From contig SHYO01000008.1 in the NCBI GenBank assembly GCA_009692745.1, forward strand, positions 1-45,712: a stretch of 45,712 nucleotides of DNA, read 5' to 3'. Both the position numbers and the translations under genes were made by a program. The notes under the pieces were generated by a model that saw nothing but the letters and a program-made list of their open reading frames with translations, made no database searches and had not been told where the DNA came from. Below are positions 1 through 45,712 of this stretch, piece by piece; the first letter of the stretch is position 1, and the number at the start of each line of letters is the position of its first letter. The stretch comes from Chloroflexota bacterium. Its GTDB lineage: Bacteria; Chloroflexota; Anaerolineae; Epilineales; SHYO01.

Positions 1-2
1 AA

Positions 3-142
3 GATTCTGCTGGCGAATTCAAAACACCTGTTTTTGGAGCCGAAAATTTTCGAAAATCGGAGTGGAGAACGTCACTACTAAGCGTAACCTCCGGCGAAAT
101 CCGGTACCCTATCTACGGAAAACGGGATTCGCCAGCAAAGTC
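3..142 (-). mobile_element. MITE-like element, copy 1
   Basis: 140 bp, reverse complement of 42943-43082 with no difference seen by eye; imperfect terminal inverted repeats GATTCTGCTGGCGAAT / GACTTTGCTGGCGAAT; right flank TTGACAA at 143-149; no transposase ORF inside. Confidence 0.8.
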
Positions 143-159
143 TTGACAACAGGAGCCGG

Positions 160-441
160 TCAATAGTGGTAACGACACGCCAGAATACGAATCTTGTCTT
201 CCAACACCTGATAGACCAAGCGATGTTCGTCATCGATGCGCCGTGACCAGCAGCCGGCCAGCTCATGTTTGAGCGGTTCGGGCTTGCCAATGCTGTGAAA
301 GGGGTCGCGCTGCACGGCTTGAATCAGTTTCACGATGCGCAGTGCCGTCTTCCGGTCTTTCTCGATCCACCCTGCAAGGTCTTCAAACCCTGCCTGGTCA
401 AATTCCAAGCTTCTCAAGAGCTTCCTCAAAGGGGATGCCAT
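160..441 (-). CDS. Txe/YoeB-family toxin
   Basis: WIEKDRKTALRIVKLIQAVQRDPFHSIGKPEPLKHELAGCWSRRIDDEHRLVYQV...CRYHY is the characteristic YoeB C-terminal pattern; true start may lie inside the called ORF. Confidence 0.9.
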   Translation of the reverse strand: MASPLRKLLRSLEFDQAGFEDLAGWIEKDRKTALRIVKLIQAVQRDPFHSIGKPEPLKHELAGCWSRRIDDEHRLVYQVLEDKIRILACRYHY

Positions 442-607
442 CCTGGCGCTGGATTGCCGCTAACAGGCGTTGCCTCATCGCGTCGCTTTGGAGCAAATAC
501 GCGGTTTCACGTTCGGATAGAATCTCCCGCCAGAGTTCAATCGGCACAATAACACTTTGCAGCTGGCCCTTTTCATCCGAGACATATTGTACTTGCGTTT
601 CGATCAT
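398..607 (-). CDS. Antitoxin of type II TA system (Phd/YefM-like partner of YoeB)
   Basis: Small ORF directly upstream of and overlapping the YoeB-like gene; VQYVSDEKGQLQSVIVPIELWREIL antitoxin-like N-terminus. Confidence 0.75.
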   Translation of the reverse strand: MIETQVQYVSDEKGQLQSVIVPIELWREILSERETAYLLQSDAMRQRLLAAIQRQDGIPFEEALEKLGI

Positions 608-730
608 AGCAAATCCTCTTCACCTGCTTTGTGCGTCTAACCGCCTCTGCTTCAGTGCGATACTCCGCATGATGACTACCCGCGCTGACAAGTGAGCATC
701 GCCTGAAGCGACCGGCGCCTAACTACTTCC

Positions 731-751
731 TATACGGAATACTTCCGTATA
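731..751. repeat. Perfect inverted repeat TATACGGAA-TAC-TTCCGTATA
   Basis: Arms 731-739 and 743-751 are reverse complements. Confidence 0.8.
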
Positions 752-765
752 ATCAACCTATACGA

Positions 766-1220
766 GACGTTTTACGGAAATCGCCACATAGCTTTGGTTA
801 ATAATACTTCCATCGCGGTTTTGTTCAAAACTTTCTACCCATTTCCAACCAGTCATCTATCCGCTTTCCGTTTAGAGGTGGTTTGTCACTCGATAGGGAT
901 CCTATCTGTTCTACCCACTTTGAAACCTCTCTTTGCCTCCGGCATCTTCTTGGCATAATCGCTCTAGTCCGAAGGTATTCACTCCATTAGCGTAGGACAA
1001 TTCCGTAAAACCGTCAAATTTGAAGTTACCTCCAGTCTTCTGAGAAGGACATAAGCCAGGTTGCCCAATTGTAATCATCCCCGCCAAATGTTCAAGGCAG
1101 CCGAGACGGGGCAACCATGTGGAGAAAAATTCACGCAAAATTTACGGATAGCCCTTTCCCGGCCCAGGCTTAAACGGCCGCGAATAGCAGGACTTGTTCA
1201 ATAGTTGCACGGTTTTACGG
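766..1220. repeat. Dispersed iteron-like repeats, consensus (G/C)ACGGTTTTACGG
   Basis: GACGTTTTACGG at 766-777 (+), GACGGTTTTACGG as reverse complement of 1003-1015, CACGGTTTTACGG at 1208-1220 (+), weaker ATTTACGG at 1140-1147. Confidence 0.5.
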
Positions 1221-1368
1221 GCAAAATAGCACGAAATCGCGTGCATTCTGCGCCAAAACATTACCAACTCTTCAAAATTAGAACATTTGATCTATCGTTG
1301 TTTACCGATAAAATTACCGTAACACTATATACAGGAGGCGCCTATAGGCAAACAACACCATATGGAGT

Positions 1369-1563
1369 ATGACTCTAACCACAGTCCTACAATTGCATAC
1401 GGAGCGGGACCGGCCGGGGTGCGCCACACAAGATGTGGTCACCGAGGTGAGCACAGTGACCACCACGGCCAAAAGGACAGGCAAAGCACAGGTGACAGTA
1501 AAATCCGGCGGCAGAAATGCCGACGCGCCAGGGGGAAACTGGCGCGCCAGGAAAATACTGTAA
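1369..1563 (+). CDS. Possible small ORF upstream of the primase gene
   Basis: 64 aa, GGAG upstream of ATG, ends 26 nt before the primase start; no recognised domain. Confidence 0.3.
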   Translation: MTLTTVLQLHTERDRPGCATQDVVTEVSTVTTTAKRTGKAQVTVKSGGRNADAPGGNWRARKIL

Positions 1564-1589
1564 ACCCCAAGACACATGAGGATGGTACA

Positions 1590-3980
1590 ATGATAACTGA
1601 TTCACTGAAATCTGTCAATCAACTGGCGCCCGATCACTATCGTATGCTGCACGCGGAGAGCGGTATAGACCCTGCGGTGATCCAGGAGCGCGGCTATCGC
1701 ACGGTGGTGGACGGCCGCGAGCTGGCGGCGCTGGGGCTGGCGCCGGCCCAGTGCCGCGTGCCCGGATTGCTGCTGCCCTTATACGCAGTCGACGGCAGCA
1801 GCCCGCTGGTGGTATACCGCCCGGACAACCCGCGGGTGGTGGAGGAGAAAAAGAGGAGGCTGCCGGACGGGACCTATCCCTGCAAAGTCATCAAGTATGA
1901 AGTGCCAAAGCAGGCCGGGGTGCGGCTGGACTGCCCGCCTCGCTGCCGCCCGCGGCTGGCCGACCCGCGCACCCCGCTGTGGATCACGGAGGGGCAGAAA
2001 AAGGCGGATAAGCTGGCGAGCGAAGGATTGTGCGCCGTCGCCTTGCTGGGGGTGTGGAACTTCAAGGGGCAGAACGACTTCGGCGGCACCACCTTCCTGG
2101 CCGATTGGGATTATATCGCCCTGCAGGGGCGCGAAGTCCGCATTGTATTTGATTCCGATGTGATGCAGAAACCCAGCGTGCGCCTGGCGCTGGAGCGGCT
2201 GAGCGAGCATCTGCGGCGCAAGGGGGCCAGCGTGGCCGCTGTGTACCTGCCGCCGGGGAGTGACGGGCGCAAGGTGGGAGTGGATGACTGGCTGGCCGCC
2301 GGGCATACTGCCGAGGCGCTAGGGGCGCTGGTCGAGGCGCCGCGCCGGCTGCCCCAGCCGCAGCAGCCCGCCCTGGAACTGCTGGACGCGCCGCCCGCAC
2401 ATCTGCGCCGGCCCCTGATGCTGATCGACGGCACGGCCTACGCCGCCGCCTGGCTGCACGTCAAGAAAACCATTACCGAGAAGCTGGACCGGGAGGGGCA
2501 TATTGTCCGGCTCGACCCACCCCAGGAGGAATACGCGCAGCAGCTTTTCGTGATGCGCAGCGATGGCGCTTTGACCGGCTGCCAGGCGGCGCAGGGAAGC
2601 CGCCCTGCCCCGTCGTCAGGCAGACCTGACCCCGCACTGGGTTTTGCGGTGGAACTGCCCGAGATCCCGCGCGATGAGAAATTGTGGTCGGCGGCGGGCG
2701 TGCGGGTTTACCGCGCGGGCAAACGCCCCGACCCGGCGGCGGTTTTCTGGCAGGTGGTGGATGTGATCAACACTTTCATCGACTTCGACCGCTCGCTGGG
2801 GGAGCAGCAGACGATGTGCGAGATGGTGGCCTGCTATGTCCTCAGCACCTGGTTCCTGGATGCCTTCAACGTGGTGGGCTTCCTGTGGCCCAACGGCGAG
2901 AGGGGCAGCGGCAAGAGCCACCTGCTGCTGCTGGTGGGGCAGTTAGCCTACCTGGGCGAGGTGATCCTGGCGGGCGGCTCCTTCCCCTCCCTCAGAGACC
3001 TGGCGGATTACGGCGCCACGCTGTGCTTCGACGACGCCGAGAGCCTCTCCAACGCCAAAACCGACCCCGACAAGCGTAACTTGCTGCTGGCGGGCAACCG
3101 GCGCGGCAGCACGGTGACGGTGAAGGAATTGGGGAGCGATAAGCAGTGGCATACGCGCTACGTGAACGCCTACTGCGCCCGCGCCTTCAGCGCCATCCAC
3201 CTGCCCGACCCAGTGCTGGGCAGCCGCACCATTGTGGTGCCGCTGGTGCGCACCACCGACCGGCGCAAGGCCAACGCCGATCCCTACGAACACAATCTCT
3301 GGCCCACCCCGCCGCGTAAGCTGCTGGACGATCTGTGGGCGCTGGGGCTGGCGAACCTGGCGGCCCTGCCGGCCTACGACGCCCAGGTGGGGCAGCGCTC
3401 CGCGCTGGCAGGACGCAACCTGGAACCCTGGCGCGCCCTGCTGGCGGTAGCGCTGTGGCTGGAGGAGCGCGGCGTGGCCGGGCTGTGGCAAAGGATGGAG
3501 GACCTGGCGGTGGCGTACCAGCAGGAGAAGCCCGGTTTGGAGACCGAAGACCTGACCGCCTCGGTGATCCGGGCGCTGTGCCAGTATGCCACTTCTACCA
3601 TTTCTACCATTTCTACCGTTTCTCCGGGTGATATACCCCACTGGAGGATGAAAACATCTGAAATTACAGAGTTAGTTAGAAAACTAGTAGAGGAGGAGGA
3701 TGGCAGCACAGAGTATATTAATGCTCGTAGGATTGGGCATAAACTGAGCGCGATGCGGTTCGAAAAACTATTTAGAGGTTCAGGAGAAGCAGGGAGAAAA
3801 TGGAAAATAACACTAAGAGACCTGGATAGGTGGGCTAAATCGTATGGCATTGAGTTTTTCCCACCCCCCTATATCCCTCCACAGAATGGTAGAAATGGTA
3901 GAAATGGTAGCAACTCCGCTCTACCCACGCTGGGAAACGAGCAGGGCGCCCCGCCCGACCGGGAGATTGTCATACTATGA
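1590..3980 (+). CDS. DUF3854-like TOPRIM/primase-helicase protein
   Basis: HYRMLHAESGI...PLWITEGQKKADKL...REVRIVFDSDV (TOPRIM-like), GERGSGKSHLLLLVGQ (Walker A), TLCFDDAES; start chosen at MITDSLKS with GAGG 9 nt upstream rather than ORF start 1362. Confidence 0.75.
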   Translation: MITDSLKSVNQLAPDHYRMLHAESGIDPAVIQERGYRTVVDGRELAALGLAPAQCRVPGLLLPLYAVDGSSPLVVYRPDNPRVVEEKKRRLPDGTYPCKVIKYEVPKQAGVRLDCPPRCRPRLADPRTPLWITEGQKKADKLASEGLCAVALLGVWNFKGQNDFGGTTFLADWDYIALQGREVRIVFDSDVMQKPSVRLALERLSEHLRRKGASVAAVYLPPGSDGRKVGVDDWLAAGHTAEALGALVEAPRRLPQPQQPALELLDAPPAHLRRPLMLIDGTAYAAAWLHVKKTITEKLDREGHIVRLDPPQEEYAQQLFVMRSDGALTGCQAAQGSRPAPSSGRPDPALGFAVELPEIPRDEKLWSAAGVRVYRAGKRPDPAAVFWQVVDVINTFIDFDRSLGEQQTMCEMVACYVLSTWFLDAFNVVGFLWPNGERGSGKSHLLLLVGQLAYLGEVILAGGSFPSLRDLADYGATLCFDDAESLSNAKTDPDKRNLLLAGNRRGSTVTVKELGSDKQWHTRYVNAYCARAFSAIHLPDPVLGSRTIVVPLVRTTDRRKANADPYEHNLWPTPPRKLLDDLWALGLANLAALPAYDAQVGQRSALAGRNLEPWRALLAVALWLEERGVAGLWQRMEDLAVAYQQEKPGLETEDLTASVIRALCQYATSTISTISTVSPGDIPHWRMKTSEITELVRKLVEEEDGSTEYINARRIGHKLSAMRFEKLFRGSGEAGRKWKITLRDLDRWAKSYGIEFFPPPYIPPQNGRNGRNGSNSALPTLGNEQGAPPDREIVIL
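3594..3616. repeat. Left arm CTACCATTTCTACCATTTCTACC of an inverted repeat
   Basis: Reverse complement of GGTAGAAATGGTAGAAATGGTAG near 3888-3910, itself tandem CTACCATTT. Confidence 0.8.
3888..3910. repeat. Right arm GGTAGAAATGGTAGAAATGGTAG of the inverted repeat
   Basis: Reverse complement of the 3594-3616 arm. Confidence 0.8.
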
Positions 3981-4510
3981 CGGGTGCAGTGGCAGCCGTT
4001 GAAATGGATGCGCCGGCCCGCAGCGCAGCAGACCTGGTGGCCAGCCTGGCAGCGCGCCAGGTCAGCGTGCAGGCCGTGGACGGCCACCTGGTGCTGGAAT
4101 CGCCGCCAGGGGCGCTGACGCCGGAGCTGCGGCAGGAAGTCAGCGCGCACAAGGCGGACCTGCTGGCGCTGCTGCAAGCGGACGGCCATCGGGTAGGGGC
4201 GGACGGCCGTCCGCCCCTACCGCAGCGCGGGCGCTGGATTCTGGACCCGCGCCCTGATCTGCCCGACACCGACCTGTGGCGCCGCCTGCTGCCCCTGGCC
4301 TTCGACCTGGATGGCCACGATCCCGCCGGGCTGTTCGGCAGCCTGCACGGCCTGCGCTGCGGCGGCGCCCGGCTGCGGCGCGATGGCTCCCCCCCCGGCG
4401 GGCAGGTCTACCTGGTGGGCGGCGACTGGGGCGAGGCGTACGCGGAGCTGTATATCCGGTACATCGTGCGGCATACGGAGGTGTTGAGAGAGTTGTTGGG
4501 AATGTTGTGA
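3977..4510 (+). CDS. TubC N-terminal docking-like protein, partner of the primase
   Basis: ADLVASLAARQVSVQAVDGHLVLESPPGALTPELRQEVSAHKADLLALL resembles TubC_N; start overlaps the primase stop (ATGA). Confidence 0.65.
   Translation: MTGAVAAVEMDAPARSAADLVASLAARQVSVQAVDGHLVLESPPGALTPELRQEVSAHKADLLALLQADGHRVGADGRPPLPQRGRWILDPRPDLPDTDLWRRLLPLAFDLDGHDPAGLFGSLHGLRCGGARLRRDGSPPGGQVYLVGGDWGEAYAELYIRYIVRHTEVLRELLGML
4192..4221. repeat. Perfect 30-bp palindrome GGTAGGGGCGGACGGCCGTCCGCCCCTACC inside the TubC_N-like CDS
   Basis: Complete self-complementarity, read in frame as GADGRPPLP. Confidence 0.9.
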
Positions 4511-4564
4511 ATCTGATGAGCTGAAGGGGATGCAGCGGATTACTGTTTGCCAGGGGCAAACGAC

Positions 4565-4603
4565 GGATAAGCGGATGGCTGTCGACCGGCTATCCGTTTA
4601 TCC
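4565..4603. terminator. Stem-loop downstream of the primase gene pair
   Basis: GGATAAGCGGATGGC / GGCTATCCGTTTATCC, two stem mismatches; no clear U tract. Confidence 0.35.
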
Positions 4604-4653
4604 GCTTCCATCCGCTGGCGCCACCAAGATGAAAAATAGAAAATTTTGGTAAC

Positions 4654-4689
4654 TTGTCCAACAGTCGAAAGGACAGCCATGTTGGACAA
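4654..4689. repeat. Inverted repeat TTGTCCAAC...GTTGGACAA
   Basis: 9-bp perfect arms at 4654-4662 and 4681-4689, downstream of the PIN gene stop. Confidence 0.6.
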
Positions 4690-4699
4690 TCGGGTTGGG

Positions 4700-5125
4700 T
4701 TAGTTGGGGGACATGTGCATCGCGACAAACTGCGCTGGGGTAAGAATTGGTATGCTTTCGTATACCTGAAGCCTTACCATATGGAAGTCTCCAGAGATAA
4801 TGCAATCCGCCTGGCCTGCCAATGCCAAAGCTGGGAATTTGTCATCATCAGGGTCCTCTGTCACTACATTAACGATTACCCCGGAAGCCTGGAAAATAGC
4901 ATTCTTTCGCAATCTATCTAGATAACTGGATATCTCTGCATCAGTGATTGGGTATCGTCTCCTGATACGGGGACGGCGTAGAACATCCTCAACTTCGCGG
5001 ACTATCTCCTCGGTGAGCAGGAGGGTATATCTACCTTCATCAATTTGTTTGAGTATTTGCCCAGGCTTTCCCTCTTTGACGAGTAGCGCTGACACGAGTA
5101 CGTTGGTGTCAACGACCAGCCTCAT
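4700..5125 (-). CDS. PIN-domain toxin
   Basis: MRLVVDTNVLVSALL...TEEIVREVEDVL...EDPDDDKFPALALAGQADCIISGD acidic PIN residues. Confidence 0.9.
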   Translation of the reverse strand: MRLVVDTNVLVSALLVKEGKPGQILKQIDEGRYTLLLTEEIVREVEDVLRRPRIRRRYPITDAEISSYLDRLRKNAIFQASGVIVNVVTEDPDDDKFPALALAGQADCIISGDFHMVRLQVYESIPILTPAQFVAMHMSPN

Positions 5126-5469
5126 TTATGCGCTCGCACTTCGCGAATTGCCTCGCTAATCTCTGCATTAGTCTCTTCCTCTGAAACATCAGGCATCCGG
5201 CTGTGGACATCCTCAAGAAAAGCACGCATGCTGGTATGTGCGCGCGCGCGCCTGGCGCTCTTTTCTATTTCCTCGGCGATCCCTGTAGGGAGGTCTTCAG
5301 GGGAAACCATTCGCTCGTAGTCAGCTATAGGGACAATAGCAACCACAGGAATGCCGTCCCGCTTGACAATCAAATGTTCGTCATCGAGGTACGCATGTTT
5401 GATGAGTTCACCAAACCGATTTTTTGCCTCTGTCGCGTTGACAATTCTCACAGTCGTTTTCTTTTTCAA
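5122..5469 (-). CDS. Phd/YefM-family antitoxin
   Basis: TVRIVNATEAKNRFGELIKHAYLDDEHLIVKRDGIPVVAIVPIADYERM; overlaps the PIN start by 4 nt; start codon reads TTG. Confidence 0.88.
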   Translation of the reverse strand: MKKKTTVRIVNATEAKNRFGELIKHAYLDDEHLIVKRDGIPVVAIVPIADYERMVSPEDLPTGIAEEIEKSARRARAHTSMRAFLEDVHSRMPDVSEEETNAEISEAIREVRAHK

Positions 5470-5483
5470 TGCAAATATCCTCT

Positions 5484-5511
5484 CTGGCCATCATTAGCTA
5501 TCATTAGCCAG
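5484..5511. promoter_or_regulatory. Putative TA autoregulatory operator CTGGCC-ATCATTAGC-T-ATCATTAGC-CAG
   Basis: Direct repeat ATCATTAGC at 5490-5498 and 5500-5508 within CTGGC...GCCAG, about 15 nt upstream of the antitoxin start. Confidence 0.5.
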
Positions 5512-5581
5512 AAGCGTACATCAGAAAAAGGAGAAAGTCAATAGAGCCGGAGGCCGCGTGAGAAAAAGACGGCGGCAGCCC

Positions 5582-6607
5582 CTACGGCACCAGCAGCACC
5601 TTAGCCACGTCCCCCGGCGCATCCACCAGGCGGTCGAACCATTTGCCGCCATCCGCCAAAGGCGCTTCCACAATCCAGGGATCGAGGCGCATGGTTCCCT
5701 GCTCCAGGCGGTGCAGCGCCTCAGCAAAATTGGCGGGCGAATAAGCGAAGGAGCCGCGCACGGTAATCTCGCGCCGGATAATCTCCGCCGCCGGCATAGC
5801 GCTGGTCTCCTCATGCAGCCCCGTCAGAATCACCGTACCGGCCGAACGGGTAGCGGCCACAGATTGCGCCCGGGTAACGGCAGCGCCCACGGCATCCACC
5901 GCCACCGGCACACCCAGGCCCCCGGTCGCCTCTTTGACATATTTCACCACATCCACCGAGCGCGGGTTCAGCGCCTTGCCTCCCAGGGCGGCGCCCATAG
6001 CCAGGCGCTCGGCATCCAGGTCTGAGATAAACACCCGGCTGGCCCCTTGGGCTTTTAAGACCTGTAAAGCCAACAAGCCGATGGGACCGGCCCCCACCAC
6101 CAGGGCGCTCTCCCCGTCCAATTTGCCGGCCATCTCGCCAATGCGCACCCCCACCGCCACCGGCTCGGTCATGGCGCCGGTGCGCAGTGACATCCCGGCA
6201 GGCAGCCTGCTCACTACTTCCGCCGGTACGGTCACATATTCTGCATAGGCGCCCGGCCGGGCCGCCCCGATCAGCTTGCGGGAATAGCACAACTGATTTA
6301 AGCCATTGCGACAATAGACGCACGTGCCGCAATAGGTTAAAGGATTGACCGTCACCATCTGACCTGCAGTCAGGGAGGGATTACGACTCTCAACTTCGGG
6401 CCCCAGCGCCACAATCTCGCCCGAAAACTCATGTCCCATCACTAAAGGCGGTACGCGTAACGCGTTATGTCCCAGGTATCCGCTCAGCTCCGAACCGCAG
6501 ATCCCTACATAGGCAACTTTTATCAAAACCTCTCCCGGCCCTACAGATGGCTCAGGCTTTTCGCGCATCGCCATCTCTCGCGCCCCTTCCCAGACCAACG
6601 CTCTCAT
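5582..6607 (-). CDS. Zinc-dependent medium-chain alcohol dehydrogenase
   Basis: GICGSELSGYLGH...VMGHEFSGEIVALG...CGTCVYCRNGLNQLC...VVGAGPIGLLALQ. Confidence 0.93.
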   Translation of the reverse strand: MRALVWEGAREMAMREKPEPSVGPGEVLIKVAYVGICGSELSGYLGHNALRVPPLVMGHEFSGEIVALGPEVESRNPSLTAGQMVTVNPLTYCGTCVYCRNGLNQLCYSRKLIGAARPGAYAEYVTVPAEVVSRLPAGMSLRTGAMTEPVAVGVRIGEMAGKLDGESALVVGAGPIGLLALQVLKAQGASRVFISDLDAERLAMGAALGGKALNPRSVDVVKYVKEATGGLGVPVAVDAVGAAVTRAQSVAATRSAGTVILTGLHEETSAMPAAEIIRREITVRGSFAYSPANFAEALHRLEQGTMRLDPWIVEAPLADGGKWFDRLVDAPGDVAKVLLVP

Positions 6608-6655
6608 CGCTTGCTCCTTGCTTAATACAGCTTGGTTCTCAACCGGTATTATTAC

Positions 6656-7819
6656 CTACCAATCCGCCACGGCTCCGTCAGCGTGGAAGTAGCGCTGTAC
6701 CGCTTCGGCTTTGAAAGGATATTTAGCCGCCGCTTTTTCATTCACATCAATACCCAGGCCCGGCCGCACCGGAATATCTACGTAACCATCCTTCACTTCT
6801 ATGGGATGCTCCAGGACTTCATTACGCCACGGTACATCGTTGGTAATCGCCTCCTGGATCAGCCAGTTGGGCGTCGCCAGGGCGAAGTGTACCGCGACAG
6901 CAGTGGCAATCGGGCCGTTGGGATTGTGCGGCGCGACTGCCATCGAATAGGTTTCCGCCATAGCAGCAATTTTACGCGCCTCCCACAACCCACCACAGTG
7001 AGACAGGTCCGGCTGGATCACATGGCAGGCGCGCTTCTCAAATATCTCGCGGAATTGATGGCGCCCCACCAACCTTTCGCCGGTAGCAATCGGAATGCGC
7101 GAGGCGCGCGTTACCTGGGCCGTTGCCTCGATGTCTTCCGTCGGGCAAGGCTCCTCGAAAAACAGGAGACCGTACGGTTCAAACGCATGGCAGTATTGGA
7201 TCGCCATGCCGGGCCAGGTACGGGCATGGAGATCTACCATTAAATCCATCTCCGGCCCGACAGCTTCCCGTACCGCCCGGACCAGGATTTCGGCATACCG
7301 CACCGATTGTATACCTTCTACCGGTTCAGTGCGAGGCACCGCCATAAACTTCATCGCGGTGTACCCGGCCTCTTTGACGATCAAGGCGCGCTCGGCGAAC
7401 TCTTGCGGCTCGGTGCTCTCGTACATACTCTTCATCTGCCCGCCCCCCAGGTGATTATAAACCCGGACGCGGTCGCGCACCCGCCCTCCCAGGAGCTCAT
7501 AGACCGGCACGTTGAACACCTTACCCTTGATATCCCACAGGGCCTGCTCAATGCCACTGATGGCGGTCATGCCCTCAATACCCACCTTCCAGAAATATTG
7601 GCGGTACATGATTTGATACAGGTGCTCGATGCGCAGCGGATCTTCCCCGATGATCAGCCGGCTGACATCATCTACCGACCCTACCACACCCTTGGTCTTC
7701 CATTCCAGCGTTGCCTCGCCCCACCCGTATAACCCCGGCTGGTCGGTCTCGACCTTCACAAAGATCCAGTTCCGCATGTTCGCATTGACGACTACGGTAG
7801 AAACTTGGGTAATTTTCAT
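6656..7819 (-). CDS. Mandelate racemase/muconate lactonizing enzyme (enolase superfamily), galactonate-dehydratase-like
   Basis: MKITQVSTVVVNANMRNWIFVKVET...DLMVDLHARTWPGMAIQ...FFEEPCPTED...APHNPNGPIATA; start moved from 7921 because the extra N-terminus is translated REP. Confidence 0.92.
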   Translation of the reverse strand: MKITQVSTVVVNANMRNWIFVKVETDQPGLYGWGEATLEWKTKGVVGSVDDVSRLIIGEDPLRIEHLYQIMYRQYFWKVGIEGMTAISGIEQALWDIKGKVFNVPVYELLGGRVRDRVRVYNHLGGGQMKSMYESTEPQEFAERALIVKEAGYTAMKFMAVPRTEPVEGIQSVRYAEILVRAVREAVGPEMDLMVDLHARTWPGMAIQYCHAFEPYGLLFFEEPCPTEDIEATAQVTRASRIPIATGERLVGRHQFREIFEKRACHVIQPDLSHCGGLWEARKIAAMAETYSMAVAPHNPNGPIATAVAVHFALATPNWLIQEAITNDVPWRNEVLEHPIEVKDGYVDIPVRPGLGIDVNEKAAAKYPFKAEAVQRYFHADGAVADW

Positions 7820-7865
7820 AATCGTTGTCTCCGATATATTCGTTCGGTAATTGGTCAGATTCCCC

Positions 7866-7932
7866 GTAGGTGCGGTATGGTACCGCACGTTTTTGCCCAC
7901 AAGCAAGACGTGCGGTACCATACCGCACCTAC
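7866..7932. repeat. REP/BIME-like palindrome
   Basis: GTAGGTGCGGTATGGTACCGCACG...CGTGCGGTACCATACCGCACCTAC, spacer TTTTTGCCCACAAGCAAGA. Confidence 0.9.
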
Positions 7933-8014
7933 AAGCTGGTTTACAGAGCGCTCGGTCAACCTGTCACCGGCCCAACTCTGTGCTGAGTTCTGACTCAGCC
8001 GGGCATTCACCTTG

Positions 8015-10081
8015 TCATAGCAAGCTGCGGGGCAGCGATTCGACCCAGCGCCTGGAAAAGTGTAAAACGGCATTCACATGGACTGCCAGTTCGATGGTGA
8101 TGTGGAAATGGGAGGCGGTAGATTGGATCAGCACGTCCGAGCGGGCCTGGGTTACCTCGTTAGGCCGCTCGATCCGGCTGACATGGCGGCCATAGGCGCT
8201 GGCCCGCGCCGGGTCTGCCGGGTCCACCTGGCAATCGACGGAAAAACTCCGGTGTACGACGGTCGTCGCATTGACGCGCGCATCTGATTCCAAAGCGATT
8301 TTAACGCTGGTGCGGCCAGTTAAAACATCCTGTACGACCTGCCATGTTGGTGGGTGCGCCGCGTCCGAGTGCCTGGAAACCGCCAGGGCAGAAGGGCGGA
8401 AGGCCGGAGGCGTAGCGCTGCCCACAGCAGGCACAGTAGGCAGCACCAGGCAAGATGGTCGCTGCGCCCCGCGGGCCACAGAATTTATCGCCGGTTGCGG
8501 CGTAGGCCAGACGTTGGGCCAGTCTGCACTGGCGATGCTCAGGCGGATACGGTGCCCTTTCGGGAAAACCCAGGCGGTAGCGTCTATCTGGATATCCAAT
8601 TCGTAGATTTCACCGGGCTCCATCGGCTCTGGCTGGACCAGGGATGCGCGGCGCGTTCCGTTGAGCATGCCCTTTGCGACCAGGTGCGAAGCCCCGTCAG
8701 GCGCCACATCCGCCAGACTGGCCGCAAAACCCATCACGAGGGCTTCCGGTGTACCCACCGGCTTCGACGCAACATATAGGTGGGCCCGCGGCCAGCCGAG
8801 GATATGTACATCCTCTGCCAGGGGCGGGGTGGTATAGATGAGCGAGCGCGCTTCATCGGGGCGCTGATCCCCCGCCAGGCCAAACATGATGCCGCCCGAC
8901 CATAACCCTCCGGTCACTCCCACGGTGGGATCGTACGCATAGTAGTCGGTCCCATCAGCGGCCTCTAGCTTTTCCCCTAACAAGTTTCCGGCTGACCCTC
9001 GGTCAGCGCCTGCCAGGTAAAACGTTTTCGCCGCCGCCCCGGGAGGAGGCCAATCGACTTCGCTGCGCCAGGCCCCCGCCGAATCCAGGCGATCTACCAC
9101 CGGCGGCTCGGCGTGCTGCATATATACCGTCACCGGCGGTTCGGCCATAATGCCGGTCTCTATCCCCTTACACCAATAATCCAGCCAACGGACTACCTCA
9201 TGGAGATAGTCAATCCGCGGACCCGGTATCGCTGAATCAGGCATCCGATGGTTCCAGGGACCCATCAACAGTTTACGCGGCACTTGCAAAGACTCGTACA
9301 AGCGCAGCGGCGGATTGGGATAACCATCCTGCCAGCCTCCGATCATAAAAACCGGGCACTTGATCCGCTCAGGGATGTCGCGCACCGAGCCATGCCGCCA
9401 GTATGCATCGTTGGTTTGATGGCTTAACCACTTCAGTATGTAAGGCTCATTATGCGCCAAATGTTGTTCCCAGATCCTGGCCCAATCGCCGCCACCGGCC
9501 TGGCCGGTACACCACTCCGGATAGGGTGGTAGGGCATTGTAAGCTACCATGAAATTACCATAATAGCCTACGTCATAATACATGCGCAGCAAACCCCCGC
9601 GATAGTGGCAATCATCCGTATAGCGATCATCGGTGAAATAGGCGGGGATGATAGTGGTCAGGTGCGGTGGGTTATGGGTTGCTACCTGCAGCGAGCTAAA
9701 TCCGCCGTAGGAGAAACCCATCATATTCACGTGGCCGTCACACCAGGGTTGCTGCGCCAGCCACTCGATGGCATCATAGCCATCGAGCTGTTCCTGTAAT
9801 ACATATTCGTCGACGTTAATCCCCTCCGATCCACCTGTACCACGGATATCCACCCGGGCCAGGATATAGCTGTGTCGCGCCAGGTACTCGTAAAACCGGC
9901 TGAAAGGGGCCACTTCATCCTTACGGTAAGGAATATACTCCATCACTACCGGAAAGCGGGCCGCTTCCTCGTCGGGCATATAGAGATCGGCCGCCAGGCG
10001 CACCCCATCGCGCATGGGAATCATGACATTTTTTACCAACTTCACGCCTTCAGCCAGAGCAATTGTGCTGGTTCCAAGCAT
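8015..10081 (-). CDS. CocE/NonD family hydrolase
   Basis: VMIPMRDGVRLAADLYMPDEE...DIRGTGGSEG...GFSYGGFSS...GPWNH; start chosen at MLGTSTIALA. Confidence 0.9.
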   Translation of the reverse strand: MLGTSTIALAEGVKLVKNVMIPMRDGVRLAADLYMPDEEAARFPVVMEYIPYRKDEVAPFSRFYEYLARHSYILARVDIRGTGGSEGINVDEYVLQEQLDGYDAIEWLAQQPWCDGHVNMMGFSYGGFSSLQVATHNPPHLTTIIPAYFTDDRYTDDCHYRGGLLRMYYDVGYYGNFMVAYNALPPYPEWCTGQAGGGDWARIWEQHLAHNEPYILKWLSHQTNDAYWRHGSVRDIPERIKCPVFMIGGWQDGYPNPPLRLYESLQVPRKLLMGPWNHRMPDSAIPGPRIDYLHEVVRWLDYWCKGIETGIMAEPPVTVYMQHAEPPVVDRLDSAGAWRSEVDWPPPGAAAKTFYLAGADRGSAGNLLGEKLEAADGTDYYAYDPTVGVTGGLWSGGIMFGLAGDQRPDEARSLIYTTPPLAEDVHILGWPRAHLYVASKPVGTPEALVMGFAASLADVAPDGASHLVAKGMLNGTRRASLVQPEPMEPGEIYELDIQIDATAWVFPKGHRIRLSIASADWPNVWPTPQPAINSVARGAQRPSCLVLPTVPAVGSATPPAFRPSALAVSRHSDAAHPPTWQVVQDVLTGRTSVKIALESDARVNATTVVHRSFSVDCQVDPADPARASAYGRHVSRIERPNEVTQARSDVLIQSTASHFHITIELAVHVNAVLHFSRRWVESLPRSLL

Positions 10082-10231
10082 TTTCCCCCCTCTTGGGTTG
10101 TGTCTTAGGACAATCAACTGTCAATGGATTCCTCCTCTCCCAGTGGAGAGGCAGCAGATTTAACGGATTACCACTGCCGCGCGAGGGCCAATCCGTTCAA
10201 TTCGTTCTAATCATCCGTTGACAGCGCCCCT

Positions 10232-11053
10232 TTACAAAGGCACTTCAAAAATTTTAGTTTCCAGATGCACCCCATGCGAGCCATCCTCAATGGTTACCAG
10301 GCGGTAATGGGGAGGACGCAGGCAAAACAAGCGCTCATCCTGCAGCGCAAATTGGAAAGTAGTAGAGCGCACACCGAAGACGGGGACACCGGCTACCTGA
10401 GTTTCATATGATGCATGGGTATGGCCACAGAAGACACCCAGCACCTTCTGCCGGTGCGTATCTACGCCAGCAACCAGATCCCAAAACTTTTGCACATCAT
10501 CGGCTATGAAATCATCCAGCCAGCGGCTGCCTATCGGAACCACGTGATGGTGCATAAACAGGATCGTGGGTATGGGAGCCTGCAAAGCGCCTTTCAGAAA
10601 TTCCAGCATCTCTGTAGTAGCCACAGCCTTATTATCTGCCCCCCAATCCAGGCAGACAAATTGCACCCCCTGGTGCTCGAAAGCCACATTCATCTGCTCT
10701 GCCGCTGTAGAGAGCGGGAACAGGTTACGATAAAAGGCTTGCCGGGGATCATGATTGCCCGGCAAGCAGTAAAACGGGAAATCAGTCAATCCTTCGAAAG
10801 TTATGCGCTGCGGGCCAGGGGCCGCTGAAACCGGCTGGAATTGCATCATCTGCCTTACCGTCTGATATTCCTCATCGGTTCCGGCATGTACCAGGTCACC
10901 TGTGGTCACAATAAAATCGATCTGATCTGCCACATTCTCAGCAATATGGCGCAACACGGCACGAAAAGCCCAGGCCGGCGAATAGCCATAGGTCAACAGC
11001 GCCTCTGACGCCCGCAGATGGTGATCACTTATCTGGACAAAGGCAAAGCCCAT
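10232..11053 (-). CDS. Metallophosphoesterase (CpdA-like)
   Basis: FVQISDHHL...VTTGDLVHAGTDEEY...CLPGNHDPR...FMHHHVV...GVFCGHTHASYE. Confidence 0.92.
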   Translation of the reverse strand: MGFAFVQISDHHLRASEALLTYGYSPAWAFRAVLRHIAENVADQIDFIVTTGDLVHAGTDEEYQTVRQMMQFQPVSAAPGPQRITFEGLTDFPFYCLPGNHDPRQAFYRNLFPLSTAAEQMNVAFEHQGVQFVCLDWGADNKAVATTEMLEFLKGALQAPIPTILFMHHHVVPIGSRWLDDFIADDVQKFWDLVAGVDTHRQKVLGVFCGHTHASYETQVAGVPVFGVRSTTFQFALQDERLFCLRPPHYRLVTIEDGSHGVHLETKIFEVPL

Positions 11054-11081
11054 AAAATTAACTCCAAACTTTTGAACTTTA

Positions 11082-12380
11082 CTAAGACAGGGTCTTCAAG
11101 ACCTCTTCCGCCGTCTCTAATGTCCGGTCAATGTCGGCGGCCGTGTGAGATAGACTAATATGGTTGCGCTTCAGATTTACGGGCAGCTCGTAAATGCCCC
11201 GCTCGATCAATCGTTTGCGGTAGGTGATGAATTTAGACACATCGTTGCGCAGCAAATCAGAATAAGTATTGATCGGCCCAACCATGAAGTAGATCAGAAA
11301 AACCGAGCCGAACCCAGCTACGGTGGATTCAACTTCCAAGCGGCCGGTGATTTGCTGCAGGCCGCGCCGCATCCTCTCGCCCATGCCAAAGAGACATTGG
11401 TAACTTTCCGGTCTTTCCAGAATTTCGATAGTGGCCAATGCCGCTGCCACGCCTACCGGGTGACCATTGAAAGTCCCGGCGAAGAAGACATCCCCACCCG
11501 GCCTGGTATGGTGCATCAAATCTTCCCGGCCCGCGAGGGCCGCCATCGGAAAGCCGTTAGCAATAGCCTTGCCCATCGCCGTCAGATCGGGCGTGACCCC
11601 CGAGATCTTCTGATAGCCACCTAACCCATGCCGGAAACCGGTAATCACTTCATCGAAGATCAGTACTGTCCCATGCTTTTGGGTCAAATCCCGCAGCCCC
11701 TGTAAGAACTCCTGGGTTGGCATAACACACCCGATATTGTGCGGAATAGGCTCAAGAATGATAGCCGCAATCTGATCCCCCTGCTCCCGCATTGTTTGAG
11801 CGACGGCCTCAGTATCGTTAAAGGGCAAAACGATGGTGTTGTCCACCACCTCCGGGGTCATGCCGGCCGAAAGCAGATCTTTGTGCCCTACCTTCTCCGG
11901 CGGGCTAATCACATTCATTAAGACGGCATCATGCCCCCCGTGATAACAACCCTGGAATTTGATGATCTTGCTGCGACCGGTGGCGGCGCGCGCCAGCCGG
12001 AGGGCCGCAAAGGTGGCCTCGGAGCCGGAGTTGCAGAACATCACCTTCTCGGCGCTCGGTACATGCTGCACAATCTTTTCGGCCAACTGGATTTCCAGCT
12101 CGTTGGCGCCGATGCCCACCAGATCCGACCGGTTAATAGCCTCTACTACCCGTTGGTTCACCTCCGGGTGGCTGTGGCCCAAGATCGGCGGCCCGAAGGC
12201 GGCATGATAATCTATATATTGTTTGCCATCCGCATCGTAAATATAGGCTCCCTGGGCGCGGGTAAAGACCAGGTTCGGGTCAGTCAACCGATTCGCGCTG
12301 CTGACGCCGCCGGGGATGACCTTCTTAGCCCGTTCGTAGATTTGTTGTGACTTTATATGCGTATCTGACATAGCTTTCAT
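11082..12380 (-). CDS. Class III aminotransferase, glutamate-1-semialdehyde aminomutase-like
   Basis: PGGVSSANRL...FCNSGSEATFAALRLARAATGR...LIFDEVITGFRHGLGG...TAMGKAIANGFPMAALAGR. Confidence 0.93.
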   Translation of the reverse strand: MKAMSDTHIKSQQIYERAKKVIPGGVSSANRLTDPNLVFTRAQGAYIYDADGKQYIDYHAAFGPPILGHSHPEVNQRVVEAINRSDLVGIGANELEIQLAEKIVQHVPSAEKVMFCNSGSEATFAALRLARAATGRSKIIKFQGCYHGGHDAVLMNVISPPEKVGHKDLLSAGMTPEVVDNTIVLPFNDTEAVAQTMREQGDQIAAIILEPIPHNIGCVMPTQEFLQGLRDLTQKHGTVLIFDEVITGFRHGLGGYQKISGVTPDLTAMGKAIANGFPMAALAGREDLMHHTRPGGDVFFAGTFNGHPVGVAAALATIEILERPESYQCLFGMGERMRRGLQQITGRLEVESTVAGFGSVFLIYFMVGPINTYSDLLRNDVSKFITYRKRLIERGIYELPVNLKRNHISLSHTAADIDRTLETAEEVLKTLS

Positions 12381-12408
12381 TTCTCCTTACATAGCTGTTC
12401 ACGTTTTT

Positions 12409-12492
12409 GTAGGTGCGGGCAGTGTACTTCACTGTATATAACCGCACGTTTTTCGCCCACGAGTAACACGTGCGGTTGGAAACCGCACCTAC
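12409..12492. repeat. REP/BIME-like palindrome
   Basis: GTAGGTGCGGGCAGTGTACTTCACTGTATATAACCGCACG...CGTGCGGTTGGAAACCGCACCTAC. Confidence 0.9.
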
Positions 12493-12509
12493 GGAAATTT
12501 GCTTGGATA

Positions 12510-13400
12510 TTAATCCGCCAATCCCAATAAGGCCAGGCTGTCCCGGTGAATAATCGCTTCGATCTCCTCTTCGGGGACGCGGGGCAATTTCGTCCCTTCC
12601 AGGATATCGTTGACCTGGCGGGTGCCTGCCATGGTCTCGGCCGGTGTAGCTATCGGATAATCGGAACCGAAGAGCAGCTTGGGCATCACACCCCATTCTG
12701 TCGCCAGCCGGAGCGCATTATACATCGACCAGGGGCGGAAGAATTGGGCCGAAATATCGGCATAGACGTTGGGATGCTTGCGGATCACCACGATGGTATC
12801 TACCTGCCAGGGATGGCCGATATGCGCTATGATAATCTTCAGCTCCGGGAAGGCAATCGCTATACGATCGACGTGCAGCGGGTACGCATCAATCAGTGGA
12901 GCGGTGCGCACGGGCGAGGTTCCCATGTGAAATAGAATGGGCAACCCCAACTGCTGCGCCCTGCCGTAAATGGCATACGCCTCAGACCCCAGCAGATCGG
13001 CCCGTTGATAATTGAGCCCCAGCTTGACGCCCCGCATGCCTAATTCGTGGACGCCGCGCTCGATCTCTTGCAGCGGGTCGGCCTCGTACGGGTGGACCGT
13101 CACGAATCCGATGACTTTGCCCCGTTGTGACTGCACCAATGCGGCGGTGAGATCATTGGCCTCTTTCGTAGGCATCACCAGGTCCGAAGGGTCAAAAGGG
13201 GCGTTGGGATCCTTATCAGGATGGGAGGCAATATTAAAAGTGATCGCCCGGTCGACGACCTCCATCGCCTGGGCATAGTCTGCCGGCGTGGCGGAAATGC
13301 TGGCAGCCTTATCCGGCCGCCATGCGGCATTGGTAATGGCCTGGCCAGCCGGCCGGGCAAATTGGGGGCGGGGGGGATGGGTATGGACATCGATGATCAT
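12510..13400 (-). CDS. Amidohydrolase family protein
   Basis: MIIDVHTHPPRP...GVKLGLNYQ...ILFHMGTSPVRTAP...IIAHIGHPW...FGSDYPIATPAE. Confidence 0.9.
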   Translation of the reverse strand: MIIDVHTHPPRPQFARPAGQAITNAAWRPDKAASISATPADYAQAMEVVDRAITFNIASHPDKDPNAPFDPSDLVMPTKEANDLTAALVQSQRGKVIGFVTVHPYEADPLQEIERGVHELGMRGVKLGLNYQRADLLGSEAYAIYGRAQQLGLPILFHMGTSPVRTAPLIDAYPLHVDRIAIAFPELKIIIAHIGHPWQVDTIVVIRKHPNVYADISAQFFRPWSMYNALRLATEWGVMPKLLFGSDYPIATPAETMAGTRQVNDILEGTKLPRVPEEEIEAIIHRDSLALLGLAD

Positions 13401-13460
13401 GATACGGCTCCTCTCTGCTCAATATTTTAAGGCCGGTAAGGCCAACTGTTGACAGCCCTC

Positions 13461-15398
13461 TCACCCCGGGACTACCGGCAGCACCACGTGGGATGGCCGG
13501 GTGTAATCCAGGTAGACGGTATTATGGGCCGGCGCCATTTGGGTATGGCGCCCCATAGGCTCCCCCGTATTCGGGTTGAGATCAAACCGCGGGAAGTTGC
13601 TGCTGGAGATATCCAGCCGGATACGGTGCCCGGTCTTAAACAGGTTGCTGGTGGGCGGCAGGGTGATCTGCACCTGGTAGACTTTCCCCGGCTCCATCAG
13701 CTCTTCCCGTTCCCAACTATCGCGATAGCGTGTGCGGATAATGGAGTCGGTGAGGTTCATGTGATACCCCGCCGGATAGTCCTCGTTGGCTGGGCAAACA
13801 TCGACCAATTTCGCCGTGAAATCGGTATCGACGGCGGAAGAGGAGATCCACAGGGTTACCTCGATCTTGCCGGTGACCTCTATGTCCTGCTCCAGCGGCT
13901 GAGTTTGGAATACCAGCACATCCGGCCGGGCTGCCAGAGGTTGGTAAGGGGGCTGCGCCCCCACGATACCGGGCTCCTCTTTTTGGTGCGCCGCGCCATC
14001 CATAATAATGCTGCGCATCCTGACCCAGGGTGGCAGATATTTGACCCAGAAAGGATCCAGCATATCTCCGAAATTGACCATCTCAAAGTAGCCTGTGACC
14101 GTCCCGCCGATGGTCGGCACGGGGTGGTGGGGATCATATGTAAACTTCACCGGTGGCGCCATCGCCACGGAGTGGTGACCTTCGTCCGCGCCCCGCCGAG
14201 GTTCCGAGCTTAGCAAGCCGCCGCTGCGCAAATAATAGGTCGACTGTTGGGTGCGTTTCAAGGGCCACTCATACTCATCGCGCCACACGCCCCCATGACT
14301 CATTTTCCCCAGCGCAGTTCGCCGCCCATCGCCACCGCCCATCACGAAAATTTGCACCGGCGGCTCATCCTCTACCCCAGTGGGAATATCCTTCAGCCAG
14401 CGGTCAAACCAGCGCAACTGCTCCGGATTGAAGCGCGCGAAGCCCCAAATCGCGGCAGGGCCAAAGTCCACATCGCCGGCATAGGACATGTTAACCGACC
14501 GCATCCCCATGTGTGTCCAGGGTCCCATGATCAGCCGCTGCGGTGTCTGATTCTTTTGCGCCATTTTAGCGTAGGCATTGGTGGTAGCGATGGCGAAAGG
14601 ATCGAACCAGCCGCCACTGAATGTAGCAGGAATATCGGCGTGGCGGTCGAAGTTACGCTCAAAATCGTTGCACTCGGCCGCCCAGAATTCGTCGTAGGCC
14701 CCGCGATAGTAATAATCAAACAGGGTCTTTTCCAGGTTGGGCACCACCGCGAGTGGGGTCAATCCGGGTTTAAAAGGCGTGGTGTAGACCAAATCCCGCA
14801 TATGTTCCATAGCATCGTAGAGCGACTGTTTGGCCACCGGATCATCCCGTATCTCCTGGGAATCCTGGGCATGCAGAAACAGGGCGCCGAACATGTGCAG
14901 TTGCATGGCCCCGCCCAGGCGGGATTGGTGGGCATAATTGTTGGTGGGCGAGACATCCGGCCAGATCGCCGTCAAATGGGGGGGTCTGTATAGCGCCATA
15001 TGGATTTGTATCAAGCCGGGGTGGGAGCTGCCCACGGCGCCAACCCGGCCATTGGACCAGGGCTGGGCCGCGATCCATTCGACCGTATCATAGCCATCCA
15101 TCCCTTCTTTGGGATTCACGGTATGAAAATACTGCCCCTTCCCCTCCGAATTGTAGCGCCCGCGCAAATCTTGCTGGACGGTGACATAGCCGCGGGGTGT
15201 GAAAAAATTGGCGATTGATTCCACATACCGTCCGGCCGCCTTATCGTACGAAGTGCGAATCAGAATTGTAGGGAGCGGCCCCGGCATGATTTCCCCGTTC
15301 TGCGCCGGCCGGTAGATATCCGCCGCCAGGCGGACCCCGTCGCGCATGGGTATCATCACATCCTTAAAGATAACCATTCCATATTCCGCCCCAGTCAT
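13461..15398 (-). CDS. CocE/NonD family hydrolase
   Basis: VMIPMRDGVRLAADIYRP...QDLRGRYNSEG...GSSHPG...GPWTHMG. Confidence 0.93.
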   Translation of the reverse strand: MTGAEYGMVIFKDVMIPMRDGVRLAADIYRPAQNGEIMPGPLPTILIRTSYDKAAGRYVESIANFFTPRGYVTVQQDLRGRYNSEGKGQYFHTVNPKEGMDGYDTVEWIAAQPWSNGRVGAVGSSHPGLIQIHMALYRPPHLTAIWPDVSPTNNYAHQSRLGGAMQLHMFGALFLHAQDSQEIRDDPVAKQSLYDAMEHMRDLVYTTPFKPGLTPLAVVPNLEKTLFDYYYRGAYDEFWAAECNDFERNFDRHADIPATFSGGWFDPFAIATTNAYAKMAQKNQTPQRLIMGPWTHMGMRSVNMSYAGDVDFGPAAIWGFARFNPEQLRWFDRWLKDIPTGVEDEPPVQIFVMGGGDGRRTALGKMSHGGVWRDEYEWPLKRTQQSTYYLRSGGLLSSEPRRGADEGHHSVAMAPPVKFTYDPHHPVPTIGGTVTGYFEMVNFGDMLDPFWVKYLPPWVRMRSIIMDGAAHQKEEPGIVGAQPPYQPLAARPDVLVFQTQPLEQDIEVTGKIEVTLWISSSAVDTDFTAKLVDVCPANEDYPAGYHMNLTDSIIRTRYRDSWEREELMEPGKVYQVQITLPPTSNLFKTGHRIRLDISSSNFPRFDLNPNTGEPMGRHTQMAPAHNTVYLDYTRPSHVVLPVVPG

Positions 15399-16604
15399 CT
15401 ATGCACTCCTTGCCGCCTGCGCGGCCTCCTCCAGCCACACCTGCGTCACTTCCAGGCCAAAGCCCGGCGCATCGCTGGGCACCAGGTAACCATTTTTGAT
15501 CACTGCCGTGCCCGGCAACTTCACCATCTCCGCCAGGGGCACACCGGGCGCGGAGACTCCCTCGGATTTCTCCCCCCATACAATCGCGGGCATGGCGTAG
15601 CTCAGGTGCTGCCCGTAGGGGTAATTCATGCCGCCGTGGGCAATCACCGAAATCCCCGCAGCTTCGGCAATATGGCAAATCTTGATTGCGGCGGTGATCC
15701 CTCCTGCCCAGAGCACATCCGGCTGAAAAATATCCACCAGCCGCCGGCTGGCTGCCTGGGCGAAAGGCATAGGCAGGTACCAATGTTCGCCCGTCGCCAG
15801 GGCCTGCCAGGGAAGGCGCTGCCGCACCGCGGCGTAACCGTCAACCTCTTCAGGAAGCAGGTAATCCTCCAGCCATTTCAGCCGGTAAGGACGCAGCGTC
15901 TCCGCCAACCTGACGGTATACTCCACATCCAGACCCATCCAACCATCGGCCATTAAATCCACCTCGTCCCCTACCAATTCCCGGGTCCGCGCGATGATTT
16001 CCTCATTTTGCCGCAAGCCATCCAGCCCCTCGACCGGGCCATACGGCAGAAAAATTTTCGTGGCCTTAAAACCCAACTCCAGGTACCAGGCCGTATCAGA
16101 ACCACTGGCATAACAAAAAATCTTATCTTTTTGCGGCCCACCCAGCAGCTCATACACCGGCCGCCGCAAAAGCTTGCCTTTCAGGTCCCACAGCGCCACA
16201 TCGACGGCACTGATCGCATAGCTGGCCAACCCATTGCTGCCGTACATAGCGGACATGCGCACCATCATGTCCCACAGCTTTTCTGTCGCCATGCAATTTT
16301 CGCCGACCAGGTTGGGGGCAAAGTGCGCATTGATAATGGCAGCCACCGGCGTTCCCATGACTGAGATGCCCAGGCCCCACGTACCATCTTCGGCCGTCAC
16401 CACACAGGCGACATTTTGCCACTGGTCCGGCGGCTGCCAGGCTTCCCGCCTCTCACCGGCTTCCGGCTTTCTCAACTGTGGATACCGGTTGGCCGGACGG
16501 ACAAAGGGCTTCTTGCCTCCAGGAAAACCCACCTGCCGGCGCGGTTTGGTTTTAGGTTGCACCTGGAATTTGATGGGTACGGCGCGAATTTCTTTGATTT
16601 TCAT
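15399..16604 (-). CDS. Mandelate racemase/muconate lactonizing enzyme family protein
   Basis: MKIKEIRAVPIKF...ALWDLKGKLLRRPVYELLGG...DLMADGWMGLDVEYTVRLAE...WLEDYLLPEE...VIAHGGMNYPYGQH. Confidence 0.92.
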   Translation of the reverse strand: MKIKEIRAVPIKFQVQPKTKPRRQVGFPGGKKPFVRPANRYPQLRKPEAGERREAWQPPDQWQNVACVVTAEDGTWGLGISVMGTPVAAIINAHFAPNLVGENCMATEKLWDMMVRMSAMYGSNGLASYAISAVDVALWDLKGKLLRRPVYELLGGPQKDKIFCYASGSDTAWYLELGFKATKIFLPYGPVEGLDGLRQNEEIIARTRELVGDEVDLMADGWMGLDVEYTVRLAETLRPYRLKWLEDYLLPEEVDGYAAVRQRLPWQALATGEHWYLPMPFAQAASRRLVDIFQPDVLWAGGITAAIKICHIAEAAGISVIAHGGMNYPYGQHLSYAMPAIVWGEKSEGVSAPGVPLAEMVKLPGTAVIKNGYLVPSDAPGFGLEVTQVWLEEAAQAARSA

Positions 16605-16613
16605 GGGTATTGG

Positions 16614-18206
16614 CTATTTCCCCAGGAAGCGATTCAGCACATTTGCCGTGATCTGCGAAACCGCGTCGTCCACCAAAATCGAACTGGGATAGCTAATGGA
16701 GCCCACAGAGAAGACGGCGCCGCCATTTCCCGGCTCATGGTAGACAATTTCCGCGCCGCCATTATCGACATTCAGCCCTTTTGCCACGAGCTGCACATTC
16801 TTGGGCGAGCTGGCCGAAATCTTATCCGTTTCGTGGCCCGATGCCCCGCCTGGGACGCGCATGTGCAGGCTCTTCTCGCCAAAAATATCCCCATCTTTCA
16901 ACCCCGTGCCTGCAAAAATCCAGTGACCGGCATCTACCACCCGGTAGGGCGCGCTGGTCATGACCCCCGTCTCCGTATAGACGACCCCCAGCAGGTTAGC
17001 CTCAGATTCCACACGCTGGTGAAAACGGCTCTCGAAGCCCAGCTTTTCCAACTGGGCTTGGCCCCCGTGCGGCCCATTTTGAAAGATGGTAGTATATTCA
17101 TCCACAAATTCCACTTCGCAGTTTAGGCCGTTGCCGCCCAAATACATCAGCTTGCCGCCGCGCTCGAAGACCCAGGATTTGAGCTTGTGATACATCTCTT
17201 TGGACCAGTACTCCGGGTGCGTGCTGATGATCAGCGCCTTGTAATCGTCCAGGTTCAGCAGCCCGCTGTGGAATTGGGTTTCGGCATAGTAATCGTAAGC
17301 AAAGCCCTCGCGCTCTAACCATCCCAACAGGCGCCACTCCGCCGGGGCGATGTGGCAGGCCGAGCGCCCCTCAATGGGGTCGGTTACCTGTTCGTCCTCA
17401 GGCACAAAGTTAATCGACTCGGGCCGTTCAAAGGAGAGCGGCAGATAAGTTTCGGAAATATAATTCCCCGAATCGGGATCGATGTAACGCTGCAAGTCCA
17501 GCCGGGCATTAACCGTCGGGGTAGGCGGCAGGCGGTCGGGGTTAATGTAGTTACTGCGGCCGCCGAAATTGTTATAGGCATTCCAGGTTATATTGGAGGC
17601 CAGCACCGCTAGCTCCGCCTGCGGTTTGGCCGGGGCCACCACCCAAGGGAAGGAGAAGAAGACGCCGGATTCCGTCTTGGCGTGCATATAGTACAGCCCG
17701 GAGCGTTCCGGCCCCGCCACCAGTTGCGCCTGTTGGGGGTTGCCGTACCCGCGCTTATTCCATTGCACCCCTGTCTGGGTATAATCCCCGTCGGGGGTGA
17801 TCTGCATGGTGGCGCGGGGACCATGCTCGTCGTACCAGCCGATGGGGCGGATATATTCCTTCTGCCAGCCGTAGCGCCACAATTCCAGTTTATATGCCTC
17901 CACCGCGTGTACGCGAAATTGGGCCCTCTCGCCGGAGCGCACCCACTTGGGCCACATATACCCCAGCAGGCTGTCCTTTAACAGGCGGAATTGGTACGGC
18001 TCGCCCTCTCTCACCGTCATCCGCACGCTTTTAGAGCCATATCCCTGCCGGTATAAAGTCACTTTGTAGGGACCGGGAGATACATCCGCATAGACCGCCC
18101 CAGTCGCTCGCGAGCGGGCTTCTACAGAGCCCTGGCTATTCTCGAATTCCAACAGCACATCCGGCAAGGCTACATACCGTTCATCACTGACATATCCGGC
18201 GAGCAT
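16614..18206 (-). CDS. N,N-dimethylformamidase beta-subunit-like protein
   Basis: NITWNAYNNFGGRSNYI...LLGWLEREGFAYDYYAETQFHSGLLNLDDYKALIISTHPEYWSKEMYHKLKSWVFERGGKLMYLGGNGLNCEV. Confidence 0.8.
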   Translation of the reverse strand: MLAGYVSDERYVALPDVLLEFENSQGSVEARSRATGAVYADVSPGPYKVTLYRQGYGSKSVRMTVREGEPYQFRLLKDSLLGYMWPKWVRSGERAQFRVHAVEAYKLELWRYGWQKEYIRPIGWYDEHGPRATMQITPDGDYTQTGVQWNKRGYGNPQQAQLVAGPERSGLYYMHAKTESGVFFSFPWVVAPAKPQAELAVLASNITWNAYNNFGGRSNYINPDRLPPTPTVNARLDLQRYIDPDSGNYISETYLPLSFERPESINFVPEDEQVTDPIEGRSACHIAPAEWRLLGWLEREGFAYDYYAETQFHSGLLNLDDYKALIISTHPEYWSKEMYHKLKSWVFERGGKLMYLGGNGLNCEVEFVDEYTTIFQNGPHGGQAQLEKLGFESRFHQRVESEANLLGVVYTETGVMTSAPYRVVDAGHWIFAGTGLKDGDIFGEKSLHMRVPGGASGHETDKISASSPKNVQLVAKGLNVDNGGAEIVYHEPGNGGAVFSVGSISYPSSILVDDAVSQITANVLNRFLGK

Positions 18207-18254
18207 ACTATCTCCTTCTCACATGGTTGAGGGTCACAATCTGCCTGACCGGCA

Positions 18255-19418
18255 TCACCTGGCCGCCGCTGCCTCCAGCCAGTCCATAGTAACTTCCATG
18301 CCAAAGCCCGGTGCATCGCTGGGCACCAGGTAGCCGTCTTTGATGACCGCCGCGCCGGGGACGTGGCGCATCTCCTCCAGCGGCACGCCGGGAGAAGAGA
18401 CCCCGTCCGACCGCTCGCCCCAAGGGATGGCCGGCATGGCATAGGTCAGGTGCTGGCCGTAGGGCAGGTTCATTCCGCCATGGACGATCACCGAAATGCC
18501 AGCAGCTTCGGCGATGTGGCAAATCTTGACACAGGCCGTCATACCACCCGCCCAACAGATATCCGGTTGGAAAACATCCACCAGGCGCCGGTTGGCCGCC
18601 AGGGCAAAGGGCGCCGTCAAATACCAATGCTCGCCGGCCGCCAGGGTTTGCCAGGGCAAGCGCTCGCGCACCGCCGCGAAGCCGTCATAATCCTCCGGCA
18701 GCAGATAATCCTCAATCCACTTGAGGCGGTACGGGCGCAGCACCTCCGCCAGCCGGACGGTATACTCCACATCCAGGGCCAGCCAGCAGTCCAGCATCAG
18801 CTCATTATCATCCCCTACCAATTCGCGTGTCTTTGCCACCAGAGCTTCATTTTTCCTCAAACCATCCAGGCCATCAGAGGGTCCGTAGGGCAGGGGCAGC
18901 TTGGAGGCCTTAAAGCCTATCTCCTTATACCAGGCGATATCGAAGCCGGTAGCATAGCAGAAAATCTTATCCTTCTGCGGCCCGCCCAGCAGCTCATAGA
19001 CCGGTTTCTGCAACAGTTTGCCCTTGAGATCCCACAGCGCCAGGTCAACGGCGCTGATAGCATAGCTGGCTAAGCCGTTGCTGCCGTACATAGCGGACAT
19101 GCGCATCATCATGTCCCAGATTTTTTCCGTCGCCATGCAGTTTTCGCCGATAAGGGCGGGGGCATAATGCTCATTGATGATGCGCACTACCGGGTCGCCC
19201 CACATCGAAATGCCCAATCCCCAGGTGCCATCTTCGGCCGTGACCACGCAGGCCGGGCGCCTCCACCCGTGGGGACCCCAGGCATTGCGTCCCCCCTCCC
19301 GCGGGTAACGGGCGTTCGGATAAACCACGGGCAAAGATTCTCCGGTTCTGGGCCGGGGCCTGGTCTGGGGTCGTGGCTGGATGTCAACCTCTACAGCTCG
19401 GATCTCTTTGATTTTCAT
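18255..19418 (-). CDS. Mandelate racemase/muconate lactonizing enzyme family protein, paralogue of 15399-16604
   Basis: Extended shared blocks, e.g. IGENCMATEKIWDMMMRMSAMYGSNGLASYAISAVDLALWDLKGKLLQKPVYELLGGPQKDKIFCYA. Confidence 0.92.
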   Translation of the reverse strand: MKIKEIRAVEVDIQPRPQTRPRPRTGESLPVVYPNARYPREGGRNAWGPHGWRRPACVVTAEDGTWGLGISMWGDPVVRIINEHYAPALIGENCMATEKIWDMMMRMSAMYGSNGLASYAISAVDLALWDLKGKLLQKPVYELLGGPQKDKIFCYATGFDIAWYKEIGFKASKLPLPYGPSDGLDGLRKNEALVAKTRELVGDDNELMLDCWLALDVEYTVRLAEVLRPYRLKWIEDYLLPEDYDGFAAVRERLPWQTLAAGEHWYLTAPFALAANRRLVDVFQPDICWAGGMTACVKICHIAEAAGISVIVHGGMNLPYGQHLTYAMPAIPWGERSDGVSSPGVPLEEMRHVPGAAVIKDGYLVPSDAPGFGMEVTMDWLEAAAAR

Positions 19419-19507
19419 GGTTTAACCACCATCCTTTTGATTTTCAACTTTTCAATTTCATACCCGTCATCGATTACGATCAAATCCCCCATATCTAGAG
19501 CAATATA

Positions 19508-19596
19508 GTAGGTGCGGTTTTCCAACCGCACGCATTTGCCCACGTCAAAACAAAAGCGTGCGGTATCAAGCAGTGAAGTTCACTGCCCGCACCTAC
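19508..19596. repeat. REP/BIME-like palindrome next to the RAYT gene
   Basis: GTAGGTGCGGTTTTCCAACCGCACGC...GCGTGCGGTATCAAGCAGTGAAGTTCACTGCCCGCACCTAC. Confidence 0.9.
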
Positions 19597-19641
19597 ATCA
19601 CTGGTCATCAATCCGCATATTTTTATGAATTCACCATACTT

Positions 19642-20175
19642 CTACTCGGATTTTTGCCAATTATAATCTGCGATTGAGGTCGGCGCCGACCAGCCCCACT
19701 GCTCCGGGTAAGCGCCACGTTTTTGCCAGTGGACAAAGCTGCTGTGAGGCCATGATTCCGGCCTGTCGACCAACCCGTGCTTGACCGGGTTGTAATGAAT
19801 ATAATCCAAGTGGCGTTGTAGATCAATTTCGTCCCGTATAATATGATCCCAGAATCCTTTTTGCCAAAAGACTGTCTGACCCACCGTGCCCGTTGCAGCC
19901 TTATACGCTATAGTAAAATTGCGCTTCAGTGAGTGCATGATATCACTGAAGTTGCTTGGACTTGTTGGTTGAATCAGAAGGTGAAAATGGTCTGGTAAAA
20001 AAACATAGGCCAGCATGGTGAATGGATGATAGTCCTTTACGCGCTGTAGTGTCGTACGCAACAGTGCAAGATACTGCAGTTCTTGAAAAACCGGAGTTCG
20101 GTCCTGGACGATCTGGGTTATGAAGACCAGAGCATCGGAAATATAGTAGCGGCGGATGTTCATCGGGCGCACCAC
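19642..20175 (-). CDS. REP-associated tyrosine transposase (RAYT, Y1_Tnp)
   Basis: MLAYVFLPDHFHLLIQP (HUH-type), FWQKGFWDHIIRDEIDLQRHLDYIHYNPVKHGLVDRPESWPHSSFVHW. Confidence 0.93.
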   Translation of the reverse strand: MVRPMNIRRYYISDALVFITQIVQDRTPVFQELQYLALLRTTLQRVKDYHPFTMLAYVFLPDHFHLLIQPTSPSNFSDIMHSLKRNFTIAYKAATGTVGQTVFWQKGFWDHIIRDEIDLQRHLDYIHYNPVKHGLVDRPESWPHSSFVHWQKRGAYPEQWGWSAPTSIADYNWQKSE

Positions 20176-20214
20176 GGTATTTAAGAGTATCGTATAGTCC
20201 TATCGTCACATTTC

Positions 20215-20242
20215 AAGCGTGCGGTTGGAAAACCGCACCTAC
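20215..20242. repeat. Single REP arm next to the RAYT gene
   Basis: AAGCGTGCGGTTGGAAAACCGCACCTAC. Confidence 0.85.
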
Positions 20243-22365
20243 TAAATTTCCTCCCGCCTGATTAATAGGTTCCCAAAGCGGTCAACCTGCGCCCGGTAAC
20301 CGGGGTGAATCACCGTGGTCGAATCGAACTCCTCCACAATCGCCGGACCGGCGATCACCGCGCCGGCACCCAGGCGATAGCGGTCATAGATACCACATTC
20401 CACATACCCGCCCCGCTCGGCGAAATAGACCGGGCGGGTAGTTTTTTGCGCTGTCCCCCCGGTAATATCCGCCGCGCCGGCTTGCTCAATCTGCCGCAGC
20501 TTCGGCTTAGCAATCTTGCCCAGCGCCGTCAGCCGCAAAGTCACCAGCTCAACCGGTTCCTCCGGGGCGCTGTAGCCATAGGCGCGCCGGTGCTCCTGGT
20601 GAAACCTGTTCAGAATCTCGGCCATTGTATCCGCCCCGAAAGGCGCAGGCCGCCCGTCGCCGTCTCCAAGCGGCATAGTCAGCTCGTAACTCTGCCCGAC
20701 GTAGCGGACATCCACCTGGCGGATGAAGCTTATATCTGCGTCTGCGATGCCTTCGCGTGCCAGGGCCGCCTGCCCGGCATGCATCCAACGCTGGAAGGCA
20801 GCTTCCACAGCGGCAGGATCGAGCCGGTCGACTCTTTGAATCAAGGTGGTAGCATAATCGTGCTTTAGATCCGTGACCAGCAATCCCATAGCCGAGGTAA
20901 TGCCGGGACTCATCGGAATCATGATCATCGGGATCTCGGTTTCAGCTCCCAACCGGTTGGCATGTAATGGCCCGGCGCCGCCGAACGCCACCAACACAAA
21001 GTCCCGCGGGTCATAGCCGCGCTGCACCGACACCAGGCGCAAAGCATTCACCATGGCTGCGTTAGCAATCTCCACAATGCCGTGAGCCACTTCCACCACA
21101 TCCAACCCCAGCGGCACGGCGCATTTTTCCTGAATTGCCTGCCGTGCCCGCGCCACATCCAGCTCGATCTCCCCACCCAGGAAATAGTGCGGATTGATGC
21201 GGCCCAACACCAGGTTGGCATCGGTGATCGTCGGCTCGGCGCCTCCTTTGCCATAACACACCGGCCCGGGGTCTGCCCCGGCGCTGCGCGGTCCCACCCG
21301 CAGCGCCCCACCAGCATCAATCCAGGCGATCGAGCCGCCGCCGGCCCCAATCTCCACCAGGTCAATCACCGGCGTCCGGATAGGATAACCACTGGCCTTG
21401 TTCCGGCCCGAACCCGATTTAGCCGTGGCTCCTACCTCATAATCCTTTGTCACCTGGGGTGTGCCATTCTGGATCAGCCCGGCCTTAGCGGTGGTGCCGC
21501 CCATGTCCAGCGAGATAATATCTTTGTATCCCACTGAATTGCCCAGGTAGGCAGCCGCGATCACCCCTGCCGCGGGACCCGATTCCACCATAAAAACCGG
21601 CTTCTCGCAGGCAGCACTGAAGGTGAATACTCCTCCGTTACTCTGCATCACCAACAGCTCCGCTGCCAGGCCGGCCTCGCGCAAGCGCGCTTCGATCTTC
21701 TGCAAGTAGCGCATCACCACAGGGCGGATGCTGGCGTTGATAATGGTAGTGCTGGCGCGGAAGTACTCGCGGAATTCGGGCGCCACTTCAGACGACAGGG
21801 AGATGATCGCCTCTGGAAAAACCTCCCGTAGGATCTCCCCGGCGCGCCGCTCATGGGCCGGGTTGATATAGGCATGTAGAAAACAGACGGCGACGGACTC
21901 CACGCCTTCGCGCCGCAGCGCTTCACCCACCTGGCGCATCGCGTCCTCATCCAGCGGCAGCAGAACTTGTCCTTGGGCATCCAACCGCTCGGGCACCCCA
22001 TAACACAGGTTGCGCGGCACAAGCGGGCGCGGCTTCTCAAAATGCACATCGTAGAGGGAGGGGCGGATCTGGCGCGCAATCTCCAACATATCGCGGAATC
22101 CCGCGGTGGTCACAAAGCCGGTGCGGGCTATCTTACCCTCGATGATGGCGTTGGTCGCCACCGTGGTGCCGTGTACCACATACTCCACCTCCCCCGGCGC
22201 CACCTCTGCCTGGCGCAAGATGCGGGCGGTCGCTTCCAGGAAGCCGATAGAGGGATCTTGAGGAGTCGATGAGACCTTGCCAATGCGAATCTCGCCGGTA
22301 GTCTCATTAATCAACGTAGCATCGGTGAAGGTGCCACCGATATCGATGCCAAGTCTGTATGCCAT
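20242..22365 (-). CDS. hyuA: Hydantoinase/oxoprolinase family protein, HyuA type
   Basis: MAYRLGIDIGGTFTDATLI...VHGTTVATNAIIEGK...SLDMGGTTAK...VLVAFGGAGPLHA. Confidence 0.93.
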   Translation of the reverse strand: MAYRLGIDIGGTFTDATLINETTGEIRIGKVSSTPQDPSIGFLEATARILRQAEVAPGEVEYVVHGTTVATNAIIEGKIARTGFVTTAGFRDMLEIARQIRPSLYDVHFEKPRPLVPRNLCYGVPERLDAQGQVLLPLDEDAMRQVGEALRREGVESVAVCFLHAYINPAHERRAGEILREVFPEAIISLSSEVAPEFREYFRASTTIINASIRPVVMRYLQKIEARLREAGLAAELLVMQSNGGVFTFSAACEKPVFMVESGPAAGVIAAAYLGNSVGYKDIISLDMGGTTAKAGLIQNGTPQVTKDYEVGATAKSGSGRNKASGYPIRTPVIDLVEIGAGGGSIAWIDAGGALRVGPRSAGADPGPVCYGKGGAEPTITDANLVLGRINPHYFLGGEIELDVARARQAIQEKCAVPLGLDVVEVAHGIVEIANAAMVNALRLVSVQRGYDPRDFVLVAFGGAGPLHANRLGAETEIPMIMIPMSPGITSAMGLLVTDLKHDYATTLIQRVDRLDPAAVEAAFQRWMHAGQAALAREGIADADISFIRQVDVRYVGQSYELTMPLGDGDGRPAPFGADTMAEILNRFHQEHRRAYGYSAPEEPVELVTLRLTALGKIAKPKLRQIEQAGAADITGGTAQKTTRPVYFAERGGYVECGIYDRYRLGAGAVIAGPAIVEEFDSTTVIHPGYRAQVDRFGNLLIRREEI

Positions 22366-22366
22366 A

Positions 22367-25300
22367 TCAAGAAAATTCCTCTATTGTCGGGGCAGCAGCC
22401 AAAGATTGCATGGCATTGAATGCTGCATCAAGCACCTCGGGATCTCGTTCCTCTTGAAGTAAGCGCTCAAGCAGGGCAAATATGTGAGGCTGGCGAAAAC
22501 TAGCTTTCAACTTTCCCAGAGCCAATGCAGCTTGCTTGCGTATATCCTCAGAATTTGGAATCATTGCCAATGGATGGGCTCCATAGTCCAAGGCTTGAAT
22601 AAGTGTAGCGGTCGCTTCAGTAGCAAATCTGTCGTCGTTGAGAAGTAATTCTGCGACAGCGATATGTGCGGGCCATGCATCAAGGCCCCGATCATCCTCT
22701 AAAGTTGCTATAAGTGGAACTATAGCTTGAGCAAGACACTCTTGCCCGGCCTCGGCAAGAATTTCCGCGGCGCTTCGTCGAGACCGCCAATCCATAGAAC
22801 TCAGCAAATTTATGATCTCATGCCGGGCTGTCAGATCATTGGCTATCAATCTGCCCCATTGATGTACGACGATCTGCCGGGAATCCACTATTTCTCCGTA
22901 CACGCTGAAATATTGACCATCCGATGCCAAAACAGGCTGCAATTTCTGACGCAGGCCGGTATCTACTTCCACCAGCTCAGCCAGCGCGTACACGGCAGCC
23001 GCTCGCACGTAACGATCCTCATCCTCCAGACGGGTCACCACCTCCGAGCGGATATCCGCATCGCTACCCACTGACTCGGCCAACACCTGCACGGCAGTCG
23101 TCCGCACGTAACTATCCTCATCCTCCAGACGGGTCACCACCTCCGAGCGGATATCTGCATCGCTACCCACCAGCTTAGCCAACGCCCGCACAGCAGCCCC
23201 CCGCACGTAACGATCCTCATCCTCCAGACGGGCCACGACCGCCGAGCGGATATCCGCATCGCTACCCACCAGATCAGCCAGCACGTACACGGCAGCCGCT
23301 CGCACGTCATTATCCTCATCCTCCAGACAGGCCACCAGAGCTGCGCGGATATCCGCATCACTACTCACCAGCTCAGCCAACGCCCGCACAGTAGCCCCCC
23401 GCACGTCATTATCCTCATCCTCCAGACGGGCCACTACCTCCGAGCGGATATCTGCATTGCTACCCACCAACTCAGCCAGTGCGTACACGGCAGCCGCTCG
23501 CACGTCATTATCCTCATCCTCCAGACGGGCCACGACCGCCGAGCGGATATCTGCATTGCTACCCACCAACTCAGCCAAGGCCTGCACGGCAGCCGCTCGC
23601 ACGTCATTATCCTCATCCTCCAGACGGGCCACTACCTCCGAGCGGATATCCACATCGCTACCCACCAACTCAGCCAAGGCCTGCACGGCAGCCGCCCGCA
23701 CGTAACTATCCTCATCCTCCAGACGGGCCACTACCGCCGAGCGGATATCTGCATCGCTACCCACTAGCTCAGCCAACGCCCGCACGGCAGCCCCCCGCAC
23801 ATACGAAGCGTCATCATCTAAGTGGGCTACCACATTAGCCTTTACCATATTATCCTGGCGAACGAATCCAGCCAATACCTTCAGAACGGCGATATGGGCC
23901 TGGTTAGATTCCAGGCAACGATGATCCTTCAATGTCTTAAATATCAAGTGGACAAGGTCACCTTGATTCGTAGCGCCGTTCATCAAGGTGAGGCAAGCTA
24001 TGCGTCTAGTTTCCCAATCACGATGGGTAAGTAAATTTTGAATTGTTGTGGCTACATTGTGATCTCGATCCATCAATTTTCCGAGGGTTTCAACGGCAGC
24101 CGTCCGCACGTAACGATCCTCATCCTCCAGACAGGCCATCAGAGTTGCGCGGATATCCGCATCACTACTCACCAGCTCAGTCAGCGCGTACACGGCAGCC
24201 GCTCGCACGTCATTATCCTCATCCTCCAGACGGGCCACGACCGCCGAGCGGATATCCGCATCGCTACCCACTGACTCGGCCAACACCTGCACGGCAGCCC
24301 CCCGCACGTAACTATCCTTATCCTCCAGACAGGCCACCAGAGCTGCGCGGATATCCGCATCGCTACCCACCAACTCAGCAAGTGCGTACACAGCAGCCCC
24401 CCGCACGTAACCATCATCCTCCAGACGGGCCACGACCGCCGAGCGGATATCCGCATCGCTACCCACCGACTCGGCCAACACCTGCACGGCAGCCGCTCGC
24501 ACGTCATTAGCCTCATCCTCCAGACAGGCCACTACCGCCGAGCGGATATCCGCATCACTACCCACCAGCTCAGCCAACGCCCGCACGGCAGCCGCTCGCA
24601 CGTAACCATCCTCATCCTCCAGACAGGTTATCACCTCCGAGCGAATCACGTTATCCTGGCCTAAAAACTCCACCAGGGCATTTAATACCTTGACGGTTAT
24701 TTTCCGGTCGTTTATATTGGATATCCGCCTTCGTTTCAGAAGATTAACAATCACTTCCAAAGCTTCGGGAACTCTTGATCTATCCCCTGCACGAAGCGTC
24801 GATAGAAGCGTTAACCTACGAATAGAATTTCTCTGAAGGTTGGGTATATGAGAAATTGTTAAAGGTTCTAATCTTTGAACAATCCGTCGAAGGGTTGGCA
24901 AGCCGATATTGATGTCGTCTATTGCACAATCGGCAGCCAGGAATAGATCGCGATGCAGAAGTGCTTCATGGGCATTCTTAGCATCTAAAATCTGCTCAAG
25001 AAGTTGTTTGGCCTCAATACCACGATTTTCGGTCACACCCAACCGCGCAGCAGCTAAAAGAATAGGTTCACGCCAACGGTTTGCATGTAAATTATCTTTG
25101 ACCCGCTTCCAGCGTTCTTCGGGTGACATACGTGCCAGGGCGCGCCCGGCGAAGTATTCTTGAAAAGTAAGATGGCGAAAACCAAAGGCATTTTGACCTC
25201 GTTCAACCAGTAATCCCGAAAACTGGCGCATGTCATTAAGGAATGTCTCTGTCCGGCGCTCTGCTTCGTGTAATTCAGCTACCTGGACGTCAGGATCGTC

Positions 25301-27451
25301 CGGATCTACACCTAAATCGCGCAGGTAAAAACGTTTAAGGCGTTCCATCAACTCGGTGTGAGTAGCCGTACCACTCGGTTTATACTCTTGCAACCATAAG
25401 GACAATGGAATAAGGACATTTTCGGCTTCTAATGTATCAATGCGCTTTGGAGCTTTCAAACGGGCTCCCCGGCTGCGATTTTCTTCCCAATTCTGCACCA
25501 GAGCAGATATATATTGGTCATACAGTCGGATGCGGCGCTGCGGAAGCTTTCCGATTTGTCGCCGAAGTAATGCCAGCATTGTGAGCAATAGTGGATTTAC
25601 AGCCAATCGCTCAATACCCGGATTGCTTCTGATTTCATCCATCAGATTGCTTTCGTCAATCTGGCTTTTCAAAGCTATATAAGGAGAGTCCTGTCCCTTT
25701 GCATCCCAAACCGCCATAGCGCGGCACCATTGGTGGGCAAAGACTTCGATTTCTTCACGCCGGAAGTCCAGAACTGTGATATGGGGGAGATCTACCGACA
25801 AGCGGGCCACCCGGTAACCAAATATCCGGCTTGTAAGTAGCACGCGATTCTCTTTTCCTATTACCTCGTGAAGGAATACACTAACTTGCTCGGCCACAAA
25901 TCTGCGCCGATCTTCTTCTACAACTTCGTCCAGGCCATCCAAAAGAATGAGAGCCTGTCCGGTATCAAGCGCAATTTCAAAAACCGGACCCAACCCAGGG
26001 AAAGCCCGGCGCCGATCGTAATAAGTCGCTAGAAATTCCCGCACGGTCAGTTGTGGGACCCCAGAGAGCATATCGTCATAAGCAGCCAGAGGCACAAAGA
26101 TAGGTAATCGCTCGGCATCTGCTCCTGATATTTTTAAATGTTCATGTACTTTCTGAGGCCCCTGTGCATACACCAGGGCCAGAAAATGCAGCAAAGTCGT
26201 TTTACCACTACCTGGATCACCCAGGATTACCAATCCATGTTGATCGGATTTTCGCAACGATTCTGCGATTGGGAATCGCTCCAACCTTTCTTTTGTCCAC
26301 CTTTCCCGCCGCAGAGCGTCCAGGCGCAACTGAGCCTCGCGTAAATCCTCTTCTTTTCCTTCCTCTTCAAATAACCGCAGCAATCGGCGTTCTTCGGGGG
26401 AGAATACATCGGCTGCCTCAGGAACTTCTGCCACGGCTCGTAATTGGACATAAACTCGTTCTAACGGTAATACGATAGGTCGAACGCTGCTAGAAAGCCC
26501 TTCAAAATGTAAATCTTTATAAAGACTGGTAATGAGCTCAAGGTATCGAGTTTTTCTTGCGACCAATTCTTCGGCGGTAGGTGCTGTAGAAGGCTGGATC
26601 AATCCCCGCCGCATCTCTTGAAGGAGTTCTAACAGAGGAGCCAGATCAACCTTAACTTCCACTTCTGGAATGGTGATACGGCCAGCCAGATCAACTTCCA
26701 GGTATTTTCCAATCTGGAATAACCCGAAGGCTACATCCTGGTATGCTGTAATCTGACTGCCCGGTGCTGTTGATATCCTGCTGCGAATCTCCTCGACCAC
26801 TTGCTGCGGTTGTGCTTGACCACGGAGCATTTGTTCTAAAATCATCACTATCCGGCCAACACCTTCGGCCGTAATTTCTGTAGCCGCGGCGGTGTGCTCA
26901 CTTGAAAAGGCTATCCGCTTAGTATCACGCGCCAGGGCACCGAAATTCTCAACCATTTCGCGCAACAACCGGATACTGATAGCATGCTGGAGTTCGGGCT
27001 TATCGGCAGCCGCATCGTAGAAAGCTAATATCAGGGCAGCGATCAGATCCTCAAATTTTGGTTGTGTTAAATAATCAGGATCGAATCCGGCTGCTATAAA
27101 TTCATCGCGCAGTAATTCTATGTCGGGGAAAGTGTCAGGGTTGGGATTAATGATTAAGCTCAATTCCAAAATGACATCTTCTCGTTGGATGAATTCTCGG
27201 AATAAGGAATAGTAATGATTAGACGTTTCTGGCGTAAGAGGTAGTTGCAGTATAGCTGCAGCCAATCCTTCCGCCAGAGCTGATTGAAGAGCATGTTGGC
27301 GTGGTTCGCTCTTGAAAAGCTGGGCCGTGCGCTTGCCCGCGGCTTCCAACAGCGTTACGGTCAGGCCACCGACGAACTCAGGGGCTGCCTTGCCTGCAAG
27401 GTCAATCAATGCTGCTTGGGTTTCTGGACTTAAGAAATTGAACCAGTCCAT
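22367..27451 (-). CDS. NACHT-family STAND NTPase with C-terminal HEAT-repeat arrays
   Basis: LVILGDPGSGKTTLLHFLALVYA (Walker A), LILLDGLDEVVEEDRRRFVAEQV (Walker B), then about 15 DADIRSAVVARLEDEDNDVRAAAVYALAELVGS units; start chosen at MDWFNFLSPE rather than 27475. Confidence 0.88.
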   Translation of the reverse strand: MDWFNFLSPETQAALIDLAGKAAPEFVGGLTVTLLEAAGKRTAQLFKSEPRQHALQSALAEGLAAAILQLPLTPETSNHYYSLFREFIQREDVILELSLIINPNPDTFPDIELLRDEFIAAGFDPDYLTQPKFEDLIAALILAFYDAAADKPELQHAISIRLLREMVENFGALARDTKRIAFSSEHTAAATEITAEGVGRIVMILEQMLRGQAQPQQVVEEIRSRISTAPGSQITAYQDVAFGLFQIGKYLEVDLAGRITIPEVEVKVDLAPLLELLQEMRRGLIQPSTAPTAEELVARKTRYLELITSLYKDLHFEGLSSSVRPIVLPLERVYVQLRAVAEVPEAADVFSPEERRLLRLFEEEGKEEDLREAQLRLDALRRERWTKERLERFPIAESLRKSDQHGLVILGDPGSGKTTLLHFLALVYAQGPQKVHEHLKISGADAERLPIFVPLAAYDDMLSGVPQLTVREFLATYYDRRRAFPGLGPVFEIALDTGQALILLDGLDEVVEEDRRRFVAEQVSVFLHEVIGKENRVLLTSRIFGYRVARLSVDLPHITVLDFRREEIEVFAHQWCRAMAVWDAKGQDSPYIALKSQIDESNLMDEIRSNPGIERLAVNPLLLTMLALLRRQIGKLPQRRIRLYDQYISALVQNWEENRSRGARLKAPKRIDTLEAENVLIPLSLWLQEYKPSGTATHTELMERLKRFYLRDLGVDPDDPDVQVAELHEAERRTETFLNDMRQFSGLLVERGQNAFGFRHLTFQEYFAGRALARMSPEERWKRVKDNLHANRWREPILLAAARLGVTENRGIEAKQLLEQILDAKNAHEALLHRDLFLAADCAIDDINIGLPTLRRIVQRLEPLTISHIPNLQRNSIRRLTLLSTLRAGDRSRVPEALEVIVNLLKRRRISNINDRKITVKVLNALVEFLGQDNVIRSEVITCLEDEDGYVRAAAVRALAELVGSDADIRSAVVACLEDEANDVRAAAVQVLAESVGSDADIRSAVVARLEDDGYVRGAAVYALAELVGSDADIRAALVACLEDKDSYVRGAAVQVLAESVGSDADIRSAVVARLEDEDNDVRAAAVYALTELVSSDADIRATLMACLEDEDRYVRTAAVETLGKLMDRDHNVATTIQNLLTHRDWETRRIACLTLMNGATNQGDLVHLIFKTLKDHRCLESNQAHIAVLKVLAGFVRQDNMVKANVVAHLDDDASYVRGAAVRALAELVGSDADIRSAVVARLEDEDSYVRAAAVQALAELVGSDVDIRSEVVARLEDEDNDVRAAAVQALAELVGSNADIRSAVVARLEDEDNDVRAAAVYALAELVGSNADIRSEVVARLEDEDNDVRGATVRALAELVSSDADIRAALVACLEDEDNDVRAAAVYVLADLVGSDADIRSAVVARLEDEDRYVRGAAVRALAKLVGSDADIRSEVVTRLEDEDSYVRTTAVQVLAESVGSDADIRSEVVTRLEDEDRYVRAAAVYALAELVEVDTGLRQKLQPVLASDGQYFSVYGEIVDSRQIVVHQWGRLIANDLTARHEIINLLSSMDWRSRRSAAEILAEAGQECLAQAIVPLIATLEDDRGLDAWPAHIAVAELLLNDDRFATEATATLIQALDYGAHPLAMIPNSEDIRKQAALALGKLKASFRQPHIFALLERLLQEERDPEVLDAAFNAMQSLAAAPTIEEFS
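22964..23854 (-). repeat. HEAT-encoding tandem array, 9 x 99 bp
   Basis: Exactly 891 bp from DNMVKANVV to the last ELVEV; inner units near-identical at DNA level. Confidence 0.93.
24065..24655 (-). repeat. HEAT-encoding tandem array, 6 units (591 bp = 6 x 99 minus one codon)
   Basis: Units from DNVIRSEVI to LGKLMDR; third unit lacks one codon (LEDDGYV vs LEDEDGYV). Confidence 0.92.
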
Positions 27452-27482
27452 AATTAGCCCTCCACCGAGTACCACAAAACTT

Positions 27483-27501
27483 TTCTTCTCGAAGAGAAGA
27501 A
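27483..27501. terminator. Stem-loop between a CocE gene and the NACHT gene
   Basis: TTCTTCTC-GAA-GAGAAGAA perfect 8-bp stem, 3-nt loop; function uncertain. Confidence 0.35.
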
Positions 27502-27527
27502 ATTACCTGCCTGACAGGAAGCATCTT

Positions 27528-29273
27528 TCACCTGGGAATCACCGGCAGCACAATATGGGAAGGGTATGCGCTGTTATGCAGCACCGTCTGGTGTGCTACT
27601 TGCATGCGCGTGCCGGTGGCGATGCCCTCGCCGGTGTTCAGGTTGCGGTCGAAGCGCGGGAAATTGGAGCTGGAAATTTCCACGCGCAGCCGGTGCCCCT
27701 TTTTAAAGACGTTGCTGGTCGATGCTAACTCGATGCGGTATTCCGCCACCTCTCCCGGCTGCAGCAGATCCTCGCGCTCAAAGCCTTGGCGGTAACGGCC
27801 GCGCAGGATGCCTTCGGCCAGGTGGATAGCCTGCCCCTCGGGGTAGACATCCACCAGTTTCACGGTGAAGTCCGTATCCCGAGCGGAGGTAGCGGCATAT
27901 AGTATGGCCTGCAACGGCCCGGTAATCTCCATATCCTGCTCCAGTGCCGGACCGGTATAGACCAGCACATCGTCGCGCCGTTCCAGCGGGCGCTGGTCGA
28001 TAGGCCCTGGGCGCACCGGCTCCTCGGCAAACTTCATCCAAGTCCAGGTGGAATTATTCCCACCCACGGTCGGCACGGGATTAGCGGGATCGTAATCGAA
28101 GCGGTCCTCCGCCTCGGCGCCCGGCGCATCGCGTGTCAGCGTGCCATCGCCGAACATAGAGTTCGCCTTCCCGTGACTGTGGAGGTAATAGGGGGTGAAG
28201 ACCGTGCGAGCCAGAGGCCACTCCTGCTCGAAACGCCAGGCATTATCGCCCATCACAAAGATGCGGATGGGGGGCTCGTCCATGATGCCCGTATCGATGC
28301 CTTTAAGCCAGTAATCGAACCAGCGCAGGTCTTCATCTTTTAGATCCACATAGGCCGAGGGGCCGAAATCCAGGTCGCCCAGGCGGGAGGATTCCGGAAT
28401 ATGGTGGGTCCAGGGGACGACGTAGATCTTCTGATTCTTACGCGCCTGGGCTGAATAGCCTTTCTGCCGCATCCCGTTCCAGGCGCGGAACATAGGCTCG
28501 GTATAGGGATCGTACCACCCGGCTTGTTGGTAGACCGGCACATCGACCTGGTCCAACTTCTCTTCGGTATTGATCGCCCGCCAGTAATCGTCGTAGGTAG
28601 TATGTTCCAGCCAATCCCGGTAGAAGGGCACCGGCCGGCCAATGGCGGCTACATCCGCATCGATCAGCGGTAGATGGCGGAAGAAGCGGCTATTGCCGAA
28701 GATATGGGTGGCGCCGCGCTGCACCAGGGAGACATTGGTCGAGAAGATCACTGAGCCCATCACGGTCAAGGCCCACTGCACCGCCCCACCCGGCCGGTGG
28801 CAATCTTTGAAGTAATCCCCCATAATTACCTGGGGCGCCATCGCCGTCAGGTAAGGGCTGCGGTAGGGCGCCAATTGCCACTGAAAGATGCCACCGTAGG
28901 AGCGCCCGCTGGTGCCGATCTTGCCGTTATACCAGCCCTGGCGCGAAATCCATGCCAGGGTCTCGTGACCATCCAACCCATCATTCACGTAGGGGGCGAA
29001 AGTGCCTTCCGACTCAAAGCGTCCGCGACAGTCCTGGATCACGACAGCATATCCCCGCTTGGCCCACCACACCGCCCACTCTATATGCATCTCCAACAGG
29101 CTTTCATACGGTGTGCGCAGCAGGATGGTCGGATATTGCCCGCTCCCGCCAGGCGCCCCCTTGGGGAGAAAGACATCGGCGGATAGCTTAACCCCATCCG
29201 ACATCTTCGCCTTCAGATCATAGAGCACGCGTATCTCACGGGTTGGTTGGGAGATCATAGACATGTCGGGCAT
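27528..29273 (-). CDS. CocE/NonD family hydrolase
   Basis: KMSDGVKLSADVFLPKGAPG...QDCRGRFESEG...GTSGRSYGGIFQW...VPWTHHIPESS. Confidence 0.93.
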   Translation of the reverse strand: MPDMSMISQPTREIRVLYDLKAKMSDGVKLSADVFLPKGAPGGSGQYPTILLRTPYESLLEMHIEWAVWWAKRGYAVVIQDCRGRFESEGTFAPYVNDGLDGHETLAWISRQGWYNGKIGTSGRSYGGIFQWQLAPYRSPYLTAMAPQVIMGDYFKDCHRPGGAVQWALTVMGSVIFSTNVSLVQRGATHIFGNSRFFRHLPLIDADVAAIGRPVPFYRDWLEHTTYDDYWRAINTEEKLDQVDVPVYQQAGWYDPYTEPMFRAWNGMRQKGYSAQARKNQKIYVVPWTHHIPESSRLGDLDFGPSAYVDLKDEDLRWFDYWLKGIDTGIMDEPPIRIFVMGDNAWRFEQEWPLARTVFTPYYLHSHGKANSMFGDGTLTRDAPGAEAEDRFDYDPANPVPTVGGNNSTWTWMKFAEEPVRPGPIDQRPLERRDDVLVYTGPALEQDMEITGPLQAILYAATSARDTDFTVKLVDVYPEGQAIHLAEGILRGRYRQGFEREDLLQPGEVAEYRIELASTSNVFKKGHRLRVEISSSNFPRFDRNLNTGEGIATGTRMQVAHQTVLHNSAYPSHIVLPVIPR

Positions 29274-29305
29274 AAATGATTATCTCTTTGCGTATCTCGT
29301 GAAAG

Positions 29306-29349
29306 GCGTGCGGTTAAAAACCGCACCTACGGTTCGCAAAAGCGTGCGG
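29306..29349. repeat. Degenerate REP arm(s)
   Basis: GGCGTGCGGTTAAAAACCGCACCTACGG followed by AAAGCGTGCGG. Confidence 0.7.
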
Positions 29350-29389
29350 CTGGAAATTCACCCTGTCACCTTGTCACCCGGCCACCTTC

Positions 29390-31132
29390 TCACCCCGGTA
29401 TGACCGGCAGCAGAATATGGGATGGGAATTGGGTAGCGTGAAAGATCGTCTGATGCGCTATCTCGATACGGATGCCGGTAGCCACATCCTCCCCGGTATT
29501 CAGATTCCGGCTGAAGCGCGGGAAATTGCTGCTGCTGATATCCAGCCGCAGGCGGTGCCCCTGCTTGAAAACATAACTGGTCGGCGCCATTTCCATGCGA
29601 TACTCCGCCACCTCACCCCGTTCCAACAGCTCCATCTTCTCCCAGCCGTAGCGGTACCGTGCCCGTATTATGCCTTCTGACAGGTTCATCGAATGGCCGG
29701 TGGGGAAAACATCCATCAATTTGGCCGTAAAATCTGTATCCCGCGCCGACGAGGCGGCATACAGCACCAGGGTAATCGGTCCAGTGATTTCCAGTTCTGC
29801 TTCTAAGACCGGGCTGGTATAAACCAATATATCATCGCGCCGCTCCAGCGGCCGCTGGTCCACTGGTCCCGGGATGATCGGCTCCTCCGCTTTCTCTGAC
29901 CAGTTACCCATAGAGTTATTACCGCCGATACTGGGGATCGGTTGTTCCGGGTCATAATCGTAGCGATCCGGCGGCTCGGCGCCGGGCGGCTCGGGCGAGA
30001 GGCTGCCGTCCCCTACCAAAGAGTTGGCCCGCCCGTGGCTATGCAGGTAATATGGGGTAAACTCCGTGCGGGCCAGGGGCCATTCCTGTTCGAAACGCCA
30101 TTGGTTGCGCCCCATGACAAACAGACGGATGGGCGGCTCTGCCATCATGCCGTTGTCCACCCCCTTCAGCCAGTAATCAAACCAGCGCAGATCCTCCTCC
30201 CAGATACTGATCAGGGCGGCAGGGCCAAAATCCAAATCGGCTAGCTTGCTGCTCTCCGGCATGCCATGCGTCCACGGGCCGATATAGACCTTCTGGCTGC
30301 GGCGCGCCAACGCCGTAGCCCCCTGCTCTGTGACGCCGGCCCAGCTACGCATGGTGGAGGCTACGTAGGGGTCGAACCAACCGGCCTGGGTGTAGATCGG
30401 GACATCGATCTCGCCATATTTGTCGGCGTTGGTAATCGGTTCCCAATAATCATCGTTGGTAGGGTGGGCCAACCAATCGCGGTAAAAAGGAATCACCCGC
30501 CCGATAGCCTCCACGTCCACATCGATCAAAGGCAGGCGGCGAAAGAAGCGCGAGTTATTATATAGATCGGCGCTGCCATCCCGCCCCATCGCTTGATTTG
30601 TTGAAAAGACAATGGCGGCTGACATGGAAAGAGCCTGCTGGAATGCGCCCCCCATATAGTGGTAGTCGGCAAAATATTCCACCGGAGGGACATGCGGTGA
30701 CATGGCGGTGAGGTGTGGACTGCGCAGCGGCGCCAACTGCCATTGCGTTAGTCCCCCATAAGAGCGGCCGCTGGTGCCGATTTTACCACTGCACCAGGGC
30801 TGCCGCACGATCCACTCTAACGTATCATATCCATCTGCCCCTTCCTGGTGGTAAGCATAGAAAGTGCCCTCGGATTCGAACCTGCCGCGGCAATCCTGAG
30901 AAACGTAGGCGTAACCCCGTTTCGCGAACCAGATACCCCACTTGATCCAGCGCTCGTGGTTGTTCTCATATGGGGTACGGTGCAGAATTACCGGGAAGGA
31001 TCCCCGGCTGCGCGGTAGAAAAACATCGGCCGAGAGTTTAACCCCATCGCGCATGGGTACCTTCAGGTCATACAGAAAGCGGACCTCATGGACCGGCTGC
31101 GAGGTATTCATCTCTGTTTGCTCCTGTGCCAT
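29390..31132 (-). CDS. CocE/NonD family hydrolase, close paralogue of 27528-29273
   Basis: VPMRDGVKLSADVFLPRSRG...QDCRGRFESEGTFYAY...GTSGRSYGGLTQWQLAP; N-terminal extension to 31174 is translated REP. Confidence 0.93.
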   Translation of the reverse strand: MAQEQTEMNTSQPVHEVRFLYDLKVPMRDGVKLSADVFLPRSRGSFPVILHRTPYENNHERWIKWGIWFAKRGYAYVSQDCRGRFESEGTFYAYHQEGADGYDTLEWIVRQPWCSGKIGTSGRSYGGLTQWQLAPLRSPHLTAMSPHVPPVEYFADYHYMGGAFQQALSMSAAIVFSTNQAMGRDGSADLYNNSRFFRRLPLIDVDVEAIGRVIPFYRDWLAHPTNDDYWEPITNADKYGEIDVPIYTQAGWFDPYVASTMRSWAGVTEQGATALARRSQKVYIGPWTHGMPESSKLADLDFGPAALISIWEEDLRWFDYWLKGVDNGMMAEPPIRLFVMGRNQWRFEQEWPLARTEFTPYYLHSHGRANSLVGDGSLSPEPPGAEPPDRYDYDPEQPIPSIGGNNSMGNWSEKAEEPIIPGPVDQRPLERRDDILVYTSPVLEAELEITGPITLVLYAASSARDTDFTAKLMDVFPTGHSMNLSEGIIRARYRYGWEKMELLERGEVAEYRMEMAPTSYVFKQGHRLRLDISSSNFPRFSRNLNTGEDVATGIRIEIAHQTIFHATQFPSHILLPVIPG

Positions 31133-31151
31133 ACCGCCGTTCACATTTCCC

Positions 31152-31219
31152 GTAGGTGCGGTTTTCAACCGCACATTTTTGTCCCACGAGCAAGACGTGC
31201 GGTTACAAACCGCACCTAC
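31152..31219. repeat. REP/BIME-like palindrome
   Basis: GTAGGTGCGGTTTTCAACCGCACA...GACGTGCGGTTACAAACCGCACCTAC. Confidence 0.9.
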
Positions 31220-31279
31220 GGAAGGTTTAAATCCGGATTTCTTTACCGTAATTCTGAACAGTTTACCGGCTGAGATTAC

Positions 31280-32209
31280 TCAGCATGAAGATGTCTTGTT
31301 ATAGCCAGCAAGCACCCGCTTCGGCAGCTTGCACACCATGGTATAGGCCGGGTCAAAGATATTGCCCAGGTCATATTCCACCGTCTGCCCCAGTAAGGTA
31401 CTGGCCGCCACATAATCCATACCGTAATCTGCCTGCAACCAGCGCAACATTTCCGTGGTCGCATGTTGCACCGCCTGGTCCAGCGGGCGGGCATTGCCGA
31501 CGGTAAAGATATACTCCCCGTTTTCACCCCGCGGCCAGGTGATCTTTTTGTTCTTGATGACCCGCACAGTGAACTGCACATCGAAGGAAATCTCGATGCC
31601 GGTACCTACAATCTCCCCATCGCCCTGGACTGCATGACCATCTCCCACATGCACCAGAGCCCCTGGCACGGCGACCGGGAAATAGACGGTAACGCCGGAT
31701 ACGAACCCCCGGTAGTCCATATTCCCGCCCCACTCGCCGGAGGTGCCGGTGTTGATTGCCTGCCCCAGTACCGGCGCCACCCCGAAGCAACCCAGCATGG
31801 GCGCCAGGGGGAGCGTTAATTCGCCAAGGGAGGTTTTCGGCGATATCAAAGTCCCCGTATTTCGCGCCCGGTCGATGCGCCACTCCGCCAGCTCGTTCTC
31901 CGGCAAGCTGCGCACAAACTCCGGGTCCACCACGTTCGCGGCAATCACGGTGCCGGACCAGCCTATATCCCTGTTCGGGGCCAGGTGGTCAAGGTGCAGC
32001 GCCAGGGTATCCCCCGGCTCTGCGCCCTCCACGTAGAAAGGTCCGGTCTGGGGATTGCCCCGTGGCGTAACCACCTGATTAGTGGCATCCTTGCCGCGCG
32101 CATCGACGGTGGTAGTAATCACCGTATCGCCATCGGCGATGTGCAGCACCGGTTCGTGGGAACCAATCGTGGTATGATAGTGGGTCGGTGTAAAACGGTG
32201 GGTTGCCAT
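31280..32209 (-). CDS. Acetamidase/formamidase family protein
   Basis: GPFYVEGAEPGDTLALHLDHL...LAPMLGCFGVAP...GEWGGNMDYRGFVSGVTVYFPVAVPGALVHVGDGHAVQGDGEI. Confidence 0.93.
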   Translation of the reverse strand: MATHRFTPTHYHTTIGSHEPVLHIADGDTVITTTVDARGKDATNQVVTPRGNPQTGPFYVEGAEPGDTLALHLDHLAPNRDIGWSGTVIAANVVDPEFVRSLPENELAEWRIDRARNTGTLISPKTSLGELTLPLAPMLGCFGVAPVLGQAINTGTSGEWGGNMDYRGFVSGVTVYFPVAVPGALVHVGDGHAVQGDGEIVGTGIEISFDVQFTVRVIKNKKITWPRGENGEYIFTVGNARPLDQAVQHATTEMLRWLQADYGMDYVAASTLLGQTVEYDLGNIFDPAYTMVCKLPKRVLAGYNKTSSC

Positions 32210-32304
32210 TTTTGTCTCCTTAACGGACAATTTGATGAGGTTTAAAAATTAATTCGGATACCATTGAAAGTGCTCTGCCCACCAGCAACGTTTCTTTTAT
32301 TGCA

Positions 32305-32373
32305 AATACTACATCTTGAAAGATGTAGTGTGAAGCGCACGTGCTTGCAAACTATATCTTTTAAGATGTAGTG
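32305..32373. repeat. Pair of ACTACATCTT-NN-AAGATGTAGT palindromes with TTGCAA boundaries
   Basis: ACTACATCTTGAAAGATGTAGT at 32308-32329 and ACTATATCTTTTAAGATGTAGT at 32351-32372. Confidence 0.8.
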
Positions 32374-32463
32374 CCACAATTAAACTCAACTTTATCTGCG
32401 GCAAAAATACGGTTCGTACTTAATTTCTTAATTTTCATCAAAATTGCCCAACATAAAACAGAA

Positions 32464-34278
32464 TTATCTCGCTATGATAGGCAGAATCACCTGCGAAGGA
32501 TAATCCGGCGTGTGGTAAATAGCCTGATGCGCCAATTCAAAACGCCGTTCCATTCCCAACGCCCCACCGGTATTGGGATTCACATCAAAACGCGGGAAAT
32601 TGCTGCTGCTAATATCTATCCGGATACGATGCCCGGCTTTGAAGATATTAGAGGTGGGGTAAAGCTCAAAGGTCAATGCATAGATTTTGCCGGGTTCTAA
32701 AAGCTCCGGCTTTTCCCAGCTATTCCGATAGCGGGCGCGTAGAATCGAGTCGGTTAGATTGGCGGCATAGCCATCGGGATAATTCCCGCTGGGAGGATAA
32801 ACATCGATGAGCTTGGCGGTAAAGTCGGTGTCAAGCGCGGAAGATGCCGCGTACAATTTCACCTGGATCGGGCCGGTAACTTCCATGTCTGCCTGGAGGG
32901 GTTCCGTTTGAAAGGTAAGCACATCGCTGCGCGCGTTCAAGGGCAATGTATCGTGGCAGCCATAGAAATCCAGCCGCCCCCGTTGGTCATAGCCACCCGC
33001 ATCCATGATCGGCATTGCCGCCGAGATGCCCCCGCCGATAGTGGGAACAGGATCACGCGGATCGAAGGTATAGCGGCTGGGCTCTGCCTGCTGCGGTTTT
33101 TCGATAGTCAGCGCGCCATCAGCGTGAAAATAATACGGGGTGAACTGCGTACCGGGGAGCGGATAATCCTGTTCATCGCGCCAGGCCCCGCCGTGGTTCA
33201 GCCCACCCAGATAGTAAGGCTTCCCATCACCGCTACCCATCACGAAGATCTTGACCGGCTCCCAGCGCGCCACCTGATTGGGCAGCCCTTTCAGGAAATG
33301 ATCGAACCAGGCACGCCGTAGATCGTTATAATTGATGGCCGAATGAGTCCCCATAAACAGATCTCCGGCTGCCGCCACCTCCCAACCGCCGTGAGTCCAG
33401 GGTCCCATCAACAGCACCTGGCGCGACTTTTTCATCTTACTCAAAGCCGTAAAGTTGGCGCAGGTCGCCCGCGCGTAGGAGTCGTACCATCCCCCCAGGT
33501 ATAACGTAGGGACATCGGCGTGTTCTTCGTAATACTCGGAAATGGCATAACCGCGCTGTCGCCAGTAGTCGTCATACTCTCCGTGGGTCAGGATATCCAA
33601 CACCCACTGCTCATAAGATGGTACCAGCCGTAAGGACGACGCGCCTGCCTTCAACGGTGTGCGCGTTAGCCATTGCCCTACATTTTCAAAGTCCTTCATC
33701 AAGGCGGCCTTAATCGTGTCATCTGCCAGGGCCTCCTTGCTGGTGGTAGCCATTCTGAAGGCATAGATCATAAAGCGCAATTCCATAGCGCCGTTCTGGC
33801 GCATGGAACAGTGGTAATAATTGGAAGCCCCTACCCCCACAATCATCGTATTGAGGTGGGGTGGATTGAGGGTTGCCAGGGCGGATTGGTCACTACCGGA
33901 ATACGAAGACCCCATAGTGCCCACCTGACCATCACTCCAGGATTGCGCCGCCAGCCACTCTACCGTATCAAAGCCATCCGGCGCCTCTTTAGCGAAGGCA
34001 TACCACTCCCCCTCGCTGACAAAGCGGCCGCGTACGTCTTGAACAGCGCAGACATATCCCCGGCTGGCAAAATAGTTGCCGTTCACCACATTGCGCAAAG
34101 TAGCCTTATCATAAGGGGTGCGTTCCAGAATCGCAGGGAATTTCCCCGCAACAACCTGTCCATTCAGCGCCGGCAGATAGATATCCGTCGCCAGCCTGAC
34201 GCCGTCTCGCATCAGTACCATCACATTCGAGCGGCAGATGACCTCGTACTTCTGTTCTCCCTGGTATGCTTCCGGCAT
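32464..34278 (-). CDS. CocE/NonD family hydrolase
   Basis: VMVLMRDGVRLATDIYLPALNG...QDVRGRFVSEGEW...GSSYSG...GPWTHGG; start taken at MPEAYQGEQ. Confidence 0.93.
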   Translation of the reverse strand: MPEAYQGEQKYEVICRSNVMVLMRDGVRLATDIYLPALNGQVVAGKFPAILERTPYDKATLRNVVNGNYFASRGYVCAVQDVRGRFVSEGEWYAFAKEAPDGFDTVEWLAAQSWSDGQVGTMGSSYSGSDQSALATLNPPHLNTMIVGVGASNYYHCSMRQNGAMELRFMIYAFRMATTSKEALADDTIKAALMKDFENVGQWLTRTPLKAGASSLRLVPSYEQWVLDILTHGEYDDYWRQRGYAISEYYEEHADVPTLYLGGWYDSYARATCANFTALSKMKKSRQVLLMGPWTHGGWEVAAAGDLFMGTHSAINYNDLRRAWFDHFLKGLPNQVARWEPVKIFVMGSGDGKPYYLGGLNHGGAWRDEQDYPLPGTQFTPYYFHADGALTIEKPQQAEPSRYTFDPRDPVPTIGGGISAAMPIMDAGGYDQRGRLDFYGCHDTLPLNARSDVLTFQTEPLQADMEVTGPIQVKLYAASSALDTDFTAKLIDVYPPSGNYPDGYAANLTDSILRARYRNSWEKPELLEPGKIYALTFELYPTSNIFKAGHRIRIDISSSNFPRFDVNPNTGGALGMERRFELAHQAIYHTPDYPSQVILPIIAR

Positions 34279-34352
34279 GAATGATCTCCCCATGATTGGA
34301 TACAACGGCTATGAAAATTCCGTACGATTCGTTGAACAACTGGAGCAGATTT

Positions 34353-34379
34353 GTAGGTGCGGTATGATACCGCACCTAC
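34353..34379. repeat. Minimal REP hairpin
   Basis: GTAGGTGCGGTATGATACCGCACCTAC, a single perfect hairpin apart from the central loop. Confidence 0.88.
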
Positions 34380-34383
34380 GGGA

Positions 34384-36132
34384 CTACTGTGCCCGCAAGC
34401 GGCTGGTTTCAGCTTCATCAACGGTCCATGTCGAGGGTACTCGACCGGCTGTATCAATGACCACTCCATATATTTCTCGTGCCCGTGCGACGCTGACCTT
34501 GCCCTGGCGCGCATCCCGTAAGACCCGTTCTGTGTCCCGTTCCAGGGGCGGGCCATACCCGCCGCCGCCGCAGGTGCGATAGCTGACCACATCACCAGGT
34601 TCCAGCTCAAGGGTGACCTTCGAGCCCAGCAGCCGTGCCGCCTTATCGGGATTCAGGATATATTCAGCCCGCTGGCCGGGCAAACCGCCGAAAAGACCCC
34701 AGGGCCCCCACCGGTCGCGGTCTGCCAGGATGGTAAAAGTTACTTCATGGTCTACGAAAAGATAATCACGTCGCAGGCCGAGGCCACCGCGATATTTGCC
34801 CGCCCCCTCCGAGTTCTCCACCAGCTCATAACGGGTGATGCGCACGGGGTAGTTGATCTCCGTCTCCTCTACCGGCGCGTTCTCGGTATTCTGGCCATGG
34901 GTCTGCACGGCGTCCGGGCCATCGCTCTGGCTGCGCCCCCCATAGCCTCCGGCCATTGTCTCCAGGAAACAGTAATATTCCCCTGTGCGCGGATCAATAC
35001 CGCCGAAACCCGCGTGGCACATCATCGCTTTGGTCCCGGCCGGGACCTTATCCGGGATCGCCGGAGCCAGGGCTTTGAAAAACACATCGGTTAGCCGCGT
35101 TTGGGTCTCCCAACCGCCGACCACCGGGGCCGGAGCAGTACAATTCACCACGCTGCCCAACGGCGCCACCACCCGCACCAACCGGTAAAACCCTGCATTG
35201 GCCGGAATATCCGGATCGATCAGGCATTTCAGGGCATAGGCGCAGGCGGAGAAGGTCTGGGCAAAGGTGGAATTCACAGGCGCTTTCCGCTGCGGATCGC
35301 AGCCCGTCAGGTCAAAAAGCACCCCCTCTGCATCTATGACTACTTTTGCCGCCAGGTGTACCGGCTGTTCGGTAAAGCCATCGTTATCCACCACCCCTTC
35401 GGTCGCGAACGCCCCCCGCGGTAACATAGCCAACTCCGCCCGGGTGCGGCGCTCGGTGTAAGCGATCAGCTCATCGATGTAGAACGTCACCGTCTCAGGC
35501 CCAAAGCGGCCCATCAGCTCCGCGATGCGGCGGATGCCGGTATTATTAGCAGCCACCTGGGCCCGAAAATCACCGGCAGTTTCATGTTTCGACCGGATTT
35601 GCGCCAGTACCAAGCGGAACACATCCGCCACCATCTCTCCGCCGCGCACCAGCTTGACCGGCGGGATAATCACCCCCTCCTGATACACCTCTCGGAAAGC
35701 CCCGACACTGGCCGGCGCCCCGCCCCCCACGTCCACGTGATGGGCCAGATTAGCCACGTATCCCACCAACTGGCCATCCGCCGCTCCAGCAGGGTAAAAT
35801 ACTGGGGAGATGAAGGTGATGTCATTCAGATGTACGCCGCCTTGATAGGGGTCGTTTGTGAGCAGTACATCTCCTGGTCCCAGATTGTCAGGGCCATAGG
35901 CCCGCACCACCCGCGGCACCAGCTCCACCATCGAGCCCAGATGCACCGCCTGGGTAAAGGCCTGGGCTACCGCTTGCAGATTCCGGTCAAAGAATGCGCA
36001 GGAAAAATCTGCTCTGGTCTTAATATTCGTGGAGTAGGCGCTGCGCCGCAGCGCGATCGCCATCTCCTCGGTCGCCTCAAGCAAGGCATTGCGGATGACC
36101 TCAAACTTTACCGGGTCGAGTTTTTCTGCCAT
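34384..36132 (-). CDS. hyuB: Hydantoinase B/oxoprolinase family protein
   Basis: DPVKFEVIRNALLEATEEMAIALRRSAYSTNIKTRADFSCAFFD...LTNDPYQGGVHLNDITFISPVF...HVDVGGGAPAS. Confidence 0.94.
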   Translation of the reverse strand: MAEKLDPVKFEVIRNALLEATEEMAIALRRSAYSTNIKTRADFSCAFFDRNLQAVAQAFTQAVHLGSMVELVPRVVRAYGPDNLGPGDVLLTNDPYQGGVHLNDITFISPVFYPAGAADGQLVGYVANLAHHVDVGGGAPASVGAFREVYQEGVIIPPVKLVRGGEMVADVFRLVLAQIRSKHETAGDFRAQVAANNTGIRRIAELMGRFGPETVTFYIDELIAYTERRTRAELAMLPRGAFATEGVVDNDGFTEQPVHLAAKVVIDAEGVLFDLTGCDPQRKAPVNSTFAQTFSACAYALKCLIDPDIPANAGFYRLVRVVAPLGSVVNCTAPAPVVGGWETQTRLTDVFFKALAPAIPDKVPAGTKAMMCHAGFGGIDPRTGEYYCFLETMAGGYGGRSQSDGPDAVQTHGQNTENAPVEETEINYPVRITRYELVENSEGAGKYRGGLGLRRDYLFVDHEVTFTILADRDRWGPWGLFGGLPGQRAEYILNPDKAARLLGSKVTLELEPGDVVSYRTCGGGGYGPPLERDTERVLRDARQGKVSVARAREIYGVVIDTAGRVPSTWTVDEAETSRLRAQ

Positions 36133-36141
36133 AGCAGTTTA

Positions 36142-37005
36142 TCAGGCCTTCGGCAGCGGGCTGGTGGGTGGTTTAGTGTGGTGGTCAACCCGGGGGGGCG
36201 CCGGCCGCTGCTGGAAGAACTCCGAGAACTCTACCAACCGGGTGACAGCCTCCTCAAAGATACGCTTCCCCTTTTCGGCCGTTGCCAACGTCGGCTGACC
36301 CATTACCCCCTCCGGGGTATAGGTGCTGGTCCACTCCACAATCGCTACCGGACCACCACCGAAAGCATCGACATACTGGAAGCCCTTCGCACCCTGGCTG
36401 TTATACCAGGCAAAATGGTCCGCCGCCTTATCCATCTGCACTTTTTCTCCGTTGAGGTGCAGATACATCGAGGTTTCAACCTCGCAGGCGTGGGCAATGC
36501 CGCCAGGATAGGCTGATTCACGGAAGCTGGCCACGAAGCCTGGATCCTTACGCAGCAAATTCCACCACATAAAGGAAGCCACCAGGGTATCGGTTTCCAG
36601 AATCGTTTTCCGGGCAACGAATTCCAGCAGATGCTCATGAGAGCCATGCCCGTCTACAATCACGATACGCTTAAACCCGTGGTAGGCGAAACTCTTACAG
36701 ACATCGGTGCAATATTCCACGAAATGATCGTATGCCACATGGATCGTACCCGGGAAATCCATGGCATGGATGTTAAAGCCATAAGGAATATTCGGCGCTA
36801 CCAAAATCTTCGCGGGGGCGCGGCGGCCGGCCTCCAGGCACACGCTCGTAGCCAGGAAATTATCTACGTCCAGCGGCAGATGATGGCCGTGCTGCTCCGT
36901 CGAGCCGACAGGCAACAGAATCACCTTCTCCATCGCTACGGCCTCATTTACCTCCGGCCAGGTCAAATCGGCAAAAAGATACTTCTCGGCAACAGATTGA
37001 GACAT
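36142..37005 (-). CDS. Creatininase family protein
   Basis: LTWPEVNEAVAMEKVILLPVGSTEQHGHHLPLDVDNFLA...IVDGHGSHEHLLEF...YPGGIAHACEVETSMYLHL; start chosen at MSQSVAEKY. Confidence 0.92.
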   Translation of the reverse strand: MSQSVAEKYLFADLTWPEVNEAVAMEKVILLPVGSTEQHGHHLPLDVDNFLATSVCLEAGRRAPAKILVAPNIPYGFNIHAMDFPGTIHVAYDHFVEYCTDVCKSFAYHGFKRIVIVDGHGSHEHLLEFVARKTILETDTLVASFMWWNLLRKDPGFVASFRESAYPGGIAHACEVETSMYLHLNGEKVQMDKAADHFAWYNSQGAKGFQYVDAFGGGPVAIVEWTSTYTPEGVMGQPTLATAEKGKRIFEEAVTRLVEFSEFFQQRPAPPRVDHHTKPPTSPLPKA

Positions 37006-37148
37006 AGAGTAGTTTTCCTCTTTCGTTGGGCATTCACCTGGCACAGAAATAATCCGCCCGGAGAGCGGATATAACATCCATACAGACCTCTGGAGATGGG
37101 CTTTCCCGATGGGAAAAGCAACCAACGGGTAGCGCCAATCGATCTTGC

Positions 37149-37607
37149 CTAGTCTTTGACCTCAAAGATGATCTCAATCTCGACGGCATAGTTACCGGGT
37201 AATTGATACAAACCCACCGCCGACCGGGCATGGCGCCCGGCTGCGCCAAACACTTCGTTCATCAGGTCAGTGCAACCGTGAATGACACTGGGAGTATCTG
37301 TGAAACCTTCGGCGGCATTCACCATCCCCAACACCTTCACCACCCGTGTCACCTTGTCCAGGTCACCCACAACAGACTTGAGGGCACTCAAACAACCCAA
37401 AGCACAAGCGCGAGCGGCTGTGTATCCCTGCTCTACGGTCAGATCTTTGCCTACCTTCCCGATATAAGATTGATCTCCCCAGCGGGAAACGTTCCCTGAG
37501 GTGTAGACCAGGTTCCCCGTCCGGACTGCCGGCTCAATCTTACCCTGGCCGGTCTCTGCGGCGGGGATTTCATAGCCCATAGCTTTTAGTTTTGCTTCAG
37601 CAGACAT
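37149..37607 (-). CDS. RidA family protein
   Basis: AVRTGNLVYTSGNVSRWG...GLSALKSV-like CLSALKSVVGDLDKVTRVVKVLGMVNAAEGFTDTPSVIHGCTDLMNEVFGAAGRHARSAVG. Confidence 0.9.
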   Translation of the reverse strand: MSAEAKLKAMGYEIPAAETGQGKIEPAVRTGNLVYTSGNVSRWGDQSYIGKVGKDLTVEQGYTAARACALGCLSALKSVVGDLDKVTRVVKVLGMVNAAEGFTDTPSVIHGCTDLMNEVFGAAGRHARSAVGLYQLPGNYAVEIEIIFEVKD

Positions 37608-37643
37608 GAGATTTTTCTCCTGATTGATGGGGTGGCTTAGCTT

Positions 37644-38606
37644 TCAATTGGCAAGGACGCAGGTTAACTCTTGGATGCGACTGCGCAGGAAATCAATAGA
37701 TTGCTGCTCTATGGTAAATGAAACTGTAATCACCGGCACCTGGGGGTGAAAATCCATCAGGCGCTCGTGGCACGACCTGGTCACGACCAAAACATCCACT
37801 TTGGCCAGCACCGTTTCCAGCCGCAGATAATCGTTAAACAGAGCGGGCAAAATCGTAGCTTCTGGATGGTAGGTATGGATAATATGAGTGAGACTATTGA
37901 CGGTACTTGACAATTCGCACACCAGGCCAATGACAGTCTCATGTAGACGGGCTATGTTTAGCAGGGCATCGTGGGAAGGCATAGCATGCACCCCCACAAC
38001 CTTGTCCTGCCCCACCTGGCCAAGCACTTTGTTCACTTCGCCTAGATGGTAAAACGTTGTGACAACTAAGTCAAATTGCGCCGCAACCCCTTCCGGTTCG
38101 GCCACCAGGTCAGATAACAAAACACCTTCCATAGCATGTTCCACAGCGCCGCTTAGATCGTTACCTAAAGACACAATGTCCTGTTGGTTGCACTCCACAA
38201 AGGCCACTCGCAAGCTTTCCTTACCCAGGATTCTGTCAATACTACTCAGAACTCTTTGTAACACTGTATCCCTGTTAAGGCCCTGTTGGCGGGCATCCTT
38301 CAAGAGTTGCTCCATCTCAGCCATCCACTGACCTTCGTCCAAACTTCTGGCAGGTTCGCGGCGGCGTACAAAAGCCCCCCGGCCACGTACTAATTCCAGG
38401 TAGCCTTTCTTCTCCAGCTCCTGGTAGGCCCGCACCGCCGTATTTTTATTGACACCCAACTCCTGCGCCAATTCCCGCACTGTAAGCAGGCGCGAGCCTT
38501 CGGGGTAGATGCCGCTACGAATACTATCTTCGAGCTTGCGCGCGATTTCAGCGGCCGTCACAGCTTTTTGTGCTGTACCACTTTGTACTGGGGTGATATT
38601 CTTCAT
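37644..38606 (-). CDS. GntR-family transcriptional regulator
   Basis: IARKLEDSIRSGIYPEGSRLLTVRELAQELGVNKNTAVRAYQELEKKGYLELVRGRGAFV winged-helix signature. Confidence 0.94.
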   Translation of the reverse strand: MKNITPVQSGTAQKAVTAAEIARKLEDSIRSGIYPEGSRLLTVRELAQELGVNKNTAVRAYQELEKKGYLELVRGRGAFVRRREPARSLDEGQWMAEMEQLLKDARQQGLNRDTVLQRVLSSIDRILGKESLRVAFVECNQQDIVSLGNDLSGAVEHAMEGVLLSDLVAEPEGVAAQFDLVVTTFYHLGEVNKVLGQVGQDKVVGVHAMPSHDALLNIARLHETVIGLVCELSSTVNSLTHIIHTYHPEATILPALFNDYLRLETVLAKVDVLVVTRSCHERLMDFHPQVPVITVSFTIEQQSIDFLRSRIQELTCVLAN

Positions 38607-38626
38607 GTTGGGACAAGTTAGGACAA
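38607..38626 (-). promoter_or_regulatory. Putative operator, TTGTCCTAACTTGTCCCAAC on the minus strand
   Basis: TTGTCC direct repeat, 10-bp period, immediately 5' of the gntR start codon. Confidence 0.55.
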
Positions 38627-38692
38627 TAAGATTGACTTACGGGCATTATACCAAATTTTTGCTCCTTTTGTCAATGAATTTCGAAAAAATTC

Positions 38693-38721
38693 TTGACAAA
38701 CAGAGGGGGATTTGATATAAT
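38693..38721 (+). promoter_or_regulatory. Sigma70-like promoter TTGACA-N17-TATAAT
   Basis: TTGACA 38693-38698, TATAAT 38716-38721. Confidence 0.8.
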
Positions 38722-38740
38722 GTCTCTAAGTAGACCTGAT

Positions 38741-38756
38741 TTGTCCCACATTGTCT
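38741..38756 (+). promoter_or_regulatory. Putative operator TTGTCCCACATTGTCT
   Basis: Second TTGTC(C/T) direct repeat of 10-bp period, just downstream of the predicted transcription start. Confidence 0.55.
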
Positions 38757-38823
38757 ACGCCATGCAAAACACCTTACCACTCCAACCGAGAGTAACACCA
38801 GACTTACAAGGAGAAACAGGTAA

Positions 38824-39948
38824 ATGCGCATCACCGATATCGAAGTCATTCCCTTGCGCATACCCCAGCATAACGTTCATATTGCCGACGGTATTCAAGA
38901 TGACGTGATCGTGCGCGTGCATACCGATGAAGGCATTACCGGCATCGGCGAAGCTGATTCCTCGCCCATGGTGGTGAAGGCAGTCGTCGAAGCCTGGCCA
39001 TCCTGGCCGCGCTGCCGCGGCCTGCGCGATATCTTAATAGGCGAAGACCCCTTCAACGTCGAGATGTTGTGGGAGAAGATGCGTTTCGGCACTATGTGGT
39101 TAGGGCGCAACGGCGTGGCCCAACAGGCTATCGCGGCAGTCGATATAGCCCTGTGGGATATCGTCGGCAAAGCCACGGGCAAACCTGTGCATGCCCTGTT
39201 AGGCGCGGCTTTCCGCGATCGCATTCGGGTATACGCCAGCACCCTATTCACAGAAGATCCGGGGGAAATGACCGAGGTGGGACAACGGTATGTTAGCCGT
39301 GGCTTTACGGCCGTAAAATTCGGTTGGGGCCCGATGGGACGCAGCCTGGCGGGGGATGTCAAGCTGGTAGAAACTGCGCGGCGCGCCGTGGGCGAGAATG
39401 TCGATCTGCTGATCGACGCCGGATGCCCCTTTAAATCCCGCGAGGCCATCCAACGCGTCCATGCCTTCGTTCCATACCATCCTTTCTGGTTCGAAGAAGC
39501 TCTAGAAGGAGACGACGTCGAGGGCTACCGCCAACTATCCCGCGCCGCCGGTGATATCCGTATCGCTACCGGAGAGCAAGAGAGCGCACTGCCGGCCTTC
39601 GAGAAACTCATCACAGAGGGCGAGGTAGATATCATCCAACCCGATATTGCCCGCGCCGGTGGTCCTACTGAATGTCGCCGGATTGCCGCCATGGCGCAGC
39701 GCCATCACCGGCTCTGTATCTTTCACGCCTGGAAATCCGGCATCCTGGTAGCGGCAACCCTGCATATGGCTGCCATTGTACCCGATATCCCTTTTGTAGA
39801 ATACACCGTATCCGAATCTCCGCTGCGGCGCGAGCTGGTACACAGTACCTTTGAGCTGAAGGACGGTATCGCCACGATTCCCCAAGGACCAGGGCTGGGA
39901 GTGGAGCTCAACGAGGAAATTCTGAACCGTTATCGGATGGACAAATAA
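38824..39948 (+). CDS. Mandelate racemase/muconate lactonizing enzyme family protein
   Basis: MRITDIEVIPLRIP...IALWDIVGKATGKPVHALLG...AVKFGWGPMG...LLIDAGCP...WFEEALEGDD...IIQPDIARAGG; AAGGAG upstream. Confidence 0.93.
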   Translation: MRITDIEVIPLRIPQHNVHIADGIQDDVIVRVHTDEGITGIGEADSSPMVVKAVVEAWPSWPRCRGLRDILIGEDPFNVEMLWEKMRFGTMWLGRNGVAQQAIAAVDIALWDIVGKATGKPVHALLGAAFRDRIRVYASTLFTEDPGEMTEVGQRYVSRGFTAVKFGWGPMGRSLAGDVKLVETARRAVGENVDLLIDAGCPFKSREAIQRVHAFVPYHPFWFEEALEGDDVEGYRQLSRAAGDIRIATGEQESALPAFEKLITEGEVDIIQPDIARAGGPTECRRIAAMAQRHHRLCIFHAWKSGILVAATLHMAAIVPDIPFVEYTVSESPLRRELVHSTFELKDGIATIPQGPGLGVELNEEILNRYRMDK

Positions 39949-39994
39949 CCAACTCACCTATTCACAAGATAAAACCTAGGACTTGGAAAGCAGC

Positions 39995-41092
39995 ATGATA
40001 TCGATCAATACCGGCGATGGCCGGACAGAATCAATCCGTATTATTGATGTAGATGTGCATGTCCATGAAAATCCCAAGGAGATGGCGCCCTACTGTGACA
40101 TGCCCTGGCGCAAATCCCTGGAAATGATGGAGGAGGAGCCAGGCCGTTACATCGACATCCCCGGCTTCGCCCCCAGTTTGCGCCTCGATCCACCTTTCCC
40201 CGGCGGCGCCACAGCACGCAAGATTTTCACCGCCGCCCAGATGCGCGAAGATTTAGATAGCATGGGTATCGATATCGGGGTCCTTTTCCCGGATCATTTA
40301 CTCACCCTGGCGCTGTTGCCCAATCGAGATTACGCCGCAGCCGTAGCGCGGGCCTATAATGCCTGGTTGATTGACCGTTGGTTGCGGGACAATAACGGCC
40401 TCAGAGGCGCTTTGGTAGCAGCCCCGCAAGATCCGGTGGACGCCGCCCGCCAGATTGAGCGATATGCCCGCGAACCCAATATCATCGGCGTCTACCTGCC
40501 TACCGCCGCCGTGCGCCCCCTCTATGGCGACACCTGGTACGATCCGCTCTATCAGGCGGCCCAAAGCGCCGGTTTACCCGTGTTGCTCCACAGCGTCTCG
40601 GTCGTTCACCCAAACTTTCCCTTCAACTTGCAAGATTTCGATACAGCCCTCGCCCGCCATACTCTGGCGCACCCGTTTTCCATGATCGCCAATATGGTGA
40701 GTATGATCACGACCGGTGTCCCGGCTCGCTTCCCCAACCTAAAAATCGCCTTCTGCGAAGCCGGCATCTCCTGGGTACCCTTTGTCATGTGGCGCCTGGA
40801 TAAGGAATATACCGAACAACGCCGCCAAATCCCCTTCCTGGAAGACAAACCCAGCACCTATATCCGGCGCTTTTATTATTGCACCCAACCGGTCGAAGAA
40901 CCGGACGACACCCATGACTTTGTATCCATGCTCCATCTGTTCGGGGGCGAAGATAGCGTCATGTACGCCTCCGACTGGCCGCATCACGATTTCGACCATC
41001 CCAACAAGGTGCTGCAACTCCCCCTTTCTCTGGAGGCGAAACGCAAGCTAATGGGGGGAAACGCAGCCAAATTATTCAATCTGCAGGACTGA
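39995..41092 (+). CDS. Amidohydrolase family protein (amidohydrolase_2-like)
   Basis: RIIDVDVHVHENPKEMAPYC...LPVLLHSVSVVHPNFP...LKIAFCEAGISWVPF...VMYASDWPHHDFDHP. Confidence 0.9.
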   Translation: MISINTGDGRTESIRIIDVDVHVHENPKEMAPYCDMPWRKSLEMMEEEPGRYIDIPGFAPSLRLDPPFPGGATARKIFTAAQMREDLDSMGIDIGVLFPDHLLTLALLPNRDYAAAVARAYNAWLIDRWLRDNNGLRGALVAAPQDPVDAARQIERYAREPNIIGVYLPTAAVRPLYGDTWYDPLYQAAQSAGLPVLLHSVSVVHPNFPFNLQDFDTALARHTLAHPFSMIANMVSMITTGVPARFPNLKIAFCEAGISWVPFVMWRLDKEYTEQRRQIPFLEDKPSTYIRRFYYCTQPVEEPDDTHDFVSMLHLFGGEDSVMYASDWPHHDFDHPNKVLQLPLSLEAKRKLMGGNAAKLFNLQD

Positions 41093-41093
41093 T

Positions 41094-41450
41094 ATGGCCG
41101 AGTATATTGTGGCCCAAGAGGGCGAGATACCAGATGGCGACCGCCGGCTAGTGCAGGTACACGGGCGTGAAATCGGTGTTTTTAATCTGGGCGGCAAATA
41201 TTATGCCCTGCCCAACATCTGCATTCATCAAGCCGGACCACTCTGCACCGGACGAATTTCCGGCACTCTGATTTCCAACACCGACACGAATTGGAAGCTG
41301 CAATGGGGGTTTGAAGGCGAAATCGTGACCTGCCCCTGGCACGCGCTAGAGTTCAATATCACCACGGGCCAATGTCTGGCCTTTCCCAAGCGCCGCCTCC
41401 GCTCCTATACGGTAAAAGTTGAACAGGGCCAGATAAAGCTGGTGTTATAA
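41094..41450 (+). CDS. Rieske [2Fe-2S] ferredoxin-type protein
   Basis: CIHQAGPLCTGRI...CPWHALEFNITTGQC (CxH...CxxH ligands). Confidence 0.93.
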   Translation: MAEYIVAQEGEIPDGDRRLVQVHGREIGVFNLGGKYYALPNICIHQAGPLCTGRISGTLISNTDTNWKLQWGFEGEIVTCPWHALEFNITTGQCLAFPKRRLRSYTVKVEQGQIKLVL

Positions 41451-41500
41451 GCCGGCAATAGCGGCGCCGTAGTATGGAAAGTGGCGGACGATGTATTCAT

Positions 41501-41517
41501 GCCCAACCGGGTTGGGC
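41501..41517. repeat. Perfect palindrome GCCCAACC-G-GGTTGGGC
   Basis: 8-bp arms, 1-nt centre, between the Rieske gene and the substrate-binding-protein gene. Confidence 0.6.
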
Positions 41518-41572
41518 CGGGAACTTCATCCATTGATCGCTTTAGTAGATTCCCAACCAAAGGAGAAGAAGG

Positions 41573-43453
41573 ATGAGCAATCAACACACGGACAGCGCTC
41601 CACAAATGCCCTCTCAGGATAGATTAGAGGAGAAAAACACCTTCTCCCGCCGCAATTTTCTGAAGCGGGTAGCCATTGCCGGCGGTGCCACGCTCCTGGG
41701 TAGTATCGCTGCGGCATGTGGCGCTACCCCTACACCCGCCCCGCCCGCTGCAGCGGCACCGACCCAGGCCCCGGCCGCTCCCACCAAACCCCCAGCCGCC
41801 GCTCCCACCACCCCTCCGGTGGCCAAGGCGCCGAAACGCGGTGGGAAGCTAACCTGGGGCCTGGAAGTCCCCCCGGTAAACCTGGTGCCTTTTGGCGCCA
41901 TATCACAAGGCCAGGTGCTCTCCAAAGAACTCCTCTACGATTCGCTGGTAGAATGGGATAAGGATTTGAATGTCCAACCGGCGCTGGCCGAGAAATGGGA
42001 AACCCCCGATGATAAAACCTGGATCTGGCACTTAAAAAAGGGTCTCAAGTTCCACGATGGCAGTGAGGTCACTGCCGACGATGTCAAATACTCCATTGAG
42101 TTGCAAGCCAATCCCCCGGCGCCCGGCATCAAAGTCTCCCAATATCCCAAGATCGCCAGTGTGGATGTAGTAGACAAGTATACTGCCAAGTTCAACATGA
42201 CCGGCCCGGATCCCACCGTCCTGGGATACCTCGCCTGGGCGCGCTATAGCGCTATCATTCCTAAAGGGCTTTATGACAAAATCAAAGTCCTGACCCAGGG
42301 AATCGGTACCGGCCCTTTCAAATTGGTGGAATATGTGGAAAATGACCGGGTGGTCAATATCAGCAACAAGGATTACTGGAAGCCCGGCCAACCCTACCTG
42401 GACGAACTGACTTTTAAAGTCCTGCCAGATGAAAGCAGCCGGGTAGCAGCGCTGCGCTCTGGCGCCATCGATGGGTGTAACGTCTCAGCAGATATCGCCC
42501 GCAGTCTCAAAAACGATACCAATATCACCGTGCTGAAGGGGCCTGTCTCCGCCCCGCGTGTCTTGCAATTTACGATTAAGGGAGATGGCAAGCCCTGGAA
42601 TAAGAAAGAGGTGCGCCAGGCCATCAGCAAGGCTATCGACCGGCAGGTCATCATCGATAATGTATATGCCGGTGAGGCGCTCTTGACCGGACCGGTGCCC
42701 CCTGGATATGGCGACTGGTTTCTTCCCCAGGAAGAGCTGGCTTCAAAATGGTTCAAATATGATGTCGCAGGCGCCCAAAAGCTGATGGCCGATGCCGGTT
42801 TTAAGGACGGCTTCGAAATTACCCTTAATGCTATTAGCCAACCGGCCGAGTACACCCAGATCGCCGAAGTGGTCAAGGAACAGCTCAAAAAGATCAATAT
42901 TACTGTCAAGGTTGTCTCGGAAGAGCTGGGCACTATTGCCAAGACTTTGCTGGCGAATCCCGTTTTCCGTAGATAGGGTACCGGATTTCGCCGGAGGTTA
43001 CGCTTAGTAGTGACGTTCTCCACTCCGATTTTCGAAAATTTTCGGCTCCAAAAACAGGTGTTTTGAATTCGCCAGCAGAATCTTGCCAAGCGCGTCGGCG
43101 ATGGCAGCTTCGATTTCCTGGCTACCGGCCGCGGTATGCGCAACGACGTCACAGGTCACCTGCCCGACTTCGGCAAGCCGGACCTCGGCGCGGCGGCTCT
43201 TTGGTTCAACAAGGGGCAGGGCTGGAAGAATGATGAGCTCTCCAAGCTCTTCGAGCAGGCTTTGGTTAACCTGGACAGCGCTACCCGCCATCAACAGATC
43301 CGGCGTATCCAGGAGCTTGTGCTTGATGAAGTGCCACACGTCTACCTGGTTCAACCTTATTCGTTCCAAGTCGTACGCACCTATGTCAAAGATATGTACG
43401 TTTCGTTCACCAACTTCAATCCTGGGTTGAGAACAGTATGGTTGGATAAGTAA
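41573..43453 (+). pseudogene. ABC transporter family 5 substrate-binding lipoprotein, split by a MITE-like insertion
   Basis: N-terminal part (SRRNFLKRVAIAGGATLLGSIAAACGATPTP, ends in stop at 42976) and C-terminal part (KRVGDGSFDFLATGRGMRNDV...WLDK) flank the 42943-43082 element. Confidence 0.92.
42943..43082 (+). mobile_element. MITE-like element, copy 2
   Basis: 140 bp, imperfect TIRs, 7-bp direct duplication TTGCCAA at 42936-42942 and 43083-43089; introduces TAG stop. Confidence 0.92.
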
Positions 43454-43458
43454 TTGTA

Positions 43459-43487
43459 TTGACTTGCGCCGGTCCCCATGTTAATAT
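43459..43487 (+). promoter_or_regulatory. Sigma70-like promoter TTGACT-N17-TAATAT
   Basis: Hexamers at 43459-43464 and 43482-43487, very close to ATG 43500. Confidence 0.5.
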
Positions 43488-43499
43488 AGGACACATTGT

Positions 43500-44672
43500 A
43501 TGAAGATTACCGATCTGAAATACTGGATTGTCGAAGGTGATGTCTGGAACTGGACCTTTCTGAAGCTATATACCGATGAGGGGCTCACCGGCGTCGGTGA
43601 AGCCACGGTAGAATATGGTGCCCAAACCGGGGCCGGTTCACTCGAAGAAGCGCGCGAGTTTATCATCGGTCGCGACCCTTTCCATATCGAAAGCTTCCAA
43701 CAAGACATTCACTACCGCACTTTCTGGCAGGGTCCTGCGCTATACGCTGTCACAAGTGGTATCGAGCAGGCGATGTGGGATATCATCGGCAAGGCGCTGA
43801 ACCAACCCGTTTATAACCTTCTGGGAGGTCCCTGCCGCCGCAGACTACGAGCCTATACCCACATGGGGGTACGTGGTGGGGACGATCGCCCGGCCCACGA
43901 ACAACTGGCCGAACAGGCCCGTGGATTGGTGGCAGAAGGTTGGACGGCGCTCAAATGGGTGCCTGTGCCCCCAGTGCATCTCACGATGACCGCCGCGGAG
44001 ATGCGCCAAACGATAGAAAACGTCGGGGCCGTTAGAGATACCGTCGGCCCTGACGTAGACCTGCTTATCGAATTACATGGGCGACTTAACCCCACCACCG
44101 CTATCCAATTGGCCCATGAGCTGGCTCCCTTCAAGCCGATGTTCTTTGAGGAGCCCATCCCGCCATACAACCTGGACGCTATGGCCTATGTTCGCTCTCA
44201 CAGTCCGATTCCTTTGGCCACCGGGGAGCGCATCTTCACCAAATACGGTTGGCGCGATGCTCTGGCCAAGGGAGTAGCAGATATTATTCAGCCGGATTTG
44301 GGTAAATGTGGCGGTTTGCTGGAGATGAAGAAGATTGCAGCTATGGCGGAGGCGGAATATGTGATGGTCGCGCCCCATAATCCATTGGGGCCGGTCGGAT
44401 CTGTCGCTACTCTTCATTGCTCAGCCACCATCCCCAATTTCCAGATCCAGGAGATGGTGCGCGAAACCGGCAATCGGGGCGTGCCCTGGCGCACCGATCT
44501 GATTTATGGCGCCACGGTGAACCAGCCTCAAGATGGCCACATTCCCCTGCCGCCGGGGCCTGGCCTGGGGATCGACCTGGATGAAAAGGTGGCTGCAGCC
44601 CATCCGTACAAGCGCAAACCCATACGGCGGGAATTTATGCGCGATCCGCACTTCCTTTACCCCGGAGACTAA
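43500..44672 (+). CDS. Mandelate racemase/muconate lactonizing enzyme, galactonate-dehydratase-like
   Basis: MKITDLKYWIVEGDVWNWTFLKLYTDEGLTGVGEATVE...LLIELHGRLNPTTAIQL...FFEEPIPPYN...APHNPLGPVGSVA. Confidence 0.93.
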   Translation: MKITDLKYWIVEGDVWNWTFLKLYTDEGLTGVGEATVEYGAQTGAGSLEEAREFIIGRDPFHIESFQQDIHYRTFWQGPALYAVTSGIEQAMWDIIGKALNQPVYNLLGGPCRRRLRAYTHMGVRGGDDRPAHEQLAEQARGLVAEGWTALKWVPVPPVHLTMTAAEMRQTIENVGAVRDTVGPDVDLLIELHGRLNPTTAIQLAHELAPFKPMFFEEPIPPYNLDAMAYVRSHSPIPLATGERIFTKYGWRDALAKGVADIIQPDLGKCGGLLEMKKIAAMAEAEYVMVAPHNPLGPVGSVATLHCSATIPNFQIQEMVRETGNRGVPWRTDLIYGATVNQPQDGHIPLPPGPGLGIDLDEKVAAAHPYKRKPIRREFMRDPHFLYPGD

Positions 44673-44749
44673 AATAACCGGTTGCATGCTCAGGATACTC
44701 AGCAGTAGCTGTAATCAGCACTTGTCGGGTCAAACAAATAGGAGGAGAA

Positions 44750-45595
44750 ATGGAAACGAAAGGCAAAGCAAACGAGGACAGGCAGGTACGGCCGGAGGGA
44801 CACGAGACAGGCTCGACTATCTCCCGCCGCAGATTTCTGAAGAGTCTCGCCCTGGTAGCGGGCGGAGCCGTGGTTACCAGTATTGCCGCTGCATGTGGCG
44901 CTACACCCACACCCTCGGCACCAGCAGCAGCAGCAACTACAGCTCCGGCAGCCCAAGCCACTACCGCGCCAGCGGCGCCCACTAAACCCGCGGCTGCCGC
45001 CGCCACCACAGCTCCTGCCGCCGGCAGCCCCAAATCTGGCGGGAAGCTGGTCTGGGCCCTCGAAAGCGACCCGGTCAACCTGATTCCTTATGGCGGCGTT
45101 AGTACTTCCAACCAATGGGGTAAGGAATTCATTTATGACTCCCTGGTCGAATGGGACAAGGATCTGAAGGTGCAACCCGCCCTGGCCGAAAAATGGGAAA
45201 CACCTGATGATAAGACCTGGATCTGGCATTTGAGGAAGGGAGTAAAATACCACGACGGCAACGAGGTAACTGCCGACGATGTCAAATACTCCATCGAGCT
45301 CCAGGCAAATCCTCCGGCGCCGGGCATCAAGGTCGGCTTCTACCCAAAGGTCGACAATGTGGAAGTCGTAGACAAATATACGGCCAAGTTCAACATGAAA
45401 AGCTCTGATCCTACGGTCCTGGGCTACCTGGGCTGGGCGCGTTACAGCGCCATAATCCCCAAGGGGCTGTACGACAAGGTCAATGTGCTCACTACGGGTA
45501 TTGGCACCGGTCCATTCAAATTGGTCGAGTACACCGGCAATGACCATGTCCTGTTAACCAAAAACGTAACTACTCAGCCACCGGATATAGACTGA
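44750..45595 (+). pseudogene. ABC transporter family 5 substrate-binding lipoprotein, 3' truncated
   Basis: ISRRRFLKSLALVAGGAVVTSIAAACGATPTP Tat/lipobox; homologous to 41573 protein until TKN (45565), then an unrelated VTTQPPDID stop. Confidence 0.85.
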
Positions 45596-45712
45596 TGAAA
45601 GGTCTAACATACTACATATTGTGGTTTTTAAGTCTGAATCGGGCATTTGTAGCCCGTTCAAAAATGCTATTTTGAGGTCCAATCGTCACCTTATGTAAAT
45701 CTAAACACTACA
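45566..45712. mobile_element. Putative terminus of an insertion sequence, incomplete at window edge
   Basis: Abrupt loss of substrate-binding-protein homology at GTAACTACTCAGCCACC; AT-rich noncoding sequence follows; family not established. Confidence 0.45.

Follow-up and report, generated by a model that had tools for sequence, protein, structure and literature searches.

How bacterial NLR-like receptors keep track of targets that change is the question raised by one gene in a 45,712-nucleotide stretch of DNA from a Chloroflexota bacterium (contig SHYO01000008.1 of assembly GCA_009692745.1; the whole stretch is referred to here as the window). An earlier reading of this DNA, made from the sequence alone and referred to below as the sequence-only reading, described two arrays of HEAT units and did not mention that they form the tail end of a gene for a NACHT receptor.

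The HEAT arrays lie in the C-terminal half of a NACHT receptor

The features of the gene are as follows (window positions).

22367 to 27475, minus strand: NACHT-HEAT receptor gene, 1702 aa from a GTG, no internal stop
26927 to 27376, minus strand: NNH2 (NACHT N-terminal helical domain 2), putative effector or adaptor; residues 34 to 183, Pfam E = 1.4e-7
25721 to 26233, minus strand: NACHT NTPase domain; residues 415 to 585, Pfam E = 9.4e-10
24656 to 25720, minus strand: helical region from NACHT to the arrays, mostly conserved with homologues, with matches reaching approximately residue 890 to 900
24065 to 24655, minus strand: HEAT array 1, six 33-residue units, one minus a codon
23855 to 24064, minus strand: helical spacer between the arrays, 70 residues of diverged repeats
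22964 to 23854, minus strand: HEAT array 2, nine 33-residue units, pLDDT mostly about 65 to 87
22370 to 22963, minus strand: C-terminal helical cap, alignable at 39% aa identity with that of the closest homologue

An ATG at position 27451, with GGAGGG just before it, is the likelier start of the receptor and would give a protein of 1694 aa. The NNH2 match becomes stronger when the N-terminal fragment is searched alone (Pfam E = 6e-9), and residues 1 to 160 are modelled as all-helical with a pLDDT of about 70 to 90; a fold search with the NNH2 model gave no significant match in the PDB. The NACHT domain carries the Walker A and B motifs GDPGSGKTT and ILLDGLDEV, which are kept across 18 homologues. 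Pfam detects HEAT repeats throughout the C-terminal half, and an AlphaFold model built from a single sequence shows successive helix pairs across the C-terminal region. Judged from these domain assignments, the protein is probably a bacterial NLR-like (STAND/NACHT) intracellular receptor with the HEAT arrays as its C-terminal sensor. In bacterial NACHT proteins, the NACHT module is accompanied by an effector part and a sensor part, and these proteins can confer protection from phage (PMC12169576). The window receptor is like them in having a predicted N-terminal effector, a NACHT module, and a C-terminal sensor in a single protein. In contrast, the described bNACHT proteins end in short SNaCT or NCH1 domains (PMC12169576), while the window receptor ends in interchangeable HEAT units.

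The window genome is a draft of 4.37 Mb in 223 contigs and is 83% complete. The genes flanking the receptor are metabolic, and there is no defence island. The TGA of the receptor is followed by one base and then by the ATG of the hydantoinase A gene (20242 to 22365), all within window positions 22363 to 22369, and the receptor lies directly upstream of this gene in a run of hydantoinase, X-Pro dipeptidyl-peptidase (S15), and mandelate-racemase-like genes. An IS200-like Y1 transposase-family gene is found nearby (19642 to 20175). PADLOC matched the receptor best to a generic HEAT-ARM model and to no named anti-phage system, and no NCBIfam system fits (the score is 18 bits for the EruA model, whose cut-off is 1000). 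Four more NACHT proteins are encoded in the same genome (G000:C175, C157, and C61; L002 to L005), none with internally conserved repeats.

Units within an array evolve together

Both arrays have the lengths given by the sequence-only reading, 9 x 99 bp and 6 x 99 bp minus one codon, at the positions listed above; the codon-short unit of array 1 reads LEDD-GYVRG. TRF recovers the 99-bp array as well, and the best 66-residue stretch at a lag of 33 has an identity of 0.92, compared with at most 0.29 in 200 residue shuffles. The description of the units as near-identical is nevertheless overstated. The mean pairwise identity among the 15 units is 79.7% at the nucleotide level and 70.6% at the amino acid level (range, 39 to 91% aa), every unit differs from all the others, and exact DNA repeats extend to at most 71 bp. 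The same is true of the statement that codons are almost fixed: the synonymous difference per site is 0.21 to 0.28, and several codons are used at scaffold unit positions 8, 27, and 30. Since pS in the window array is 0.28, its units are not very young. The GC content of fourfold-degenerate sites is 0.67 in the window array versus 0.47 in the remainder of the gene. A similar rise is present in arrays L114, L116, L068, and L073 and absent from most others, and the direction is reversed in L125 and L132. Biased gene conversion is a possible cause of the raised silent-site GC in the window array.

The nearest relative of a unit lies in the same protein for 124 of 128 units, including all 15 units of the window. 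Between the window receptor and its closest homologue, unit identity is 0.71 and 0.72 within each protein and 0.54 between them. These comparisons indicate that the units of these arrays are undergoing concerted evolution. The four-gamete test fails at 191 of the 351 pairs of informative sites in the window array, and the presence of all four combinations at these pairs points to mosaic units, with the caveat that recurrent mutation can inflate this count. We found no second copy of the array or of a unit, and no donor array, elsewhere in the window genome.

Arrays are rebuilt between sister species while the rest of the locus is conserved

The same receptor locus is present in two genomes, G173 and G124, that belong to different species of one genus. 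Over the core of the gene, 11 of 783 codons differ (99.5% nucleotide identity), while 36 of 119 aligned codons differ in the array (Fisher p = 7e-25 versus the core rate). The codon changes also differ in kind, with 29 nonsynonymous and 7 synonymous changes in the array versus 4 and 7 in the core (Fisher p = 0.009). The 3' halves of both loci were located on other contigs. In G124, a seven-unit array runs into the cap, and in G173 at least five clean units are followed by the same cap. The cap plus 2.1 kb downstream is 98.3 to 100% identical in each 300-bp block. Counted back from the cap, the last unit is 95% identical, the next four are 85 to 90% identical, and the sixth, at a garbled contig start, is 77% identical; compared from the 5' side, blocks of the array are 79 to 96% identical. 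Since core, cap, and downstream sequence are conserved and the array is mostly 77 to 96% identical, the flanks of the array have been kept and the array has not. The sequence-only reading had proposed a modular solenoid that is shuffled by recombination, a proposal at odds with unit number and order being fixed in close relatives. At this homologous locus, the array has diverged between near-identical flanks, and the proposal is supported for the family by this turnover and by the mosaic units.

Further pairs of related genomes give weaker support for turnover, as judged from their sequences. Two Nostoc species with NACHT cores that are 92% identical have zero exactly shared units, and the same is true of Nodosilinea and Kaiparowitsia, with cores that are 87% identical. 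No further close homologues beyond those used here were found in the family of G165 or in the order of G173. Taken on these homologues of the window gene, the comparisons indicate that in related bacteria array turnover greatly outpaces change elsewhere in the gene. Another NACHT-HEAT gene, which carries a related array of its own, is present in G173, the genome that also contains L068 (G173:C183, positions 1503 to 4245; L192), and this gene is a possible partner for inter-gene exchange.

All of the arrays come from draft assemblies, in which repeats of this kind are error-prone, and we considered whether short-read assembly has produced chimeric arrays, with collapse or misjoining of repeats accounting for the differences between homologues. 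Many of the homologous contigs do end within arrays, and the start of one G173 contig looks garbled. In addition, two G124 contigs have 126 bp in common, part of which is unique sequence preceding the array, and differ from there on, which a repeat-induced misjoin could produce. Possible sources of this fork are two array alleles coexisting in the population sampled, two copies of the gene, or a misjoin in assembly. Since a portion of the first unit is found again further into the array, we do not take the fork as proof of two alleles. However, misjoins reorder units and cannot make new unit sequences, and the compared pieces of G173 and G124 share no exact unit. On the window contig, a single reading frame stays open across both arrays and the caps are intact, the array is single-copy in its genome, and the pattern recurs in many genomes from different projects. 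We therefore regard an assembly artefact as very unlikely.

Variation is concentrated at the positions that bind ligand in alphaReps

In the AlphaFold model of array 2, helix A of a unit spans positions 2 to 13 and helix B starts at position 17. Ranked by entropy, the most variable unit positions are 17, 25, 7, 21, 32, 11, 26, and 18, which contain every position that the sequence-only reading had named as hypervariable along with position 32, which it omitted. The solved chains closest to the array by sequence are alphaReps (4zv6, E = 2e-34). Mapping of the variation onto a surface was attempted by Foldseek with the array model, which returned generic HEAT and karyopherin folds with low TM scores, and sequence homology to alphaReps was used instead. 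In the alphaRep library, positions 18, 19, 22, 23, 26, and 30 make up the binding face, and in the A3/bA3-2 alphaRep complex both proteins make contact via their concave faces (PMC3754942). By sequence alignment, these six positions correspond to window unit positions 17, 18, 21, 22, 25, and 29.

At the six alphaRep positions, 0.53 of window unit pairs differ, versus 0.23 at other positions (p = 0.0023, random position sets). This enrichment reaches p < 0.05 in 14 of 16 arrays (the window and 13 of 15 others); it is absent from the array of the closest homologue (L037; p = 0.21). The per-position variation profiles of the arrays correlate with that of the window (Spearman 0.61, p = 0.0005). 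The analogy with alphaReps drawn by the sequence-only reading is thus upheld with respect to the binding positions, but its positions 7, 11, and 26 are not among them. The window array is like the designed alphaRep binders in being nearest to them in sequence and in sharing scaffold and variable positions (PMC3754942). It is unlike them in that positions 22 and 29 vary little, position 22 being nearly fixed, and in that positions 7, 11, and 26 also vary. In addition, alphaReps are artificial, have 31-residue units, and are not fused to a signalling ATPase.

By pairwise counting, with no recombination or codon model, 13 of 16 arrays have a higher pN at the alphaRep positions than pS over the whole array. 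In the window, pN/pS is 1.17 at these positions and 0.46 at the others. The highest values at alphaRep positions are found in the youngest arrays (5.0 in L116 and 5.4 in L068, with 2.8 in L114), and non-alphaRep positions have values of 0.3 to 0.7 in most arrays. A dN/dS of 2.4 obtained at hypervariable positions picked from the window itself was discarded as circular and replaced by the values at these externally defined positions.

These values bear on the alternative that the arrays are homogenised neutrally by slippage and gene conversion, the HEAT tail being a mere scaffold whose surface positions vary as unconstrained sites. Surface positions vary most in any HEAT repeat, the raised silent-site GC of the window and some other arrays is what biased gene conversion would give, and the pN/pS of the window array is just 1.17; because this value is near 1, a neutral reading is tenable for the window array. 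It suits the young homologous arrays less well. There, pN is well above pS at the alphaRep positions, the sister arrays of G173 and G124 have the nonsynonymous excess over the core described above, and other exposed helix positions are less variable. On balance, we consider neutral homogenisation unlikely as the explanation for these arrays.

The array-bearing receptors belong to a modular family

Relatives of the NACHT core (E <= 1e-30) are present in 82 of 396 genomes of the class. We assessed 57 Anaerolineae NACHT proteins, consisting of relatives at retrieved loci plus those of the window genome itself. Of these, 11 have C-terminal repeats of 31 to 35 residues with an internal identity of 0.73 to 0.94, one is intermediate, and the remainder are at or below 0.32, so that the distribution is bimodal, although the repeat scores depend on the chosen threshold. 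The repeats are HEAT units in every array-bearing homologue inspected. Other homologues stop at a contig end within the HEAT region, including the other two close relatives of the window gene, L036 and L038, which end in window-type units. Cyanobacterial carriers of arrays are the two Nostoc species, Nodosilinea, and Kaiparowitsia. The nearest named homologue is in Ardenticatenales bacterium MGR_bin47 (L094), of the same class as the window genome, with 49% identity over the NACHT region. The family is patchily distributed, as is typical of defence genes. No copy of the gene was found in the genus, family, or order of the window genome, which is the sole member of its genus and family compared, and a plasmid collection gave distant matches alone (~30% identity).

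The N-terminal modules of the family are NNH2 (window and cyanobacteria), bDLD1 (closest homologue), DUF4062 (L053 and L076), and EAD7 (L074); DUF4062 is described in a preprint as a TIR-like NADase family (PMC13174449). The C termini vary as well, according to a census that rests on simple motifs. Nine of ten array-less relatives scanned have a C-terminal FGE-sulfatase domain, and such a CLec-fold tail on the NACHT core is found in L040, L041, L047, L051, L055, L061, L064, L065, and L085. Some cyanobacterial NACHT relatives (L136, L149, L164, and L134) instead have low-complexity tails rich in N, L, D, and R (e.g., DLNLNLNLN) with a periodicity of 20 to 28 residues. FGE-sulfatase-type domains are targets of diversity-generating retroelements (DGRs) in other bacteria (PMC10907252), and one NACHT chassis appears to occur with two kinds of potentially hypervariable sensor, HEAT arrays and FGE-sulfatase domains.

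The presence of this DGR target type in relatives of the window receptor is the one point in favor of a DGR or another form of targeted mutagenesis, rather than unit recombination, as the source of array variation. Against it, the reverse transcriptase PF00078 was not found in the window genome (83% complete), there is no second unit copy to act as a possible template, and the changes are spread across units and are not adenine specific. We consider this source extremely improbable. The window receptor is like the DGR-diversified STAND/CLec sensors of multicellular bacteria in joining a STAND NTPase (NACHT or other) to a hypervariable C-terminal sensor (PMC10907252). It differs from them in that their single sensor domain is altered by retro-mutagenesis, while the window array would be altered by repeat recombination.

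A receptor with a recombining recognition surface

The best explanation for the whole of these observations is probably a NACHT receptor that recognises its target through a HEAT solenoid and whose specificity is reshaped by unit recombination. The solenoid would bind an invader or other non-self macromolecule via the variable residues of helix B, on the inner, concave face. Binding of this ligand would let the NACHT module oligomerise, and NNH2 would then act as, or recruit, a toxic or signalling output. The DNA similarity of the units would allow gene conversion and unequal recombination among them to alter how many units there are, how they are ordered, and which residues they expose, without loss of a foldable scaffold, and selection would retain new surfaces. 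From these observations and from what is established for bacterial NACHT proteins, the HEAT solenoid is inferred to act as the sensor, with its specificity determined by the concave positions and altered by recombination between units. Ligand binding, oligomerisation, the output, an anti-phage or allorecognition role, and turnover of the window gene itself are likewise presumed for this receptor.

Fungal NLRs carry highly conserved WD, ANK, TPR, and HEAT repeats that are polymorphic in number and whose concave face is under positive selection (PMC4986451, PMC12222747). The window receptor resembles the high internal conservation (HIC) NLRs among them (HET-E/HET-D HNWD; Podospora ANK/TPR/HEAT) in combining NACHT with closely similar C-terminal repeats that evolve in concert. 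Further possible resemblances are a nonsynonymous excess at concave or binding positions, slight in the window and clear in several homologues, and array polymorphism, seen here as array differences between homologous loci of sister species. The Podospora Pa_6_7270 locus, like the window receptor, encodes a NACHT protein with HEAT-type repeats (PMC4986451). Compared with the HIC criterion of >85% identity over at least 100 residues (PMC4986451), the window reaches 0.92 over its best 66 residues and an array-wide mean of 0.71 at the amino acid level. Unlike the fungal HIC NLRs, the window receptor is bacterial and has other N-terminal domains. In addition, within-species unit-number polymorphism and a non-self ligand have been demonstrated for the fungal proteins, whereas the array variation described here comes from homologous loci of sister species. 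By this comparison, the receptor family looks like a bacterial counterpart of the fungal NLRs with highly conserved repeats, in which recombination rebuilds a modular recognition surface.

The fungal comparison also raises the alternative that the receptor senses a host or colony partner rather than phage, in kin or self recognition comparable to fungal heterokaryon incompatibility. The closest described evolutionary mode is that of the fungal HNWD and HIC NLRs (PMC4986451, PMC12222747), and systems of this kind have been discussed as candidates for kin recognition in multicellular bacteria (PMC10907252). Bacterial NACHT proteins tested to date, however, defend against phage (PMC12169576). The observations made here fit either kind of ligand, and we regard a partner-sensing role as rather unlikely.

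In the open-licence literature of PubMed Central, we found descriptions of fungal HEAT, TPR, ANK, and WD40 cases and of bacterial WD40 cases, and none of bacterial NACHT-HEAT arrays with this mode of evolution. The NACHT-HEAT family may be part of a wider, recombination-based diversification of bacterial receptors, in which one NACHT chassis is combined with alternative hypervariable sensors (HEAT arrays or FGE/CLec domains) and array alleles coexist within single natural populations, a proposal that we make tentatively. If the NACHT-HEAT receptors do work as proposed, they would be a bacterial analogue of the fungal HIC NLRs and would hold a natural library of binding surfaces similar to that of the alphaReps. 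This would extend the fungal mode of high internal conservation to bacteria and provide a natural counterpart of the designed alphaRep library. A fixed scaffold with reshuffled binding positions and units would then be a directly testable answer to the question of how bacterial NLR-like receptors track changing targets.
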